64,000 nt of DNA from an uncultured Erythrobacter sp. Its GTDB lineage: Bacteria > Pseudomonadota > Alphaproteobacteria > Sphingomonadales > Sphingomonadaceae. The notes under the pieces were generated by a model that was given only the letters and a program-made list of their open reading frames with translations, did not search any database and was not told the origin of the DNA. The position numbers and the translations under genes are program-made. The stretch covers positions 434,001-498,000 of the forward strand of contig CANLPY010000002.1 of the NCBI GenBank assembly GCA_947493165.1, read 5' to 3'. Positions 1 through 64,000 of this stretch are shown here, one piece after another (the first letter of the stretch is position 1; every line of letters begins with the position of its first letter).

Positions 1-1459
1 TGCCTGGACGGTTAGAGAAGTTCGAAATCTGACCGTTTGGAGCGACCGACCCGACCAGAATGAAGGTCGTGTCGCTGGCGTAGTTCCAATCGATATCAGC
101 CGTTTGAGTGATCCCGTCATTACCAGCAGCGACAACATACGTTGTCTCGTGGTTCCAGCGTGCGAGGTGCTGGCTGTTAAGCACATCAGCCAGGCCTTGT
201 GAGACCGCCCAACCGCTTTCGCCGAGCGACAGGTTGATGGCGCTGACATAGCCGGTATCGTTCCCGCCCACGTATCTGTAAAGGATCTGCTCGATGCCGG
301 ATTGCACATTGTCCCATGTGGCCGTGTTATCGGCATCGAATGGGTTGTAAGTGGCGAGCTTAGCCTTCGGTGCAATACCCATCACGCCTTCGCCGTCGTG
401 TGCGGCCGCGATTAAGCTAGCAACGCCAGCGCCGTGGCCATTGACGGTTGTCGAACCACCGCCTGACCAAGCGATGTTGTCAGCAAGATCAGCGTCGGCA
501 CTAAAGCTGCCGTCAATCACGCCGATGATGGCTTGCTTGCCCTCGCCCTGGATCTGAGTGATCGCCGGGGTCCAATTGATCGTGCGCATCCAGTGATCGA
601 CAGCGTCAATGCCTGAATAGCCTTGCAAAGTGTCGTGCCAATCAAGGAAGAAGGCTGCGCGATCACCGGCAGACTTGCCCGCAAGTGAAACTTTATTATT
701 GAGCGAGACACCGTGACGAGCAAGAATTTCCGTCACCAGATCGCCGCGGAATGATTTGCCTGTTTCGGCTTCATAAGTAGCGCCGAATTGTGCCTCAGCC
801 TGACTGATCAGCGTATCAAGTGCTTTCAAGATCCTATCGGGCGTACCATCGTATTCAAGGAAGTATCTTCCGCCATCTCGTTCATATTTAAGTTTACCCC
901 AAACCTGATCAGTAGCTGCTAATTGCGCGCTGTTTGCTGCCCAGAATTCGCCGAGCAGCTTCAGGTTCGTCGCATCAAATGCGCCGATATCGCCATAAAA
1001 CGCATCAATATCGCCCCAGAATGCGCCGATATCTCCATAGAATGGACTGATATCGCCGTAGAATGGATTGATGTCGCCATAGAACGCGCCGATGTCACCA
1101 TAGAACGGATTGATGTCACCCCAGAACGCATCGATATCGCCATAAAACGCGCCGATATCTCCATAGAAGGCATCAATATCGCCATAATTTGGATCGATTG
1201 AGCGGGCGGTCACCACACCGCTAGAGATCGGCGCGTCAAACTGATTAGGAACACTGATCAATTCAGGTGCAGAGACGTTCACCGTCTCAACACGCACCGC
1301 CGCAGTCAATGGCGTTGCCACATCATCAAAGGCAAGGTCTATCCCTGGTGCACCGGCAGGCGCGAGCGGCAATTCTCCTTGCTCTTGCGCATGTGCTGCA
1401 CTGGCGAGCGACGATGCGATCGCAATGCTGGCAACTCCAAATGTGAACCTGTTACTCAT
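1..1459 (-). CDS. S8 (subtilisin-like) serine protease, secreted, C-terminus cut by window edge
   Basis: The frame is open from an ATG at 1459 to the window edge, giving about 486 residues. Residues 1-24 look like a signal peptide ending AHA before QEQ. The N-terminal region carries ten heptads of the form [Y/W]GDI-x-[A/P]-F (a separate entry). The protease domain follows: IIGVIDGSF holds the likely catalytic Asp, NGHGAGVASLIAA the catalytic His, and VVAAGND the oxyanion-hole Asn. The catalytic Ser must lie beyond the edge. These motifs in this order are typical of peptidase family S8. It is probably a surface or secreted protease, since the gene looks large and may carry a further C-terminal domain outside the window. 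The substrate is unknown. The family call is firm; the role is inference. Confidence 0.88.
   Translation of the reverse strand, partial: MSNRFTFGVASIAIASSLASAAHAQEQGELPLAPAGAPGIDLAFDDVATPLTAAVRVETVNVSAPELISVPNQFDAPISSGVVTARSIDPNYGDIDAFYGDIGAFYGDIDAFWGDINPFYGDIGAFYGDINPFYGDISPFYGDIGAFWGDIDAFYGDIGAFDATNLKLLGEFWAANSAQLAATDQVWGKLKYERDGGRYFLEYDGTPDRILKALDTLISQAEAQFGATYEAETGKSFRGDLVTEILARHGVSLNNKVSLAGKSAGDRAAFFLDWHDTLQGYSGIDAVDHWMRTINWTPAITQIQGEGKQAIIGVIDGSFSADADLADNIAWSGGGSTTVNGHGAGVASLIAAAHDGEGVMGIAPKAKLATYNPFDADNTATWDNVQSGIEQILYRYVGGNDTGYVSAINLSLGESGWAVSQGLADVLNSQHLARWNHETTYVVAAGNDGITQTADIDWNYASDTTFILVGSVAPNGQISNFSNRPG
977..1186 (-). repeat. Ten tandem 21-bp repeats encoding YGDIxAF heptads
   Basis: Ten consecutive 21-bp units encode heptads with the consensus Y/W-G-D-I-D/G/N/S-A/P-F. 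The third-position bases vary between units while the amino acids barely change, so the peptide pattern rather than the DNA seems to be under selection. The repeats lie between the signal peptide and the protease domain. Confidence 0.9.
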
Positions 1460-1823
1460 GGTCTCAATCCAATTTCCGTTCGTAAGCGCCACAAAGCGCA
1501 ATTCGATAGGGACGGAATAGCGGAAGAGGTGTTCGACCTAAGTTGACCCCAATGGTTAAAAAATTAGGAATTTTGCACGGTGCCGCAACTGAGCGAAAAC
1601 ACAGGGCTTTCCCTTAACTAACCCGGAATCGCCGTTCATGGGAGTTAACTTGGAGTAAACGCGCAAATCACGGCAGATGCTGAGCGTTTTCGGCGAGCCT
1701 TTCATTAATCTTCTGAGGCGCCCAAAGTCCTTGCCGCGCCTGTGATTCGTTTCCTGGAAATTTGCGAGAATTTCGGCAGAAGTATTCGCGCGGCTTCGCC
1801 GATAGGGGTTCCGCAAAATGCAG
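1460..1823. other. Intergenic region without a convincing gene
   Basis: This 364-base gap separates two minus-strand genes. A possible 86-codon minus-strand frame (1556-1816) has an Arg-rich composition, no recognisable domain and no ribosome binding site, so I treat it as non-coding. It should contain the promoter and leader of the S8 protease gene. I could not pick out a clear promoter. Confidence 0.5.
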
Positions 1824-2402
1824 TTACCTCGATAGTTGCGGTATTAGGCTAAGCAGCTGCTCCGCTACTCCCCTGAGCCGATGTGGCGGCGAACCAGACC
1901 GCGCCAAAATTCTAAGGCCAATATAACCTGCCAAAAGCGTGCCGGATAACTCATTCTCTTGCTGCTCTACATCTTGACCAGCGGACAGCGCCTTCTGGAA
2001 GGTCTGCCGCCACCGCTCCAACATGGCCGCTACTTGGATGCCTATCTCATGATCAATAGACGTGCGATCGGCGCTGGCATTGCATAAGAAGCATCCACGC
2101 CTGCCATCGCTGCTTTCGACCTCATCAATGATCGCCTCAAACAGTGCTGCAAATGCTTTTTTGGGATCCAAAACAGAGGCGAGAATGCGCGCAGCATCGC
2201 GGATTTCGGTGCGCTCATAATCGCCAAGCGCCTTCAGGTACATTTGTTGTTTGTCTCCAAACTCCCGGTAGAGCGTCTGTTTGGGCAACGCGGAGGCCAC
2301 TTCAAGGTCGTGAAGCGATGTCCCTTCGAATCCATTTTGCCAAAACTGCATCTTAATAGCGCTTAGCGCCGACTGGGGATCGTATAATTTTGTCCGTCCC
2401 AT
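1824..2402 (-). CDS. TetR/AcrR family transcriptional regulator
   Basis: This 192-residue protein has the TetR layout. The N-terminal helix-turn-helix spans about residues 8-55 (NGFEGTSLHDLEVASALPKQTLYREFGDKQ), followed by an all-helical ligand-binding domain. The size fits the family. A GGAG ribosome binding site lies just before the ATG at 2402. It is divergent from the DUF417 membrane protein gene at 2567, with a 164-base gap that holds inverted repeats, so it probably represses that gene and itself. The C-terminal domain contains cysteines (GCFLCNAS), which could sense electrophiles or oxidants, but that is inference. The ligand is unknown. Confidence 0.85.
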   Translation of the reverse strand: MGRTKLYDPQSALSAIKMQFWQNGFEGTSLHDLEVASALPKQTLYREFGDKQQMYLKALGDYERTEIRDAARILASVLDPKKAFAALFEAIIDEVESSDGRRGCFLCNASADRTSIDHEIGIQVAAMLERWRQTFQKALSAGQDVEQQENELSGTLLAGYIGLRILARSGSPPHRLRGVAEQLLSLIPQLSR

Positions 2403-2421
2403 TGGGGCTCTCCATTATTTT

Positions 2422-2499
2422 GTTACCGATGTGTAACTTATCTTACTTTCCGTTCGAATTACCGATTAGTCACCCATGGCAACGCCTGTTTGTGACTAA
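2422..2499. promoter_or_regulatory. Candidate TetR operator region with two inverted repeats
   Basis: Two dyads lie between the divergent TetR and DUF417 genes. GTTAC-N6-GTAAC is at 2422-2437. TTAGTCAC (2466-2473) pairs with GTGACTAA (2492-2499) across 18 bases. A further GTAAC half-site follows at about 2503. TetR repressors bind such dyads in divergent promoters; which dyad is used is not known. Confidence 0.45.
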
Positions 2500-2566
2500 A
2501 TAGTAACGTATTCATTGTGACCAGCCAACAGGGAAATGTTGCAGTCGCAAATTTAGGAGAACGACA

Positions 2567-3046
2567 ATGACCATCAACAATGACACTCAAACCGCCCAGC
2601 CCCAAGACAGCAACTTGCCGCGCATCGCTGCGACAATTGCGCTGCCAGTGATTTTCTTCTGGTTCGGAGGGATGAAATTCACATCCTATGAAGCGGAAGC
2701 CATTAGCGGACTCATAACCAACAGCCCACTGATCGCTTTCACACAAAACTTGTTTTCCAATCAGGGTATATCAAATCTCATCGGTACGATTGAAATCATC
2801 ATCGGATTGCTCATTGCCGCCCGTTTCTTCGCGCCGAGACTGGCACAAATTGGTGGCTATCTGGCAGCGGCTACCTTCGCTTTAACAGCCTCATTCTTTC
2901 TCAGCACTCCTGGCGTTTTTGAGCCAAGCGTCGGTGGACTTGGAATCTCCGTTATGCCCGGTCAATTCTTGCTGAAGGATATCGGCCTTTTTGCACTGTC
3001 ACTGTTTGTGGCAACCGACGCGGCGAAGGCAGCCAAAGCGGCCTAA
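2567..3046 (+). CDS. DUF417 (YkgB/RclC-like) inner-membrane protein
   Basis: This 159-residue protein has about four membrane helices and resembles the DUF417 family, which includes E. coli RclC (YkgB) of the reactive-chlorine resistance system. Recognisable pieces are the FFWFGGMKFTSYEAEAI segment after the first helix and the VMPGQFLLKDIGLFALSL segment near the C-terminus. The start at 2567 has a good AGGAG ribosome binding site. It is divergent from a TetR regulator and followed by a strong hairpin, so it is probably transcribed alone. A role in tolerance to reactive electrophiles or oxidants is inferred from the family and from the neighbouring AhpD-like gene. Confidence 0.75.
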   Translation: MTINNDTQTAQPQDSNLPRIAATIALPVIFFWFGGMKFTSYEAEAISGLITNSPLIAFTQNLFSNQGISNLIGTIEIIIGLLIAARFFAPRLAQIGGYLAAATFALTASFFLSTPGVFEPSVGGLGISVMPGQFLLKDIGLFALSLFVATDAAKAAKAA

Positions 3047-3071
3047 ACCTCCGCACAATAAGCATCAACCA

Positions 3072-3106
3072 GAAGGGCCGTCCTTAATCAATAAGGACGG
3101 CCCTTC
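3072..3106 (+). terminator. Strong hairpin after the DUF417 gene
   Basis: GAAGGGCCGTCCTTA (3072-3086) pairs perfectly with TAAGGACGGCCCTTC (3092-3106) around a 5-base loop. No clear T-tract follows, so it may be a factor-dependent terminator or an RNA-stabilising 3' end. Confidence 0.6.
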
Positions 3107-3243
3107 GCCTAAGATCACTGCGAGTACGTTGCCCGCAGCAAGTACAAGCGCCAAGCCCCCTGAATTGCAACCTAAGGTCGGCCTTCCATCCAGTTCAAGC
3201 AGTACTGATCGAGGAAATATCTGACACACGCATGGCATCTTCT

Positions 3244-3308
3244 GGACGATCTGCAAAGAAGTTTGCATCGTGAGGGAATTAACGGAATCTTGCCGGACGA
3301 TCTGCGAA
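3244..3308 (+). promoter_or_regulatory. Direct repeat GGACGATCTGC-x-AA, candidate AraC operator
   Basis: GGACGATCTGCAA (3244-3256) and GGACGATCTGCGAA (3295-3308) are direct repeats 51 bases apart, immediately upstream of the AraC-type gene at 3325. AraC-family proteins bind direct repeats with helical phasing. A similar sequence, GGACGATGTGAA, lies on the minus strand at 4261-4272 before the CMD gene. Together these suggest autoregulation and control of the downstream cluster. Confidence 0.45.
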
Positions 3309-3324
3309 CATCTATCTTATTGGT

Positions 3325-4257
3325 ATGGATATTCTCAACGACATATTGAACACGCTCGATCTGAATGGCGCTCTCTACTTTCGCACCGATTTCTCGCCGC
3401 CATGGGCTGTGACGGTCCCAGTGCTGGAAGGCGCGGCAAGGTTTCATCTTGTCGTACAGGGCCAATGTACGGTCACACTCCCCAACAATAAGATAAAGGT
3501 CTTAAATCCAGGCGATCTAGTGCTCATTCCGCGTGGCCAGACACATATTTTGTCCGATGCTCCGGTTGATGACGCACCGCCCCTCGAGACAGTGCTAGAG
3601 CAAGTTCAGTACGATGGAAGCGGGGTCTTGCGAGTGGGGGACGGTGATGTAACGGCAAGCACTCAACTTGTTTGTGGTCACTTCACATTTCGAGAGAAAG
3701 CCGACCACGCAATGCTCCAAGCTATACCGGACCATTTGATTGTTACTTCAGCGATGCGCGCTGAAAACTCATGGCTGGATGATATTCTTCGCCTCATCAG
3801 CCGCCATATGTTTTCTGATCGTGCCGGTTTGGAAGCGTCAGTCCGACGACTTTCGGAGGTCATGTTCATCGAGTTGATGCGGTTGGCGTTAGAGAGCAAA
3901 GATAACGAGCAACTGCGACCCGCGCTCAGCGGCTTTCGAGATCCACAAATCGGTCATTCACTGGCGATCATTCACAAGGATCTGCAAAACCCCTGGACGG
4001 TTGGCAGCCTAGCCAAAGAGGTTGGCATGTCGCGCAGCAGTTTCGCGGATCGCTTTGCAAACCTGATGGGGCAAGGTCCGATGGCTTACCTCACCGATTG
4101 GCGATTGCAGAAGGCGCTGGCGTTGCTCGAAACAAATAGGATCAGCGTACAGCAGATCGCGAGCGAAACAGGCTACCAATCACCGGCCGCGTTCACCCGC
4201 GCTTTTACTGCCAAGTTCGGCGTAACTCCGACACAATATCGCCGGTCTCACCTCTAA
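3325..4257 (+). CDS. AraC family transcriptional regulator with N-terminal cupin
   Basis: This 310-residue regulator has an N-terminal cupin-like sensor domain (about residues 20-180, with LNPGDLVLIPRGQTHIL). Its C-terminal AraC/XylS domain has two helix-turn-helix motifs: WTVGSLAKEVGMSRSSFADRF and the segment ISVQQIASETGYQSPAAFTRAF ending FGVTPTQYRR. The layout matches the Cupin_6 plus HTH_18 group. It is followed in the same orientation by the CMD, YHS and MAPEG genes, and a direct repeat sits in its promoter. It is therefore the likely activator of this cluster. The effector is unknown. Confidence 0.9.
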   Translation: MDILNDILNTLDLNGALYFRTDFSPPWAVTVPVLEGAARFHLVVQGQCTVTLPNNKIKVLNPGDLVLIPRGQTHILSDAPVDDAPPLETVLEQVQYDGSGVLRVGDGDVTASTQLVCGHFTFREKADHAMLQAIPDHLIVTSAMRAENSWLDDILRLISRHMFSDRAGLEASVRRLSEVMFIELMRLALESKDNEQLRPALSGFRDPQIGHSLAIIHKDLQNPWTVGSLAKEVGMSRSSFADRFANLMGQGPMAYLTDWRLQKALALLETNRISVQQIASETGYQSPAAFTRAFTAKFGVTPTQYRRSHL

Positions 4258-4372
4258 ATTTTCACATCGTCCAATCAAATTTGCCGTTCGTCTCTACTTA
4301 GAGCAACGACATTGCCCTAAAGTCCAACAGCCGTACCAAGCGCTCCATCGTCACTCAAACGTAGGAGCAAAC

Positions 4373-4921
4373 ATGGCACGTATCGAACCTGTGAATATCG
4401 AATCAGCTGATCCAAAGGCAGCTGAGTTGCTGGGCAATGTTAAGTCAAGTCTGGGCATGGTGCCGAATATTTTCGCTACTATGGCGAACTCACCCGCTGT
4501 CCTAGAGGGTTATCTCAGCCTTTCAGGCTCTCTGGGATCGGCAAGCCTGTCCGCCCAAACGAACGAGCAGATCGCACTCGCAGTGGCTGGCGCTAACACC
4601 TGCGATTACTGTGCTTCTGCCCACACTGCGCTCGGCAAGATGGCCGGTCTTTCGCAAGAAGAGACGAACCGCAATATCCGCGGGGAGTCAGAGGATCCTA
4701 AAGCTCAGCTCGTTCTCAATTTCGCTCGGGAAATCGTCAGCGAGAAAGGCCGTGTCAACGAAGCGACCTTACATACCCTACGCACAAACGGCTTTGCAGA
4801 TCAGCAGATTCTGGAAATTTTCGGCCAAGTCATGGCCAATATTTTCACGAACTACTTCAACCATTTGGCCGAAACCCAAATCGACTTCCCTATCGTCAAT
4901 TCACAAATCGATGCGGCTTGA
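4373..4921 (+). CDS. Carboxymuconolactone decarboxylase (AhpD-like) family protein
   Basis: This 182-residue protein is of the AhpD/CMD fold. The redox motif CDYCASAH (CxxC followed three residues later by His) is the signature of alkylhydroperoxidase-like members rather than true decarboxylases. The surrounding segment NEQIALAVAGANTCDYCASAH is typical. Such proteins are proposed to reduce peroxides or to act as thiol oxidoreductases in the cytoplasm. A ribosome binding site (AGGAG) precedes the ATG at 4373. The gene lies downstream of the AraC regulator and upstream of YHS and MAPEG genes, which suggests a stress-inducible unit. Confidence 0.88.
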   Translation: MARIEPVNIESADPKAAELLGNVKSSLGMVPNIFATMANSPAVLEGYLSLSGSLGSASLSAQTNEQIALAVAGANTCDYCASAHTALGKMAGLSQEETNRNIRGESEDPKAQLVLNFAREIVSEKGRVNEATLHTLRTNGFADQQILEIFGQVMANIFTNYFNHLAETQIDFPIVNSQIDAA

Positions 4922-4963
4922 ACCCTCCCCACATGTGAAACCAACAATCTGAAAGGTATTACA

Positions 4964-5446
4964 ATGCTTAAGCAAACCTCCATCGCAGCCTTTGCCGTCA
5001 TGGCAGCCGTGTCGTCAACCGTCGCTGTCGCTGCAGACGAATACAACGTTTCTTCTGGCCTCACCGCTGCAAGCGCTCCTCTTGCACTTCACGGCGTCGA
5101 CACCGTTGCCTTTGTCAGCACTGGCAACCGTATCCAAGGCGCTGCGAAGTTCACAGCCGTTCACGACGGCGTAGCGTATTATTTCTCAACCCAAGAGAAT
5201 CTCGACACCTTCAATGCTGCGCCAGGACAGTACATCCCGCAAAACGGTGGTTTCTGCACATTTGGTGTGTCTGTCGGGAAAAAGTTCGACGGTGATCCGC
5301 GCTGGGCGGATGTGCGCGATGGCAAGCTGTACGTCTTTCTGAGCGAAGCAATCTTCAACGCCTATCAGCGCGATCCCGAAGGAACCATCGCCAAAGCGGA
5401 GACCAATTGGCGGCAAATTCGAAGCACAGCTGCTACCGAACTGTAA
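4964..5446 (+). CDS. Secreted YHS-domain protein
   Basis: This 160-residue protein starts with a signal peptide (cleavage probably after VAVAADE, near residue 25). It has a YHS-like domain: LHGVDTVAFV, a central YYFSTQENLDTF, then the segment containing GGFCTFGVSVGKKFDGDP and DGKLYVFLSE. The pattern matches the family annotated as YHS-domain (seleno)proteins, in which the Cys of the FC/YC position can be selenocysteine in some members; here it is a normal Cys. The YHS domain is often linked to metal binding, so a periplasmic metal or redox role is possible. It sits between the CMD and MAPEG genes. Confidence 0.8.
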   Translation: MLKQTSIAAFAVMAAVSSTVAVAADEYNVSSGLTAASAPLALHGVDTVAFVSTGNRIQGAAKFTAVHDGVAYYFSTQENLDTFNAAPGQYIPQNGGFCTFGVSVGKKFDGDPRWADVRDGKLYVFLSEAIFNAYQRDPEGTIAKAETNWRQIRSTAATEL

Positions 5447-5564
5447 TCAATGAACAGGGCCGTGGAGAAACGCGCGGCCCTGCTTCCCCACACAAATAGA
5501 AATACAAGGGGCGCCAAAGCATCGTGTTTTCGCCGCCCTATTCTTACCATTAGGAGGATAAATC

Positions 5565-5975
5565 ATGGAAACAGCTTACACTTATCTCGCACTGAGCGGT
5601 CTGCTGACCGTCCTGCTTTGGACACCCTATATCGTCGGACGGCTTTTCGTCTGGGGTCTCCCAACCTTTCTTACCAATTACCCCGAGGGTTTTCCAAAAC
5701 AGGAGCCCGAGACTCCCATGTGGATGGAGCGGGCTAAACGGGCCCATCTCAACATGGTCGAAACAATGCCGGCATTCATAGCGGTGGTCGTCGCAGCCGG
5801 CCTCATCGGAGACAGCTCTATTGGCGACACTGTAGGGATGTGGGCACAGGTATTTTTCTTTGCACGGATCGCACACGCCGTCGTTTACACGTTGGCCATC
5901 CCAGCCCTTCGTACGCCGGTCTATCTGATTTCCTGGGCTTCGATACTGATGATCGGCGCGCAGGTTGTGCTTTAG
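5565..5975 (+). CDS. MAPEG family membrane protein
   Basis: This 136-residue protein with four predicted membrane helices carries the MAPEG family pattern (membrane-associated proteins in eicosanoid and glutathione metabolism). The hallmark is RAKRAHLNMVETMPAF after the first helix, then FFFARIAHAVVYTLAIPALRT. Bacterial members are thought to act in glutathione-dependent detoxification. A clear AGGAGG ribosome binding site precedes the ATG. As last gene of the AraC-linked cluster it supports a role in handling reactive or hydrophobic electrophiles. The substrate is unknown. Confidence 0.88.
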   Translation: METAYTYLALSGLLTVLLWTPYIVGRLFVWGLPTFLTNYPEGFPKQEPETPMWMERAKRAHLNMVETMPAFIAVVVAAGLIGDSSIGDTVGMWAQVFFFARIAHAVVYTLAIPALRTPVYLISWASILMIGAQVVL

Positions 5976-6009
5976 TCTTTAGAATTTCGAACTGTGTTGG
6001 CGAGGTAAT

Positions 6010-6618
6010 GTGATGAACTCTACGACCTTCCAAGCTGACGAGGGCAGTGCCGACCTCGCCGACACTATACGCACATGCACCATCTGTGACGGGTTGCCCC
6101 TGGGTCCCAAGCCGATCTTCCAGTTCAGCAAAAGCTCCAAAATCCTGATCGCAGGGCAAGCGCCCGGCAGGATCACACATCACAAAGGTATTCCGTTCGA
6201 TGATCCCTCGGGTAATCGGCTAAGAAATTGGCTGGGCGTTACCCCTCAACAGTTTTACAATCCGGACCTATTCGCAATTGTGCCGATGGGGTTCTGCTTT
6301 CCGGGCACGGGCAAGAGCGGAGATCTGCCGCCTAGAACCGCATGTGCAGCCGCATGGCGCGAGAAAATCTTGGTTAGCTTAATGGAGATAGAGCTAACCT
6401 TGGTCGTTGGCGCTTACGCCCTGGATTATCATCTTGGTGAACTTCAGAAGCGAACTCTCACTGAAACAGTCGCCAACTGGCGAGAATACTGGCCACAAAT
6501 CCTGCCCCTACCCCACCCAAGCCCGCGCAACGGTTTCTGGTTGAAGAAGAACCCATGGTTCGAGACAGACATCTTGCCGGCTTTGCGATCCAAGGTACGA
6601 GATTTATCCTCGCGATAG
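6010..6618 (+). CDS. Uracil-DNA glycosylase superfamily protein
   Basis: This 202-residue protein contains the superfamily motifs. Motif 1 is ILIAGQAPGRITHHKG (GxAPG type), followed by FDDPSGNRLRNWLG. Motif 2 is LPHPSPRN near residue 170. CTICDGLPLG near the N-terminus recalls the Cys-rich N-terminal part of family 4/5-like enzymes, but a full Fe-S set is not evident. It may excise uracil or another damaged base, or it may be one of the uncharacterised members. It follows the MAPEG gene by 34 bases and could be co-transcribed. Confidence 0.8.
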   Translation: MMNSTTFQADEGSADLADTIRTCTICDGLPLGPKPIFQFSKSSKILIAGQAPGRITHHKGIPFDDPSGNRLRNWLGVTPQQFYNPDLFAIVPMGFCFPGTGKSGDLPPRTACAAAWREKILVSLMEIELTLVVGAYALDYHLGELQKRTLTETVANWREYWPQILPLPHPSPRNGFWLKKNPWFETDILPALRSKVRDLSSR

Positions 6619-6637
6619 CCGGATGCGCTGGTGGCTA

Positions 6638-6718
6638 TTAGCTATCAGAGCAAAAGCGTAGCTTGCTTGCAAGCTCATCGATAAAGAGACTGACCGGGTC
6701 GGTGAACGGTGTGGTCAT
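6638..6718 (-). CDS. 26-residue ORF coupled to the upstream small ORF
   Basis: The ATG at 6718 overlaps the stop of the preceding 52-codon ORF (ATGA), and a GGGGAG lies 5 to 10 bases upstream. The peptide begins MTTPFTDPVSLF and ends at a TAA at 6640-6638. No homology is recognised. The overlap and ribosome binding site are the only evidence that it is translated. It could be the remains of a longer gene. Confidence 0.3.
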   Translation of the reverse strand: MTTPFTDPVSLFIDELASKLRFCSDS

Positions 6719-6873
6719 GACAATCTCCCCGAAACGTCATGGATTCTCACGCGCTCTGCTTGGAAGTTGTACTCTCCGTTAATGCTCCAATCCGGTAGTA
6801 ACCGAGTAATTTCGGCTCCGAATTCGTTGGCGATCTCTTTCGGAATAGTGTCTAGGCCTTGGATAACGCTCAC
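6715..6873 (-). CDS. 52-residue hypothetical protein downstream of the Imm11-like gene
   Basis: A GTG at 6873 begins two bases after the stop of the Imm11-like gene. An excellent GGAGG ribosome binding site lies inside that gene's last codons. The product starts VSVIQGLDTIPKEIANEF and contains LLPDWSINGEYNF. It is acidic, soluble and unlike anything I recognise. Its stop overlaps the start of the next tiny ORF. The coupling suggests a real gene in the same transcript. Small companions of immunity genes are common in polymorphic-toxin loci, which is the only functional hint. Confidence 0.5.
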   Translation of the reverse strand: MSVIQGLDTIPKEIANEFGAEITRLLPDWSINGEYNFQAERVRIHDVSGRLS

Positions 6874-6875
6874 GA

Positions 6876-7616
6876 TCAGACCTCCATCATTGGATAGAAT
6901 TTGCGCGGCATGTTGAGCTCCGCTTTCGCGATCTCATCGTGGAGCTCGTCAGAGAAACAGGTCAAATCTGTGCGGAGCCCGCGCTCTCGCCACAAATGCG
7001 CGTTGCCAAAAACACTCTTGCGCAACGCGACCCCAGCCATTCCCTTTTTGGTGTCGTTGATGCGGTAAAAGTTAGGGTGTGGCTCGTGTGCTGAACCTTT
7101 TTTGCAATCGGCCAACGAAAAGCTGTCGAAATATTGGCCAACTACCAGAGTAAAAAATGGGACAGGATATACCTTCCCCTTTGGCATCCGTATTTCTAGA
7201 GGGAAAAACTGGTGTACGTCGGGTTCAAGAGTTTCGATCGCTGCCTTTAGGCCCTCATCAACCGCAGCAATGAAACTATTGAGTGTGATATATGAACCCA
7301 AGTTCTTATAACTCTTGACAGTATCAAATGTTTGTGGCGCTTCATGCCGCCTAATGACGTTAAGCTTGGGATAGGATGGAGAGAAAGTTGTGCCGATTTC
7401 GTGAACAAATTTCTTGTGAGCAAAGTAACCATAGCCAGCACCACCTTCATCGAGAATATCATCGTAGAGTTCTCGCTGAACTTCCGGCGATTGCTGGGAG
7501 TAATAGTTGTCCAGCCGTCCGCCCCAACCTAGCGCTTCCGGATCATCACCATTTTCAAATTCTCCATCAGGCCAATATTCGCCGAAACTTCTTGGCTCAA
7601 ACAACCCCCAAACCAT
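6876..7616 (-). CDS. Imm11-like (DUF1629) immunity-family protein
   Basis: I chose the ATG at 7616 because AGGAG lies just upstream; the longest frame begins at 7643. The product is about 246 residues. The segment VHQFFPLEIRMPKG and the C-terminal part with HLWRERGLRTDLTCFSDELHDEI resemble the Imm11/DUF1629 family, whose members protect against toxins of polymorphic-toxin systems. No toxin gene is visible beside it. By eye its base composition is more AT-rich than its neighbours, and it sits next to two tRNA genes, which is consistent with horizontal gain. The family call is from memory of motifs and moderately sure. Confidence 0.6.
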   Translation of the reverse strand: MVWGLFEPRSFGEYWPDGEFENGDDPEALGWGGRLDNYYSQQSPEVQRELYDDILDEGGAGYGYFAHKKFVHEIGTTFSPSYPKLNVIRRHEAPQTFDTVKSYKNLGSYITLNSFIAAVDEGLKAAIETLEPDVHQFFPLEIRMPKGKVYPVPFFTLVVGQYFDSFSLADCKKGSAHEPHPNFYRINDTKKGMAGVALRKSVFGNAHLWRERGLRTDLTCFSDELHDEIAKAELNMPRKFYPMMEV

Positions 7617-7679
7617 CACATCATCTCCTGCGCTTGCTTGCATGCGCCACGCTTCATCGCCAAACCCAACACCATTTCC

Positions 7680-7895
7680 CTACTCGCCCTTAACCCGCAT
7701 TTTCTCCAGCACTTCTGGATCGACGCTGCGCGCCACAATCGGGTGGATGGCAATCGGCTTATCGCCTGCGATTTGCTTGAAGTTGGTCAGCAGCCTTGAC
7801 CGATCCATTTGCCTAACCGCCCGTGGCAGATTTTCCTCCCAAAACACCCCCACTATAGCTCCAAAGAGTGCGTTGTTGCTGAAGGTGCATTGCAC
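7680..7895 (-). CDS. Hypothetical 71-residue protein, possibly a gene remnant
   Basis: This short minus-strand frame lies between tRNA-Thr and the Imm11-like gene. Codons in its second half strongly favour G or C in the third position, as in real genes of this genome. The product contains LLTNFKQIAGDKPIAIHPIV and ends EVLEKMRVKGE. I recognise no family and see no ribosome binding site at the ATG. It may be the C-terminal remnant of a longer, truncated gene, or an upstream partner of the immunity gene. Confidence 0.4.
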   Translation of the reverse strand: MQCTFSNNALFGAIVGVFWEENLPRAVRQMDRSRLLTNFKQIAGDKPIAIHPIVARSVDPEVLEKMRVKGE

Positions 7896-7928
7896 TTAAG
7901 ATTCGCGCTGTTTCACTTGTGAAAGTGA

Positions 7929-8004
7929 TGGTGCCGCTTAGAGGACTCGAACCTCTGACCCCATCATTACGAATGATGTGCTCTACCACCTGAGCTAAAG
8001 CGGC
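7929..8004 (-). tRNA. tRNA-Thr (anticodon CGU)
   Basis: The minus strand folds as a complete cloverleaf. The acceptor stem GCCGCTT pairs with AAGCGGC, the D-loop contains TAGCTCAGGTGGTAGAGC, the anticodon loop is TTCGTAA with anticodon CGT, the T-arm contains GGTTCGAGTCC, and the 3' CCA is encoded. Confidence 0.97.
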
Positions 8005-8043
8005 GTTACTCGCGCGCGCTAAATGCGCACCTGCCGAGAAAAA

Positions 8044-8117
8044 TGGAGGCCCGAGCCGGAATCGAACCGGCGTACACGGATTTGCAATCCGCTGCGTCAC
8101 CACTCCGCCATCGGGCC
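8044..8117 (-). tRNA. tRNA-Cys (anticodon GCA)
   Basis: The minus strand gives a full cloverleaf. The acceptor stem starts GGCCCGA and pairs with TCGGGCC, the anticodon loop TTGCAAA carries GCA, the T-loop has GGTTCGATTCC, and the 3' CCA is encoded. It lies 39 bases from the tRNA-Thr gene in the same orientation. Confidence 0.97.
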
Positions 8118-8214
8118 ACCCCTTAGGTCTTACAACCAACGGAGCGCGCCCACTAGCGATTCGAGCGAGCAAAGGCAATCTAAGATATGCGGCGAGCGTA
8201 CAGTCGATTGATCC

Positions 8215-8240
8215 ACGTCAGTAAAATGCAGACTTGACGT
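8215..8240. promoter_or_regulatory. Weak dyad upstream of the thioesterase gene
   Basis: ACGTCA (8215-8220) and TGACGT (8235-8240) form a perfect 6-base dyad with a 14-base spacer, about 50 bases before the thioesterase start. It could be an operator, but a dyad of this length may occur by chance. Confidence 0.2.
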
Positions 8241-8286
8241 AACGGAAATCTAGACGTGACCGCAATCGGTCGGCAGGAACCCGACA

Positions 8287-9069
8287 ATGACGATCGCCAG
8301 CCTTTTGAACCCGATAACCGGAACACCCGGTCCAGCCCGTCTCGACCATGCAAGCGACTGGATGCAGGGCCGTACATTATACGGCGGCGCATCAGCGCTG
8401 ATTGCTTACACGATGGCGGTCCGGGCCTTTCCTGATTTACCACCGCTGCGCGCCGCGCAAATCGCCTTTGTGGCGCCAATCGGGGAAGAGATTGAACTCA
8501 ACGCGCAAATCGTGCGTCGAGGCCGCAATGTTACGCAGGTTCGCAGCGAGGTGTTGTCCGGCGGAAAGCCCGCGCTCACTGCATTCTGGTTGTTTGGCAC
8601 AAGCCGCGAACCCAACGCGAGACGCCCATCGGACTCGCCTGATAACTGGCCGGGCGGGCCAGAGGAAGCCGCGACGGCGATGAAAACCGGACAAGCGCCT
8701 GCGTTCATCCAGAATAATTTCGATGTCCGGTTTGGGCAATCTAAGGGCGAAGATCACGGTGCAACGATCCGCCGCTGGGCGCGACTGACCGAAGATCATG
8801 GCCTTGATCTGATAAGCCAATTGGTACTGATGGGCGATGTGATGCCGCCGGGTGCGATGCGCATCATGCAGCGGATGGGGCCAATCAGTTCAATTAATTG
8901 GTCTTTCAACGTGCTCGAACCAGAAGCCACAAACGCGGACGGGTGGTTCCTGGCTGAGAACGCCAGCCAACATGCAGATGCGGGCTATTCATCAGAACGT
9001 CTGCGTATGTGGGACAGTAATGGCCGCCAAATGCTTGATGGTCTGCAATGCGTCGCAATCTTTGGTTGA
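8287..9069 (+). CDS. Acyl-CoA thioesterase, TesB-like double hotdog family
   Basis: This 260-residue protein has two hotdog repeats. The N-terminal part contains WMQGRTLYGGASALIAY, where the G-G-x-x-A helix start is typical of hotdog thioesterases. The linker region is variable. The C-terminal repeat has SSINWSFNVLEPE and GWFLAENASQHADAGYSSERLRMWDSNGR, matching the TesB-like layout. It would hydrolyse acyl-CoA in the cytoplasm. An AGGA ribosome binding site precedes the ATG. It converges on the enoyl-CoA hydratase gene with only 12 bases between the stops. Confidence 0.85.
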   Translation: MTIASLLNPITGTPGPARLDHASDWMQGRTLYGGASALIAYTMAVRAFPDLPPLRAAQIAFVAPIGEEIELNAQIVRRGRNVTQVRSEVLSGGKPALTAFWLFGTSREPNARRPSDSPDNWPGGPEEAATAMKTGQAPAFIQNNFDVRFGQSKGEDHGATIRRWARLTEDHGLDLISQLVLMGDVMPPGAMRIMQRMGPISSINWSFNVLEPEATNADGWFLAENASQHADAGYSSERLRMWDSNGRQMLDGLQCVAIFG

Positions 9070-9081
9070 ACTAGCTACGGC

Positions 9082-9900
9082 TTAGACGTCGTCGAAATTC
9101 GCCGCGCGCTTTTCCATTCCCGCCATAACGGCTTCGACTTGGTTCTTGGTGCACATGATCGCGTGCTGCTCAATGCTCTCTTCAAGCAAAATGGCATCGG
9201 TGCTGCGCTCAATCATACCTTGCTGCAGTCGCTTGGCAGAGCGAATGGCATGCGGATTGCGATTTGCTATCTCACTTGCAATGAGGGTCGCGCGGGCAAG
9301 CGGATTTTCGTCAACATAGGTTGCCAATCCAAGGGTCTGCGCCTCTTCGCCTGAAAATTCACGATTGGTGTAGATCAGCTCGCGCAGCACATCATCGCGC
9401 ACCAGTCCTCGCCACAAGGCATAACCGCCCATATCGGGCACAAGACCCCATTTGAGTTCCATGATTGCCATGCGCGTTTGTGGATGGACAACGCGGATAT
9501 CTGCGCCACTGGCAATTTGCAGCCCGCCTCCAAAGCAAACACCATGAACAGCTGCGATCACCGGAACTGGCAGCTTACGCCATTGCATCGCCACCTGCTG
9601 AAACTTGTTCGCATTTCCATAAGTGCGCTCTGTTAGATCAGGCTCATCGGATTTCGGAGGCCGGGAGAAATTCGACAGATCGAGACCGGCACAAAACGCG
9701 CGCCCTTCTCCTGAAAGGACAATCGCGCGCAAACCTTTCATCCGGTGCAAATGGCTTCCCGCTTCAATAATCCGCTCGAACATTTCAGGATCAAGCGCAT
9801 TCATCTTGTCACCGCGTGTCAGGCGAACTTGAGCAACGCCGTCATCGCCCAATTCAATGGTAACTCGATCATTTGCGGGTATCACTGATGTTGCTGACAT
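9082..9900 (-). CDS. Crotonase family enoyl-CoA hydratase/isomerase
   Basis: This 272-residue protein has the crotonase fold signature. The first oxyanion-hole segment is GEGRAFCAGLDLSNF. The second is HGVCFGGGLQIASGADIRVV. The usual catalytic Glu positions further on fit poorly to a classical hydratase, since the family signature region reads MAIMELKWGLVPDMGG, so it could act as an isomerase or another crotonase. It probably acts in fatty-acid or branched acyl-CoA degradation. An AGGGA ribosome binding site precedes the ATG at 9900. Confidence 0.88.
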   Translation of the reverse strand: MSATSVIPANDRVTIELGDDGVAQVRLTRGDKMNALDPEMFERIIEAGSHLHRMKGLRAIVLSGEGRAFCAGLDLSNFSRPPKSDEPDLTERTYGNANKFQQVAMQWRKLPVPVIAAVHGVCFGGGLQIASGADIRVVHPQTRMAIMELKWGLVPDMGGYALWRGLVRDDVLRELIYTNREFSGEEAQTLGLATYVDENPLARATLIASEIANRNPHAIRSAKRLQQGMIERSTDAILLEESIEQHAIMCTKNQVEAVMAGMEKRAANFDDV

Positions 9901-9980
9901 TTCGCTGGTCCCTTATTTTCGGCGGCGCTTTGAAGACTGCCGAAAGTGTGGCTCAAGCGCGCCTGCAAGTCCAGTCGATG

Positions 9981-10364
9981 CTAAACCGACACCTCGAACG
10001 AACCAGGATCGGACGGCGCATCTAGGAAGTATCCACCCTCTGGGTGAGTAGCCAACACCTTGGAGAGACCAAAAGGCTGCAGCTTGGCTCTTACCCGCGC
10101 AACGTGAACTGCGACGCTGTTTGTCTCTGGCTCAAAGTTGATCCGCCAAACATCTGCAAGCAGTTGTTGGCGGGTCATCGGAATGCCAGGCTGCTCCGCC
10201 AACCGCCAGAACAACTCAAATTCGCGTGGGTGAAGGCCTAACCATTGGTCCTCGACCCGGCCATCTCGATGGAATAAATCGAGCATCACGTCGCCTGCCT
10301 CACGAAAACGAGGTATTGAGGAATCGCCGTCGGGTACAAGATTGTAGCTTGCGATTGAATTCAC
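9981..10364 (-). CDS. Solitary OmpR/PhoB-type winged-helix protein
   Basis: I place the start at the GTG at 10364, which overlaps the stop of the RadC-like gene (GTGA) and has GGAGG upstream; the longest frame from 10499 would overlap that gene by 46 codons. The 127-residue product is almost entirely a Trans_reg_C winged helix, with LHPREFELFWRLAEQPG, MTRQQLLADVWRINF and the wing segment VLATHPEGGYFL. There is no receiver domain, so it cannot be a normal phosphorylated response regulator. It is the last gene of a five-gene operon and is translationally coupled to the JAMM protein. Confidence 0.75.
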   Translation of the reverse strand: MNSIASYNLVPDGDSSIPRFREAGDVMLDLFHRDGRVEDQWLGLHPREFELFWRLAEQPGIPMTRQQLLADVWRINFEPETNSVAVHVARVRAKLQPFGLSKVLATHPEGGYFLDAPSDPGSFEVSV

Positions 10365-10822
10365 AATTCGCCTCCAGAGCGCATGGAATACGCTGCATGC
10401 TGAGTGATGATTAAATGGTCTAGCAGTTCGATTTCGAGAGTTTTCCCGACCTCCGCTAGCCTTCGGGTTTCGGTAATGTCGCGCTGGCTGGGCCGACACA
10501 TCCCGGAAGGGTGACTATGGGCAATCACCATTGAGCGTGTCTCGACTGCGAGCGCATGTGCAAACAAGTCGCGCAGCCTCACGGAAATTGACGAAGCTTC
10601 GCCCAGCCCCATGCCGCGATCATCGATATAGGCACGATTGGCATCTAGAAAGATCGCATGGAAGCATTCCCCCATTCGCCCTCCCTCAGCCAACGCACGT
10701 CGCAAATAGCGGACAAAGTCAGGTTCAGACTTGGCTTGCTCTTGTTCATCTCGCGGGCGACTTGCGGGCGGCCGCCATCCCAGAGGACTTGGTGACATCA
10801 GACTGTTGACCAAAGAGAGCAT
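10361..10822 (-). CDS. RadC-like JAMM/MPN+ domain protein lacking the HhH region
   Basis: This 153-residue protein contains the RadC-type metal site AHSHPSGMCRPSQRDI (H-x-H with downstream Asp). A Glu in the preceding GECFHAIFLDAN strand completes the JAMM set. Canonical RadC proteins are about 220 residues and have an N-terminal helix-hairpin-helix part that is absent here. JAMM domains are zinc isopeptidases or peptidases in other contexts, whereas RadC proteins have no settled biochemical function. It starts 2 bases after the membrane-protein stop and is coupled to the winged-helix gene downstream. A protease-like role in a signalling chain is possible but inferred. Confidence 0.8.
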   Translation of the reverse strand: MLSLVNSLMSPSPLGWRPPASRPRDEQEQAKSEPDFVRYLRRALAEGGRMGECFHAIFLDANRAYIDDRGMGLGEASSISVRLRDLFAHALAVETRSMVIAHSHPSGMCRPSQRDITETRRLAEVGKTLEIELLDHLIITQHAAYSMRSGGEL

Positions 10823-10824
10823 CG

Positions 10825-11337
10825 CTATGCCTTATCCAACTTGGCGATTGACAGCAGCCCGTCACCACTGGGTATTCGCCAGTCTCGATACTCGCCATGC
10901 CGCTGTTTGCGTCGCAGGTGCCGGACCAAGCCGGCCAGCATCAAGATCAGCTGGAAATAGGAAGGGCCAATGACCATGACCGCATACGCAATGGGCGTTA
11001 TCGCCTCGACAATGCCCCTAGCCAAATGTGCTGTCACAGCAACCACCTGAAATCCGGCAATCCATAAAGGATAGTTTCTGTTGGCGTGGAGCGCCAAACC
11101 TACGAAGATCAGACCTGCAAGAACATCGATTGCAACAATCAAATAGCCTCTATCGCTGAACATCACCGTTCCAGCCGTCGCAAAGTCTAGGAAAAGAAGC
11201 GGTAAGGTGAACAACCCCACGAAGGTCAGAGCCAAGATACGTTCTGGCGCGCCTCCCCAGCGCCACATCGCCAGTGCCATGATGACACTGGCGATACGCT
11301 GAGCGTCGACGCGGTTTTCAAGCAGCAAATCTAGCAT
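10825..11337 (-). CDS. Hypothetical membrane protein, about five helices
   Basis: This 170-residue protein has roughly five hydrophobic segments, including ILALTFVGLFTLPLLFL, LIVAIDVLAGLIFVGLAL and YAVMVIGPSYFQLILMLAG. It ends in a basic cytoplasmic tail (RHLRRKQRHGEYRDWR). I recognise no family. It is the third gene of the operon that begins with the membrane-tethered HTH protein, and is separated from its neighbours by 12 and 2 bases. It could be a sensor or a partner of the tethered regulator. Confidence 0.6.
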   Translation of the reverse strand: MLDLLLENRVDAQRIASVIMALAMWRWGGAPERILALTFVGLFTLPLLFLDFATAGTVMFSDRGYLIVAIDVLAGLIFVGLALHANRNYPLWIAGFQVVAVTAHLARGIVEAITPIAYAVMVIGPSYFQLILMLAGLVRHLRRKQRHGEYRDWRIPSGDGLLSIAKLDKA

Positions 11338-11349
11338 CTCAAGTGCTAT

Positions 11350-11700
11350 TTAGCCGACCATTTCCTGGACGGGAGCTTTTTTCTCGTTTTCAATGATGTC
11401 TAGATCAGCGGTTTCAGTTGGAATATGCTGATCTCCGGCCATTCTTTCGCGAGCGACCTTACTCAGCTCGTCATGGACTCGGAACAAGCTCGTCGACATC
11501 GACATTGCTTGAGATTCGGCTTGGCTCAGGCGCATCAAGGCCCGCTGACCGACATGCACTTCAACGTCTGGGTTCTGGCGAGCGGCAAGCATGGCTTGCT
11601 TAAGGCGGGCAAAAGCAATCATTGATTCATCGGCAAGCGCTTCGGCTTCACGGATGAGTTTTTTCATATTTCGGGCATCTGTCAGCATTTGATCGTTCAT
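11350..11700 (-). CDS. Hypothetical helical protein
   Basis: This 116-residue protein is strongly helical and charged. Its N-terminal half (KKLIREAEALADESMIAF and following) and middle (LMRLSQAESQAMSMSTSLFRVHDEL) suggest a coiled coil or helical bundle. It has no signal peptide and no recognised domain. A clear GGAGGATC sequence upstream provides the ribosome binding site. The gene lies between the HTH membrane protein and the multi-helix membrane protein, so it may act as a cytoplasmic adaptor. Its function is unknown. Confidence 0.6.
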   Translation of the reverse strand: MNDQMLTDARNMKKLIREAEALADESMIAFARLKQAMLAARQNPDVEVHVGQRALMRLSQAESQAMSMSTSLFRVHDELSKVARERMAGDQHIPTETADLDIIENEKKAPVQEMVG

Positions 11701-11724
11701 GGAGGATCTCCAGATCCTCCACGC

Positions 11725-12327
11725 TCAATTGGAGGATTGTTCAATTTCCACGGGGACGCGCGCTACGCCAGCCATTGCTTCGCTTACCGTCAAAGCGGCC
11801 GTGACAGTAAGAACCACGGCGGCGAGGATGCCGAACGCAATTCCAACAATCGCCGCGAAGCGAAACAGGACAGCATGCTCACCGTCGAGCACCCCGGGGA
11901 CGACTTTGGGCTCGTCTGGGCGCAACCAAGGCGCTTCGACAAACATCGGCAGAGCGTCATTCAAAACGAGCTGCCCAGTGTCATCCCGAGAAACGTTCTC
12001 GCTGGATTCCGCCGAGCTTTGGAGCTGACTTTTCGTATATACAGGTTCACTTAAGGGCTGGCTTTTGGGCTTGCCTGCATTCTCTTCGGCAGTGGAAGTT
12101 TCTGAAACGATTTGACCAGCCGCGCGCCGTGTAGCGCGATATGTTTCGACAAGCTCATTGAGGCTCTCGACTTCGTAAATATCCTTCAGTGCACGGATGT
12201 GCTGATTAATGCGCGTCTCTGACACGCCAAGATCTTGCGCGATCACCTTGATGGGTACGCGCCGATCAATTCGCTCCATCACGGCGCCTTGCCTTTCGGT
12301 CAGCTGCCGCGAATTCGCCGGGGGCAT
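11725..12327 (-). CDS. Membrane-tethered LuxR-type helix-turn-helix protein
   Basis: This 200-residue protein begins with a LuxR/GerE-like helix-turn-helix at about residues 6-60 (LTERQGAVMERIDRRV, then IKVIAQDLGVSETRINQHIRAL). A long low-complexity linker follows. A single membrane helix lies near the C-terminus (AAIVGIAFGILAAVVLTVTAAL), leaving a short periplasmic tail. Such an arrangement keeps a DNA-binding domain at the membrane, as in ToxR- or CadC-like systems, although those use other HTH types. AAGGAGG lies upstream of the ATG. It is the first gene of the operon with the RadC-like and winged-helix genes. Confidence 0.72.
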   Translation of the reverse strand: MPPANSRQLTERQGAVMERIDRRVPIKVIAQDLGVSETRINQHIRALKDIYEVESLNELVETYRATRRAAGQIVSETSTAEENAGKPKSQPLSEPVYTKSQLQSSAESSENVSRDDTGQLVLNDALPMFVEAPWLRPDEPKVVPGVLDGEHAVLFRFAAIVGIAFGILAAVVLTVTAALTVSEAMAGVARVPVEIEQSSN

Positions 12328-12446
12328 CTCGTCCTCCTTAACGTTACTTTCATTTTACTCGCTTCTCAAGTTAACTCATTACCAGCAATTAAGCTCCAAA
12401 ATGGAGGGAATTAATTTAACCTCCAACCTAAAAAGCAGCAGTGGTT

Positions 12447-13634
12447 TTAGTTAACTCCAAGAGAAGAAAAGTATTTTTTTATGTTCCGGGCAGCTTGACG
12501 CAATCTTTGTTCGTTTTCGACCATAGCGATACGAACAAACCCTTCTCCTTCCTCGCCATAACCAACGCCTGGAGCAACAGCGACTTCGGCTTGGGTCAGC
12601 AATTGCTTCGAAAATTCAAGGCTGCCCATCTCAGCTAATGCGGGCGGCAAGGGCGCCCACGCAAACATCGATGCTGGCGGTGGCGGAATGTCCCAACCAG
12701 CCCGACCGAACGCCTCAACCATCACATCGCGGCGCTTATGGTAAAGGCGCCGATTGTTTTCTACGATGTCTTGCGGACCGTTCAACGCGGCACAGGCAGC
12801 CGCTTGTATCGGCGTAAATGCGCCATAATCGAGATAGGATTTCACGCGCGTCAACGCGGCAATCAGCTGCCTATTTCCCACTGCAAAACCCATACGCCAA
12901 CCAGCCATAGAATATGTTTTTGACATGCTTGTGAATTCCACAGCGACATCTTTCGCGCCCTTCACCTGCATGATTGATGGTGTTGGCTCATCACCATAGT
13001 AGAGCTCAGAATAGGCAAGGTCGGAAAGCACCCAAACCTGATTTTCGCGGGCCCATGCCACCAACCTCTCATAAAAGGCGAGGTCCACGACTTCTGCAGT
13101 TGGGTTCGACGGATAGCTCACCACCAGAACACTCGGACGCGGCACAGTGAAATTCATCGCGCTTTCGAGCGACCGCCAATAATCCTCGTTCGGCGTCGTC
13201 GGGATCGCCCGGACTGTCGCACCTGCTATGATAAAGCCGAACATATGGATCGGATAAGACGGGTTTGGCGCAAGGATGACATCGCCGGGGGCGGTGATTG
13301 CGTTGGCAAGACTGGCCAACCCTTCCTTTGAGCCCATTGTTACAACGACTTCGGTTTCAGGATCGAGATCCACACCAAAGCGCCGCTCGTAATAATTGGC
13401 CTGCGCGCGCCGCAATCCGGGGATGCCTTTTGATTGCGAATATCCATGCGCGTCTGGCTTGGAGGCAACTTCGCATAACTTATCGATCACGTGCTGCGGC
13501 GGAGGCTGATCGGGATTGCCCATGCCGAGGTCGATAATATCTTTACCGGCCGAGCGCGCTTCATGACGCATCGCATTCACTTCAGCGATGACGTAAGGAG
13601 GAAGCCGCTTCATGCGATAAAATTGATCGTTCAT
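12447..13634 (-). CDS. alaC: Alanine aminotransferase AlaC-like, PLP-dependent class I/II
   Basis: The 395-residue product (start chosen at 13634; the frame extends to 13664) aligns by eye with E. coli AlaC over its whole length, including RLPPYV near the N-terminus, DIIDLGMGNPD, HGYSQSKGIPGLRRA, APNPSYPIHMFGFIIAGA and SYPSNPT. The PLP lysine lies in SMSKTYSMAGWRMGF. It should interconvert alanine and pyruvate with glutamate as partner. Relatives are often labelled LL-diaminopimelate aminotransferase, but the close AlaC resemblance favours the alanine role. The gene is downstream of no obvious operon partner and is divergent from phaC. Confidence 0.85.
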   Translation of the reverse strand: MNDQFYRMKRLPPYVIAEVNAMRHEARSAGKDIIDLGMGNPDQPPPQHVIDKLCEVASKPDAHGYSQSKGIPGLRRAQANYYERRFGVDLDPETEVVVTMGSKEGLASLANAITAPGDVILAPNPSYPIHMFGFIIAGATVRAIPTTPNEDYWRSLESAMNFTVPRPSVLVVSYPSNPTAEVVDLAFYERLVAWARENQVWVLSDLAYSELYYGDEPTPSIMQVKGAKDVAVEFTSMSKTYSMAGWRMGFAVGNRQLIAALTRVKSYLDYGAFTPIQAAACAALNGPQDIVENNRRLYHKRRDVMVEAFGRAGWDIPPPPASMFAWAPLPPALAEMGSLEFSKQLLTQAEVAVAPGVGYGEEGEGFVRIAMVENEQRLRQAARNIKKYFSSLGVN

Positions 13635-13794
13635 TACCGTTTGCACCCGTTTTTGCGTAATCATTATGATTGCGTGCGCATGATTCGTTCTAGGCGAATA
13701 TCAGTCGAACTGAAAAGGCACTTTCGATAATTGCTCGCGGAACCGCGCGAAGTTCCGTAGGTTGGATTCTCAAAGCAAGCGGACGACGATACAT

Positions 13795-15729
13795 ATGCCT
13801 CAAAACGACAACCCCTTCGGTGCTTCATTGAACAACGAATCTATACGCGCGTTTTTCGACATGCAGGGTGAGGCGATGCGAGAAATGTTTTCGCAGGCCG
13901 CTTCGGGAACCGATCCGTCAAGCGGCGCTGCAGGCGAGTTCTTCAGCAAAGCGCCCGTTGCGGGCGACGTGGCCGAGTGGGCGAAGGCCGGCACGCAATT
14001 GCAGAAGATGTGGTTAGATTTCGCGGCACACCAAGCCCAAAATGCAGCAAAGCAGGTGGCGCAGACCAAAAATCCATTCGATCCAGCCCAGTGGATGCTG
14101 ATGACGCAAAGCCTGCTTAAACAGGCCCCGACTAATCCTATCGAAGGCCCGGCGAAACTTGCCAAGGAAACGATGGAATTATGGCAAGGGGTTCTGGGAC
14201 AATTCGGATCGGCAGCCACTACCACGGCAGATCAAGGTGATAATGTCGATAAGCTGCCTCGCAAGGATCGCCGCTTTTCAGATCCCGCATGGCGCGCCCA
14301 CCCAGCCTTCACGCTGTTGCATCAGACATATTTAATGCTCGCGGAACATTTTCAGCGATCCGTTAAGTCAATGGACGGCCTTGACCGCGAGAAACGCAGG
14401 CAATTGGAATTTGCCGTCAGCTCGCTTGTTGATGCGATGAGCCCAGACAATTTCTTGCTGACCAATCCAGTCGTCCTGCAGCGGACAATGGAAACCCGTG
14501 GGCAGAACCTGGTGCGCGGAATGCAGCATCTCATCAATGACCTCAAACGCGGCCAATTGACGCACACAGACGCAAATGCCTTTACACTGGGTGAGAACCT
14601 TGCCGCGAGCCCCGGTAAAGTGGTGCATGAGACACCGCTGTTTCAGTTGATCCAATACAGCCCATCAACCGACGAGGTTATGGAAACACCGCTTCTGATC
14701 TTCCCGCCTTGGATCAACCGCTTCTACATCCTCGATCTGACACCGAAGAAAAGCTTCATCAAATGGGCGGTCGATCAAGGCCTCACCGTTTTTGTCGCGA
14801 GTTGGAAGTCTGCCGATAAGACCATGGGTGATGTCGTTTGGGATGATTACATCCGCGCACAAATGGAAGCGATCGACGTAGTCCGACACCGGCTAAAAGT
14901 ACCGAGCGTTCACACAATTGGCTATTGTGTAGCGGGGACGACCCTCGCGGCTACCTTGGCGGTGCTGGCTCGGCGCGATGAGGCAGACAAGGTGAAGAGC
15001 GCGACGTTCTTCACCGCGCAGGTCGACTTTGAAAAGAGCGGAGAGCTTAAGCACTTCATCGAAGACAGCCAGCTTGAGATGATCGATCAGCTATCGCCGG
15101 ATGGCTACTTAGACGGCCGGTATCTTGCCGCAACCTTCAATGCACTGCGCGGCAAAGATCTGATCTGGAATTATGTCGTCAACAATTACCTGCTTGGCGA
15201 AGATTATCCCGCCTTTGACTTGTTGCATTGGAACGGTGACGTCACCAATCTTCCGTCGAAATGGCACAATGACTATCTCCGTGACCTTTACCGCGACAAC
15301 AAGCTGGTGGTGCCTGATGCTTTGTCAGCAGACGGAACCGCTATCGATCTTACGCAGGTTAAAACTCCTAGCTTTGTGCAAGCAGGCAAAGAGGATCATA
15401 TCGCTCCCGCTGAAAGCGTATGGCGGATCACCAACCACTTTGCAGGGCCGGTGGAGTTTCTGCTTGCGGGGTCTGGGCACATAGCTGGTGTAGTCAACCC
15501 TCCAGCGGCGAACAAATACCAATATTGGCTGGGCGATAGCTACGCGCCGTCGCTCAAGGAATATGTCGAAGGCGCGCAGGAACATCCGGGCAGCTGGTGG
15601 CCGCATTGGCTTGGTTGGCTTGAGCATCAAGCTCCCGAACGTGTGGCCGCAAAAGGTAAGCGCAAACCCGGTGGACGCGGTGATAAAGTGATTGAAGACG
15701 CCCCAGGCCGGTACGTAAAAACTCGCTAA
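13795..15729 (+). CDS. phaC: Class I poly(3-hydroxyalkanoate) synthase
   Basis: From the ATG at 13795 the product has 644 residues; a TTG at 13762 would add 11. The lipase-like box GYCVAG puts the catalytic Cys at about residue 378, with Asp (GKEDHIAP) and His (GSGHIAGVVNPP) downstream. The N-terminal PhaC_N region includes the segment NPVVLQRTMETRG. Length fits class I enzymes, which need no PhaE or PhaR subunit. It polymerises 3-hydroxyacyl-CoA on the granule surface. The phasin gene follows 108 bases later with its own operator-flanked promoter. A Lys/Arg-rich tail (KGKRKPGGRGDKV) is slightly unusual. Confidence 0.95.
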   Translation: MPQNDNPFGASLNNESIRAFFDMQGEAMREMFSQAASGTDPSSGAAGEFFSKAPVAGDVAEWAKAGTQLQKMWLDFAAHQAQNAAKQVAQTKNPFDPAQWMLMTQSLLKQAPTNPIEGPAKLAKETMELWQGVLGQFGSAATTTADQGDNVDKLPRKDRRFSDPAWRAHPAFTLLHQTYLMLAEHFQRSVKSMDGLDREKRRQLEFAVSSLVDAMSPDNFLLTNPVVLQRTMETRGQNLVRGMQHLINDLKRGQLTHTDANAFTLGENLAASPGKVVHETPLFQLIQYSPSTDEVMETPLLIFPPWINRFYILDLTPKKSFIKWAVDQGLTVFVASWKSADKTMGDVVWDDYIRAQMEAIDVVRHRLKVPSVHTIGYCVAGTTLAATLAVLARRDEADKVKSATFFTAQVDFEKSGELKHFIEDSQLEMIDQLSPDGYLDGRYLAATFNALRGKDLIWNYVVNNYLLGEDYPAFDLLHWNGDVTNLPSKWHNDYLRDLYRDNKLVVPDALSADGTAIDLTQVKTPSFVQAGKEDHIAPAESVWRITNHFAGPVEFLLAGSGHIAGVVNPPAANKYQYWLGDSYAPSLKEYVEGAQEHPGSWWPHWLGWLEHQAPERVAAKGKRKPGGRGDKVIEDAPGRYVKTR

Positions 15730-15759
15730 GAGCTTAATTAAAAGGCATTCTCCGGTTTA

Positions 15760-15822
15760 TTGTGCAGTGCACAAAAAATACTTGACTTCGCAGTCGCAAT
15801 CACTATTTTGTGCAGTGCAACA
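15760..15822 (+). promoter_or_regulatory. Phasin promoter with two PhaR-type operators
   Basis: TTGTGCAGTGCACAA (15760-15774) is a perfect dyad, and TTGTGCAGTGCAACA (15808-15822) is a near copy. Between them TTGACT (15782-15787) and TATTTT (15804-15809), spaced 16 bases, look like a sigma-70 promoter. Alphaproteobacterial PhaR repressors bind TGC-rich dyads of this kind and leave the DNA when PHB appears, so repression by PhaR is likely. The phaR gene is not in the window. Confidence 0.65.
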
Positions 15823-15837
15823 TAAAGTGAGGTTATC

Positions 15838-16659
15838 ATGGCTACAAACGCCACATCAAAAATCGATGCCGCTGCTGAAAAAGCATATGCTGACGCTGCG
15901 ACCAAAAAGAACGTAAGCGAGAAAGCCGTCGAAAAAGCGGTTGAAGCTGGCGCTCCAAAAGCTGAGCCAAAGCCTGCCGTTATTAAGAAAGCTGTAGCTG
16001 CTCCGGCAGCGAAAAAGTCCGCTCCTAAGAAAACTGCGGCGAAGAAGGCTCCAGCGAAAAAAGCACCTGCCCGCAAGGCAGCTGTTAGCAAAGCCGCGCC
16101 GAAGAAAGTCGCTGCTAAGAAGCCTGCTGCGAAAAAGCCTGCTGCTAAAAAAGCACCGGTCAAGGCAGCTGCAAAGACAACCGAAACAAATCCAGTCATC
16201 AAACTGAAGGATAACATCATGGCCACTGCCAAGAACACCGATTTCACCGCAACTGCGAAAGACATGGCGGCTGACGTTCAGGACCGCGTGAAGACTGCTG
16301 CTGCGAAGAGCGGCGAGTTTGCTTCAGAGGTGAACGATTTTAACAAAGCGAACGTTGAAGCTGTCGTTGAATCAGGCAAGATCTTCTTCGCTGGCGTGCA
16401 GGATATGGGCCGCGAGCAGGTTGAAACCGGCAAGACTGTTGTCGAAACCGTCACTTCAGACGTAAAGAAAATGGCTTCTGTTAAGTCACCGACTGAACTG
16501 ATGCAGATGCAGGGCGAACTCGCTCGCCGGAACTTCGACGCAGTTGTTTCTTATGGCTCGAAACGCACTGAAGCATGGGTGAAGCTTTACAACGAAGCAT
16601 TCGCACCAATTTCAAACCGCGTGAGCGTTGCGGCCGAGAAAGTCTCGAAAGCAGCCTAA
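15838..16659 (+). CDS. Phasin with histone-H1-like Lys/Ala-rich N-terminal region
   Basis: This 273-residue protein has two parts. Residues about 35-115 are a run of AAKK/PAKK-type repeats resembling histone H1 and the tails of PhaF or PhaM. Residues about 125-273 form a helical phasin domain (DVQDRVKTAAAKSGEFASEV and ANVEAVVESGKIFFAGVQDM, then LARRNFDAVVSYGSKRTEAW). Phasins coat PHA granules. Basic repeats in PhaF and PhaM tie granules to the nucleoid, so this protein may both coat and segregate them; that is inference. It follows phaC and has a PhaR-like operator promoter. Confidence 0.9.
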   Translation: MATNATSKIDAAAEKAYADAATKKNVSEKAVEKAVEAGAPKAEPKPAVIKKAVAAPAAKKSAPKKTAAKKAPAKKAPARKAAVSKAAPKKVAAKKPAAKKPAAKKAPVKAAAKTTETNPVIKLKDNIMATAKNTDFTATAKDMAADVQDRVKTAAAKSGEFASEVNDFNKANVEAVVESGKIFFAGVQDMGREQVETGKTVVETVTSDVKKMASVKSPTELMQMQGELARRNFDAVVSYGSKRTEAWVKLYNEAFAPISNRVSVAAEKVSKAA

Positions 16660-16677
16660 CCTAAGCGATCCTTTTTC

Positions 16678-16767
16678 AGAGCCGGCCTCTCCTCTCTCCC
16701 AACCGGCTCTTGAAATGCGCTACTAGCGCGAGGGCTGAACAGACCAGAAGGTTTGTTCGGCCCTTTT
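16678..16767 (+). terminator. Tandem terminator hairpins after the phasin gene
   Basis: The first hairpin pairs AGAGCCGG (16678-16685) with CCGGCTCT (16703-16710). The second pairs GGGCTGAAC (16732-16740) with GTTCGGCCC (16755-16763), with one G-T pair, followed by TTTTGCTTTTTTCT. The second is a typical Rho-independent terminator. Confidence 0.75.
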
Positions 16768-16822
16768 GCTTTTTTCTAAGCGCAAAAGCCCACAGTTATC
16801 GGGCGACTTAAAGGAAGATTTC

Positions 16823-16897
16823 ATGCTTCAAATCGTTAAGGTGCAAGTGACATCTTGCGATTGCGGCAAGCATTCACGATATTACCCTTCAAGATGA
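16823..16897 (+). CDS. Possible 24-residue leader ORF overlapping the clpS start
   Basis: An ATG with an upstream AAAGGAAG ribosome binding site opens a 24-codon frame ([20 protein letters not shown] and on). Its stop overlaps the clpS start as ATGA. It contains a Cys-x-Cys pair. The arrangement suggests translational coupling of clpS to the leader. No homologue is recognised. Confidence 0.3.
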
Positions 16898-17313
16898 TGA
16901 CTTACACGCCCTCCCTCGCGCATGGCTTGCATGCTGAATTCTTCTCGCTGTACGCGGCAGGCGACGACGGCGGAGCTGATGATGGTTCTGGCGCGGGTTC
17001 AGGTGATGACGGCTCTGATAGCGAAGTTGGCATTGCGACCAAGACGCGCACCAAGCCCAAGAAGCCAAGCCAATACAAAGTGCTGCTGCTGAATGATGAC
17101 TACACTCCCATGGAATTCGTCGTGATGGTACTCAAGCGGTTCTTTTCAATGGATCTGGAACAAGCCACGCGGGTTATGCTGCATGTCCATCAAAAGGGCG
17201 TGGGCGTGTGCGGGGTCTTCACCTACGAAGTGGCTGAAACCAAGGTGAACCAAGTGATGGATTTCGCCAAACAGAACCAACACCCGCTGCAATGCACGCT
17301 GGAAAAGGCGTAA
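16894..17313 (+). CDS. clpS: ClpS, adaptor of the ClpAP protease
   Basis: The 139-residue product (start at the ATG overlapping the leader stop; ATG at 16897 is also possible) carries the ClpS core at its C-terminal half: [20 protein letters not shown], then [20 protein letters not shown] and [11 protein letters not shown]. The NDD and the His of MLHVHQ form the N-degron pocket. ClpS hands N-end-rule substrates to ClpA. The N-terminal part is long and Gly/Asp-rich ([20 protein letters not shown]), which is more extended than usual and probably flexible. clpA is not in the window. Confidence 0.93.
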
Positions 17314-17340
17314 TGGCGCGGCATTTGGCGAAATAAGCCG

Positions 17341-17847
17341 ATGCGTCAGCCCCATCACCCCAAGCCCGATCCAGTCGGTCCAAACCAAGAGAGCGTATGG
17401 GACTATCCCCGCCCTGCGATTGTCGAACCCACTCGGCGGCGCTTGGAAATTATCCATCATGGGCTGGTCTTGGCCGACACGCGACGCGCGCTGCGCACGC
17501 TCGAAACAAGCCATCCGCCGACATATTACATTCCCCAAGCGGACATCGCGATGGAGCACATGGTGCCAAACGCACGACGCTCAATCTGCGAATGGAAAGG
17601 CCAAGCGCATTATTGGGACGTCGTTATCGGGGATCAACGGATCGAAGCGGCGGCATGGCATTACCCCAATCCAACTGCTTCGTTTGCAGCTATCACTGAT
17701 CATATCGCATTCTACCCCGAACCCTTCGACGATTGCAAAATTGACGGCCAGACCATAACTCCGCAACCAGGCGGCTTTTACGGTGGATGGATTAGTCAAT
17801 ATGAGGCCGGTCCTTTCAAAGGCATACCCGGCAGCCGGTTTTGGTGA
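17341..17847 (+). CDS. DUF427 family protein
   Basis: This 168-residue protein shows the DUF427 pattern. ESVWDYPRPAIVEPT opens the domain, then PTYYIPQADIAMEHMVPN, ICEWKGQAHYWDV, AAAWHYPNPT and FYPEPFDDCKIDG. The family fold is a small beta barrel of unknown biochemical role, found in many bacteria and fungi. It follows clpS by 27 bases and may share its transcript. A function cannot be assigned. Confidence 0.85.
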   Translation: MRQPHHPKPDPVGPNQESVWDYPRPAIVEPTRRRLEIIHHGLVLADTRRALRTLETSHPPTYYIPQADIAMEHMVPNARRSICEWKGQAHYWDVVIGDQRIEAAAWHYPNPTASFAAITDHIAFYPEPFDDCKIDGQTITPQPGGFYGGWISQYEAGPFKGIPGSRFW

Positions 17848-17998
17848 GTTGGGGACAGGTACGGCGACAACACGCATACGGCGCATGACCGCGCGCAATT
17901 TACGCGCTATGGCAAGTTGTTAGAACATGTGTAACGCGCAAAAGCCTGCGCTAATGCATCAATTGAAACCGCCAAACGCTAAGGCCCGCTAGACCACA

Positions 17999-19243
17999 GT
18001 GCTCAACGCCTTTCCCAGTATTGACCGGTATATTTTCCGGCTAGTGATCTTTCCCATGCTGGGCGTATTTGCGCTCGCGGCGTCATTGCTAATGCTCGAC
18101 AAGATGCTGCGACTGTTCGATTTTGTCGCGGTTGAAGGCGGTCCGATTGACGTTGTGTTCAAGATGCTCGGCGCGTTGATCCCCGAATATGCCAGCCTAG
18201 CCATCCCGCTCGGCTTGTTGCTGGGCATCCTGCTGGCATTCCGCAAACTCGCCACATCAAGCGAGCTAGACACCATGCGCGCGGTCGGCCTCAGCTATTG
18301 GCGGCTGCTGCGCGTGCCTTATGCAATCACTCTGGTCTTAGTCGCGATCAATATTGCTCTGGTGTTCTACATCCAACCAATCAGCCGATATTATTACGAA
18401 CAGATGGAATATGATCTGCGTTCTGGAGCATTGGGCGCATCAATCAAGGTTGGCGAATTTACCACTCTGGCTGACCGCATGGCGCTCAGAATTGAAGAAA
18501 GCGAAGACGAAGGTCGCCGGCTCATCGGGATTTTTGCACGCGTTGCCAATCCCAAGGGGCAAGTGCTGTCGATCAGCGCCCGCGAAGGCTCGTTTTTGGC
18601 AACGAGCGACGACCCCAACACGATTATCTTGCGACTTTCCGAAGGCACAATCGTGCAAGACACCGGCAGCGAGACACCGCGTGTTCTCTCATTCAGTCGT
18701 CATGACCTTCCGATTGACCTGCCCGCAATTGAGGAATTCAGGGCGCGCGGCGATGCTGAACGCGAATACATCTTGCCCGAATTGTTACGTATTGGCTGGT
18801 CCGATAATGAGGAAGAGGTCAAGCGAGACGCCAGCCAGGCGAGCTTTCATTTCCGCTTGGTAGAAGTCGTGATGATGATGCTTATGCCATTGCTTGCGGT
18901 ATCGCTCGCCATACCGCCCAAACGATCGACGAGTGCGCTTGGCGTATTCGTCTCAATCGTCATGGTGGTGGCCTATCACAAGATCAATCAGTACGCGGAG
19001 GATATTGCCGCTCTTGGCCGGATCGATCCCATTATCGCCCTATGGGGTCCGTTCGCCTTGTTCGCAGCGCTGATCCTCTGGATGTATTACCGCGTCGCCC
19101 ACGTGCCAGGCGGGCAAGCAATAGGTGCACTCGAAACTTTCGCAGCCAAGCTGGGCAAGTTGTTCCGCAAACTGTTCGGCAGGCGCAAGCCGCACAAATT
19201 GCGCGGAGCAGAGCCCGACTTGCAGGCTGCTCCAGCGGAATAG
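17999..19243 (+). CDS. lptF: LptF, LPS export ABC transporter permease
   Basis: This 414-residue membrane protein starts at a GTG. It has the YjgP/YjgQ layout: three N-terminal membrane helices with DRYIFRLVIFPMLGVFALAA, a coupling-helix region EYASLAIPLGLLLGILLAF, a periplasmic jellyroll domain (about residues 140-270), and three C-terminal helices. With LptG it forms the permease of LptB2FG, which extracts LPS from the inner membrane. lptG follows 18 bases later. LptF and LptG are paralogues; this first gene is called lptF by position and sequence. Confidence 0.92.
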   Translation: MLNAFPSIDRYIFRLVIFPMLGVFALAASLLMLDKMLRLFDFVAVEGGPIDVVFKMLGALIPEYASLAIPLGLLLGILLAFRKLATSSELDTMRAVGLSYWRLLRVPYAITLVLVAINIALVFYIQPISRYYYEQMEYDLRSGALGASIKVGEFTTLADRMALRIEESEDEGRRLIGIFARVANPKGQVLSISAREGSFLATSDDPNTIILRLSEGTIVQDTGSETPRVLSFSRHDLPIDLPAIEEFRARGDAEREYILPELLRIGWSDNEEEVKRDASQASFHFRLVEVVMMMLMPLLAVSLAIPPKRSTSALGVFVSIVMVVAYHKINQYAEDIAALGRIDPIIALWGPFALFAALILWMYYRVAHVPGGQAIGALETFAAKLGKLFRKLFGRRKPHKLRGAEPDLQAAPAE

Positions 19244-19261
19244 GCCGGGCAAAGCGACACT

Positions 19262-20359
19262 ATGCAGTTTGATTTTTTCCCTTCGCGTACCCTCACGCTT
19301 TATTTGGCAAAGATGTTCATGGTGCGCATATTTGCCGTGCTGGTCATGCTGGTGTTGGTGTTGATGATGCTTGATCTATTGTCGACAAGCGGCGAGATTT
19401 TGGCAGTTGATGGAAATGGCGACAGCGAAGTTTGGCGCTATGTCGGTTTGCGAGTACCTCAACTGGTTTCAAGGTTCTTGCCATACTCGGTGTTGCTAGC
19501 GACGCTGATTACGCTTGTGACCCTGAACCAGAACAGCGAAGTCGTCTCGATGAAAGCCGCTGGACTATCGGCGCATCAAGTGCTGGCGCCGCTCTTGCTC
19601 ACAGCTGCCCTAGTTTCGGCTGTTAGCTTTGTCTTTAACGACCGGATTGTCACACGTGCGACTGGCACTTTGAAGGCGTGGGAGGCGGCCGAATATGGCC
19701 CCATCCCCGAAGAAACGAACATCAAAGGCAATGTCTATCTGACAGACGGCGAGAGCATTCTTTCCGCCATGACCGTGAGTGGTTCCGGCGATGCGATCAC
19801 CATGTCCAACGTTACTTGGTATGATCGCGCGCCCGGCGGCATCATCCGTCAACAGGTCCGCGCTGATCGCGCGACTTATGCCAATCCTGGATGGCAATTG
19901 GAAAACCCGGTGCGCTTTGACGTTGGCAGCGCAACCAATGATGATCTGGAAATGCTCGTGGTGGGGCAAGCACTGACACCAGAGCAAATTGATCTAGAAT
20001 CGGTGGACCCCGATGCACTGTCTTTCAGCGAACTATCCCAGACAATCGATGCCTACAATGCTGCGAGCCGCAGGACTTCTGAAATGCGCGCCAAGTGGTG
20101 GCACAAATTGTCGGGGCCTTTGTCTGCGTTCCTGATGCCACTGCTCGGTGCAATTGCTGCATTTGGCCTGGCAAGGTCAGGCCAGTTATTTGTGCGCGCG
20201 ATCATCGGCATGGGATTGGGCTTCGCCTATTTCGTGGTTGATAATGCCGCGCTGGCGATGGGCAGCTTTGGTGGTTACCCGCCTTTCCTCGCAGCTTGGG
20301 CGCCCTTTTTCCTGTTCTTTCTGGTCGGTGAAACTGTCCTGATACGGACTGAGGAATGA
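19262..20359 (+). CDS. lptG: LptG, LPS export ABC transporter permease
   Basis: This 365-residue protein has the same layout as LptF: N-terminal helices (TLTLYLAKMFMVRIFAVL), the segment LRVPQLVSRFLPYSVLLATL typical of LptG, a periplasmic jellyroll, and the C-terminal helices with KLSGPLSAFLMPLLGAIAAF. It pairs with LptF and LptB. Its stop overlaps the start of a GNAT gene (ATGA), so the three genes form one operon. Confidence 0.92.
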   Translation: MQFDFFPSRTLTLYLAKMFMVRIFAVLVMLVLVLMMLDLLSTSGEILAVDGNGDSEVWRYVGLRVPQLVSRFLPYSVLLATLITLVTLNQNSEVVSMKAAGLSAHQVLAPLLLTAALVSAVSFVFNDRIVTRATGTLKAWEAAEYGPIPEETNIKGNVYLTDGESILSAMTVSGSGDAITMSNVTWYDRAPGGIIRQQVRADRATYANPGWQLENPVRFDVGSATNDDLEMLVVGQALTPEQIDLESVDPDALSFSELSQTIDAYNAASRRTSEMRAKWWHKLSGPLSAFLMPLLGAIAAFGLARSGQLFVRAIIGMGLGFAYFVVDNAALAMGSFGGYPPFLAAWAPFFLFFLVGETVLIRTEE

Positions 20360-20880
20360 GCGGCGTTGCGTGGTCACTTCGCCTCGCGCAGGAAAGTGAC
20401 GCAGACGCAATGCCAGCCATTGAGCGTGCAGCGTCCAGCCTGTTTGAAGCCGATCCCGACCTTGAAGGTGTGGATTTTGACGATCTCTGGGAGCCGGATG
20501 AACTGCGCGGATTTATCCGCAAAGGACACTGCCTTGTCAGTCATGTTGGTGAGGCGATGGTTGGTTTTCTCGCGTCGCAACCGTTCCAACGAGAACTGCA
20601 CATTTGGGAAATGGATGTCCTGCCAACTCACCAACGCAAAGGGATCGGCGCAGGCCTTATCCGCGCTTGCCAGATTGATGCCCGCAATTCTGGATTTAAG
20701 GCCCTAACGCTGACAACTTTTCGAGATCTGGCGTGGAACGCACCGTTTTACAGTCGCTTGGGGTTTGAAGAGGTCACTGCTCTAGATGCGCACCCGCGGC
20801 TCGCAGGCGAACTCGCAAATGAGGCAGATGACGGACTCCCAGCGGAACGCCGCTGCGCCATGATCCATTTCCTAGATTAG
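20356..20880 (+). CDS. GNAT family N-acetyltransferase
   Basis: This 174-residue protein has the GNAT core: LRLAQESDADAMPAIERAA at the start, EMDVLPTHQRKGIGAGLIRA as the acetyl-CoA motif (Q/R-x-x-G-x-G/A), then NAPFYSRLGFEEV. Acceptor substrate is unknown. It is translationally coupled to lptG by a 4-base overlap, which may simply reflect gene packing rather than a role in LPS export. Confidence 0.9.
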   Translation: MSGVAWSLRLAQESDADAMPAIERAASSLFEADPDLEGVDFDDLWEPDELRGFIRKGHCLVSHVGEAMVGFLASQPFQRELHIWEMDVLPTHQRKGIGAGLIRACQIDARNSGFKALTLTTFRDLAWNAPFYSRLGFEEVTALDAHPRLAGELANEADDGLPAERRCAMIHFLD

Positions 20881-20949
20881 AGTTACGCTCTCCGGCCGCA
20901 TTTGGCACATTCCCCGGTAGAGCCTATGCTCGTGACAAGGAGACAACGG

Positions 20950-21297
20950 ATGAGAACACTTGCCATTGCCAGCGCACTAGCTGCAGGGCTGACGCTGAGT
21001 GCATGCGGTGGGCGTCAGAATGAAGTCTCACCTGAGGACGGCGTCGGCGGTGCAGAAATGGTCCCAATCACTCGTAATGATGATGGGCAGCTGGGCAACG
21101 ATGCCGATGGGTCAGCATCCGCAGCAGGGCCTGAAGGGGCCAGCGCTCGCGATCGGCCCGACGACACTCCGATGGAGATTACAGGTGGCGCTAGCGCACA
21201 AGACGGTAGTGGTTCGGACACCATGACACGCGGCACGAGTGAAGCTCCACGAGGTGGCAAAGCTTCGAAATTGCGAAAGATGGACCCGGCAAACTAA
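20950..21297 (+). CDS. Small hypothetical lipoprotein
   Basis: The start at 20950 is favoured by AAGGAGA upstream and by the signal peptide that follows; the longer frame from 20902 lacks both. The 115-residue product begins MRTLAIASALAAGLTLSAC, where LSAC is a lipobox. The rest is Gly/Ser/Asp-rich and probably disordered, ending with a Lys-rich tail (GGKASKLRKMDPAN). It lies between the GNAT gene and a convergent desaturase gene. Function unknown. Confidence 0.65.
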   Translation: MRTLAIASALAAGLTLSACGGRQNEVSPEDGVGGAEMVPITRNDDGQLGNDADGSASAAGPEGASARDRPDDTPMEITGGASAQDGSGSDTMTRGTSEAPRGGKASKLRKMDPAN

Positions 21298-21329
21298 TCG
21301 GCCCACACTTCGCCGTCAGCGCATCCCGA

Positions 21330-22427
21330 TCAGCGCATCATCGTGCTGCGGGCTATTCTACCGACCAGTGGAAGCATGCCCGCGTGGTTTGCGCCTTCAT
21401 ACGTCGATCCGTAGCCAAGCTCACTTGCCAGCCGGCGATGAGCCTCTGGCAAGTCGTGATAGGGCATAGACGGCATCAGGTGATGCAGCGCGTGATAACG
21501 CAGGCCAACAGGAGCCCATATCTCTGCCAAAGGTCCAGGGGGCGGCACATTGACGCTATCAAGGAACTGCGCCGTAACCGTCATCGGCTCGCCCTCATTC
21601 TCCCAAAGATGCGCGACCAAGGTGCGCAATTGGTTGAGCGTCGCGGTAAGCGATAGGATCGCGAGCGCGATCAGCAGCGGCCGCCAACCCAGCACTTGAG
21701 TGCTCGCGAGCAGAGTTATCGCCCATAGAAACACACCAGCTTCCTGCCAGCGCACCCGCTTGGCCAATTCCCCTTTGGCGGGCTTGCGGCGGAAATCGGG
21801 GTTGATCGAAAGTGATGAAAACCGCTGCCAAACAAACTCGCGCACGGGCGGGAAGACCGCGCCGAGCGGTACAAGGATTGCAGCACGGATGATCAAGGCG
21901 ATCGGCGCAAGCAATGCAACGAGCACAAATGCGGGCAAGCTCCACGGCTTCATAAGAGCGAGCGGCAAATATTCCGGGTCCTCGATCGTACCATACCGCG
22001 TCCGGGTGTGGTGGATCGTGTGCACGCCCTCGTACATGAAGCTAGGGGTCAGCAATGGTATCCCGACCATCAAATTCCAGCCGGTTCGAAAACCAGGCAG
22101 CGCGTCGCGGTGAATATGGGTTAGCTCGTGAATAAACATCAATGAGCGATAGAGTGCGAGCGAGGCGATGAGGCCAAATACCACCGCAAGCGGGACACTG
22201 CTCGTCAAAATAGCCGCAGCGATCCCGCCATACCCGATGCCGGTCGAAATCAGCATATCTGCCCAATAAATACCCGGCTTCGCCTGCCCCAGATCTTTGG
22301 TGAGATCACGCGCTGCGCGCAGCATGTCTTTATCGTCTTCGCTTTGAAATTGCGCGCGCGTAGCTTTTGCGGGCGCGCCGTCAGAGGCGTCAGCAGAAGG
22401 AGCAAGAGGGGCGTTCATTATCGTCAT
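21330..22427 (-). CDS. Fatty acid desaturase, membrane diiron type
   Basis: From the ATG at 22427 (other starts lie at 22529 and 22481) the product has 365 residues. Three His boxes bind the diiron centre: HELTHIH (about 100-106), HTIHH (about 136-140) and HALHHLMPSMPYHDL near the C-terminus. Paired hydrophobic segments surround them, as in the FA_desaturase family. It may act on membrane acyl chains or on a carotenoid-like or other lipid. The substrate cannot be told from sequence. It is divergent from the acetyltransferase gene at 22571. Confidence 0.88.
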   Translation of the reverse strand: MTIMNAPLAPSADASDGAPAKATRAQFQSEDDKDMLRAARDLTKDLGQAKPGIYWADMLISTGIGYGGIAAAILTSSVPLAVVFGLIASLALYRSLMFIHELTHIHRDALPGFRTGWNLMVGIPLLTPSFMYEGVHTIHHTRTRYGTIEDPEYLPLALMKPWSLPAFVLVALLAPIALIIRAAILVPLGAVFPPVREFVWQRFSSLSINPDFRRKPAKGELAKRVRWQEAGVFLWAITLLASTQVLGWRPLLIALAILSLTATLNQLRTLVAHLWENEGEPMTVTAQFLDSVNVPPPGPLAEIWAPVGLRYHALHHLMPSMPYHDLPEAHRRLASELGYGSTYEGANHAGMLPLVGRIARSTMMR

Positions 22428-22570
22428 AGCAATAGCTTTAGAGGGGCTTTTAGGGGAATTAAGGGGGAAGGACAAACTCATCCTGTTGGCAAGAGTGATC
22501 GATTCTCTTGCGCGCTTGGCCGCAGGCATACACAGATAAGTCTAGCTTAGAGCTGAATGAGGCGCCGCCG

Positions 22571-23731
22571 ATGGCTGAAGAACAGATAAATATCCAACCG
22601 GTAAACGGCAAGCGCGGACGCGCGCAATTTGTCGATTTGGGGCGCGAATTTGCCGCAAAAGTGCCGAATTCTGTTCCGCAGTTGCGCTCCGAATTGCTTG
22701 AGCTCGTCAATCCGAACAAGAACCCTTTCTTCGGTCACGGCAAAGCACAACTGTTCATTGCATATCGAGGCGGGCAAGCCGTTGGACGGATTTCAGCACA
22801 CTACGATGAACTTGCCCTCGCAATGCCTGCCGAGCAAGGGTTTGGCCCTGGCACCGGCAATTTCGGCTATTTCGATGCAAGCAATCAAGAAGTCGGTGCA
22901 GCCCTGCTGGAATACGCTGAAAACTGGCTGCGCGATCAAGGAATGACCCGCTCAGTTGGGCCGATTTCGTTGGCAATGTGGGAAGAGCCCGGCCTTTTGG
23001 TTCGCGGTCAGGACCACGCACCGATGATAATGATGGGCCATCACCCACAAAAATACGCCGGGTGGATCGAGAGTTCGGGTTATGAGCGGGCGAAAACACT
23101 GCACACCTATGATCTCGATATTGTTCAAGACTTCCCTCCTTTGGTGCAAAGGATCGTCAAATCTGGCCGGCGCAATGAACGGATCAGAATTCGCCGAGTA
23201 GACAAATCCAATTGGGACAGAGACGCAGCGATTGTTCTCTCAATCCTTAATGATGCATGGTCAGATAATTGGGGTTTCACGCCGTTCACACCGGAAGAGG
23301 TGGCCTATGCTGGCAAGAAGTTAAAGACGATCATCTTTGAACCGCTCAATATGATTGCGGAGGTTGATGGCAAACCGGTTGCATTCATGTTGACATGGCC
23401 GGACATAAACGATGTGCTGGCGCGCATAAATGGCAAGCTCTTGCCCTTTGGGTGGTTCCATATGCTGCGATGGCTGCGCGCGCCTCGCGGTTCTGGCATG
23501 CGCGTCCCACTGATGGGTGTATCGAAAGAGCTGCACAATTCGCGGTTAGCCAGCCAGCTTGCCTTTATGATGATCAATGAGATCCGAGAAAGCGCTTATA
23601 CAACGTTTGAATCCAAACGGGCAGAAATCGGTTGGATATTGGAAGACAATCAAGGAATGGTGGCGATCGCCGATACGATCGGTAGCAAGATCAATCGCGA
23701 ATATGCAATCTACACCAAATCACTGACTTGA
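22571..23731 (+). CDS. GNAT-fold acetyltransferase-like protein, function unknown
   Basis: From the ATG at 22571 the product has 386 residues; the frame extends to 22508. Recognisable parts are the segment starting NPFFGHGKAQLFIAYRGGQA, GRISAHYDELAL, GTGNFGYFDASNQEVGAALL and MTRSVGPISLAMWEEPGLLV. The C-terminal half has another acetyltransferase-like region (WSDNWGFTPFTPEEV). The pattern is that of a widespread bacterial family annotated only as N-acetyltransferase. The gene is followed by the small RNA region upstream of phyR. Substrate unknown. Confidence 0.7.
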   Translation: MAEEQINIQPVNGKRGRAQFVDLGREFAAKVPNSVPQLRSELLELVNPNKNPFFGHGKAQLFIAYRGGQAVGRISAHYDELALAMPAEQGFGPGTGNFGYFDASNQEVGAALLEYAENWLRDQGMTRSVGPISLAMWEEPGLLVRGQDHAPMIMMGHHPQKYAGWIESSGYERAKTLHTYDLDIVQDFPPLVQRIVKSGRRNERIRIRRVDKSNWDRDAAIVLSILNDAWSDNWGFTPFTPEEVAYAGKKLKTIIFEPLNMIAEVDGKPVAFMLTWPDINDVLARINGKLLPFGWFHMLRWLRAPRGSGMRVPLMGVSKELHNSRLASQLAFMMINEIRESAYTTFESKRAEIGWILEDNQGMVAIADTIGSKINREYAIYTKSLT

Positions 23732-23740
23732 ACGGGACCA

Positions 23741-23776
23741 AAGAAAAAGGCCTTCATACCGGAGCATGAAGGCCTT
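23741..23776 (-). terminator. Rho-independent terminator of a minus-strand transcript
   Basis: AAGGCCTTCAT (23747-23757) pairs perfectly with ATGAAGGCCTT (23766-23776). The T-rich run TTTTTCTTT lies on the minus-strand side, so the terminator serves a transcript reading leftwards, where no protein gene exists. On the plus strand there is no T-tract. Confidence 0.75.
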
Positions 23777-23827
23777 GGGATCGTATCACCTGCCGCTTGG
23801 ACGGGAGGGGGGTCTCGGCGGTGATGC
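23741..23827 (-). ncRNA. Candidate anti-Shine-Dalgarno small RNA beside phyR
   Basis: Reading the minus strand, a stem of ACCGCCG (23822-23816) and CGGCAGGT (23795-23788, one bulge) displays a 20-base loop that contains CCCCCCUCCC. A perfect 11-bp terminator hairpin with a U-run follows. The start near 23827 is inferred from the upstream sigma-EcfG-like motif. C-rich anti-Shine-Dalgarno loops are known in alphaproteobacterial stress small RNAs such as GsrN of Caulobacter and cuckoo RNAs of Rhodobacter. No protein frame fits the segment. Position beside phyR suggests a part in the general stress response. Confidence 0.6.
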
Positions 23828-23833
23828 AATAAG

Positions 23834-23858
23834 AATGCATCATTTGGGGATAGGTTCC
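23834..23858 (-). promoter_or_regulatory. Sigma-EcfG-like promoter for the small RNA (one mismatch)
   Basis: On the minus strand GGAAC (23858-23854), a 16-base spacer and CATT (23837-23834) resemble the sigma-EcfG signature GGAAC-N16/17-CGTT with one change in the -10. It points at the small RNA candidate. A palindrome (GATGCA with TGCATC) overlaps the -10. Confidence 0.45.
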
Positions 23859-23901
23859 CGCGCCTCAAATATTTTTTTCGTTGCTTGCCCTAGACCGATA
23901 T

Positions 23902-23927
23902 GGAACCTAGCTAGCCTTCTTGGCGTT
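23902..23927 (+). promoter_or_regulatory. Sigma-EcfG promoter of phyR
   Basis: GGAAC (23902-23906), 17 bases, CGTT (23924-23927) matches the alphaproteobacterial sigma-EcfG consensus exactly. It lies about 150 bases before phyR and implies positive feedback of the general stress response. Confidence 0.75.
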
Positions 23928-24073
23928 TGCCGAGAATAATTTGAAAAATACCGCGGATTTTCTTATTTTGTCTTGAAAGATCAATCTTTTGCGGTGATGG
24001 CTTCCCATATAAAACAACCCTTTGCTAAAGGGGCAAAAGACCGATAATCGGACTGCTGCTGGAGGAATAAGAT

Positions 24074-24868
24074 ATGTCGCTAGGTCAGGATGTTGCTACC
24101 AATCTCCCATTTCTGCGCCGCTATGCGCGCGCATTGACAGGATCGCAGGCGACTGGCGATGCATTTGTCCGAGCGACTTTGGAGGCAGCTCTTGCAGACG
24201 AAGAGTTGAAACGATCCCTCGAAGAAGGGCGCGTTGCCCTTTACGCGGCGTTCAACAAGGTCTGGTCGAGCGCATATCTTGACGTTGATGAAGGTCGAAC
24301 CTCGACCGGAGAACATGAAGCGGCAGCAAATGAACGCCTGAGCGCGATTACACCGCTAAATCGTCAGGCTTTGTTACTTACCACTCTGGAGGACTTCACA
24401 CCTGCGCAAGCTGCTCAAATCATGGAGCTTGCTCCAGATGCGATCGAGAAACTTGTGCAAGAAGCAGTTACTGAGATTGATCGGGAATCGGCGACCAACG
24501 TTCTGATCATCGAAGACGAGCCGCTGATATCAATGCAGCTTGAAGATTTGGTCACCTCTCTTGGTCACACAATCTGCGGTACCGCCGCGACCCGCACGCA
24601 GGCGCAGGAAGTGGTTAGTCAAAAAACGCCTGGTTTGGTTCTAGCGGACATCCAGCTGGCTGATGGTTCGTCAGGGCTTGATGCTGTGGATGACATACTC
24701 TCGATTGGTGAAGTGCCGGTCATCTTCATTACAGCCTACCCAGAGCGCTTGCTTACCGGCGATCGACCAGAGCCGACCTACCTCGTGACCAAGCCCTTTG
24801 AGGAACGCACTGTAAGTGCAGCGATCAGTCAGGCGTTGTTCTTTGGGTCTAGCAAGCCGCTTGGCTAA
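24074..24868 (+). CDS. phyR: PhyR, anti-anti-sigma response regulator of the general stress response
   Basis: This 264-residue protein has the PhyR layout. An N-terminal sigma-like domain (about residues 5-130) mimics EcfG. A C-terminal receiver domain (VLIIEDEPLISMQLEDLV) has the phospho-acceptor Asp in VLADIQLADGSSG and the conserved Lys in YLVTKPFEERT. When phosphorylated it binds NepR and frees EcfG. GGAGG stands before the ATG. An exact sigma-EcfG promoter lies upstream, and the sensor kinase, nepR and ecfG follow, so the whole core pathway is here. Confidence 0.95.
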   Translation: MSLGQDVATNLPFLRRYARALTGSQATGDAFVRATLEAALADEELKRSLEEGRVALYAAFNKVWSSAYLDVDEGRTSTGEHEAAANERLSAITPLNRQALLLTTLEDFTPAQAAQIMELAPDAIEKLVQEAVTEIDRESATNVLIIEDEPLISMQLEDLVTSLGHTICGTAATRTQAQEVVSQKTPGLVLADIQLADGSSGLDAVDDILSIGEVPVIFITAYPERLLTGDRPEPTYLVTKPFEERTVSAAISQALFFGSSKPLG

Positions 24869-24916
24869 GTGTTTAGCGGATGGCCCGGACTAAGCTCAAA
24901 ATAGATGCCACGACTA

Positions 24917-26638
24917 CTATTCTCTTATCCGAAAGTCGTCTCTTTTGCGAACAGCAACTCTCAAGATGCAGCAAACGCCAGTGCGGTGAAAATGAAGCTC
25001 AACCGGTTGCTTTAACTCGTGAGCTACGATCTTTTGTATTAGATCAGTCCCGAACCCAGATTGTTGAGTCCCGCTGACTTGTGGCCCACCACTTTCTTGC
25101 CACTCGATTTCGACAAGGTGCGGTTGGACCAGCCGCCAATCGACAGAAACAGCACCGTGATCGTCGCTCAACGCGCCGTATTTGGCAGCGTTGGTGGCGA
25201 GTTCATGGATTGCCTGACCGAATGAAAGTGCGTCATTCGGCGCTAGCTCCACCGCCGGCCCTGACAGATTGACCTGATCGCCATGTCCAGAGCCGACATG
25301 CGCCAGTTCTGCCTCAATCACGCTACGCAATGGGGTCGTGCCCCACTCGGATTGTGTCAGCAGATCGTGCGTGGCTGACAAAGCGCGAATGCGCCCTTCT
25401 AAACTATGCGCGAACTCATCCAGAGTGTTGGACCGGCGGCGCGTGAGCGATAAAATCGACAAGACATTGGCCAATGTATTCTTTACCCGGTGGTTGAGCT
25501 CGCGCGTGAGCGAATTGCGGATCGAATATTGCTCTTCAAAAAAGGCTAAGCGACCGGCATCCTTCGCAGCTTGGCGAGACACCATATGCGCCAATATAAA
25601 AAGCAGAACCGCGACAGAGAAACCGAACAGAAGCGTCGCATAAGACATCGCGGTCAAGAAACCGGCTGGAGGTGAAGCAATTGCAAGGGTGAAGCGTCTG
25701 TCCGCGATTAAGACTGGCTGTTCAATCACATCGTCTGCTGCCGTAAAACTTCCCATCGATGCGACTAGATTTTCGGGACGAGCGACATCGTCATATAGGC
25801 GGGCTCTGATTGCAGGATCAGAAGAGCTATCCAGCGCAGCCTGCAAAAGGGCGAGGCCATCAAAGGGAACAAAGACAAAACCGGAAGGTGAATTTTCAGC
25901 AAGCGCGAACGTACGGCCAACCGGCATTACGATCGCAAAGTCCGGTGCGTCTTCATTATCCCGTACTGCAGCGTCAAACAATATTTGCGTCGCGGTCGGC
26001 CCACCGTTTACAGCAGCTCGTTCAAGGGCGCGCCGAACCAATGGAGCAGCAGCAGTATCTTGAGCAATCGCTGAACCGGAACCTCCATTGCCTAGTTCAA
26101 ATGATCGCACCAAAGCGCTTGACGCGGTTGGCGATCCATCAACGGCTACCTGCGCCCCTTTGAGCTCTGCCCAGCCAATCCCGAAAGCCCCTTGCGTATC
26201 GCGGCCCAACTCAAGCTGGCTGGCGTATTTCGCGAATAATTCCGCATCTGGCGTATCAACGCTTGCGAGCAGAGCGGCTCCTGCACGCAGATATGACGTC
26301 GCATCGCTGACGCGGTGGCTCAATGCTGACTCAACTGCTCGCGCCGCCTCTTGAAGTTTTGCATTCTCTGTTTGGCGTGCTTTGCTCTCAATCGCAAAGA
26401 CACTCAGAAGCGTAACCGCCATGATAACCGCGAATAACGAAGCGGGCACGGCGCGCGGAAAGTTAAGCAACCAATCGCGCACCTGGTGCGCCTTGCTGCT
26501 CGATTTAATAGGAGATCCCTCTGCCTCTAACACTTTCAGCCCATTAATTTGCCTACCAGCACGGAACCATACATAAGCATGTTCGTTCCCACGTTGATAA
26601 GAATTGATATCGCCATACTGGCGCAACTTTTGATGCAA
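24917..26638 (-). CDS. PhyK-like sensor histidine kinase with CHASE-type sensor
   Basis: The frame gives 573 residues. A membrane helix (SLFAVIMAVTLLSVFAIES) precedes a periplasmic CHASE-like domain. A second helix (ATLLFGFSVAVLLFILAHMV) leads into a HisKA_2/HWE-type kinase with the H-box RELNHRVKNTLANVLSIL, then the N-box segment HELATNAAKYGALS and a glycine-rich GFGTDLIQKIV. Such kinases next to phyR phosphorylate it. The first 35 to 50 codons overlap the nepR-ecfG promoter, so translation may start later, for example at GTGs at 26533 or 26482. It converges on phyR. Confidence 0.85.
   Translation of the reverse strand: MHQKLRQYGDINSYQRGNEHAYVWFRAGRQINGLKVLEAEGSPIKSSSKAHQVRDWLLNFPRAVPASLFAVIMAVTLLSVFAIESKARQTENAKLQEAARAVESALSHRVSDATSYLRAGAALLASVDTPDAELFAKYASQLELGRDTQGAFGIGWAELKGAQVAVDGSPTASSALVRSFELGNGGSGSAIAQDTAAAPLVRRALERAAVNGGPTATQILFDAAVRDNEDAPDFAIVMPVGRTFALAENSPSGFVFVPFDGLALLQAALDSSSDPAIRARLYDDVARPENLVASMGSFTAADDVIEQPVLIADRRFTLAIASPPAGFLTAMSYATLLFGFSVAVLLFILAHMVSRQAAKDAGRLAFFEEQYSIRNSLTRELNHRVKNTLANVLSILSLTRRRSNTLDEFAHSLEGRIRALSATHDLLTQSEWGTTPLRSVIEAELAHVGSGHGDQVNLSGPAVELAPNDALSFGQAIHELATNAAKYGALSDDHGAVSVDWRLVQPHLVEIEWQESGGPQVSGTQQSGFGTDLIQKIVAHELKQPVELHFHRTGVCCILRVAVRKRDDFRIRE
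26563..26587 (+). promoter_or_regulatory. Sigma-EcfG promoter of nepR-ecfG
   Basis: GGAAC (26563-26567), 16 bases, CGTT (26584-26587) is an exact sigma-EcfG consensus match. It lies 84 bases before nepR and inside the longest reading of the divergent kinase gene. Confidence 0.75.
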
Positions 26639-26670
26639 CTGGTTTCAGACAGAGTTTAGTACCCACGCTC

Positions 26671-26874
26671 ATGACTTCAGGAAAAAAGCCAACCTTGGGC
26701 AAAGAGGACGATCAACCCTCTGTCTCTAGCGGTAAACAGGGGCAACAACCCCAATGGGCAGATGGGCTCAAGCAGCTGTACGATGCGGTGGTCGATGAAC
26801 CACTGCCTGACAGTTTCAAAGATCTTTTGTCTCAATTGGACGATAAAAGCTCAGACGAAAGCAGCCAAAATTAA
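26671..26874 (+). CDS. nepR: NepR, anti-sigma factor of the general stress response
   Basis: This 67-residue protein carries the NepR core near its centre, ADGLKQLYDAVVDEPLPDSF followed by KDLLSQLD, flanked by disordered tails. NepR holds EcfG inactive until phosphorylated PhyR displaces it. The stop overlaps the ecfG start (TAATG), so the two are coupled. An exact sigma-EcfG promoter stands upstream. Confidence 0.93.
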   Translation: MTSGKKPTLGKEDDQPSVSSGKQGQQPQWADGLKQLYDAVVDEPLPDSFKDLLSQLDDKSSDESSQN

Positions 26875-27482
26875 TGGCTGTGGCAGAACGCTCAGTAGCC
26901 GAAAAGGCTGACTTCAAACGCGAACTCACAGAGGTGGTCCCGCACCTACGCGCGTTTGCGCGCGGTCTTTGTGGCCGGCCTGATATGGCCGACGATCTTG
27001 TGCAAGAAACAATGCTCAAAGCTTGGGCCGCACAAGAGCGGTTTGAACCTGGCACATCCATGCGAGCTTGGACCTTTGTCATTCTTCGTAATGCTTACCT
27101 CACTGACATGAGACGCAATCGCTTTCGAGGCGATTATGATGAAACCGTGGCTGAGAAGGTATTGACCGCGCCAGCAGGCCAAGAAGAACCAATCCACCTT
27201 TCCGATATGCACCGCGCGCTGTTAACATTACCTCCAGAACGGCGCGAAGCACTTTTGCTCGTGGGCGCTGGTGGCTTTTCTTACGAAGAAGCAGCCCAGA
27301 TTTGCGGCTGCGCTGTTGGCACTATCAAAAGCCGGGTTGGTCGGGCGCGGGCAACACTTAATGATATGCTGGCCGAAGGAAATATCCCTCAGCGGTCGGT
27401 TGACGACGATACTGCACACCGCGCCATCCTAGAAGAGTTGGACGATGTAGCCAGCGGCAAAAGCGAATCTGCGAAGCCCTAA
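26874..27482 (+). CDS. ecfG: EcfG, general stress sigma factor (ECF15)
   Basis: This 202-residue ECF sigma factor has region 2 (LRAFARGLCGRPDMADDLVQ and ETMLKAWAAQERFEPGT, then MRAWTFVILRNAYLTDMRR) and region 4 (LLTLPPERREALLLVGAGGF then YEEAAQICGCAVGTIKSRVG). Its place after nepR and beside phyR identifies it as EcfG. It would read the GGAAC-N16/17-CGTT promoters found here. The C-terminal tail after region 4 is acidic and variable. Confidence 0.94.
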   Translation: MAVAERSVAEKADFKRELTEVVPHLRAFARGLCGRPDMADDLVQETMLKAWAAQERFEPGTSMRAWTFVILRNAYLTDMRRNRFRGDYDETVAEKVLTAPAGQEEPIHLSDMHRALLTLPPERREALLLVGAGGFSYEEAAQICGCAVGTIKSRVGRARATLNDMLAEGNIPQRSVDDDTAHRAILEELDDVASGKSESAKP

Positions 27483-27493
27483 TGCGGGATGAG

Positions 27494-28774
27494 CTATCCC
27501 TTCGAGCGATCAACCGCGCTGGTCACTGCAACATTCATCGTCACATTTGCCAATGTCCGCATGATATCCGGCAGCATTTCAACAGCTACTAGCAGAGCCA
27601 GCGGTTCAATCGGGACACCCATCGCCAACGCAATCGGGCCGATTGAAACGACAAAACTTATTGAGCCAGGCAGGCTCACCGAGCCAACGCTGATAATCAG
27701 CGCGACCATGATGCCTGCAAAGGCAATTGCGGGGGTGATCTCCACTCCAACTAGTGCAGCAACGTAAAGCGCCACCGCCATATTCATCGCCGGACTGGTT
27801 GCGCGAAAAATCGCAACCGCCAAAGGTAGCACAAACTCACTTGTTTCTTCGCGCAACTTTAGGCGCGTCGCGCTATCCAGCATAGCAGGCAGGCTAGCGA
27901 GTGAGCTTTGTGTCGAGACAGCCACGGCTTGCGCAGGAAGCACTGCCTTAGCGAACCGAAGCGGGTTTATACCTCCAAGCGCCCAAGCGAGAATATACGC
28001 AAAGCCGAGGATGAATGCTCCCATCGCTGACACGATCAAAATGTAATGCGCGAGAGCCGCAAACGCGCCGCTGCCGCTCTTCAGGCCCACACCAAAAGCC
28101 AGAGCGAACACACCCACCGGTGCGGCCCACAAGACCCAGCCAATAATCATTAGCATTGCGTTTGCCAGCGCGTGGAAGAACCCGAGCATCCGCTCGCTTT
28201 GCGCCGCCGGCAGCCGAGAGGTAGCAATGGCAAACAAGGCAAAGAATATAGTCAGTGGCAACATAGCGGTTTCGGCAGCTGCCGAGATCACATTAGGCGA
28301 GATAAGCGAGGTAAGAAATGCAAAAATATTGGGCACTTCGCTGGCCCCGCTCGGTGCGTCGGCCAGAAACGCGTCGGCTCCTTCAGGTATCGGAAACGCC
28401 GCGAGAGCCAGCGGCATGACTGCTGCGGTAAAAATGCCGCCAGCGATCAGAACGCCAAACACCAGAGTAAGAAAACGCCGCGCCGCAGCGCCTGCGCGCG
28501 CCGCCTCTGCCATTTGCGCGATGCCCAACACCAAAAGGGCCGCGACCAGCGGAATGATCGTCATTTGTAAGGCGCGAAGCCACAACGATCCAACCAGAGA
28601 AACGGAGTCTTTGATCCACCCTGCAAGCTCAGCCTGCGCTAAGATCATTCCAAGTGCCAATCCAGCGATCAGGCCGCCAAGCGTAAGCCGAACGGGAAGC
28701 CGAATGGCGACCAGCTCAAACCGTTGACCGCCAAGCTCACCCGCCGACGGGCCGTTGTCATCACTCAAAATCAT
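27494..28774 (-). CDS. Dicarboxylate/amino acid:cation symporter (DAACS family)
   Basis: This 426-residue membrane protein resembles the GltP/DctA family. The segment SLWLRALQMTIIPLVAALLV corresponds to the first hairpin region, and the serine-rich VSTQSSLASLPAML corresponds to the hairpin HP1 (SSSSAATLP in homologues). ATSPAMNMAVALYVAALVG corresponds to the NMDG-like region. It likely imports C4-dicarboxylates or acidic amino acids with Na+ or H+. The substrate motif is not close to GltP, so the substrate is uncertain. It is convergent with ecfG. Confidence 0.88.
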   Translation of the reverse strand: MILSDDNGPSAGELGGQRFELVAIRLPVRLTLGGLIAGLALGMILAQAELAGWIKDSVSLVGSLWLRALQMTIIPLVAALLVLGIAQMAEAARAGAAARRFLTLVFGVLIAGGIFTAAVMPLALAAFPIPEGADAFLADAPSGASEVPNIFAFLTSLISPNVISAAAETAMLPLTIFFALFAIATSRLPAAQSERMLGFFHALANAMLMIIGWVLWAAPVGVFALAFGVGLKSGSGAFAALAHYILIVSAMGAFILGFAYILAWALGGINPLRFAKAVLPAQAVAVSTQSSLASLPAMLDSATRLKLREETSEFVLPLAVAIFRATSPAMNMAVALYVAALVGVEITPAIAFAGIMVALIISVGSVSLPGSISFVVSIGPIALAMGVPIEPLALLVAVEMLPDIMRTLANVTMNVAVTSAVDRSKG

Positions 28775-28895
28775 TCCCCTTTAAGGCGCTGTGCCCTTCC
28801 CTTTGCGCGATAACCGCGTCAGAAGCGCCTGACAAATTGCAGGTGACAGCCCGCAAATGATTGATCGCAGAGTTACGGGGAAAGCAGACACCGCC

Positions 28896-30233
28896 ATGGC
28901 ACGCAAATTCTTTGGCACAGATGGCATTCGGGGCCGCACCAACAGCAAAGTCATGACGTCAGAAATGGCGATGAAAGTCGGCCAGGCGGCCGGCGGGCAC
29001 TTCATGCGAGGCGATCATCGCCACCGCGTTGTCATCGGCAAGGATACGCGCCTTTCTGGCTATATGATTGAAAGCGCTTTGGTCGCTGGGTTCACCAGCG
29101 TCGGCATGGATGTGATCATGACCGGTCCGATCCCGACACCAGCCATCGCACTACTCACGCGCGAGATGCGAGCGGACCTTGGCGTGATGATTTCAGCCAG
29201 TCACAATCCGTATGAGGACAATGGGATCAAGCTGTTCGGGCCGGACGGCTTCAAATTGTCTGATGAGGATGAGGCTGAAATTGAACGGCTGCTGGAACTG
29301 CAACCAGCCCTCGTCGATGCCTCACAAATTGGGCGTGCGCGCCGCATTGAGGACGCGCGTGGGCGTTATATCCATGCACTCAAACAATCGGTTTCTGATG
29401 AAACCCGCTTTGATCGCCTGAAGGTTGTGGTCGATTGCGCCAACGGGGCCGCTTATCAGGTCGCCCCATCGGCAATTTGGGAATTGGGCGCAGAAGTGAT
29501 CACGATTGGCGTGACGCCCAATGGCACAAACATCAATGATGGGGTCGGCTCAACCGCTATCGAAGCCCTGCAATCGAAAGTGGTCGAGGAACAGGCCGAC
29601 ATCGGCATCGCGCTTGATGGTGACGCAGACCGGTTAATCGTCGTCGATGAAAAAGGGCGCGCGGTTGATGGTGACCAGATCATGGCGCTGATCGCGGGGC
29701 GGATGCACGAAAAAGGCGCGCTAAAGGGCGGCGGGGTCGTCGCGACGGTCATGTCGAACCTAGGTCTGGAGCGCTATCTTGAGAGCATCGGGTTGACGCT
29801 TGAGAGGACGAAAGTTGGCGATCGCTATGTCTTGAAGCGGATGAAAGAAGGCGGATTTAACATTGGCGGAGAGCAATCTGGCCATATGATCTTGCTCGAC
29901 CATGCGACCACGGGTGACGGGTCAGTCGCGGCGCTGCGTGTCCTGTCCAGCCTCGTGCGGGAAAACAACCCTGCAAGCGAGATGTTGCATGTGTTCGATC
30001 CCGTACCGCAATTGCTCAAGAATGTCGTTTTTGAAGGCGCTGACCCGCTAGAGGCGGATAGCGTCAAATCCGTCATTGCAGAGGCGGAACGTGAACTGGC
30101 AGGCAAAGGCCGTCTGGTCATTCGCAAATCGGGCACTGAACCCAAAATCCGGGTTATGGCCGAAGGCGACGATGAAGCGCAGGTCGAAGCGGTGGTTAAC
30201 CGCATTTGCGACGCTGTACGCGCGGCAGCCTAA
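28896..30233 (+). CDS. glmM: Phosphoglucosamine mutase
   Basis: From the ATG at 28896 the product has 445 residues and begins [16 protein letters not shown], the GlmM signature. The phosphoserine is in [18 protein letters not shown], metal binding in [16 protein letters not shown], sugar specificity in [19 protein letters not shown], and phosphate binding in [17 protein letters not shown]. It converts glucosamine-6-phosphate to glucosamine-1-phosphate for peptidoglycan and LPS. The frame extends 13 codons upstream, but family length favours 28896. DUF1272 and thiD follow closely. Confidence 0.96.
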
Positions 30234-30253
30234 CCCCAAAAGGAACCATACCA

Positions 30254-30478
30254 ATGCTGGAAATGCGACCTGATTGTGAGCGCTGCGGCACTGATTTGCG
30301 CGCAGAAGCATCGGGCGCATTTATCTGCAGCTTCGAATGCACTTTTTGTACAGAGTGCGCGGATCAATTGGACGATCAATGTCCCAATTGCGGCGGCGAG
30401 TTAATGGACCGGCCCACTCGAGCACAGGCGCTTCAAACCAACTTTCCGCCATCTACTGAACGGAAATACAAGGGGTGA
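30254..30478 (+). CDS. DUF1272 zinc-ribbon-like protein
   Basis: This 74-residue protein starts MLEMRPDCERCGTDL and has four Cys pairs: CERC, CSFECTFCTEC and CPNC. This is the DUF1272 pattern, in which the cysteines probably bind zinc. Function is unknown. It lies 20 bases after glmM, and its stop overlaps the thiD start, so it is in a glmM-DUF1272-thiD transcript. Confidence 0.9.
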   Translation: MLEMRPDCERCGTDLRAEASGAFICSFECTFCTECADQLDDQCPNCGGELMDRPTRAQALQTNFPPSTERKYKG

Positions 30479-31275
30479 GTAAGCGTCCTCCCCGCATTCT
30501 GACAATTGCTGGCTCCGATTCCTCTGGCGGCGCGGGCATTCAGGCAGACATCAAGACGATCACCATGCTCAGCGGTTATGCGATGACCGCGATTACTGCG
30601 ATCACTGCGCAAAACACAAAAGGCGTGCAGGCCGCCGAAATCCTTGCCCCAGATATGGTAAGAAAACAAATCGCCAGTTGTATCGACGATATTGGCGAAG
30701 ACGCGGTCAAGATCGGTATGGTGGGCAGCGCCGCCAATGCGATCGCGATAGAGCAAGCGCTCGTGGACACTGGCGAGAACATTGTCTTCGATCCCGTGAT
30801 GGTCGCGACCAGCGGCGCACCGCTAGCCGATGAGGAAACGCGGGCTGCATTTCGCCGTTTGATGGCATTTTCAACCGTCGTCACCCCAAACCTGCCAGAG
30901 CTTGCCGCGCTGACAGGTATGCCCTGCGACACCGACGACAGCGTCGCCGCAGCCGCCCAATATCTGATGGACCGCCACGGTTGTTCAGTCCTGGTGAAAG
31001 GCGGTCATGCAGAAGGTGATCAAGTGACTGACACTCTGTTCAGCTCAGAAGGCCGCCATGCGAGTTTTACGGATGACCGCATTGATACGCGCCACACACA
31101 TGGCACTGGCTGCACTCTTTCTGCGGCCATTGCTACGCTTTTAGGGCATGGCTTATGGCTAGAAGATGCGGTTCGCATTGCGCGGCAGTTCGTGCGCGGA
31201 GCCTTGATAAACGCGCCGGGTTTTGGAGCGGGCGCTGGCCCGCTCGGCCATCAGGCCGTGAGGCAAAATTCCTGA
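30475..31275 (+). CDS. thiD: Hydroxymethylpyrimidine (phosphate) kinase
   Basis: This 266-residue protein starts at a GTG overlapping the previous stop (GTGA), with AAGGGG just upstream. Motifs are ILTIAGSDSSGGAGIQADIK at the N-terminus, DPVMVATSGAPL, TPNLPELAALTGM, VLVKGGHAEGDQVTDTLF and THGTGCTLSAAIAT, where the Asp of the anion hole is replaced by the family's usual GTGC. ThiD phosphorylates HMP and HMP-P in thiamine synthesis. Confidence 0.94.
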   Translation: MSKRPPRILTIAGSDSSGGAGIQADIKTITMLSGYAMTAITAITAQNTKGVQAAEILAPDMVRKQIASCIDDIGEDAVKIGMVGSAANAIAIEQALVDTGENIVFDPVMVATSGAPLADEETRAAFRRLMAFSTVVTPNLPELAALTGMPCDTDDSVAAAAQYLMDRHGCSVLVKGGHAEGDQVTDTLFSSEGRHASFTDDRIDTRHTHGTGCTLSAAIATLLGHGLWLEDAVRIARQFVRGALINAPGFGAGAGPLGHQAVRQNS

Positions 31276-31298
31276 GTAATCCAGCCTAAGAATTCGCC

Positions 31299-32171
31299 TT
31301 AGCGATCCAGCTCGTAAAACTCTGAGATATGTTGCCACGCCTCATTCGCTGTCTCGCACCAATGGAACAGGTCGAGGTCCTTCTTTGAAATCGTGCCTTC
31401 TTCGGCAATCGCTTCAAAGTTGACAACGCGGCTCCAGAATTCCTTACCGAACAGCAGGATTGGGATCGGCTTCATCTTGCCGGTTTGGATGAGAGTCAGC
31501 AGCTCGAAAAATTCATCGAACGTGCCAAATCCGCCGGGGAACACCGCGACCGCTCTCGCCCGCAGCAAGAAATGCATCTTGCGCAAAGCGAAATAGTGAA
31601 AATTGAGCGATAAGTACGGCGTCACATAGGAGTTCGGCGCTTGCTCATGTGGCAGAATGATATTGAGCCCGATCGATTCAGCGCCTGCATCCGAAGCTCC
31701 GCGATTGGCCGCCTCCATAATCGACGGCCCGCCGCCCGAACACACGACGAATTGCCGTTTGCCGTCTTCAATGATGGCCTTTTCAGAGACCATTTTCGCC
31801 AGCGTATGAGCCTCGGTGTAATACTTAGCTTTGGCAGCGAGATTGGCCGCAACTTTCTGGTCGTATTCGCTGCCATCTTTCGCGGCTTCAACCTTGGCAT
31901 CCGCCTCTTCAGGAGAAGGAATTCGCGCCGAACCATACATTACCAGTGTTGATCCGACCCGCGCTTCATCCAGAAGCATTTCTGGCTTCAGCAGTTCTAG
32001 CTGGAACCGCACCGGGCGCAGTTCTTCACGAAGCATGAAATCAACATCGCGAAACGCCAGCTTATAGGCGGGATGCTCTGTCTGCGGGGTGCGGTCGGGC
32101 GCATCCTCTGCAAAGCGAGCTTCCTGCTCAGCGCGGTAGAACTTGCGGTCGGTGAGGTCTTTTTCAGTCAT
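31299..32171 (-). CDS. LOG family protein (TIGR00730-like)
   Basis: This 290-residue protein contains the two LOG motifs: CSGGGPSIMEAANRGA (GGGxxGxMxAxxxGA-like) and FPGGFGTFDEFFELLTLIQT (PGGxGTxxE). The domain occupies about residues 75-280, with a longer N-terminal extension than short LOG proteins. Relatives act as nucleotide 5'-monophosphate phosphoribohydrolases, making free bases or cytokinins in plants and some bacteria. The bacterial role of this long form is not settled. It is convergent with thiD. Confidence 0.85.
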   Translation of the reverse strand: MTEKDLTDRKFYRAEQEARFAEDAPDRTPQTEHPAYKLAFRDVDFMLREELRPVRFQLELLKPEMLLDEARVGSTLVMYGSARIPSPEEADAKVEAAKDGSEYDQKVAANLAAKAKYYTEAHTLAKMVSEKAIIEDGKRQFVVCSGGGPSIMEAANRGASDAGAESIGLNIILPHEQAPNSYVTPYLSLNFHYFALRKMHFLLRARAVAVFPGGFGTFDEFFELLTLIQTGKMKPIPILLFGKEFWSRVVNFEAIAEEGTISKKDLDLFHWCETANEAWQHISEFYELDR

Positions 32172-32435
32172 CTTTGCGCCTTAGGCTGGGCAGCAGCGCT
32201 GGGCAAGACACTGGTTTGCCACATGTTGAAGCTGGATGACCGGTCAGCATTCGACCTTCAATCGACGCAGTCAAAGCCCGCCGTCTTGTCATTAGACGGC
32301 AGAGCAATGTCGCGGCGCGTTTGGCCATCTAAAACCTCAAGTCGCTGGATTGCTTGCCCTCACCCCGCGATTCCGTTAGTTTTCCATCCAAGTCCTCGCA
32401 TCAAATCGATGCGAGAGGAGAAGAAAGAGTAAGTT

Positions 32436-33683
32436 ATGGCGGATGTCACTCCGCCGGACGGATATAAGAACGCTGGCACAAAACGGGGACGCAAGTCCGG
32501 CAAAGTAGCCGATTTTCGCTACAAGCGCGCCCACCAGCCCGATGACCGCAATTGCGCCTCTAATGGACGGGGTAGCGATCATGCGCCTGCTAAGGGCGAC
32601 ACCGCCAAACCCCAGCCATTCGCTCGTGGCCACCGGAAACAACGGCCGAATGAGGCCTATGCGGCACTTGATCTGGGCACCAACAATTGCCGTCTTTTGA
32701 TCGCGCGGCCATCCGGTAAGGACTTCACCGTCATCGATGCTTTCAGCCGGGTCGTAAAACTGGGTGAAGATTTGGCCAGCACTGGCCGGCTATCAGACGA
32801 TGCGATGGACCGGGCCCTTGGGGCATTGTCCATTTGCGCGGATAAGCTTCGCCGCCGCAATGTGCGCCTTGCCAGATCCGTTGCGACCGAGGCCTGCCGC
32901 AGGGCCGTTAACGGGGCAGAGTTCATTGAGCGGGTCCACCGAGAAACCGGCATCGTCCTTGATATTATCAGCGCAGAGGAAGAAGCGCGCCTTGCGGTGT
33001 TGGGTTGCCATATCCTGCTGGAAGACCGCGAAAGCCCGGCCGTCATCTTCGACATTGGTGGAGGTTCAACAGAGCTCGTCTTGCTAGAGGCGGGTGGGAA
33101 GATTCCCCGCATTATCGATTGGCAAAGCGTCCCATGGGGCGTGGTCTCACTGACTGACACTGTTGCTCAAGAAGAAGAAAGCAGCGAGGCTCGCATGGCG
33201 CGCTATACGGAAATGCGGCGCGTGGTTGCAGAGAGCTTCGCACCCTTTGCTGAGCGTATCAGCGAGGCAGCGGGGCTACCAGATCTACGGCTTCTGGGCA
33301 CAAGCGGCACAGTGACGACACTTGCCAGCCTGCATCTTGAGCTACCGCATTATGATCGCAAGGCCGTTGACGGGCTAATCGTGCCATCTGGCTCCATGCG
33401 CGAAATTAGCGAGCGATTGTCTCAGATGTCGCTAGCAGAACGTGGTGAATTGCCATGTATAGGGAGTGACCGGGCTGACTTGGTGGTCGCCGGATGTGCA
33501 ATCTTAGAAGTCATTCTTGATCTATGGCCAGCCGAACGCTTAGGAGTCGCAGATCGCGGCATTCGCGAGGGTATATTGCGAAGCCTGATGGCCGCTGAAC
33601 GACAAGCGGAGCGGTCAGTGCAAGCGCTTCAGAAATTGCGCTCTGATGACAATTCATCACCACAAGCTGGGGACAAGAAATGA
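32436..33683 (+). CDS. Ppx/GppA family phosphatase
   Basis: This 415-residue protein contains the sugar-kinase-like phosphatase core from about residue 70: AYAALDLGTNNCRLLIARP, then SVATEACRRAVNG, VLDIISAEEEARLAVLGC, and the phosphate loop VIFDIGGGSTELVLLE and LLGTSGTVTTLASLHLELP. Family members hydrolyse polyphosphate or pppGpp. The N-terminal 65 residues are basic and low-complexity (GRKSGKVADFRYKRAHQPDD), an unusual extension that could be a later start artefact. Its stop overlaps the rlmE start. Confidence 0.9.
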   Translation: MADVTPPDGYKNAGTKRGRKSGKVADFRYKRAHQPDDRNCASNGRGSDHAPAKGDTAKPQPFARGHRKQRPNEAYAALDLGTNNCRLLIARPSGKDFTVIDAFSRVVKLGEDLASTGRLSDDAMDRALGALSICADKLRRRNVRLARSVATEACRRAVNGAEFIERVHRETGIVLDIISAEEEARLAVLGCHILLEDRESPAVIFDIGGGSTELVLLEAGGKIPRIIDWQSVPWGVVSLTDTVAQEEESSEARMARYTEMRRVVAESFAPFAERISEAAGLPDLRLLGTSGTVTTLASLHLELPHYDRKAVDGLIVPSGSMREISERLSQMSLAERGELPCIGSDRADLVVAGCAILEVILDLWPAERLGVADRGIREGILRSLMAAERQAERSVQALQKLRSDDNSSPQAGDKK

Positions 33684-34345
33684 CGCGCTCTGGCCGCAAT
33701 CCTGATCGCCGCGTCCGCACGGCGAAAAAGCGCACAGCATCTTCGACCCGCTGGTTGGAGCGACAGCTGAACGACCCCTATGTCAAGCAAGCCAAAGCCG
33801 ATGGGTATCGCAGCCGAGCGGCTTACAAACTGATCGAACTTGACGATCGATTTGGCCTGATCCGCGGGTCAAAACGCGTGGTTGATCTTGGCATTGCTCC
33901 AGGTGGTTGGGCACAAGTTGTCCGCAAGCGGTCACCTAAAGCGGCCATCGTCGGGATTGATTTGCTGCCCACCGAGCCAATCGAAGGGGTCGCCATCCTA
34001 GAAATGGATTTCATGCACGATGCAGCCCCCGCTGCTTTGGAAGCGGAACTGGACGGCAAACCCGACCTCGTCATGTCCGATATGGCAGCCAACACAGTAG
34101 GCCACAAACAGACCGATCATTTGCGCACAATGAGTTTGGTGGAGGCGGCGGCATGGTTTGCTACCGAAAACCTTGAAGAAGGCGGCGCGTTTATTGCCAA
34201 AGTGCTAGCCGGCGGCACAGATGTCGACCTGCTCGCGCTGCTCAAAAAGCACTTCAAGAGCGTGAAACACGCTAAGCCACCTGCGAGCCGTAAAGGCTCG
34301 TCAGAATGGTACGTTGTTGCTCAGGGGTTTAAGCCTGCTCAATAG
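33680..34345 (+). CDS. rlmE: 23S rRNA (uridine-2'-O)-methyltransferase RlmE
   Basis: This 221-residue FtsJ-type methyltransferase includes RSRAAYKLIELDDRFGLI, the SAM site VVDLGIAPGGWAQVV, GIDLLPTEPIEGV, DLVMSDMAANTVGHKQTDH and GGAFIAKVLAGG. The K-D-K-E tetrad residues appear at the first Lys, the SD Asp, the FIAKV Lys and the SSEWYVVA Glu. RlmE methylates U2552 in the 50S subunit. The start overlaps the ppx stop by 4 bases. Confidence 0.94.
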   Translation: MTRSGRNPDRRVRTAKKRTASSTRWLERQLNDPYVKQAKADGYRSRAAYKLIELDDRFGLIRGSKRVVDLGIAPGGWAQVVRKRSPKAAIVGIDLLPTEPIEGVAILEMDFMHDAAPAALEAELDGKPDLVMSDMAANTVGHKQTDHLRTMSLVEAAAWFATENLEEGGAFIAKVLAGGTDVDLLALLKKHFKSVKHAKPPASRKGSSEWYVVAQGFKPAQ

Positions 34346-34373
34346 CTCAAATGGAGCTAATTTAGCGCGCCGA

Positions 34374-35042
34374 TCAGGCGCCGCCTTCGTTGACTTCGGC
34401 AGCTGCATCTTGTTCCGCCGCAGCCTCACCTTCCGCCGCTGCATCGGCTTCCGCTTCAGCCTCGGCCGTCTCCTCATCACCGCTGCCGGCTGCCGCTTCG
34501 ACAAATTCTGGAACCGGCAGATTGGAGCCATAGGTGTTCATATACATCGACACGGCGGCACGATCTTCGATTTTGGAAAGTCCGGCAAAGCTCATTTTAG
34601 TGCCATTAGCGAATGCCGACGGCTTTTTCAGCCATTCGTTCATGTTGTCCCAGTCCCAATTGCCGCCCTTTTCAGTAAGTGCGGAACTGTAAGCGAAAGT
34701 CGCGTTACCACCACCAATCGGCTTGCCCATGATACCGAACAGGTTCGGGCCAACACCATTGGCGCCGCCTTGCTCCATGTTGTGGCAAGCCTGACACTTG
34801 GCAAACACCCCCTCGCCCTTGGCAATAAGCTCATCAGCGCCCATCATATTGAGCGCTTCGGCCATGCCCATTTCCACCGGACCTGCGCTGTCTTCAACGA
34901 CGCCTTCAATGACATAGCCGAGCGTTTCAGGCCGCTCAGGATTGTCAGCGTGGAAATACTTTCCGCTAAGGATTGCGAAGCCCAAGCCAATGATGCCTGC
35001 AAAGAGCACCCAACCGGCGGCGGTATTAAAACGATCATCCAT
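34374..35042 (-). CDS. Membrane-anchored cytochrome c (CycM/cytochrome c552-like)
   Basis: This 222-residue protein has an N-terminal membrane anchor (AAGWVLFAGIIGLGFAILSG), then a class I cytochrome c domain with the heme motif CQACH (about residue 83), VGPNLFGIMGKPIGG and the axial Met in NGTKMSFAGL. The tail is very rich in Ala and Glu. The layout is that of alphaproteobacterial CycM proteins, which carry electrons from complex III to cytochrome oxidase. It stands alone, convergent with rlmE and divergent from pheA. Confidence 0.92.
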   Translation of the reverse strand: MDDRFNTAAGWVLFAGIIGLGFAILSGKYFHADNPERPETLGYVIEGVVEDSAGPVEMGMAEALNMMGADELIAKGEGVFAKCQACHNMEQGGANGVGPNLFGIMGKPIGGGNATFAYSSALTEKGGNWDWDNMNEWLKKPSAFANGTKMSFAGLSKIEDRAAVSMYMNTYGSNLPVPEFVEAAAGSGDEETAEAEAEADAAAEGEAAAEQDAAAEVNEGGA

Positions 35043-35199
35043 GGTTTTTTGAGAATCCGAAAATGCTTGCCTAAGTCAAAGTCGCGCCCGCTCTAATCGC
35101 GCAATCCCGCTCGCGCAAGGGTGATCGCAGCATCAGCCATTGCAGCAATTGCAAGCGGGCTTGCAGGCGCATTCAGACCGCTCTAGCACCCACCCCGCC

Positions 35200-36102
35200 A
35201 TGCATAGCTTTCCAGCCCCCGCCCGCACTATTGTTGAGTCCATGCAAAAGGCTGCTGCAGCCGAGCCGCAGCGGGCCATCGCTTTTCAAGGGTCACCGGG
35301 GGCAAATTCGCACCGCGCAGCGAGCGAGGCCGCGCCTGATTATTTGCCGCTACCTTGCTTCAGCTTCGAGGACGCGCTTGAGGCGGTGAAAGATGGCCGC
35401 GCGGCACGGGCGATTATTCCGATTGAAAATTCACAGCATGGCCGCGTGGCCGACATCCATTTTCTCTTACCAGAAAGCGGCCTTGCGATTGTCGGCGAAT
35501 ACTTCATGCCGATCCACCATGCGCTCATGGGAATTGGCTCTGGACCATTTGAGGCGGCCTACAGCCATCCTCAGGCGCTTGGCCAATCGCGCTTTTTCCT
35601 GCGAGAGCGCGGCATTGTTCCATTAAGCTATGCTGATACGGCCGGCGCTGCGGCCTTTGTTGCAGAAAAAGGCGACCCCAAATTCAGCGCCATCGCGCCT
35701 GCAATTGCAGCCGAGCTCTACGGGCTCGACATAGTGGAAACAAATGTCGAAGACAGCGCTGACAATATGACACGGTTCGTTGTGCTAGCATCAGACGCGC
35801 TCGCTCCGGAACAGCTAAACGGCGACGACGCAATCACAACGTTCGTTTTTGAAGTGAAAAACATTCCTGCCGCGCTTTACAAGGCGATGGGCGGGTTTGC
35901 GACCAATGGCGTGAATATGACCAAGCTGGAAAGCTATCAAAAGGGCACCAGCTTTTCCGCCAGCACGTTCTATGCAGACATTGTCGGCGCACCAGGTGAT
36001 CCTGCCATCGATCGAGCATTGGAAGAATTGGCATTCCATGCCAAGGAATTACGCATTCTTGGAACATATAAACAGGGCCGCGCACGCGGGTCGATCGACT
36101 AA
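35200..36102 (+). CDS. pheA: Prephenate dehydratase
   Basis: From the ATG at 35200 (others at 35140 and 35242) the product is 300 residues. The dehydratase domain shows AIAFQGSPGANSHRAASE, IIPIENSQHGRVADIHFLL, the TRF motif in DNMTRFVVLASD, and NVEDSAD. The C-terminal ACT domain has GFATNGVNMTKLESYQ, the phenylalanine-binding ESRP-like segment. It converts prephenate to phenylpyruvate. There is no chorismate mutase domain, as in many alphaproteobacteria. Confidence 0.94.
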   Translation: MHSFPAPARTIVESMQKAAAAEPQRAIAFQGSPGANSHRAASEAAPDYLPLPCFSFEDALEAVKDGRAARAIIPIENSQHGRVADIHFLLPESGLAIVGEYFMPIHHALMGIGSGPFEAAYSHPQALGQSRFFLRERGIVPLSYADTAGAAAFVAEKGDPKFSAIAPAIAAELYGLDIVETNVEDSADNMTRFVVLASDALAPEQLNGDDAITTFVFEVKNIPAALYKAMGGFATNGVNMTKLESYQKGTSFSASTFYADIVGAPGDPAIDRALEELAFHAKELRILGTYKQGRARGSID

Positions 36103-36170
36103 GTTTTACCAGCCGACGAACAATACCCGCACTATAGTTACCACTCGGGTGTTGCGCACCTCTGTTCGCC

Positions 36171-36941
36171 ATGCCACGGATAGACAAGATGACAATCGCT
36201 ACGGGGAGCAACTCGGCGCCAGTGGACGCCAACAGCAACAGCTCTGTTGCTAGCAATGCCCCATCGGGTTGGCGCGAAATGCGCGCAAACGATGAGATTC
36301 AGTTTGAACCGGTTGATATCCCCCCTATTCCTCCGCGGGAGCCGAGCTGGATTGATGAGGTGATGCGGTTTTTGGCGGAACTCTTTGCGCCTCTGGGTCA
36401 GCTGTTTGGAAGCTCTTGGCCGATCGTCAAATGGGTGCTGATTGCGCTCGCTATCGCTGCTGTTCTGTTCATAGCGTGGCGATTGCTCGAACCGATCATG
36501 GGTTTGCAATCCAAGTCTGCTCAAGAAGAAGACGATATGGAATGGCAGCCAGATCGCCAGCAATCGCTGGCGCTGCTGGAAGATGCGGACAGGTTGGCCG
36601 CTGAAGGTCGTTACGATGAAGCGGTGCGCATGCTGTTGCAACGCAGCGTTGGGCAAATCGCCTCAGCCCGCCCAGATTGGGTTGCGCCGTCCAGCACGGC
36701 GCGCGAATTGGCGGCGCTTCCTATGCTGTCTGATGCGGCACGCAGCACATTCCAAACCATCGCTGAACGCGTTGAACGCAGCCTGTTCGCGCTGCGGGCT
36801 CTCGATGCCGAAGATTGGGAGGCTGCCCGAAAAGCCTATGCCGATTTTGCCCTCGCCAAAATTGAAACCAGCAAGGCGGATCGCAACCGAATTGATGCCA
36901 AACCTGCTTGGGAAGCCGAAGCTGCGGAGCACGGCGCATGA
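36171..36941 (+). CDS. DUF4129-like membrane protein of the MoxR/DUF58 operon
   Basis: This 256-residue protein (start at 36171, with 36189 also possible) has one membrane helix (IVKWVLIALAIAAVLFIAWRLL) and a C-terminal DUF4129-like cytoplasmic domain with ALLEDADRLAAEGRYDEAVR, LLLQRSVGQI and TAREL. The family occurs in MoxR operons and is of unknown function. Its stop overlaps the next start by 4 bases, so it is the first gene of a six-gene operon. Confidence 0.75.
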   Translation: MPRIDKMTIATGSNSAPVDANSNSSVASNAPSGWREMRANDEIQFEPVDIPPIPPREPSWIDEVMRFLAELFAPLGQLFGSSWPIVKWVLIALAIAAVLFIAWRLLEPIMGLQSKSAQEEDDMEWQPDRQQSLALLEDADRLAAEGRYDEAVRMLLQRSVGQIASARPDWVAPSSTARELAALPMLSDAARSTFQTIAERVERSLFALRALDAEDWEAARKAYADFALAKIETSKADRNRIDAKPAWEAEAAEHGA

Positions 36942-38218
36942 GCAGCGCGATCCATCAGCAAGGTTCAGGCCGGGGCAGCGGCGGGTTCAGCCGTATGACT
37001 GTGCTGGGTTTGGTCTTGTTCGGTTTTATCGCCTTTATCACGCTGCTCTATTTAATCGGCGCGGGAGACACTCAGAAACGCGGCAATGATGGACAGGCCC
37101 ATGCAGCTGCAAATGGGCTGAATGGGTATTCGGGGTTGGTCAAATTGCTGGAAGCGCGCGGCGAAGACGTGACGCTGTCGCGCTCACCTTCCTCGCTTGA
37201 AACGCCTGATCTGCTCGTGCTGACCCCTCCGCCTTACTTTGACGCTGAAGAGATTGAGGGCATTCTTCAAGACAGAGCTTATGTAGGGCCAACTGTTGTT
37301 ATCCTGCCCAAATGGTTCGCCACAGGCTTTCCTCCGGGTGTAGAGAACCGCATTGAGGAAGAACTTAAAGACGGCTGGGTCATGCTAAACAGCCCAATCC
37401 CATTGGATTGGTCCGAAACCCTGCCAGACTATTATGCGTTCGATAGCAAGCTGGAAACCGATGAAGCCAGATCCAGCAATTGGGCTGGTTTTGGACTCAA
37501 CGGGAAATTGCCATCCAAGACCCGAATCTTTGCTACCGATACGGGCAACGGTGCGGCGCTGGTTCTCAATTCCAACAGCAACGCGCTGGCAATTCAATTC
37601 TCAGCTGAGGATGAGTACGGCAATTCGCTGGATACCGAATCCATTACCTTCATTGTCGAGCCGGACCTGATCAACAATTATGGGCTAGCTGACGTAAGCC
37701 GCGCAAAACTGGCTTTGGCGCTGATTGACGATGCACAATACGATTATGACTATCCAATCGTGTTTGACCTGACGCTTAATGGGTTTGGCGGGGCGACCAA
37801 CCTTTTGACTCTCGCCTTTCGTCCGCCATTCTTGGCTGCGACACTGTGCCTTATCTTGGCAATTATGATCGTCGGTTGGCGCGCGTTCAAACGGTTCGGC
37901 CCGCCGGTCGCAACAGGGCCGCAAATCGCGTTTGGAAAGCGGCGATTGGTTGCTAATGGCGCTGGCTTGATCCTGCGCGCGCGGCGCCTGCGACTGCTGG
38001 CTGAACCCTACACAGCGCTAAGCGCAAGACGGCTCGCCGCGCAGTTAGGCATCAGCAATCCAGAGCCCGATGCGATTGATGATGCACTGCGCATTCGCCT
38101 GCCTGACGAACCACCATTTTCCTTGCTCGCGCAGCGATTGCGCCAAGCAAGCAAACCAACCGATATTCTGCGCGCTGCACAAGCGCTCAACGCACTGACA
38201 AGGAAACTCAAGAAATGA
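36938..38218 (+). CDS. DUF4350-domain membrane protein
   Basis: The ATG at 36938 overlaps the previous stop (ATGA) and is preferred over the longer frame. The 426-residue product has an N-terminal helix ([20 protein letters not shown]), a periplasmic DUF4350 region with [20 protein letters not shown] and [19 protein letters not shown], and a second helix near residue 320. DUF4350 proteins sit beside MoxR genes. The function is not known. It is coupled to the MoxR gene at its stop. Confidence 0.8.
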
Positions 38219-39177
38219 GCATGAGCCTCGAACAATTGCGCGAATTGGCTGATGCCATCCGTGCCGAAGTCGCCAAGGCCATAGTCGGCCAAGACGAGAT
38301 GATCGACCAATTGTTGGTAGCGATGATCAGCGAAGGTCACGTCTTGCTTGAAGGGCCTCCAGGTACGGCCAAGACGTTCTTGGCACAAAGCTTTGCCACC
38401 GCACTTGGCCTCGATTTCGGACGCATTCAGTTCACCCCAGATCTGCTGCCGGGCGACATTTTGGGATCAAACCTGTTCAACTTTCAAACCAGCGAATTCA
38501 CGCTTACGCGCGGACCGATTTTTTGCGAACTGCTACTCGCAGATGAGATCAACCGCACACCGCCCAAAACGCAGGCCGCGTTGCTGGAGGCGATGCAAGA
38601 GCGCCGCGTGACCCTTGATGGCGAAACGCACCAACTGGCTGAGCGCTTCATGGTTGTGGCCACCCAGAACCCAATCGAGAACCAAGGTGTCTATCCGCTG
38701 CCAGAGGCGCAGCTCGATCGTTTCCTGTTCAAGCTTTTGGTTCCCTATCCTGATGAGGCGGAAGAAACCAAAATCGTCACCAATTATGGCCAGCGGCAGG
38801 GACCTATGCGCCCCGCAGAGCTTGGCGTGAGCGCGGCTGCGGATAGCGCAAAATTGGTCGCAGCCAGCGGAGCTTTGGAACATGTTACGGTGGCAGAGGA
38901 GATCACCGGCTATGTCGTTCGGTTAGTGCGCGCCACGCGCGAACACGCGGAGCTTTCTGTGGGTGCATCGCCGCGCGCCGCAGTCATGCTGGCGAACGCG
39001 GCGCGGGCCAGAGCCGCGCTGCAAGGCCGCGCTTATGCCATTCCAGACGATGTGAAGGCGCTTGCCGTGCCTGTGCTGCGCCACCGCCTAACACTAAGCC
39101 CGGCGGCGGAAATCGAGGGCCGCGATATCGAAGCCCTTGTGGCTGAGCTCGTCGAAAGCACGGAAGCGCCGCGCTAA
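38215..39177 (+). CDS. MoxR family AAA+ ATPase
   Basis: This 320-residue ATPase contains Walker A ([18 protein letters not shown]), Walker B ([20 protein letters not shown]), the sensor segment [20 protein letters not shown] and AQLDRF. This is the MoxR class AAA_3 domain with an AAA-lid domain at the C-terminus. MoxR ATPases are thought to act as chaperones for partner proteins with VWA-type domains; the DUF58 gene next to it encodes such a domain. Starts overlap neighbours. Confidence 0.94.
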
Positions 39178-39181
39178 ACCG

Positions 39182-40522
39182 ATGGCCTTATCGCGCCCCA
39201 TCCTTCCCATTGTGCCAACGGAGCGCGCCGCCTGGGTCGCGGCTGCCTTTGCCCCTGTAGCATTGGTGATCGCGGCGGTTGCACCTGGCGCGTGGATAGC
39301 TGCGCCGGCGGCTTTGGGTGTGGTGTTACTGCTGATCGTCCTCGACGCCCTGCTAGCAGGCCGGTCCAAGGCTTGGGATGTGCGAGTGCCTGGCGACGCA
39401 GAGGTCGGGCAACCGGCGGCGCTCATCATGCTGGCAGAATTTGGTGGTGGGTCGAGATCGCGCGTCGAAGGCGCGCTCGAATTTGATCCCCGAATGGGCC
39501 ACGATGGCCGCGCGAACTTTGAGCTAACGCCGCACCCGGCTGAAGGTTACCTCGACGGCACGTTTAATGCCAAGCCCGAACGACGCGGAACCGCCAACGT
39601 TTCGCGCGGGTGGCTGCGCTGGACTGGTCCTTTAGGGCTTGGCGCAAGGCAAATCCGGCGCGCTCTTGATGAGCAGGTTCGCATATGGCCTGATCTTTCG
39701 CCAGTGCGCAGCAAGGAATTGCAGACTTTCCTACGCGATGCCCAAACCGGCCAGATCGCACGGCGCATTCGCGGCGAAGGCACTCAATTTGAGGCTTTGT
39801 CGGAATATGAAGCTGGTATGGACCGCCGCCGGATCGACTGGAAGGCAAGCGCCCGCCACACAAAACTGTATGCGCGCGAAAACGAGAGCGAGCGCAACAA
39901 TCAGATTGTTTTCGCCTTTGATTGCGGTCAGGCTATGTGCGAGCCTGTCGATGGGATGCCGCGCATTGACCGTGCCGTGTCCGCTGCCCTTACCGCTTCA
40001 TATGTCGCGCTAAAAAGCGGCGATAGAGTTTCGCTATTCGGGTTTGACCAACGCCCACAGGTGATGACGCCCTTTGTGGGCGATGCGCGCGCATTCCACC
40101 GACTTCAAAGCGCAGCGGCTTCGCTCGACTACACCAGTACAGAGCCCAATTTTACGCTCGCTTTGGCGACACTGACATCGAAACTGCAACGCCGCTCGCT
40201 CATTATATTGTTTTCCGATTTTACGGACCCCACAGCAGCCGAACTGATGATTGAAAGCATCGGGCGTTTGGTCAGCAAACACCTCGTGCTGTTTGTCACT
40301 ATAACAGACAGCGAGTTGGAAGAATTCATCGCTGAGGAACCCTCTGACATCGCCGTGCTGGCGCGCAGCGTCACCGCCGACACATTGGCGCACCAACGCG
40401 AGATTGTGTTGCAAAGGCTACGCCGAATGGGCGTTGATGTGGTTGAGGCTCCGTGGGATCAGATCGGCTATCAGCTCATCGACAAGTATTTCATGATCAA
40501 AAACAGCGAGGCAATTGGATGA
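39182..40522 (+). CDS. DUF58 (VWA-like) protein, MoxR partner
   Basis: From the ATG at 39182 the product has 446 residues. It begins with two membrane helices (AAWVAAAFAPVALVIAAVAP). The DUF58 core holds EYEAGMDRRRIDWKASARH, then VFAFDCGQAMCEPVDGMPR and a VWA-like fold in the C-terminal half. DUF58 proteins pair with MoxR ATPases across bacteria; the pair may activate or assemble other proteins. The start follows the MoxR stop by 4 bases. Confidence 0.9.
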   Translation: MALSRPILPIVPTERAAWVAAAFAPVALVIAAVAPGAWIAAPAALGVVLLLIVLDALLAGRSKAWDVRVPGDAEVGQPAALIMLAEFGGGSRSRVEGALEFDPRMGHDGRANFELTPHPAEGYLDGTFNAKPERRGTANVSRGWLRWTGPLGLGARQIRRALDEQVRIWPDLSPVRSKELQTFLRDAQTGQIARRIRGEGTQFEALSEYEAGMDRRRIDWKASARHTKLYARENESERNNQIVFAFDCGQAMCEPVDGMPRIDRAVSAALTASYVALKSGDRVSLFGFDQRPQVMTPFVGDARAFHRLQSAAASLDYTSTEPNFTLALATLTSKLQRRSLIILFSDFTDPTAAELMIESIGRLVSKHLVLFVTITDSELEEFIAEEPSDIAVLARSVTADTLAHQREIVLQRLRRMGVDVVEAPWDQIGYQLIDKYFMIKNSEAIG

Positions 40523-41583
40523 AGGCCCCGATCCTCTCCAACTGGTTCGGTAAAACACAAATCGAAGCGCCAGCCGATATCGAAAGCGCAGCCTTGCGTT
40601 CTGACCGGTTTCGGCTCGAACGCGAAGGTGATTGGCGGCGGCTTGAGGATATTCTTAAGCGCATGGAGCGTGGCGGTTTGCGGCGGATCAGCGATGAAGA
40701 CTTGCTTGCCCTCCCAACGCTTTATCGCACCGCGGCATCCAGCCTTTCTGTGGCGCGTGAGACATCGCTCGATGCCTCAACCTTGCGCTATCTGGAAAGC
40801 CTTGTGCAGCGCGCTTGGTTCCAAATGTATGGCCCACGTCAAGGGCTGTTCGGGTGGCTAAAATCCTTCCTGTTCGGCGGGTGGAGCCGGGCCGTGCGCG
40901 GCATCTGGCTCGAAATCTGTGTCGCCTTGTTTGTCATGGTCGCGGGCACAGTGGTTGGCTGGCTGCTCGTGGTGCAGGACAAGGAATGGTATTACCGTCT
41001 GGTCCCAGGCCAGTTCACCGATACACGCGTGCCCGGAGCAAGCCGCGAAGTGCTTATGGAATCACTCGCCGTGGAGGAAGGCACAGGCGGGCTTTCGGTG
41101 TTCGCCGCAAGCCTGTTCAGCAACAATGCCGGCGTCGCCATCCTCGCCTTCGCGCTCGGGTTTGCCTTCGGCATCCCGTCGATGATGCTGCTGGTTTACA
41201 ATATGGCTGTGCTCGGCGCGATGATGTGGCTGTTCGCTGGCCAAGACCTAGCCGTTGAATTTGCCGCATGGCTTAGCGTGCATGGCACGACTGAATTGTT
41301 CGCGATCCTTTTATCGGGTGCAGCGGGCCTTCATATCGGCCGGTCCATGGCATTTCCCGGCAATCGCTCTGTTTTGACGGCGGCGGCGGAAAGCGGCCGC
41401 CGCGGCGCCGTTGTCATGGCCGGCGTCGTTCTGATGATGGTGGTCGCAGGCCTGCTTGAGGCTTTCCCTCGTCAACTGGTCGGCGGCGTAGGCAACAGGT
41501 TTCTGATAGGCGGCACGATGCTGGCATTATGGCTCGCCTATTTCTTTGCCTACCAACCTAAAGACTTGGAGGACAGCGCATGA
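40519..41583 (+). CDS. SpoIIM-like membrane protein
   Basis: The ATG at 40519 overlaps the DUF58 stop (ATGA). The 354-residue product has a helical N-terminal part and about six membrane helices. GVAILAFALGFAFGIPSMML and HGTTELFAILLSGAAGLHIG carry the SpoIIM-type pattern (stage II sporulation protein M). In Bacillus SpoIIM works in engulfment, but the organism here is no sporulator, so the role must differ, perhaps in envelope remodelling with the MoxR system. Confidence 0.88.
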   Translation: MKAPILSNWFGKTQIEAPADIESAALRSDRFRLEREGDWRRLEDILKRMERGGLRRISDEDLLALPTLYRTAASSLSVARETSLDASTLRYLESLVQRAWFQMYGPRQGLFGWLKSFLFGGWSRAVRGIWLEICVALFVMVAGTVVGWLLVVQDKEWYYRLVPGQFTDTRVPGASREVLMESLAVEEGTGGLSVFAASLFSNNAGVAILAFALGFAFGIPSMMLLVYNMAVLGAMMWLFAGQDLAVEFAAWLSVHGTTELFAILLSGAAGLHIGRSMAFPGNRSVLTAAAESGRRGAVVMAGVVLMMVVAGLLEAFPRQLVGGVGNRFLIGGTMLALWLAYFFAYQPKDLEDSA

Positions 41584-42503
41584 GCGCGGCGCTGGCTTCA
41601 GGCCAAATAGAAAACAAGCGTCAGCGCACTTTGATCACGCCAGAGGGCATTTCTGTGCCGATCGTCGTCGCATCGCGCGTCGCACGTATTGGCGCGCTGA
41701 TCCTCGATTTCGTGCTGCTTTATGTCGGTCTCATCATCGTGATCTTGCTCCTCGGCTGGATTGCAGGCGGCCTCTATGATGAAATCACATCAGGCATGGA
41801 AAGCAGTGTCAGCGGAGCAGGCGAATTCCTGACTATCGTCTTTATTCTCATCCTGTTTCTTGCTCGCTACGGATATTTCCTAAGCTTTGAGCTTGGTCCG
41901 CGCGGGGCAACTCTGGGCAAGCGCGCCGTAGGCATCCGCGTCGCTGCGCGTGACGGCGGGCGATTGACGCCCGAGGCTGTGTTGGCGCGCAATCTTATTC
42001 GGGACATAGAGCTGTTTATGCCGCTGATCTTCATCATGGTCGCACCCAGCGGCGATATGGGCAATGCTGGCTATGCCGGGCTGGCATGGACTGCGATCTT
42101 CTTGGCATTCCCGTTCTTCAATAAAGACGCGCTTCGCGCGGGCGATGTGATCGCGGGAACATGGGTGGTTGAGGCACCGCGAACCAAGCTGGGTGAGGCG
42201 TTGTCGACGCAAGAGGGCGCACGCGGCGCAAGCGGGCTCACCGGTGCTCGCTACGATTTCGGCGATGCAGAGCTTTCAATCTATGGCGAACATGAATTAC
42301 AGACTTTAGAACGCGTCCTTCGCGATGACAGGGAAGAGGCGATTTCAGCCGTTCATGCCACAATTTGCCGGAAAATCGGTTGGGATCCGGGAGCAGGCGA
42401 CGAACATGCGTTTCTAGAGGCATTCTACGCTCAACTGCGCGCTCGGCTTGAAGGCGATATGCGCTTTGGGAAACGCAAACAGAACAAGTTTGACGAAGCC
42501 TAA
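41580..42503 (+). CDS. RDD family membrane protein
   Basis: The ATG at 41580 overlaps the previous stop (ATGA). The 307-residue product has an RDD domain: VASRVARIGALILDFVLLYV, then the hydrophobic segments, and FELGPRGATLGKRAVGIRVA with the RDD-type Arg and Asp residues. The C-terminal 100 residues are soluble and helical (ELQTLERVLRDDREEAISAV). It closes the six-gene MoxR operon. RDD proteins may be transport-linked, but function is unknown. Confidence 0.85.
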   Translation: MSAALASGQIENKRQRTLITPEGISVPIVVASRVARIGALILDFVLLYVGLIIVILLLGWIAGGLYDEITSGMESSVSGAGEFLTIVFILILFLARYGYFLSFELGPRGATLGKRAVGIRVAARDGGRLTPEAVLARNLIRDIELFMPLIFIMVAPSGDMGNAGYAGLAWTAIFLAFPFFNKDALRAGDVIAGTWVVEAPRTKLGEALSTQEGARGASGLTGARYDFGDAELSIYGEHELQTLERVLRDDREEAISAVHATICRKIGWDPGAGDEHAFLEAFYAQLRARLEGDMRFGKRKQNKFDEA

Positions 42504-42506
42504 AGC

Positions 42507-43628
42507 TCACTCGCCAGCGAAAATCGCCACTTCATTGACCCCGGCGCTGGTCGCACGGCCGCGATACATCCCTGCCGTATTGAAGCTGTAGAGCGAATAG
42601 CCATCAGGCGTCACCAGGATGATCCCGCCATCGCCGCCCAGCTCCTTAACCTCCGACATCACGGCATCAGCCTCTTCTTGAACCTGTTCAGTCGACAGCC
42701 GGAATTCAGATGCATGGACGATGTAGGTTGGAAAGCCTTCTGGGCCCTTGGGCACAGTCGCCTGCGCCGCATCAATTTCTTGACGAAAGCGATAGCGCAA
42801 CCGCGTGCAAATTTCTTGTGCCACTCCAACACGGATGAAGTATTCCCCCCACCCGGTCGCAGAGACAGCGCAGCTGCGATCATCCGCATAAGTGCCTGCG
42901 CCAATCATCGGACTGTCCCCGATCCGGCCCCAGCGTTTGCCAGTCATGCCGCCGGTTGATGTTCCTGCGGCAAGGTTGCCGTTCAGATCGAGCGCGACCG
43001 CGCCAACGGTTCCGAATTTGTGATCGACATCCAGCGCAGAAAGCTCCCGCGCCTTCATCCGCTCCAAGGCCTCGCGCCGTTTTTCGGTGGCAAACCATTC
43101 TGGCGGCGCGGTTTCAAGGGAGTGCGCAGCGGCAAATTCTTCCGCCCCTGCTCCGCTCAAAAAGACATGGCGGCTCTCAGTGCGCACCGCATCTGCGAGC
43201 AAAATTGGGTTCTTGATCGATTTTACGCCGGTTACCGCTCCAGCACTGCGATCACGGCCATCCATGATCGAGGCATCAAGCTCATTCTCGCCTTCCCAGG
43301 TAAAAACCGCGCCCCGCCCGGCGTTGAAAAGTGGGTTGTCTTCGAGAGGCACAATCGCGGCCTTCACCGCATCCATAGCGCTGCCGCCATCTTTCAAAAC
43401 GGCAGAACCTGCATCCAGCGCTTCTTGTAAGGCCGCCTCATATTGCTCGCGCAATTCTGGCGTCAGGTTTTCTGGCGTGATCGTGCCTGCCCCGCCGTGG
43501 ATTGCAAGTGACCAGCGCGGCTCCCATTCATGGGCCGATACGGGATAGGCGGCGACGCTCAGACCTATAAAGGTCACTAGAGCGGCCTGAACGAATGTTT
43601 TTCCCTTTTGAATCATGCGAGCAAACAT
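42507..43628 (-). CDS. Isoaspartyl peptidase/L-asparaginase, secreted (Ntn hydrolase)
   Basis: From the ATG at 43628 the 373-residue product has a signal peptide ending near YPVSAHEWE. The plant-type asparaginase core shows SLAIHGGAGTITPENL, DNPLFNAGRGAVFTWEG, and the autocatalytic Thr in VDHKFGTVGAVALDLNGNLA followed by GTSTGGMTGKRWGRIGDSP. Such enzymes cleave isoaspartyl dipeptides and L-asparagine after self-processing. The signal peptide indicates a periplasmic site. It faces the RDD gene with almost no gap. Confidence 0.93.
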   Translation of the reverse strand: MFARMIQKGKTFVQAALVTFIGLSVAAYPVSAHEWEPRWSLAIHGGAGTITPENLTPELREQYEAALQEALDAGSAVLKDGGSAMDAVKAAIVPLEDNPLFNAGRGAVFTWEGENELDASIMDGRDRSAGAVTGVKSIKNPILLADAVRTESRHVFLSGAGAEEFAAAHSLETAPPEWFATEKRREALERMKARELSALDVDHKFGTVGAVALDLNGNLAAGTSTGGMTGKRWGRIGDSPMIGAGTYADDRSCAVSATGWGEYFIRVGVAQEICTRLRYRFRQEIDAAQATVPKGPEGFPTYIVHASEFRLSTEQVQEEADAVMSEVKELGGDGGIILVTPDGYSLYSFNTAGMYRGRATSAGVNEVAIFAGE

Positions 43629-43753
43629 ACGCACCTTGCGTGTTTAAGCCAGTGAGAATTCGAAAACCTGCGTGACGAGAGTTTACATCTGCTCCCTTTG
43701 CCACGTCTCGTGTTAGCGTGTAGTCCATTGCAATTCTTCTTAGGGGATATTTT

Positions 43754-44914
43754 ATGCAAATGGGTGGATACGAATTCGACAGCGGGCTCGCGATGGAGCT
43801 TGCGCAAAAGGCGGCCTACGTCGTCGCTATAATCATCGTTACATGGGTGCTCGCGAAGGCGGCCAAATGGGCGTTTGCCAAGATCGTCGACAAGGTGAGC
43901 TTTCTTCAACGCGGAACCAGCAGCGGCGCCTCGGTGGGCGAATCTTTAGGCAAGATTGTTTCACTGTTCATCTGGCTTTTCGGTCTAATGGCCGTGCTCA
44001 GTGTTCTTGAACTCGACGCTGTTGCCGGACCGATCAACTCGCTACTTGAAAATGTGGTGGGCTTCATTCCGAACCTGATTGGTGCGGGTCTGATCCTCTT
44101 CATCGGCTTGATGATTGCCGGGATTGTTCGCGACATCGCAACAACCGCGATGCAAACGGTGGACCTTGATGCATGGGCGAACAAAGGCGGCGTTGATAAC
44201 GTCACTGGGAACACCGCAATCAGCAAGACTCTGGGTCTGATCATCTATGTCTTGATCGCAATTCCCGTTGGCATTGCAGCACTGGGCGCTCTGGATGTGA
44301 CTGCTATTTCCGGTCCTGCAACGGAAATGCTTAGCATGATCCTGACCTCAATTCCGAAGATCATCGTCGCAGCATTGCTGCTTGGTCTTGGCTATTTCAT
44401 TAGCAAGTTCGTTGTCGGTATCTTGGAAGAGCTGCTCGGCGGGCTTGGTGTTGATCGTTCGTTGGAGGCCACCGGACTGCTGCCTGAAGGCACAACCGCA
44501 AGCTCAATTATCGCTCGCATTGTGCAGGTTGCGATCATCCTGTTCTTTGCGATTGCAGCGACCAATCAGCTTGGCTTTGCAAATCTGACTGAGATCTTGA
44601 ATGAAATCCTGCAGCAAGGCGGCAGCGTCGTGTTTGGCGCGGTAATAATCGGGGCTGGTTTCCTGATTGCCAATCTGCTGGCAAAATTGGTTGGCGGCGC
44701 GAGCGAAGGATCATCAGCGGCGACCATCGTTCGCTGGGTCACGATCATTCTGTTCACTGTCATGGGCCTGCAAAAGACCGATCTTGGCGGCATGCTTCCG
44801 GGCAATGCACTGCTCGTGATCATTGTTGGCGCATCGGTGGCTGGCGCTCTTGCCTTTGGCCTTGGTGGGCGCGAATGGGCAGCGCGCAAGCTAGAAGAGT
44901 GGGATAAGAAGTAA
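43754..44914 (+). CDS. Mechanosensitive-channel-related protein with repeated TM_helix domains
   Basis: This 386-residue membrane protein is made of repeated hydrophobic units, for example FIPNLIGAGLILFIGLMIAG, IPKIIVAALLLGLGYFISKF and GGSVVFGAVIIGAGFLIANL. This is the conserved TM-helix repeat (PF05552-like) found before MscS domains in some bacterial channels. The MscS beta domain is missing, so channel activity is uncertain. GGGGATA precedes the start. It ends with a strong terminator. Confidence 0.8.
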   Translation: MQMGGYEFDSGLAMELAQKAAYVVAIIIVTWVLAKAAKWAFAKIVDKVSFLQRGTSSGASVGESLGKIVSLFIWLFGLMAVLSVLELDAVAGPINSLLENVVGFIPNLIGAGLILFIGLMIAGIVRDIATTAMQTVDLDAWANKGGVDNVTGNTAISKTLGLIIYVLIAIPVGIAALGALDVTAISGPATEMLSMILTSIPKIIVAALLLGLGYFISKFVVGILEELLGGLGVDRSLEATGLLPEGTTASSIIARIVQVAIILFFAIAATNQLGFANLTEILNEILQQGGSVVFGAVIIGAGFLIANLLAKLVGGASEGSSAATIVRWVTIILFTVMGLQKTDLGGMLPGNALLVIIVGASVAGALAFGLGGREWAARKLEEWDKK

Positions 44915-44943
44915 GTCCAACTTTCTCTAACTGACAAAGTGAC

Positions 44944-44982
44944 GGGGCGCGGTGGCAATGCTATCGCGCCCCAATTATTTTT
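44944..44982 (+). terminator. Rho-independent terminator
   Basis: GGGGCGCG (44944-44951) pairs with CGCGCCCC (44965-44972), followed by AATTATTTTT. It ends the TM-helix channel-like gene. Confidence 0.8.
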
Positions 44983-45002
44983 AGCGAAGAGATGAGAAAA
45001 GC

Positions 45003-45953
45003 ATGAGTGAATTTGGCGCCAAATCGACCGCAGACGATGTGCTCGCAGGCAGAGATCTGACAGGCAAGACGGTTTTTATAACCGGGGGCAATTCCGGCCT
45101 AGGGCTGGAGAGTGGCCGAGCTATGGCGGCCAAAGGTGCGCATGTAATCTTATCTGGCCGTAACCAAGCTAAGCTAGATGAGGCCGCTCAAACCATCATC
45201 TCAGATACACCCAGCGCGCAGGTTGAAACTATTGTCTGCGATCTCGGCTCGCTTAACAGCGTGCGCCACTGCGGCGAAGAGGCCCATCAGCGTTTTAAGA
45301 AGATCGATATGCTGATCAACAACGCTGGTGTTATGGCTTGCCCAAAAGATCTCACCGAAGATGGGTTTGAGCGTCAGTTTGGTACCAATCACATTGGTCA
45401 TTTCGCTCTGACGAAACAATTGATGCCTTTGGTTGAGGCTGGCGCAGACAAGCGCATCGTCAATCTCTCAAGCCGGGGTCACCATATCTGCCCTGTCGAT
45501 CTCGATGATCCTAACTTCCAAAACCGCGACTACAATGAATGGGCTAGCTACGGTCAGTCAAAAACCGCCAACGCGCTTTTTTCCGCCGGGCTGGAGCAGC
45601 GCTTCGCTGGTAAGGGCATCCATGCCTATGCAGTGCACCCCGGCGGCATTCAGACAAATCTAAGCCGCCACTTGAGCGAAGATCAATCAGCAGCTCTTAT
45701 CGAGAGGGTTATGACGTCAGATCCGAATTTTTCATGGAAGTCCATTCCTCAAGGCGCGGCAACGCAGGTTTGGGCCGCTACTGCGCCCGAGTTGGAAGGC
45801 AAAGGCGGCGTTTATTGTGAAGATTGTCATGTCGCCGAATTCGACGATACATCGTCAACTGGCGGCGTACGAAGCTATGCATTGGACAAAAGCAACGCAG
45901 ATCAATTGTGGACGCTAAGCGAGCAGATGATTGGTGAGAGTTTCTCAGCCTAG
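45003..45953 (+). CDS. SDR family oxidoreductase (WW-domain-oxidoreductase-like)
   Basis: This 316-residue dehydrogenase has the Rossmann motif VFITGGNSGLGLESGRAMA, NNAG in MLINNAGVMACP, the catalytic Ser in RIVNLSSRGHHICP and the YxxxK in SYGQSKTANALFSAGLE. The C-terminal extension with DCHVAEF follows. It is close to the retinol dehydrogenase/WWOX type SDRs. The substrate is unknown. Nearby genes give no pathway hint. Confidence 0.92.
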   Translation: MSEFGAKSTADDVLAGRDLTGKTVFITGGNSGLGLESGRAMAAKGAHVILSGRNQAKLDEAAQTIISDTPSAQVETIVCDLGSLNSVRHCGEEAHQRFKKIDMLINNAGVMACPKDLTEDGFERQFGTNHIGHFALTKQLMPLVEAGADKRIVNLSSRGHHICPVDLDDPNFQNRDYNEWASYGQSKTANALFSAGLEQRFAGKGIHAYAVHPGGIQTNLSRHLSEDQSAALIERVMTSDPNFSWKSIPQGAATQVWAATAPELEGKGGVYCEDCHVAEFDDTSSTGGVRSYALDKSNADQLWTLSEQMIGESFSA

Positions 45954-45958
45954 GCCGG

Positions 45959-46900
45959 TCAACCAGCCTCTAGAAACTCGCGCACAAGCCGAAACGTATC
46001 TTTCGCCTCTGGTGTCGGGGTCACTGCCATGAACACATGCGGTGCGCCCTCGTATTCGTAGAGCTTTGCATCGACGCCCGCATCGCGCAATTTGTGCACA
46101 AAGCTGCGGCTATCGACAATGAAAAGATCATGCCGTCCTGTGAAAATGCGGGTCGGTGGCAGCTGTGCAAGCGCCTGCGCCTCGCAATAGAGCGGGCTGC
46201 ATTCAGGGCTGGCTGGATCGCGGTCACCCGCCCACATCGCACCGCAATTGCGCAATGTTCCGATCTTGAGCATGATATCGTGCGGCTCCACCGCCTGCAT
46301 CGCCTCATCCGCCATCGTAACGTCGAGCCATGGCGCAAAAAGGACCAACTTACCGGGTTGCGGACCGCCTGCCCTCGCCAACCTCAGCGCGAGGCTCAAC
46401 GCCATATGCCCGCCCGCACTATCGCCATTGATTACAATTTTTGCAGGATCGTGGCTTTGAGCGATTTTGGCAAAGGCGGCATCGGCAAGCCTATCAGCTT
46501 CCGCATAGTGATGTTCGGGCACGGCTTTATAGAGCGAGAAGGTGATGCTAACCTCCGCCTGACGCACCAATTCGGCGCCCAAGGGCCAATGCTCTTTAAA
46601 CATTGGCAGCACAAAACCACCGCCGTGGAAATACAGCATGTGCCAATCCGCTGGCCCAGATTTCGGATGGAGGGTGACGAGCTTCTGCCCTTCCGCCTCC
46701 CAGTGTTCGACACGGAATTGTTGTTCAAACTTCCCCGGCATTTGTGCATCAACCGGCTCCTCGCGATCCGCCATATATGCCACAAAATCTTGCGCCTTGT
46801 GAGGGAAGACCGGAGGGCGTTTGCTGATCATCCATTTGACCAGCCGCATGGTCACGCTGGGTTTTGCGCTGCGCAGTTCGATCGGTGTTTCGCTAAGCAT
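45959..46900 (-). CDS. Alpha/beta hydrolase, hormone-sensitive lipase family
   Basis: The ATG at 46900 has GGGAGA upstream, so I prefer it to the frame start at 46960. The 313-residue product shows the HSL motif YFHGGGFVLP, the nucleophile in VINGDSAGGHMALSLALRLA, and Asp and His in FTGRHDLFIVDSRSF and EGAPHVFMAVTP. This is an esterase or lipase of the bacterial HSL type. It follows bufC in the same orientation with a 68-base gap, so it might be part of the bufBC transcript. Confidence 0.9.
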   Translation of the reverse strand: MLSETPIELRSAKPSVTMRLVKWMISKRPPVFPHKAQDFVAYMADREEPVDAQMPGKFEQQFRVEHWEAEGQKLVTLHPKSGPADWHMLYFHGGGFVLPMFKEHWPLGAELVRQAEVSITFSLYKAVPEHHYAEADRLADAAFAKIAQSHDPAKIVINGDSAGGHMALSLALRLARAGGPQPGKLVLFAPWLDVTMADEAMQAVEPHDIMLKIGTLRNCGAMWAGDRDPASPECSPLYCEAQALAQLPPTRIFTGRHDLFIVDSRSFVHKLRDAGVDAKLYEYEGAPHVFMAVTPTPEAKDTFRLVREFLEAG

Positions 46901-46968
46901 GGTTTCTCCCGTCTGGGCGAGAAGACTGGCCGAGCGGCAGGGGAAGTCAAGTTTTTGCAAGCCCTCGG

Positions 46969-47757
46969 CTAATGCAGCGCGGCGATCAGCCCTTCATTAA
47001 GCCAGCGCCCTAGCATTGCGCCCGCTCGCATCGCGGCATCATTGATCGCAGCTTCATCTGCTCCATCGCCAGCCAGCGTCACGCACGCATCGCCATAACT
47101 TGTCCCGTCCTGCATTTGGGCGAAGGTCCGTGCCTCTTCGGCCGAAACCATGATGAATGTCGGCCGCTCCCCTTCGCGCCAGACGAGGCAGCCTGCCTCT
47201 TCTTGAAGCGCGAAATTTGGCCATTCGGCAGCGTCACTGCCCAGCGCGTTCCAGATTGCGGTGAGATCGTTTCCAATCACCCGACTTGCGGCGCGGGGTT
47301 GAAAAACAAGCCGCAACTGCGACCAATCATCATCTCCGAATGCAGCCGTAGCAGCGGTAAATCCAGCGCCGTCTAGTGATGCGGTATCAGGCGCAGTGGC
47401 AAGACCCAGCATAGCCCATTCTAGCCATGCAAGTTCTGCGACTTCTGGATTTTCGCCGAAAACATGCGCGCAGCTTTGGTCAAAGCCTGCGCCTGCATCA
47501 TCAATGGTCCAGCTTGAGGGGGGCTGAGTTATGGCGTGATGGGCAGCCACGCGGGCAAACGGCCCGCCGCCCACATATTTCGCGGTTCGTTCAAATGTGC
47601 TCGCAAGCGCATCCATCAAGGCGGAACGATAATTGCCGCGATAGACCTTGATGCCGTCCGCGTGGTTTTCACCCCAGCCATCAGGAAGCGCTGCGGCTTC
47701 GTCTAACACCTGATCCATGAAGGCGGTCTGCCGCTGGGCCAACGGGGAATGCGTCAT
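46969..47757 (-). CDS. bufC: BufC, DUF2063 partner protein of bufferin maturation
   Basis: This 262-residue protein has the DUF2063 pattern at its N-terminus (FMDQVLDEAAALPDGW, IKVYRGNYRSALMDALASTF, then VGGGPFARVAAHHAI). DUF2063 proteins accompany MNIO (DUF692) enzymes and are thought to present the precursor peptide. The start overlaps the bufB stop (ATGA). It lies in the divergent operon opposite bufA. Confidence 0.85.
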   Translation of the reverse strand: MTHSPLAQRQTAFMDQVLDEAAALPDGWGENHADGIKVYRGNYRSALMDALASTFERTAKYVGGGPFARVAAHHAITQPPSSWTIDDAGAGFDQSCAHVFGENPEVAELAWLEWAMLGLATAPDTASLDGAGFTAATAAFGDDDWSQLRLVFQPRAASRVIGNDLTAIWNALGSDAAEWPNFALQEEAGCLVWREGERPTFIMVSAEEARTFAQMQDGTSYGDACVTLAGDGADEAAINDAAMRAGAMLGRWLNEGLIAALH

Positions 47758-48617
47758 GCGGAGACTTGCTCCCGCGTAGCGCTGGCTAAGCCGCGCGCTC
47801 GGTCCAGTTCTTTAAGCAATTCGAGCAGCGGCGGAATCTTGTCATCACGCTCAATCATGGTCGCCACAGGGCTAGGCAGCATAGCCAGCGCCTTGACATA
47901 AAGTGCCCAGACTTCATCACACACCTCGCGGTCATGCGTATCGATGATTAAGCTTCGCTCCGCCGTTGCTGGATCATGCCCGGCAAGGTGGATCTGACGC
48001 ACGCGATCAAGCGGCAAACCGCCAAGGTAGTCATCGGCGGAAAACCCATGATTGCGGCTGCTGACGTAGATGTTGTTCACATCTAGCAGCAGATAGCAGC
48101 CCGTCCTCCTCGTCATCTCGGTCAAAAACTCCCATTCAGTCAGCTCATCTTCGGGAAAAGTGAGGTAGCTTGATGGGTTCTCAAACAGCATCGGGCGACC
48201 AAGTGCATCTTGCGCGTTATCGATATTGTCGCAAACTACGCCCAGCGCCTCTTGCGTGAGCGGAAGCGGCAGCAAATCATGGCTGTTGTGCGCGCTGGTT
48301 CGGGTCCAGCATAAGTGGTCTGACACCCATAGCGGGTCAATCCGTTGTTCGAGTTGCTTCAACTTAGCCAAATAATCCTGATCAAGCCCGCCAGCTGACC
48401 CAATTGACATCGACACGCCGTGAATTATGACAGGATGCTTGGCGCGCACTTCCTCTAAGATGCGCATCTGTCGGCCGCCTTCAATCATATAATTTTCGGA
48501 AATGATTTCAACGAAGTCGACCGGCACATCATTGTTCAGAAAGTCATCATAATGCGTGCGTCTAAGGCCTAGGCCGAAGCCGTCAAAAGGTGGGATTTTG
48601 TTCATGGGATCGGTCAT
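47754..48617 (-). CDS. bufB: BufB, MNIO (DUF692) multinuclear iron oxidase for bufferin maturation
   Basis: From the ATG at 48617 (the frame extends to 48656) the product has 287 residues. Conserved metal-binding segments are FVEIISENYM, VIIHGVSMSIGS, WVSDHLCWT, MLFENPSSYL, YLLLDVNNIYVSS, IHLAGHD and DTHDREV. MNIO enzymes use iron to modify cysteines of small peptides; in bufferins they form thiooxazole rings that bind copper. It is coupled to bufC and divergent from bufA. Confidence 0.92.
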   Translation of the reverse strand: MTDPMNKIPPFDGFGLGLRRTHYDDFLNNDVPVDFVEIISENYMIEGGRQMRILEEVRAKHPVIIHGVSMSIGSAGGLDQDYLAKLKQLEQRIDPLWVSDHLCWTRTSAHNSHDLLPLPLTQEALGVVCDNIDNAQDALGRPMLFENPSSYLTFPEDELTEWEFLTEMTRRTGCYLLLDVNNIYVSSRNHGFSADDYLGGLPLDRVRQIHLAGHDPATAERSLIIDTHDREVCDEVWALYVKALAMLPSPVATMIERDDKIPPLLELLKELDRARGLASATREQVSA

Positions 48618-48679
48618 CACCAAGACTCCATAGCAAAATTTGGCAGCCCGGGGCACTTAATGTCCCACACATGGAAGGG

Positions 48680-48713
48680 GTCCGGGTATGCGTAGAAAAA
48701 TCACGTCCCGGAC
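48680..48713 (-). promoter_or_regulatory. Hairpin in the bufB leader
   Basis: GTCCGGG and CCCGGAC form a 7-bp perfect stem with a 20-base loop in the long untranslated leader between the bufBC promoter and bufB. It may affect mRNA stability or translation; no T-tract is present. Confidence 0.3.
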
Positions 48714-48815
48714 TGCCAGGTAATCCTAGCATGAGGACTAGCTCATCCATGTGGACACCATCTGACGAAAACCGTGACACGAGAAGTGTGCGCGAGCCTT
48801 CATTATGAGAAGGGT

Positions 48816-48842
48816 TTCGGCGCGAGAGGTGAATGGGTTACA
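48816..48842 (-). promoter_or_regulatory. SigF-type ECF promoter of bufBC
   Basis: On the minus strand TGTAACC (48842-48836), 16 bases, CGAA (48819-48816). It matches the plus-strand promoter of bufA in sequence and spacing, and resembles the GTAACC-N16-CGAA signature known for Caulobacter SigF. The leader to bufB is about 190 bases. Confidence 0.7.
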
Positions 48843-48884
48843 ACCCGCTTGGAGATAAGGATGCATCGGAAAAATTGCACAAGC

Positions 48885-48911
48885 TGTAACCAAGTAGATA
48901 GCCGGTGCGAA
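48885..48911 (+). promoter_or_regulatory. SigF-type ECF promoter of bufA-doxX-sigF-nrsF
   Basis: TGTAACC (48885-48891), 16 bases, CGAA (48908-48911). It lies about 60 bases before bufA. Together with the divergent copy it makes a shared control region for both bufferin operons. Confidence 0.72.
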
Positions 48912-48973
48912 CTCATGGTCAGTTCCAGCGTCTTGCTGGGCCACTAAGACAACAGGAATTATGGAGAATTATC

Positions 48974-49255
48974 ATGAAAGCTAAGTCAATTGCTACATTC
49001 GCTGGCCTCGCAATGACCGCAGGCATCGCAGCCGGCCTTGCTTCCGCGCCAGTTGCTGCGCAAGGTGCAAAAGAAAAATGTTACGGCGTTTCGAAAGCTG
49101 GTAAAAATGACTGTGCGGCTGGCCCTGGTACAAGCTGTGCTGGCACCTCGACCCGCGATTACCAAGGCAACGCTTGGACTTATGTGAACAAAGGTTCATG
49201 CGTGAAGATCAAAACACCTAAAGGTAATGGATCTTTGAAGCCGGTTAAGCGCTAA
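48974..49255 (+). CDS. bufA: BufA1-type bufferin precursor (DUF2282)
   Basis: From the ATG at 48974 (GGAG upstream) the product has 93 residues. A signal peptide (about residues 1-28, ending SAPVAAQ) precedes a core with four cysteines: [18 protein letters not shown] and KGSCVK. The [17 protein letters not shown] segment with DYQGNAW is the DUF2282/BufA1 hallmark. Bufferins are ribosomally made, cysteine-modified periplasmic peptides that bind copper. The modifying genes bufBC lie on the opposite strand, and doxX, sigF and nrsF follow. Confidence 0.9.
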
Positions 49256-49283
49256 TAAGCGCTGGCAGTTCTAGGAGGAATGA

Positions 49284-49748
49284 ATGAGCAGCGTAGTATC
49301 ACTTTATGATCGTTTGGTCGGAATTTTGTCTGGCCGATTTTTTGAAGGGCTCGCGCTGCTCTTCACCCGCATAGGTCTCGCTGGAGTATTCTGGCGGTCC
49401 TACAAGACGAAGGTCGAGGAAGGCACGTGGCTTCAAATCAGTGAAGTGCAATACTTCATTTTTGAAAACGAGTTTGCCGGGTTTCCTCTGCCAACGAACC
49501 TAGCAGTTCCAATGGCTACCTATGCGGAGTTCCTGTTCCCGATCCTCTTGGTGCTTGGATTGTTTACGCGGTTTGCTGCTCTAGCCTTGATGATCATGGC
49601 ATTGGCGATCCAAGTGTTCGTCTTCCCGACCTCTGATCACTTCTTTGGTTGGGCGGTTACGATCATTGCTCTGGCACTGGCTCTTATCTCACGCGGTGGC
49701 GGATTGTTCTCCGCTGACACCCTGATCGCCAAAGTACGCGGTCAGTAA
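49284..49748 (+). CDS. DoxX family membrane protein of the bufferin operon
   Basis: This 154-residue protein has four membrane helices and the DoxX pattern: LALLFTRIGLAGVFWRSYKT, then NLAVPMATYAEFLFPILLVL and LGLFTRFAALALMIMALAIQ. DoxX genes (sometimes named bufD) commonly follow bufferin genes. It may help reduce or export the peptide, or provide electrons; this is inferred. AGGAGG precedes the start, and the gene follows bufA by 28 bases. Confidence 0.88.
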   Translation: MSSVVSLYDRLVGILSGRFFEGLALLFTRIGLAGVFWRSYKTKVEEGTWLQISEVQYFIFENEFAGFPLPTNLAVPMATYAEFLFPILLVLGLFTRFAALALMIMALAIQVFVFPTSDHFFGWAVTIIALALALISRGGGLFSADTLIAKVRGQ

Positions 49749-49762
49749 CGGGAGCGGGGGTC

Positions 49763-50293
49763 TTGATTGCGGACGAAGCTACTATCTCACGCCTGATGGC
49801 GGCAGCACAAGACGGCGACAAAGCCGCGTACAATGTGTTGCTGTCAGAGGCAGGCATGTGGTTGGAGAGATACTTTCGAAGGCGGGTTCCGCCTTCCCAA
49901 CTCGATGATCTCGTGCAGGATGTGTTATTGGCCATCCACAATAAGCGGGACACGTATGACAGGCAGCGGCCGTTTCTGCCCTGGATGGCAGCAATCGCTC
50001 GCTATCGTTGGGTCGATCATCTTCGCAAAGTGTACAAGCACGAAAGCAAAGAGATCGAGGACGACGATGCCATCGAAGATAGTGGCGAGGAAGTTACCCT
50101 CGCCCGTGTCAGTCTGGAAAGGCTGTTTGGCCACCTGAACGAGAATCAGGCGACCGCAATAGAATTGGTGAAAATTGAAGGTCTCTCAATCCGAGAAGCC
50201 TCGCAAAGGACAGGCCAGAGCGAAAGCTTGGTCAAGGTAAATATCCATCGCGGCCTTAAGAAGCTGGCGTCGATGGTCGAGAAAGCTGATTGA
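49763..50293 (+). CDS. SigF-like ECF sigma factor
   Basis: This 176-residue sigma factor starts at a TTG with GGAG upstream. Region 2 has RYFRRRVPPSQLDDLVQDVL then PFLPWMAAIARYRWVDHLRK, and region 4 has RLFGHLNENQATAIELVKIE and GLSIREASQRTGQSESLVKV. The nrsF (DUF1109) gene follows directly, the typical anti-sigma partner of Caulobacter SigF. Matched promoters before bufA and bufB suggest this sigma factor controls both operons and itself. Confidence 0.88.
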   Translation: MIADEATISRLMAAAQDGDKAAYNVLLSEAGMWLERYFRRRVPPSQLDDLVQDVLLAIHNKRDTYDRQRPFLPWMAAIARYRWVDHLRKVYKHESKEIEDDDAIEDSGEEVTLARVSLERLFGHLNENQATAIELVKIEGLSIREASQRTGQSESLVKVNIHRGLKKLASMVEKAD

Positions 50294-50294
50294 T

Positions 50295-50942
50295 ATGAAT
50301 ACAAGTCGTGAAAATATGATCGCCGGACTGGCCCAGGAATTGGAACCAGTACGTCCCATCACAACGCGCAGCGGGCTAGCATTGCTCGGATTTGCGACGC
50401 TGGTGGCTTTTGGCGTTTCAGTGTTCGTCTATGACTTTTGGTTCGGAATGCTCGAAGGTCAGGCATCTGCCTTCTTCTGGGTCACCAATGGTTTGGTATT
50501 GCTGTTAGGCATTGCCAGTGCTTCCGCGCTGGTAGCCGGCGGTTCTCCTCGTATTGGCCAGCGAGAGAACTCTCCCGGTTGGTCAGCGGCGATGGTCGCG
50601 ATACTGCCAATCGCAGCGATCATCGCGCTGTTTACGGGTGAAGCCAACCACCTCCACGAAGGGTTGAATGATCCTGTTGCTCTTATGTGCAGCCGCGCAT
50701 CGATTGCAGCCGCAGTCCTAGTTGGCTTTGCCTCTGTGATGTGGCTGCGCCGCAGCGCGCCAGTTGCAATCGAACGGTCTGCCTGGTTGGTCGGCATAGC
50801 ATCTGGTGCGCTTGGCACTTTTGCATACGGTATCACCTGCCCCCTGGATACGGTTTCGCATCTTGGCCTGTGGCACGTCGCACCGATTGGCATTTCGGCG
50901 GTGATCGGACGGTTAGTGGTACCGCCAATGATCCGCTGGTAA
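50295..50942 (+). CDS. NrsF-like (DUF1109) membrane anti-sigma factor
   Basis: This 215-residue protein has about six membrane helices, including LALLGFATLVAFGVSVFVYD and GLVLLLGIASASALVAGGSP, and a C-terminal LGTFAYGITCPLDTVSHLGL. This is the DUF1109 pattern of NrsF, which holds SigF at the membrane until oxidative stress or metals release it. Conserved cysteines are CSRAS and CPLD, which are candidate sensors. It follows the sigma factor by one base. Confidence 0.88.
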   Translation: MNTSRENMIAGLAQELEPVRPITTRSGLALLGFATLVAFGVSVFVYDFWFGMLEGQASAFFWVTNGLVLLLGIASASALVAGGSPRIGQRENSPGWSAAMVAILPIAAIIALFTGEANHLHEGLNDPVALMCSRASIAAAVLVGFASVMWLRRSAPVAIERSAWLVGIASGALGTFAYGITCPLDTVSHLGLWHVAPIGISAVIGRLVVPPMIRW

Positions 50943-50966
50943 TAGGCTAAGCACAGACACAATTGA

Positions 50967-51001
50967 AACGGCGGTCAGCACCAAACTGGCCGCCGTTTTT
51001 T
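50967..51001 (+). terminator. Rho-independent terminator after nrsF
   Basis: AACGGCGGTCAG (50967-50978) pairs with CTGGCCGCCGTT (50986-50997) with one unpaired base, and TTTTTT follows. It closes the bufA-doxX-sigF-nrsF operon. Confidence 0.85.
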
Positions 51002-51044
51002 GTGCGTCATTGCCCATGTCTCTCAACGTGCCTATATCGCCCTC

Positions 51045-52187
51045 ATGTCTTCAGTAAGGCCTTGGCGCGATATCGCACGGCGACAATGTCGCCAAATTAT
51101 GGTCGGTGATGTTCCAGTGGGCGGCGATGCGCCGATCACTGTGCAAACCATGACCAATACCCCCACAGAAGACGCAGTGGCGACGATCGACCAGATCCGC
51201 CGCTGCGAAGAGGTGGGCTGCGATATCATTCGCGTTTCTTGCCCGACCGAAGAAGCAACTGCAGCCTTTGGTAAGATCACCAAAGCATCGCGCATTCCGA
51301 TCGTCGCCGATATCCATTTCCACTACAAACGCGCGCTTGAAGCAGCCGATGCTGGCGCAGCGTGCCTTCGTATCAATCCCGGCAATATCGGATCCTCTCA
51401 GCGCGTGGCCGAAGTGGTGCGGGCAGCAAAGGCCAATGGCTGCGCGATCCGCATCGGTGTGAACGCAGGCAGCCTCGAAAAAGACCTGCTTGAAAAATAT
51501 GGTGAGCCCTGCCCAGAGGCGCTGATCGAAAGCGCGCTCGATCATATCAAACTGCTGCAAGATCACGATTTTCACGAGTTTAAGGTCGCTGTAAAAGCCA
51601 GCGACGTGTTTCTTGCTGTCGCCGCCTATCATGGGCTGGCTGAGACTGTGGATTGTCCGCTGCACCTCGGCATTACAGAGGCGGGCGGATTGATCGGCGG
51701 CACGGTTAAAAGCTCTATCGGTATGGGCTCGCTGCTATGGGCGGGTATCGGCGATACGATCCGCGTCTCGCTGTCGGCGGAGCCGGAGGAGGAGGTCAAA
51801 GTCGGCTATGAAATGCTCAAAAGCCTGGGCCTGCGCACACGCGGCGTTCGCGTCGTATCCTGCCCCAGCTGCTCGCGTCAGGGCTTTGATGTGATCCGTA
51901 CGGTTGAAACGCTGGAGAAACGGCTGGAGCACATCAAAACGCCGATGTCGCTGTCCGTGCTCGGCTGCGTCGTCAATGGTCCCGGCGAAGCGCGCGAGAC
52001 CGATATTGGCCTCACCGGCGGCGGCAATGGCAAGCATATGGTCTATCTCTCCGGCGTAAAAGCGCATGCGATTGATGATGAGGACACGCTCGAACACATC
52101 GTCAGGTTGGTCGAGGAAAAGGCAGCGAAGATTGAGGCTGGGGAAGCCACCGCCTTTGATCCGCACGCAGCCGAGGCGGCTGAGTGA
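51045..52187 (+). CDS. ispG: 4-hydroxy-3-methylbut-2-enyl diphosphate synthase (flavodoxin)
   Basis: From the ATG at 51045 (frame start 51000) the product has 380 residues. It begins with [20 protein letters not shown], then [36 protein letters not shown], and [18 protein letters not shown]. The Fe-S cysteines are in [14 protein letters not shown] and [19 protein letters not shown]. It makes HMBPP in the MEP isoprenoid pathway. The stop overlaps the next gene start (GTGA). Confidence 0.96.
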
Positions 52188-52759
52188 TCAAGCAGTTATT
52201 TGGGGGATTGGCCGGAGGCCTGCTGGCGACCGGCGGCGTCATGGCGGCAGGCACGCTGTCCGCGTCCGCTTCGCACGACTATCCCGAGGCCAAGGCCTAT
52301 GACGTTTCGCAAAGCGTAAATGCCGATGTCGATGCCACCTTTGAGCGCGCAGCGGCAAACGGCAAGCTCGTGCTGCTGGTGATGGGCGCAAACTGGTGCC
52401 ACGACAGCCGCGCGCTCGCCGGGTGGCTTCAAACCGAACGCCTCGCCAAGCTGGTCGATGCGAAATACGAGCTGGTGTTCATCAACGTCGGGATGCCGCA
52501 ATCGGGCGACGGGCATAATCTAGAGATTGCTCAGCGCTTCGGCGTGGGCGAGCTGCCCGGCACGCCCAATGTGCTGATCGTGACGGCGCAGGGCGAGCTA
52601 CTTAACGCGGATACAGCGACCACCTGGCGCAACTCCGCAAGCCGCAGCGAAGATGAGATTTATGTGGAGTTGGATGGATATTCGACCCCAGTTTTGAACG
52701 CAGCGCCCGAAGCAACGAGCGCTGCCGGCATACTTGGAGCAAATACCGAAAGCGAATAA
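52184..52759 (+). CDS. Thioredoxin-fold protein with single-Cys WCHDS motif, exported
   Basis: The GTG at 52184 overlaps the ispG stop. The 191-residue product has an N-terminal signal peptide or anchor ([20 protein letters not shown]). The thioredoxin-like fold shows [20 protein letters not shown], where the usual CxxC is reduced to one Cys, and [17 protein letters not shown] carries the cis-Pro-like region. A missing second Cys argues against a normal disulfide cycle; it may act in binding or single-Cys redox. Its stop overlaps the next start. Confidence 0.75.
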
Positions 52760-53502
52760 TGAAGGCTTTCTTCACCCAATTCCGCATGTCACTTCGCGAC
52801 AGTCTGCGTATCTGGTGGCTTGCCCCTATTATTCCTGCGATCAGCGTCATCCCAGAATTTGCGCAGCATATCACTGAAATCGATCTTGGCATGTTCGTGA
52901 GCAAGGATGCCGCAAAGGACCTCGCCGATGATCCAACCCGGTGGGCATTCGGCTATGTGAAACTCGCAGGGCTGCTACTGGCGATTTTGGCTAGCATCAG
53001 GTTCTGGGCGGCAAGCGAGCAAGGCAATCACTGGTGGGACGTGCGATTGATCGCATGGAACACGCTAGGACTGGCGATCGTGGTCATTGCTCTTACGGCT
53101 ATACCAGACCTCTTTCTATCGCCTCTCTTGGGTGAAACAGCAGCGCAGATGATGAGCGTCGGGCTTTCAATCATCACCCTGCCATTGCTAATTCTCTTGG
53201 TCGCTGGACTTGCCGGAAATCGCCAAATTTCATTGCGTAGTGTGTTTACGAAAGGCTGGATTCCGGCGATCAAGATGATCCTGTTTCTGGCGGTAATTTG
53301 GGCACCGCTCCAATGGCTCCACGGGCAAAATCACGAGCTTGCGTTTGGCGCGTCATCTGGAGCTGTCTGGGCTCTCATGATTTTCGACAGCGTGGTCGTT
53401 GGAGTGATGGCAACATACGCCGGATCTGCAATTTTCCACGCCTATAAATCCATGTCTCCAGAACAAATCCAAGATGCTGGGCAAGAGACCGCGAGAGCAT
53501 AA
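52759..53502 (+). CDS. Hypothetical membrane protein
   Basis: This 247-residue protein overlaps the previous stop (TAATG). It has about five or six membrane helices, such as LAGLLLAILASIRFWAAS, AWNTLGLAIVVIALTAI and IITLPLLILLVAGLAG. It resembles no family I recognise. It is transcribed with ispG and the thioredoxin-fold gene, which may reflect gene packing. Function unknown. Confidence 0.7.
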   Translation: MKAFFTQFRMSLRDSLRIWWLAPIIPAISVIPEFAQHITEIDLGMFVSKDAAKDLADDPTRWAFGYVKLAGLLLAILASIRFWAASEQGNHWWDVRLIAWNTLGLAIVVIALTAIPDLFLSPLLGETAAQMMSVGLSIITLPLLILLVAGLAGNRQISLRSVFTKGWIPAIKMILFLAVIWAPLQWLHGQNHELAFGASSGAVWALMIFDSVVVGVMATYAGSAIFHAYKSMSPEQIQDAGQETARA

Positions 53503-53508
53503 TCGCCC

Positions 53509-54432
53509 GTGCTCCACGTTGTTCATCACGCTGATTACATGGCCCCTCGCCCAGAGCGCGGCACCTTTAAGTTCGACAAATATTACCTTATTATGGAGGC
53601 GCTCCGGGATAGCGGCGCGGCGATCACCGAGCACGCGCCTTTGCCGATCCCGCGCGAGTGGCTCGAGGCGGTGCATGACCCGGCCTATGTCGAGGAGGTC
53701 TTCACCGCCAGCGTCCCGCGCGAAAAGGAACGCCGCATTGGCTTTTCCGTCACACCGCATATCGCCAGCCGCGTCGCCCACACCAATGGCGGCACATGGC
53801 TCGCGGCGAAGCTGGCGATGGAGCATGGCTACGCGGCAAACAGCGCCGCTGGCAGCCACCATGCGCTGGAGAACACCGGCGCGGGGTACTGTGTGTTCAA
53901 CGACCTTGCCGTCGCCTCCAACCGCTTGATCGCAGAAGGGGACGCGGCGCGCATTTTGATCGTCGATCTCGACGTGCATCAGGGCGATGGCACCGCCAGC
54001 CTCACTGCGCTGCGCGATGATATCTTCACTCTGTCGCTGCATGCGGAGAAGAATTTCCCAGTGCGAAAGGCGCGCTCTAATCTCGATGTTCCGCTGCCTG
54101 ACGGTCTGGATGACGATGGTTATATGGAGGCGCTGACGCTGCATCTACCGCGTATCTTTGCTGAATTCGCGCCCGACTTCGTGTTCTATCAGGCGGGCGT
54201 TGACCCGCATGCCGAGGATAAGCTCGGGCGGCTCGCGCTCAGCGATGATGGGTTGCTCGCAAGAGACCGCTTTGTGGTTGGGGAGGCCCGCCAACGCGGC
54301 CTACCTATCGCCTCTGCGCTGGGCGGCGGATACGGTAATGATCAGGCGGAGGTTGGCGCTCGTCACGCCCGGTCCATGCTGGCGATGGCCGAAGAAAATG
54401 CGCAGGCTTTCTCGCGCCGCGCCGCTCTTTAG
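53509..54432 (+). CDS. Histone deacetylase superfamily protein
   Basis: This 307-residue protein starts at a GTG. The deacetylase zinc and charge-relay motifs are visible: [21 protein letters not shown] (HH pair), [20 protein letters not shown] (Asp and His ligands), and [15 protein letters not shown] with the second Asp. [10 protein letters not shown] is near the C-terminus. Bacterial members act as deacetylases of acetylated proteins, polyamines or small amides. The substrate is unknown. Six bases separate it from the membrane protein gene. Confidence 0.92.
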
Positions 54433-54467
54433 AGAGGCTTAATCTCGCGCCGCTAAGCTGCGCGGTG

Positions 54468-54998
54468 ATGGAACGTTTTATTGTCTTTGCGCTTGCCGTC
54501 TTCGGCTTTGCCTATCTGGCCGTGCCCTCTGCTGATGAGGGTGCAGCCGAGAGCGAGACGAGCGCGTCCGCATCACGCTTTAGCAGCAATTCTGCGGGGC
54601 AGTCGCAATCCAACGCCGCCTGGTCTGCGGGTGAGCATGTGCTTGAGCGAGGGTCAGATGGGCATTTCTACGCCTCCGCCTATGTCGATGGCGCGGATAT
54701 CCGCATGTTGGTCGATACCGGGGCCAGCGTAATCGCACTGACCGCGGATGATGCGCTGGCCGCTGGCCTGCAATGGGATGAGAGCGAGATCCGCCATATC
54801 GGCGCAGGCGCGAGCGGTGCGGTTTACGGCGTTCCCACGCGCCTGAACGAGGTCGAGATTGGCGGCATGATGCGGCGCAATATCCCCGCCGTGATCATCC
54901 CAGAAGGGCTGGGCATTTCGCTGCTCGGCCAATCCTACCTCTCCAAGATTGGCACGGTCGAAATCGCCGATAACAAGATGGTTATGAGCGCGCAGTAG
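54468..54998 (+). CDS. Retropepsin-like aspartic protease (clan AA)
   Basis: This 176-residue protein has an N-terminal helix (FIVFALAVFGFAYLAVP), a Ser-rich linker and a retropepsin fold with the active-site LVDTGASVIALT at about residue 86, then NIPAVIIPEGLGISLLGQSY and LSKIGTVEIADNKMVM. This is the TIGR02281-like family of predicted membrane-anchored aspartic proteases common in alphaproteobacteria. It would act as a homodimer. Start at 54468; a GTG at 54465 is equally possible. Confidence 0.9.
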   Translation: MERFIVFALAVFGFAYLAVPSADEGAAESETSASASRFSSNSAGQSQSNAAWSAGEHVLERGSDGHFYASAYVDGADIRMLVDTGASVIALTADDALAAGLQWDESEIRHIGAGASGAVYGVPTRLNEVEIGGMMRRNIPAVIIPEGLGISLLGQSYLSKIGTVEIADNKMVMSAQ

Positions 54999-55015
54999 CG
55001 CGCGCTAAGCCTGCC

Positions 55016-55660
55016 TCAAAAATAGATATCGATGTAGTCGGTCAGCCGGTCGCACCATTCAAATTCGCGCAGACGCCAATATTTGCGGTTCTGAGTAATG
55101 CCGAAACGCCATTGCTTGTTTTGATCACAAAACCGCTCAGCATCCGGCGCGCCAGCAATGGTGATCTCTCCTTCAAACAGGAAATAGTCCGAGCCGATTT
55201 CGGAAATATACCCCTCGAGCTTCAGGCCTGAGCCGCCATCGCCATTTTGCCTACCGGTCAGCCACCAGACCCCATTTTCGTCGATCGCAATGAACACGGC
55301 TCCGCGCCGGTCCCAGGTGATCCACTGCAGCGTTACGCCCGAATTGCCAAACAACCGCTCCGCCGCGGCCTGATCAATGATCTTGGTCGGCGTGTCGGGA
55401 ATTTCGGCGGCTTCAACGGTCAGAGTTTCCGGGGCTTCAGCTATATTTTTGCGCACCAGTTTCAATTCTTGCAGAGCTGGCATTTGCGGCCGGGCTGGAA
55501 ATGTAATGGGTTTGGGCGGACTTGAAGGAGGTTCGGTCACCGGGGCCTCAGCAATGGTTGGCGCTGGCGCTGAGGCGACGTCGCGATCCACTGGAGCGCA
55601 CGCGCCCAGGGCCAAGCACCCTGAAAACAAGGCAAAAATCGCCCCTCTCCGCATACTCAT
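55016..55660 (-). CDS. Hypothetical lipoprotein
   Basis: I chose the ATG at 55660 because GGGGAG lies just upstream and a lipoprotein signal follows at once (FALFSGCLALGAC with lipobox LGAC). The longer frame from 55918 overlaps the divergent oxidoreductase gene and has no such features. The 214-residue product has a Pro-rich linker (EPPSSPPKPITFPARP) then a domain with LFGNSGVTLQWITWDRRGAV and WWLTGRQNGDGGSGLKLEGY. The family is unknown to me. Confidence 0.7.
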   Translation of the reverse strand: MSMRRGAIFALFSGCLALGACAPVDRDVASAPAPTIAEAPVTEPPSSPPKPITFPARPQMPALQELKLVRKNIAEAPETLTVEAAEIPDTPTKIIDQAAAERLFGNSGVTLQWITWDRRGAVFIAIDENGVWWLTGRQNGDGGSGLKLEGYISEIGSDYFLFEGEITIAGAPDAERFCDQNKQWRFGITQNRKYWRLREFEWCDRLTDYIDIYF

Positions 55661-55750
55661 TCGCTCACTCCCCGCTCGCATGGCCTTGCATGACACAGCA
55701 AAAGCCTCCACCCATTCCCCATAGCTCACAGCGCAAGGGATACCAGAGCC

Positions 55751-57202
55751 ATGGCCGACATTGAAACCGATTATCTCGTCATTGGGGCAGGTGCCGTCGG
55801 CCTTGCCTTTACCGACACGCTGCTCGATGAAGATCCCGATTGCCACATCACCATTGTCGATAAGCATGCCAAACCAGGCGGACATTGGAACGATGCCTAT
55901 TCGTTTGTGACTTTGCACCAGCCTTCAGCAACATACGGCGTCAATTCCAAAGAATTGTGCCCAGACCGGGTGGATACGCAGGGCCACAACAAAGGCATGT
56001 ATCCGCTCGCGAAACATGCGGAAATTCTGGCCTATTACGAGCAGCTTATGAACGATCGCCTGATCCCAAGCGGCCGAGTGACCTATTTGCCGCTTACCGA
56101 ATACAAGCAAGAGCATAAAGTTCGCGGGATCCTCTCAGGAGAAGAACAGCAGATCACTGTGCGCCGCAAATTCGTCGATGGCACATACTTTCAAACTTCC
56201 GTTCCCTCGACCCACAAGCCGAGGTTTGAAATTGCAGGCGGCACGCCTTTCACCATTCCGGGTGAGCTTCCCTCGCTATGGAAAGACGCCGACAGTTTGC
56301 CTGACCACTTCGTGATTCTGGGCGCTGGCAAGACAGCGATGGACACCGCCGTATGGTTGTTGGAAGCGGGCGTTTCGGCCAATCGCATCGGCTGGGTGCG
56401 TCCGCGTGACAGTTGGATGTTTAATCGCAAATACCTCCAGCCAGCACAGCATCACCTTGACCGGTTAGCAGAGTTTCAAAAAGGCCAGATGCGCGCCGCC
56501 GCCACCTCGCAAAGCGGTGATGAGATGTTCGCAAAGCTTGGCGAGCAAGGGCTGATGCTGCGGATTGACCCAGAAACGAAACCAGAGATGTTCCATTTTG
56601 CAGTTATTTCTGAAGGCGAGGTTGAGATGCTGCGCGGCATTACAAACGTCTATCGCCAGGGGCGGGTCACCAAAATTGAACCTGGCAAAATGCATTTCGC
56701 CGCTGAAACAGTGGAGATGCCGAAGAGAACTTTGTTCATTGATTGCACCGCCAGCGCTGTGCCTTTCGATGCACGAAACAACCACCGGCCGTTTTTCGAT
56801 GGAGATCGCATAACGCTGCAATTGGCGCAGTCTCCGTTCGTACCATACAGCGCCTCGCTCGCGGCCTTCTTGGAAGCGAACTTTGACACTGATGAGGAAA
56901 AGAACGCACTCGTCCCGGTTTCTCCGATGACCGACACGCCCAGCACTTATCCGGCGGCATTCCTAGCCAATCTGCGCAGCACCGGCTTGCTCTCTCAAAG
57001 CGCAAAAACCAATGCGTTTAACGCGCGCAGCCGGCTGCACCCGACCGGACCAGCGATTGCGAAATTGATGGCTGAGGGTAGCCCCAAGCTCGCTGCAATG
57101 GCTGATATCGGCCAAGTGGTGAAGGAATGCATGCCAGGCATCATGGAATTAGGCATGAAAGCCTATGCCGAGCATAATGCAGCGCCGCAGGGTGGCTCCT
57201 AA
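55751..57202 (+). CDS. FAD/NAD(P)-binding oxidoreductase
   Basis: This 483-residue protein starts with an FAD-binding motif, YLVIGAGAVGLAFTDTLLDE, then VDKHAKPGGHWNDAYSFVTL. A second dinucleotide site is FVILGAGKTAMDTAVWLLEA. The layout resembles flavin monooxygenases or pyridine nucleotide-disulfide oxidoreductase family members annotated as NAD(P)-binding proteins. No catalytic cysteines for a disulfide are seen. Substrate unknown. The start at 55751 has little ribosome binding signal. Confidence 0.82.
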   Translation: MADIETDYLVIGAGAVGLAFTDTLLDEDPDCHITIVDKHAKPGGHWNDAYSFVTLHQPSATYGVNSKELCPDRVDTQGHNKGMYPLAKHAEILAYYEQLMNDRLIPSGRVTYLPLTEYKQEHKVRGILSGEEQQITVRRKFVDGTYFQTSVPSTHKPRFEIAGGTPFTIPGELPSLWKDADSLPDHFVILGAGKTAMDTAVWLLEAGVSANRIGWVRPRDSWMFNRKYLQPAQHHLDRLAEFQKGQMRAAATSQSGDEMFAKLGEQGLMLRIDPETKPEMFHFAVISEGEVEMLRGITNVYRQGRVTKIEPGKMHFAAETVEMPKRTLFIDCTASAVPFDARNNHRPFFDGDRITLQLAQSPFVPYSASLAAFLEANFDTDEEKNALVPVSPMTDTPSTYPAAFLANLRSTGLLSQSAKTNAFNARSRLHPTGPAIAKLMAEGSPKLAAMADIGQVVKECMPGIMELGMKAYAEHNAAPQGGS

Positions 57203-57285
57203 CCTAGAATTCTGCGGCCAACCGGGCAAAGGATGCAAAAATCTGTTCACGGGAACGATAGGCTTGGTGTATTAGTCCTTTTACT

Positions 57286-57996
57286 ATGAAACGGCGTGAT
57301 CTTCTAAAAACGGGATTGGCGGCAAGCGCAACGCTTGCCCTGCCGGCCCTACCCGCGACGCTCGCAGCGCAGCCGCGCAAAGGCTCTGCTCGCGACCGTA
57401 AATTGTTCGATATCGCTAGGCGCGAGCTGGACCGGGCAGGCGCGGCGATCTGGAAGCGCGATATTGTCGGCATTGCGGACTTTGGCGTCCATTCAGCCCA
57501 ACGCCGGTTCCATTTCGTCAATCTCGACCGCGAAGAAGTGCAAAGCTATCACGTCAGCCACGGCACCGGCTCTGATCCCGAGCATGATGGCTGGCTCAAC
57601 AATTATTCCAATGTCGAAGGCTCCAACGCGACCAGCCGCGGCGCCTATGTGACTTGGGAATGGTATGTCGGGCGTTACGGCACATCGGTGCGTCTCGGCG
57701 GCCTTGACCCAACCAATGATGCGGCTCTGCGCCGCTATATCGTAATGCACCGCGCCAAATACGCTGAGCCCACGCATATTGACCGCTGGGGACGGCTGGG
57801 CCGTTCCAATGGCTGCTTTGCACTGGGCGAAGAGCAGTTTCGGATTGCTCTACTAAACCTGTCAGGCGGGCGTTTGCTGTTCGCCGACAGCCTAGGCCTG
57901 AATGAGGATGGCAGCATCGCGCAGCGTCCGCAGTATGAACTGCTTCAACCTGCAAGGCCAAACGATACTCAGCGCTACGCGCCGGGGAGCTTTTGA
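57286..57996 (+). CDS. Murein L,D-transpeptidase catalytic domain family (YkuD_2)
   Basis: This 236-residue protein begins with a twin-arginine-like signal (MKRRDLLKTGLAASATLALP). The domain shows VSHGTGSDPEHDGWLNNYSN, TSRGAYVTWEWYVGRYGTS, VRLGGLDPTNDAALRRYIVM, and the catalytic Cys in GRLGRSNGCFALGEEQF. This matches the PF13645 family of L,D-transpeptidase-like proteins. A Tat signal would mean folded export. It may crosslink or tailor peptidoglycan. Confidence 0.85.
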   Translation: MKRRDLLKTGLAASATLALPALPATLAAQPRKGSARDRKLFDIARRELDRAGAAIWKRDIVGIADFGVHSAQRRFHFVNLDREEVQSYHVSHGTGSDPEHDGWLNNYSNVEGSNATSRGAYVTWEWYVGRYGTSVRLGGLDPTNDAALRRYIVMHRAKYAEPTHIDRWGRLGRSNGCFALGEEQFRIALLNLSGGRLLFADSLGLNEDGSIAQRPQYELLQPARPNDTQRYAPGSF

Positions 57997-58446
57997 TTGG
58001 TAAGCTTTAGCCCTTCTTCTGAAGCTCAAGCCGTTGCATCTGCCAGCATCAAGGCAAGCGTGATCGGCACGTTTATCTGCATCGCCTCGTTCACTACGAT
58101 ATCATTGACTGACCAAGCGAATTCGCTTCTGAGCGGATTTTTGGGCTACGTCTCTGTAGTCGCTCTCGTCGCACCGCTCCTCATCGCATTCGGAACCGTG
58201 GCAACGGGCATCTGCCTAATGCTGTGTGGTTGGCCTTTGGCGAGGCTCACGCGAAAGTCCCTGGCGTCAGCGGAAGGCATCATCATTGCGATTTCTGGCG
58301 CACTTATAGTGAGCGCGGCGATACTCGCTATCTTTGACCGGTCACTTCTGTTTGAACCATTCGCGCATATGGTTCTGCTCGGTTTCGCTGTACCAGCAGC
58401 GCTATTCTACAGAGACGATATCCTGACCGAAAGAGTGCTGGACTAG
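57997..58446 (+). CDS. Hypothetical membrane protein
   Basis: This 149-residue frame starts at a TTG directly after the previous stop, so the true start is uncertain. It has about four hydrophobic segments, including VIGTFICIASFTTISL, YVSVVALVAPLLIAFGTV and IIIAISGALIVSAAILAIF. No family is recognised. Its direct link to the transpeptidase gene suggests co-transcription. Confidence 0.5.
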   Translation: MVSFSPSSEAQAVASASIKASVIGTFICIASFTTISLTDQANSLLSGFLGYVSVVALVAPLLIAFGTVATGICLMLCGWPLARLTRKSLASAEGIIIAISGALIVSAAILAIFDRSLLFEPFAHMVLLGFAVPAALFYRDDILTERVLD

Positions 58447-58452
58447 CCTCGC

Positions 58453-59838
58453 TCAGCCACCCGCAAGCGGGTTGTTCTCAATCACGATAACCTCATCATT
58501 GCTCTCATTGGTGCGATTGTCGACGCGCGGCTTGTCCAGGCTCGCCAGCACCGGCTTGTCCCGGCCATAAATGTCCTGGAACGTCGTCATGTCACCATTA
58601 ATGTCAGACGCCATCGTGAAATAGGTGATGTAAGCAGGCAGCTCACGCTTGTTCTTCACCTTGGTGTATTTGCCCGAGGTGGAAATTTTAACTGCCTCTT
58701 CCTTGGTCGCGCCCTTGCCAAGAATTGTGACGAGCATCGCGACCTCAAGCGCATTTTCTGTGCGAATACAGCCATGGCTGAGCGCGCGATTGGCGTTATT
58801 GAACAGGTGACGCGAAGGCGTATCGTGGAAAAAGATCGCATGCCGGTTCGGCATTTCGAGTTTCATCCGGCCCAGCGAATTGCCCGGCCCGGGCTGCTGA
58901 ACCACGGTGACCCAGCCATTTGCGCCCTTGGTTGCTTTGTAGCCATTGCGGCGCGCCCATGCAGGGTTGTTCAGCACTTTCGCGCCTAGCCCTTCGCCCT
59001 TCACAATAGACTGCGGAACCGTCCACGTCGGGTTGAACACCACGCCTTCTACCATTTCCGCCAATTGCGGTGTGGCGGTCCGCCCCGGCTTGCCCACAAC
59101 AGTGCGGTAGGTTTTGATGATCTTATCATTCACAGTAAGACGCAGCTGATATTCCGGCACATTGGTGATAAGATACATGGTCCCCAGATCCCGCTCCAAC
59201 CACCGCCAGCGATCCATATTGGCGCGGATCAGCTTGCGCTTTGCCGGTTCGCTCGCCGGCGTTTTTGCAAGCTCTTCTTTTAGCCGGCCATAGTCAGGAT
59301 GTGTCGGCGTAAGTGTCGACAAGATCTCTGCGATGTTGCCCGATACTACCGCCTTTTCCAGCAGATCAGCTGTGCGATATTTTTCGCGGTCGTTGTCGAC
59401 GACGAACCACTGCGTGCGTGCGTCCATTGGCGTGCGGCCATCGCGCATGTCCTCTACCAGCCAGCGGAAATTCTTAGACGCCAGCGTATTGAGTTCAATT
59501 GAGGGGCCAGAAGCGAGAGAAGTCTTGAGCGCTTGCAAGTCATAATCAGCCGGGTCCAGCCCTTCCGCTGCGATCCCTTCGATCACAGCAATCAGCGACT
59601 GGACATTGTCCGTGCTCCATGCGTGCACATTTGGCTTCAACTCAGCCTCAAGATCGCCTTGCACAACAGGCGTTGATACCGCCTCAGGAAAAGCATCGTC
59701 AAAGCTTTGCGCATCTTCAGAGGTTTGCTCGGCAGGCAACAGATTGTCCGGCTCGGCTTGCTGGGCAACAGCAACTCCAGTTGCCATTGCCGACAAAGCG
59801 GCGCCCACGGCGATTCTGCTTACGAATGTGCGCATCAT
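58453..59838 (-). CDS. L,D-transpeptidase, LdtD/YcbB-like
   Basis: From the ATG at 59838 the 461-residue product has a signal peptide ending AVAQQAEP. The N-terminal part fits the scaffold and peptidoglycan-binding-like domain of YcbB. The YkuD domain shows NVPEYQLRLTVNDKIIKTYR, VFNPTWTVPQSIVKGEGLG, IFFHDTPSRHLFNNANRAL and the catalytic SHGCIRTENALEVAM. It forms 3-3 crosslinks in peptidoglycan. A second L,D-transpeptidase-like gene lies just downstream on the plus strand. Confidence 0.93.
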   Translation of the reverse strand: MMRTFVSRIAVGAALSAMATGVAVAQQAEPDNLLPAEQTSEDAQSFDDAFPEAVSTPVVQGDLEAELKPNVHAWSTDNVQSLIAVIEGIAAEGLDPADYDLQALKTSLASGPSIELNTLASKNFRWLVEDMRDGRTPMDARTQWFVVDNDREKYRTADLLEKAVVSGNIAEILSTLTPTHPDYGRLKEELAKTPASEPAKRKLIRANMDRWRWLERDLGTMYLITNVPEYQLRLTVNDKIIKTYRTVVGKPGRTATPQLAEMVEGVVFNPTWTVPQSIVKGEGLGAKVLNNPAWARRNGYKATKGANGWVTVVQQPGPGNSLGRMKLEMPNRHAIFFHDTPSRHLFNNANRALSHGCIRTENALEVAMLVTILGKGATKEEAVKISTSGKYTKVKNKRELPAYITYFTMASDINGDMTTFQDIYGRDKPVLASLDKPRVDNRTNESNDEVIVIENNPLAGG

Positions 59839-60011
59839 ATACTCTTCAATCCCTTTTCGCTCCGCAAATGGGCGGTGCGTTGCCCCACTATAAAACTTCA
59901 ATGGGGAGGGTTTCAACCAAAACGGCTTACAATTGGCTGAATTGTGCGCGTCAGGGCGTTAGTGAAGGGGATAAAATTGAAGTGACGCGGTGCGCGTCGC
60001 GCCTTAAACGC

Positions 60012-60920
60012 ATGCGAATGTCATCTTCTCATCGCCTTATGCCATATTTGGCCGCTTTTGCGGGCGTCGGGCTATTGTCCTTTATGGATGCGTTCATGAA
60101 GGGGGCTGCGCTGGAAGCAGGCGCATATTCCGCGACATTGCTCCGCGCGCTTATTGGAGCGGCAATGATCGGGCCATTCTGGCTCGCTCAAGGGGTTGGC
60201 TGGCCGGAACGTAAAGTTTTAAAATTGCACCTGGAACGAGGGATTATCTCAGCTTTCATGGCGTTAAGCTTCTTTTACGCGCTTACGAAAATGCCGCTCG
60301 CTGAAGCGATTGCTATCAGCTTTATCTCCCCGTTGATCGCGCTGTATTTCGCCCGGGTTCTGTTGGGAGAAGAAATCCGACCTCAAGCGATTTACGCCAG
60401 CATCTTGGGCTTTATCGGCACAATAGTGATTGTTAGCGGGCAAATGGGCCGAGAGGATATGGACCAGGATCTGACTCTAGGCCTCATCTCGCTGATGTTC
60501 TCAGCTTTTCTATACGCCTATAATTTCGTCGTAATTCGCAAGCAATCGCAGCTCGCTGGACCGGTGGAGGTAGCCACATTCCATAGCGGCGTTGGCGGGT
60601 TGGTCCTATTGTTGTTCGCGCCGCTCTTTTGGGTGACGCCCGATGTTGGCGCGGTCGGGTATATTTCCGTCGCCAGCGCGCTGACCGTAACCGGGGCGAT
60701 GGCGATCGCTTGGGCCTATGCGCGAGCAGAAGCTCAAGCCTTGGTTCCAATCGAGTATTCCGGGTTTCTATGGGCGAGCGTACTGGGCTGGCTATTTTTT
60801 CGCGAAACCGTGACCGTTGTTACGATTGCTGGCACCAGCCTTATCGTGTTGGGCTGCTGGATCGCAACCCGCAAAGCGCAGCCGGTGCCATTGGGTGCCA
60901 ACACAAAAGAGACGTCCTAA
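60012..60920 (+). CDS. DMT superfamily transporter (EamA family)
   Basis: From the ATG at 60012 the product has 302 residues with about ten membrane helices in two EamA repeats: LLSFMDAFMKGAALEAGAYS, AFMALSFFYALTKMPLAEAI then AISFISPLIALYFARVLLGE, and in the second half AIAWAYARAEAQALVPIEYS and LGWLFFRETVTVVTIAG. It exports or imports small metabolites. The longer frame upstream lacks hydrophobic character and overlaps the transpeptidase start. Confidence 0.88.
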   Translation: MRMSSSHRLMPYLAAFAGVGLLSFMDAFMKGAALEAGAYSATLLRALIGAAMIGPFWLAQGVGWPERKVLKLHLERGIISAFMALSFFYALTKMPLAEAIAISFISPLIALYFARVLLGEEIRPQAIYASILGFIGTIVIVSGQMGREDMDQDLTLGLISLMFSAFLYAYNFVVIRKQSQLAGPVEVATFHSGVGGLVLLLFAPLFWVTPDVGAVGYISVASALTVTGAMAIAWAYARAEAQALVPIEYSGFLWASVLGWLFFRETVTVVTIAGTSLIVLGCWIATRKAQPVPLGANTKETS

Positions 60921-60934
60921 CGCCGTCCGGTCAG

Positions 60935-61612
60935 TTAACTGCCCTGCACCTCGTATGGCCGCTGGCTAAGCTGTTGCTGATTACCGTAGCGTCCATTGGT
61001 CTTGTCGAGGAAGAACGCCATGATCTCTGTCCGGGTCATGCCGTCAAGCCGGTGGCCCGACCATTCGATCCAGCGGTTCCACGCTGTCGCCGAGCCATAG
61101 CCGACATTATAGGGCTCACCAATCGGCGCACCGCCCAGTAGATAACGTCGCTGCACCGTCCGGACCACTTCAGAATCGGGCCGGCCGCGGTAGATGAGAT
61201 TGAGCGAAACCCACTTGGAATCTTCATAGAATGTGCTCATGTTGCAGATCCCATATTTTTTGGGATTGGTGAACGTATTCGGCACATAGCTGCGGCGATC
61301 GCGGTCTTTACAACCATGATAATATCCCAGCGCGCCAAAGACCCGCGCGAAATACTGCCGCTCACTTTTGTTCATACCGGTGACCATGCGTGCCAGGCTG
61401 TTATGGGCCTCGGCGGCTGATTTGGCTGAAAAGCGTGTGCCATCGTCGGGAGTGTTGAAAGTGGGCAATACGTAAGCGCCATCAGCCGTTTTGTCGGCGC
61501 GCGGCCCCACCGCACTGCCGATGAGACCGACTGTTTCATCCATGACAGTGGTGCAGCCAGTCGCTGCGATCAACACCGTTCCTAAAACAAGCGATCGAAA
61601 AACTCGTGTCAT
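60935..61612 (-). CDS. Hypothetical lipoprotein
   Basis: The ATG at 61612 has GGGGAG about 8 bases upstream. The 225-residue product begins MTRVFRSLVLGTVLIAATGC with a lipobox. The mature part has AAEAHNSLARMVTGMNKSER and Tyr-rich RSYVPNTFTNPKKYG, CNMSTFYEDSKWVSLNLIYR and MTRTEIMAFFLDKTNGRY. I know no family. It is convergent with the transporter gene. Confidence 0.7.
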   Translation of the reverse strand: MTRVFRSLVLGTVLIAATGCTTVMDETVGLIGSAVGPRADKTADGAYVLPTFNTPDDGTRFSAKSAAEAHNSLARMVTGMNKSERQYFARVFGALGYYHGCKDRDRRSYVPNTFTNPKKYGICNMSTFYEDSKWVSLNLIYRGRPDSEVVRTVQRRYLLGGAPIGEPYNVGYGSATAWNRWIEWSGHRLDGMTRTEIMAFFLDKTNGRYGNQQQLSQRPYEVQGS

Positions 61613-61731
61613 TTTCATATCTCCCCACACCATAGCCACCGTGCCCTAAGCCTCTTATGGAGAATGTAAATTTAACGCAATCGCGCCTTCGATGGATGCC
61701 GATGCGCGTTGGGGAGCGATTGCAGAGCACG

Positions 61732-61765
61732 AAAAAGGACCGGACCAGCCCATTAGCTGATCCGG
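61732..61765 (-). terminator. Rho-independent terminator of the 53-residue gene
   Basis: On the minus strand CCGGATCAG pairs with CTGGTCCGG (one G-T pair), followed by a TCCTTTTTC run. It lies downstream of the small minus-strand gene at 61841-62002. Confidence 0.75.
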
Positions 61766-61840
61766 CCGCCCCCATTTTACTACCAGCAGTGACTTCTTCG
61801 ATCTCTTGCCAGCTGCGACCCGCAGGGCATTGGTAACGCC

Positions 61841-62002
61841 TTAGCGCACCAACTCTGCCGGATCAGCGGGAGAAGCGTTTGCCCTTTCCCCCGAAAGAGC
61901 GAACGCAGCCCCGAAGCACGCGACGACAACCATGACTGCGGCGAAAATTCCGGCTCGCAGACTTTGGATATTTGCAGGACCCGACTGTATTTGATCTCTC
62001 AT
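61841..62002 (-). CDS. 53-residue single-helix protein
   Basis: The ATG at 62002 opens a 53-codon frame. Its product has one hydrophobic segment (AGIFAAVMVVVACFGAAFAL) and a short polar tail. GGGGG lies upstream but is part of a stem formed with CCCGGC (62034-62039 on the plus strand), so translation may be restrained. It ends in a good terminator, which supports expression. No family is recognised. Confidence 0.55.
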   Translation of the reverse strand: MRDQIQSGPANIQSLRAGIFAAVMVVVACFGAAFALSGERANASPADPAELVR

Positions 62003-62093
62003 TTTTGTGCCCCCGGCTTGTTCAAACACTCTTGCCGGGCGAAGTGATTTTTGGAAAGTTAACCATTGTAAAATCGCAAGTGGCCACACCGCT

Positions 62094-62117
62094 CTTGACC
62101 TTGCTGCAAAGGTCAAG
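62094..62117. promoter_or_regulatory. Nine-base inverted repeat upstream of acnA
   Basis: CTTGACCTT (62094-62102) and AAGGTCAAG (62109-62117) form a perfect 9-base dyad with a 6-base spacer, about 75 bases before the acnA start. It could be an operator for an iron- or redox-responsive regulator; identity unknown. Confidence 0.45.
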
Positions 62118-62191
62118 CAGGTGATCACGTAGACATTTCTTCAGTGCGCACGCCGCCTGAAACACACCACAGACAAGGATGGAACGCCTCG

Positions 62192-64000
62192 ATGACACAG
62201 GTCGGCAAGGACACGCTCGTAACTCGCTCAACACTTAATGTAGGCAATCAAGAATACGCCTATTACTCGCTTGATAAGGCGGCTGAACAATTGGGCGATA
62301 TTTCGAAGCTGCCGATTTCGTTGAAAGTGCTGCTCGAAAACATGCTGCGGTTTGAAGACGATGGCTTCACCGTTGGCCGTGATCACGCTCAGGCGATTGT
62401 CGATTGGCAGAATAACCCGGTTACCGGCAGCGAGATTCAATACCGCCCTGCCCGCGTGCTGCTCCAGGATTTCACCGGCGTCCCGTGCGTTGTCGACCTT
62501 GCGGCGATGCGCGACGCAATCAAGGAACTGGGCGGCGACACGGATAAGATCAATCCGCAGGTCCCCGTCAACCTCGTGATTGATCACTCTGTCATGGTCG
62601 ATGAATTCGGCCACCCCAAAGCGATGGAAGCCAACATGGCGCTCGAATATGAGCGTAATGCAGAGCGTTACGACTTCCTCAAATGGGGCTCAAAAAGCTT
62701 TGAAAATTTTTCTGCCGTCCCTCCCGGCACGGGCATCTGCCACCAAGTAAACCTTGAGCATATCGCCCAAGGCGTGTGGTCGAGCAAAGACCCTAGCGGC
62801 GAGATGGTTGCCTATCCTGATACCTGCGTTGGCACAGACAGTCACACCACAATGATCAACGGTCTGGGTGTGCTCGGCTGGGGCGTTGGCGGCATCGAAG
62901 CGGAAGCCGCAATGCTCGGCCAGCCGATCTCTATGCTGATCCCCAAGGTCGTCGGCTTCAAGTTGGAAGGCGCGATGGCCGAGGGCATCACCGCGACTGA
63001 CCTTGTGCTGACATGCGTGCAAATGCTGCGCGAAGTTGGCGTGGTTGGCAGCTTTGTCGAATTTTACGGGCCCGGCGTCGCCAACCTGACCCTCGCCGAC
63101 CGTGCGACCATCGCCAATATGGCGCCGGAATATGGCGCGACCTGCGGCTTCTTCGGCATCGACGATAAAACGCTTGACTACATGCGCCTGACGGGCCGCA
63201 GCGAAGACAACATCGCTTTGGTTGAAGCATACTCCAAAGCACAGGGCATGTGGTTCGATCCGGCAAATGAGCCTGTCTTCTCAAACACGCTCTCGCTCGA
63301 CATGGCATCGGTCGTCCCGAGCCTTGCCGGGCCAAAGCGTCCGCAGGATAAGGTCGCCCTTCCCGATGTTGATGAGCTGTTCAACGGCGACCTCAAGACA
63401 ACTTATAAGAAAAACGCACCCGTTCGCGTCGATGTTGAAGACACCGCGCACGATATTGGCGATGGCGACGTTGTCATCGCTGCGATCACCAGCTGCACCA
63501 ACACATCCAACCCGGATGTGCTGATCGCCGCTGGCCTTGTCGCTAAGAAAGCGATTGAGCGCGGTATGCTGCCCAAGCCTTGGGTGAAGACATCGCTCGC
63601 ACCGGGCAGCCAAGTCGTGACCGACTATCTGGTCAAATCCGGCCTGCAGGATGATCTCGATGCGATTGGATTCGACCTTGTCGGCTATGGCTGCACCACC
63701 TGCATCGGCAATAGCGGCCCACTCGCCCCGCCGATCAGCAAAGCGATCAACGGCAACGATATTGTCGCCGCATCGGTCCTGTCGGGCAACCGCAACTTCG
63801 AAGGCCGCGTTTCGCAAGATGTTCGCGCCAACTTCCTCGCATCGCCGCCGCTCGTGGTGGCCTATGCGCTCAAAGGCACCGTCACCGAAGACATTACCAC
63901 CACCCCGCTTGGCCAAGACAAAGACGGCAACGACGTAATGCTGGCCGATCTTTGGCCAAGCAATGCTGAGATCGCTGAGCACCGCGCGGCCAACATTGAC
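62192..64000 (+). CDS. acnA: Aconitate hydratase A, C-terminus cut by window edge
   Basis: The frame from 62192 is open for 603 codons to the edge. The product shows [89 protein letters not shown] and [17 protein letters not shown]. The 4Fe-4S cysteines are in [14 protein letters not shown] and [18 protein letters not shown]. AcnA isomerises citrate to isocitrate. A dyad lies upstream. About one third of the protein is outside the window. Confidence 0.97.

Follow-up and report, generated by a model that had tools for sequence, protein, structure and literature searches.

The CcsR/CuckooRNAs of Rhodobacter carry a C-rich loop with the CCUCCUCCC motif and are associated with stress, a DUF1127 gene and RpoH-type promoters. 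GsrN, which is described as confined to the Caulobacteraceae on the basis of BLASTN, pairs with katG through its C-rich loop, and 32 of the 67 enriched GsrN partners that were analysed are predicted to make use of that loop (PMC5869019). The same source presents putative homologues in Rhizobiaceae on the basis of an EcfG site, closeness to the stress locus, an exposed C-rich loop and, in part, transcript data. The Caulobacter SisA-D RNAs are described as acting through UUUCCUCCCU (PMC12559287). Here, a further candidate of this kind is described from the window, namely, the whole 64,000-nucleotide stretch of DNA of an uncultured Erythrobacter sp. that was analysed.

The candidate occupies the minus strand of a 342-base gap between two plus-strand genes (the first ends at 23731, the second starts at 24074), and, reading along that strand, consists of GGAAC, 16 bases, CATT, a hairpin, a linker and a terminator. 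The −35 element GGAAC (23854..23858) and the −10 element CATT (23834..23837), 16 bases past it, were read directly and form the sigma-EcfG-like promoter that a preliminary description of this DNA had proposed. The predicted small RNA (23741..23827) is approximately 85-87 nt long; its start is inferred from its spacing to the promoter and from where the block conserved among homologues sets in, this block extending from near 23824-23827 to the terminator. The 5′ arm of the first stem (ATCACCGCCG, 23816..23825) and its 3′ arm (CGGC, a bulged A and GGTGAT, 23785..23795) present a C-rich loop of 20 bases, AGACCCCCCTCCCGTCCAAG (23796..23815). The intrinsic terminator region (23741..23776, including the U-rich tail) contains a 13-bp stem at 23776-23747 followed by TTTCTT, and the gap houses no minus-strand ORF of at least 60 amino acids that this terminator could serve. 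The 92-nt RNA folds at −39.4 kcal/mol, compared with −20.8 (s.d. 2.9) for shuffled sequences (z = −6.37), none of the 200 being as stable.

The genes around the small RNA make up the core of the general stress response. On one side phyR (24074..24868, plus strand), encoding the response regulator and anti-anti-sigma factor (Pfam PF22029, PF22233 and PF00072; NF006623), reads away from the RNA; it is followed by a HWE/CHASE histidine kinase gene (24917..26638, minus strand; PF07536, PF03924) and by the nepR-ecfG pair (26671..27482, plus strand), 2.8 kb from the small RNA in the window, with nepR at 26671-26874, the gene of the ecfG-type sigma factor at 26874-27482, and PF18557, PF04542 and PF08281 assigned to the two genes jointly. 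On the other side, the terminator faces the 3′ end of a plus-strand gene (22508..23731) that is retained beside the RNA in 49 of 50 loci despite matching no Pfam, NCBIfam or PDB entry. With Rfam 15 at gathering scores the window yields two tRNAs only, both elsewhere, and nothing at the small RNA, in agreement with the earlier statement that it matches no annotated RNA; under permissive settings the best weak match in the region is PyrR (22.1 bits against a cut-off of 54), and six further homologous loci gave no match at E 0.5. A literature search found no paper naming this RNA in its title or in the start of its abstract, the search being confined to literature available without subscription.

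The position of the promoter is fixed. Among 77 distinct copies, selected by the loop sequence CCCCCTCCCGTCC, GGAAC is found 34-37 bases before the stem in all 77, its start lying 34 bases from the TCA of the stem arm in 69 copies, 35 in seven and 37 in one. The full motif GGAAC-N16/17-NNTT is found in 75 of the 77 (CATT in 68, CGTT in three, GGTT in two and CTTT in two), the remaining two having GTAT, and by inspection the promoter is also present in the seven loci left out by the loop filter, including a diverged form discussed below. Unlike these promoter words, the spacer and the outer flanks vary among homologues. Genome-wide, GGAAC-N16/17-[CGT][AGT]TT is no commoner than expected by chance (40 occurrences in 400 kb of the own genome, against 42.9 on average in 10 block-shuffled versions), so that it is the fixed position in homologues that counts. 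An EcfG-type promoter of phyR itself, GGAAC-N17-CGTT, is found at 23902..23927 on the plus strand, GGAAC-N16-CGTT stands at 26563 before nepR-ecfG, and 44 of 50 loci have an EcfG-like motif in the 400 bases preceding phyR. As for the −10 element, CATT is described as a frequent non-consensus EcfG −10 box in Sphingopyxis granuli, and as functional in vitro in Sphingopyxis, being weaker than CGTT (PMC7083833), and for Sphingomonas melonis Fr1 an EcfG motif GGAAC-N17-20-GTT is given, with sites ending in CATT in the accompanying table (PMC6599016).

A BLASTN search with a query of 136 bases detected the RNA in 50 of 119 family genomes, the own genome included, and a covariance model (R1) built from 50 copies (alignment A1) recovered the same 50. 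When R1 was applied to a deeper sample of the family, 155 of 397 genomes, belonging to 40 of 96 genera, were found to carry the RNA, and 242 gave no match. The preliminary description had named the loss of stem and loop in related genomes as one outcome that would count against a small RNA gene; the 155 carriers keep both. In the order, 31 of 147 genomes matched at E 0.1, the strong matches being clearly separated from the weak ones, and in the class 10 of 289, of which three were strong, all inside the family. The weak matches outside the family are mostly ordinary terminators by eye and were not counted as members. Two of them, in other families of the class, do have CCCCTCCC: L107 1501-1581 (G295; E 0.018), with CCCCCCTCCC before a terminator, and L111 1501-1573 (G313; E 0.085), with CCCCTCCCGTCC before a terminator. 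BLASTN detected no plasmid copies, and loop matches on two viral contigs, which by eye have no such stem and terminator, were discarded as not being the RNA.

In all of the 50 loci first examined phyR is on the opposite strand and divergent from the RNA, which bears out the link with phyR proposed from the window, as far as gene order can. The two are directly adjacent in 41 loci. In the other nine (L010, L013, L017, L020, L021, L022, L030, L033 and L038) approximately 0.8 kb of additional DNA contains an ORF of 248-283 amino acids on the strand of the RNA, Crp-like in both of the two that were scanned; in the 41, the stretch from the RNA to phyR has no ORF above 52 amino acids on that strand. 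The other side of the RNA is flanked by a gene of the 22508-23731 type in 49 of 50 loci, and in L034 the RNA sits at a contig end. Synteny alone is weak evidence because the loci share descent. In the first sample, 56 of the 69 family genomes without the RNA have PhyR, at 46-61% identity, compared with 67-81% in the other 49 carriers. Among 58 phyR loci of these non-carriers, a GGAAC motif directed away from phyR was found within 700 bases in 45; not one of these motifs is followed by CCCCTCCCGTCC, and five are followed by some C-run. Among the 11 genomes of the genus of the window (own included), G223 is the sole one without the RNA, and it also lacks a PhyR match.

Covariation, which the preliminary description had put forward as a check, was found in both stems. 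Of the 81 loci submitted, 80 were aligned (A2) and one, L113, fell below the limit; pairs are formed in 97.5% of the cells of the A2 structure, an alignment that was fitted to the model and hence leans towards it, and in 33-58% when the structure is slid. Changes on both sides of a pair were found in 100 cells, as opposed to 22.7 in shuffles, a value that none of the 500 shuffles and no slid control reached. In helix 1, 98.6% of cells are paired, two of the 10 pairs have double-sided changes and three are invariant, and the terminator, helix 2, has double-sided changes in all eight modelled pairs. RNAalifold applied to A2 also yielded the two helices, double changes supporting 14 of the 22 pairs. 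Conservation in the 80 copies is highest in the core of the loop (99.4%; whole loop, 96.8%), followed by the stem arms (90-94%) and by the terminator stem (82.4%). The loop has the form C5-8UCCCGUCC with two exceptions, its C-tract ranging from 5 to 8 bases, and CCCCCTCCCGTCC is found in 78 of the 80 aligned homologues. At the level of sequence, the reading of the element as a small RNA gene is supported.

Variant copies were also observed. In L113 (G080:C35, 1472-1545, minus strand) the identical loop, GAGACCCCCCTCCCGTCCAAGC, recurs in a second RNA gene, where an unrelated stem carries it; this gene has a terminator of its own, is preceded by GGAAC and lies between ORFs resembling a glycosyltransferase and a transposase. 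In G235 (L100/L289; PhyR identity, 61%) the RNA beside phyR has diverged: it stands behind GGAAC-N16-CGTT and has the loop GGTCCCCCAACCACCCCCCGCACC, which is nearer to the six-C tract inferred for GsrN. In L164 (G076) an EcfG-type promoter divergent from phyR is followed by two hairpins, the loop of one of them containing CCCTCCTCACCCCCC; this may be an independent C-rich RNA adjacent to phyR, in another genus.

Genome G596, which encodes EL222 (100% identity over 222 residues) and which we take to be that of Erythrobacter litoralis HTCC2594, carries the RNA (E 2.9e-17) behind GGAAC-N16-CATT, in the gene order 22508-23731-type gene, RNA, phyR and kinase. The legend of Figure 9 of PMC5869019 indicates no apparent gsrN-like gene in E. 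litoralis, for a strain that may differ from that of G596. A conserved RNA with an EcfG-type promoter by phyR in E. litoralis and in 154 other genomes, in part of which the adjacency to phyR was read, would fill this gap.

The search for targets with complementary leaders, another of the checks suggested at the outset, gave none that was convincing in the own genome, in the leader pairs or in the katG leaders described below. Exact and one-mismatch matches to ACGGGAGGGG occur at 60 places in the own genome, and the 30 that were read in context included no convincing leader; the same pattern read backwards, as a control, occurs at 169 places. The exact complement is found at four sites, one of which is the antisense of the RNA itself, and never at a clear start: the other three are inside an ORF, between two opposite-strand ORFs (MFS and GST proteins by eye) and 230 bases upstream of a small ORF, in what by eye seems to be a mobile region. 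An intergenic stretch of the own genome, ACGGGAGGGGAGTCT (L292 1501-1515; G000:C1:2247194), upstream of a small ORF, is nearly complementary to 15 loop bases. Control of katG as exerted by GsrN does not appear to apply here. The gene is present in 37 of 40 carriers, and the 30 leaders that were read contain no G-rich partner site, the longest loop matches being 4-8 bases with no shared G-tract. The hexamer TTGGAC, the complement of the loop's GUCCAA side, is found in 11 of these 30 (L320-L349), within an ATCGATTRRA block that lies upstream of katG in 14 of the 30 loci; this block may be a protein-binding DNA site or a partial loop match, and, because it may be a DNA site, TTGGAC was not counted as a target.

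Duplexes between the loop and the leaders of orthologous ORFs were also evaluated in 400 kb each (approx. 13%) of the own and the E. litoralis genomes, with starts assigned by a simple rule, leaders and first codons covered, and 60 shuffled loops as controls. At −16 kcal/mol the real loop formed strong duplexes in 31 of 301 reciprocal-best pairs, shadow frames included, compared with a mean of 86 for the shuffled loops. With shadow frames removed the values were 21 of 182 pairs and a mean of 50.2, all 60 controls being at least as high, and for the 76 pairs having a Shine-Dalgarno-like sequence in both genomes they were 13 and 22.3, with 57 of the 60 controls equalling or exceeding the real loop. 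Since long C-runs need G-runs, which are presumed to be rare, this depletion suggests that partners are few, rather than none.

Taken at the level of sequence, the comparisons establish that a conserved and structured RNA element, preceded by a promoter of the EcfG type, lies next to phyR. The RNA is probably transcribed, under sigma-EcfG control and as a part of the stress response, a reading with good support, and regulation by base pairing through the loop may be proposed more cautiously. On balance, the element probably encodes a trans-acting small RNA that is functionally analogous to GsrN, is controlled by EcfG and acts through its loop in an Erythrobacter-centred clade. Consistent with this reading are the fold, the spread in the family, the divergence from phyR, the promoter spacing, the covariation, the conserved loop, the G080 copy, the joint absence of RNA and PhyR in G223 and the activity of CATT as a −10 box; what speaks against it is the depletion in leaders, the failure of the searches to find a conserved target, the katG leaders, the weaker activity of CATT, the shared descent of the loci, the chance-level frequency of the promoter word and the 242 of 397 family genomes without a match. 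In the corresponding mechanism, stress would activate PhyR, PhyR would free sigma-EcfG from NepR, and sigma-EcfG would transcribe the small RNA as well as phyR. The loop could then, and this step is less certain, base-pair with a small number of partner RNAs, altering their translation or stability, and the small RNA would give the general stress response of this clade its post-transcriptional arm.

The readings that differ from the GsrN analogue mainly concern what the loop does. The whole loop may be kept for one or very few partners, perhaps a small RNA or an RNA-binding protein, in which case the RNA would be a regulator of narrow specificity, with a stress output unlike that of GsrN and katG, and the loop a module that can be moved to a new stem, as in G080; we regard this as possible, if somewhat doubtful. 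It would be rather unlikely that the loop serves as a sponge or decoy, titrating one small RNA or RNA-binding protein instead of mRNAs: a single partner would predict a loop that is nearly invariant in 80 copies and that recurs on another stem, as observed, loop partners are not enriched in leaders, and CrfA is described as a precedent for sponge pairs in Caulobacter, but the searches made identified no partner and GsrN, the closest analogue, is described as acting on mRNA. The preliminary description had favoured a broader role, with the loop masking the ribosome binding sites of many mRNAs in stress as an anti-Shine-Dalgarno brake. The loop does contain CCCUCCC, complementary to GGGAGGG, and the mode of action of the SisA-D RNAs through UUUCCUCCCU (PMC12559287) lends the idea a parallel; however, in both the 301 and the 182 pairs nearly all shuffled loops have more strong partners than the real loop, the four ACGGGAGGGG sites avoid clear starts, no convincing site emerged among the 30 of 60 places read, and the GUCC part beyond the Shine-Dalgarno-like stretch is conserved too, so that the loop complement not being enriched in leaders makes such a brake improbable.

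Two further readings deny that the element is a small RNA gene. It might be only the 3′ end, or terminator, of an unannotated minus-strand transcript, originating from the kinase gene, which is on the same strand 1.1 kb upstream, or from the extra gene, Crp-like where scanned, that reads towards the element in nine of 50 loci. A terminator would, however, have no need of a loop conserved at 99%, GGAAC stands at a fixed distance in 77 of 77 copies, and the 41 loci with no ORF above 52 amino acids on the strand of the RNA in front of phyR offer no such gene, all of which makes this origin very improbable. A short coding transcript, perhaps leaderless, is hardly credible. Of the 80 copies, 30 have ATG in the first three aligned columns, 14 have TTG and seven CTG, and a 13-codon frame follows from such a start in 21 copies, yet 29 of 80, including the copy in the window, have no such codon there, the frames stop at differing places or never, leaving no conserved frame in the alignment, the C-tract of variable length shifts the frame, and the paired columns covary as RNA.

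Returning to the described systems, the proposed likeness to the CcsR/CuckooRNAs turned out to be weak: the C-rich loop and the link to stress are shared, and the CCUCCUCCC motif is missing from the 80 aligned copies. With the alpha-R8 RNAs (SisA-D and MmgR) the RNA has in common the alphaproteobacterial origin, the terminator and a single-stranded stretch complementary to Shine-Dalgarno sequences, but those RNAs are described as having the motif UUUCCUCCCU, scattered loci and unrelated promoters (PMC12559287), whereas the RNA presented here has a different motif and, as far as the main copy is concerned, one locus and one promoter type; the single-stranded 10-mer UUUCCUCCCU of alpha-R8 is absent from the aligned copies. 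The likeness to GsrN holds better, judged from the description in the paper. In 289 class genomes searched with R1, no strong match lay outside the family. Three features used in PMC5869019 for GsrN-like genes are found here, namely, an EcfG site, the proximity of ecfG and phyR and, in the predicted structure, an exposed C-rich loop. As in GsrN of Caulobacter crescentus and its relatives, there is an EcfG-type promoter, the usual site is near ecfG-nepR-phyR and the exposed 5′ C-rich loop is the best conserved part, with a six-C tract in GsrN as inferred from the target list of that paper. The context of the loop differs, being GAGACCCCCCUCCCGUCCAAG here and approximately GACGCCCCCCGAC as inferred for GsrN from the same source, and GsrN is described as pairing with a G-rich stretch of katG for which the 30 carrier katG leaders have no counterpart. 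The putative GsrN homologues of Rhizobiaceae belong to another order, and their likeness to the present RNA is one of closely similar naming criteria (PMC5869019). Thus, as judged from its sequence features, the RNA is to be set apart from GsrN itself, with which it shares promoter, place and loop, the G-rich katG site being missing from the 30 leaders read. It offers a sharp test case for why C-rich loops stay so conserved and, placed beside GsrN, suggests that EcfG-controlled RNAs with such loops recur as components of the general stress response.
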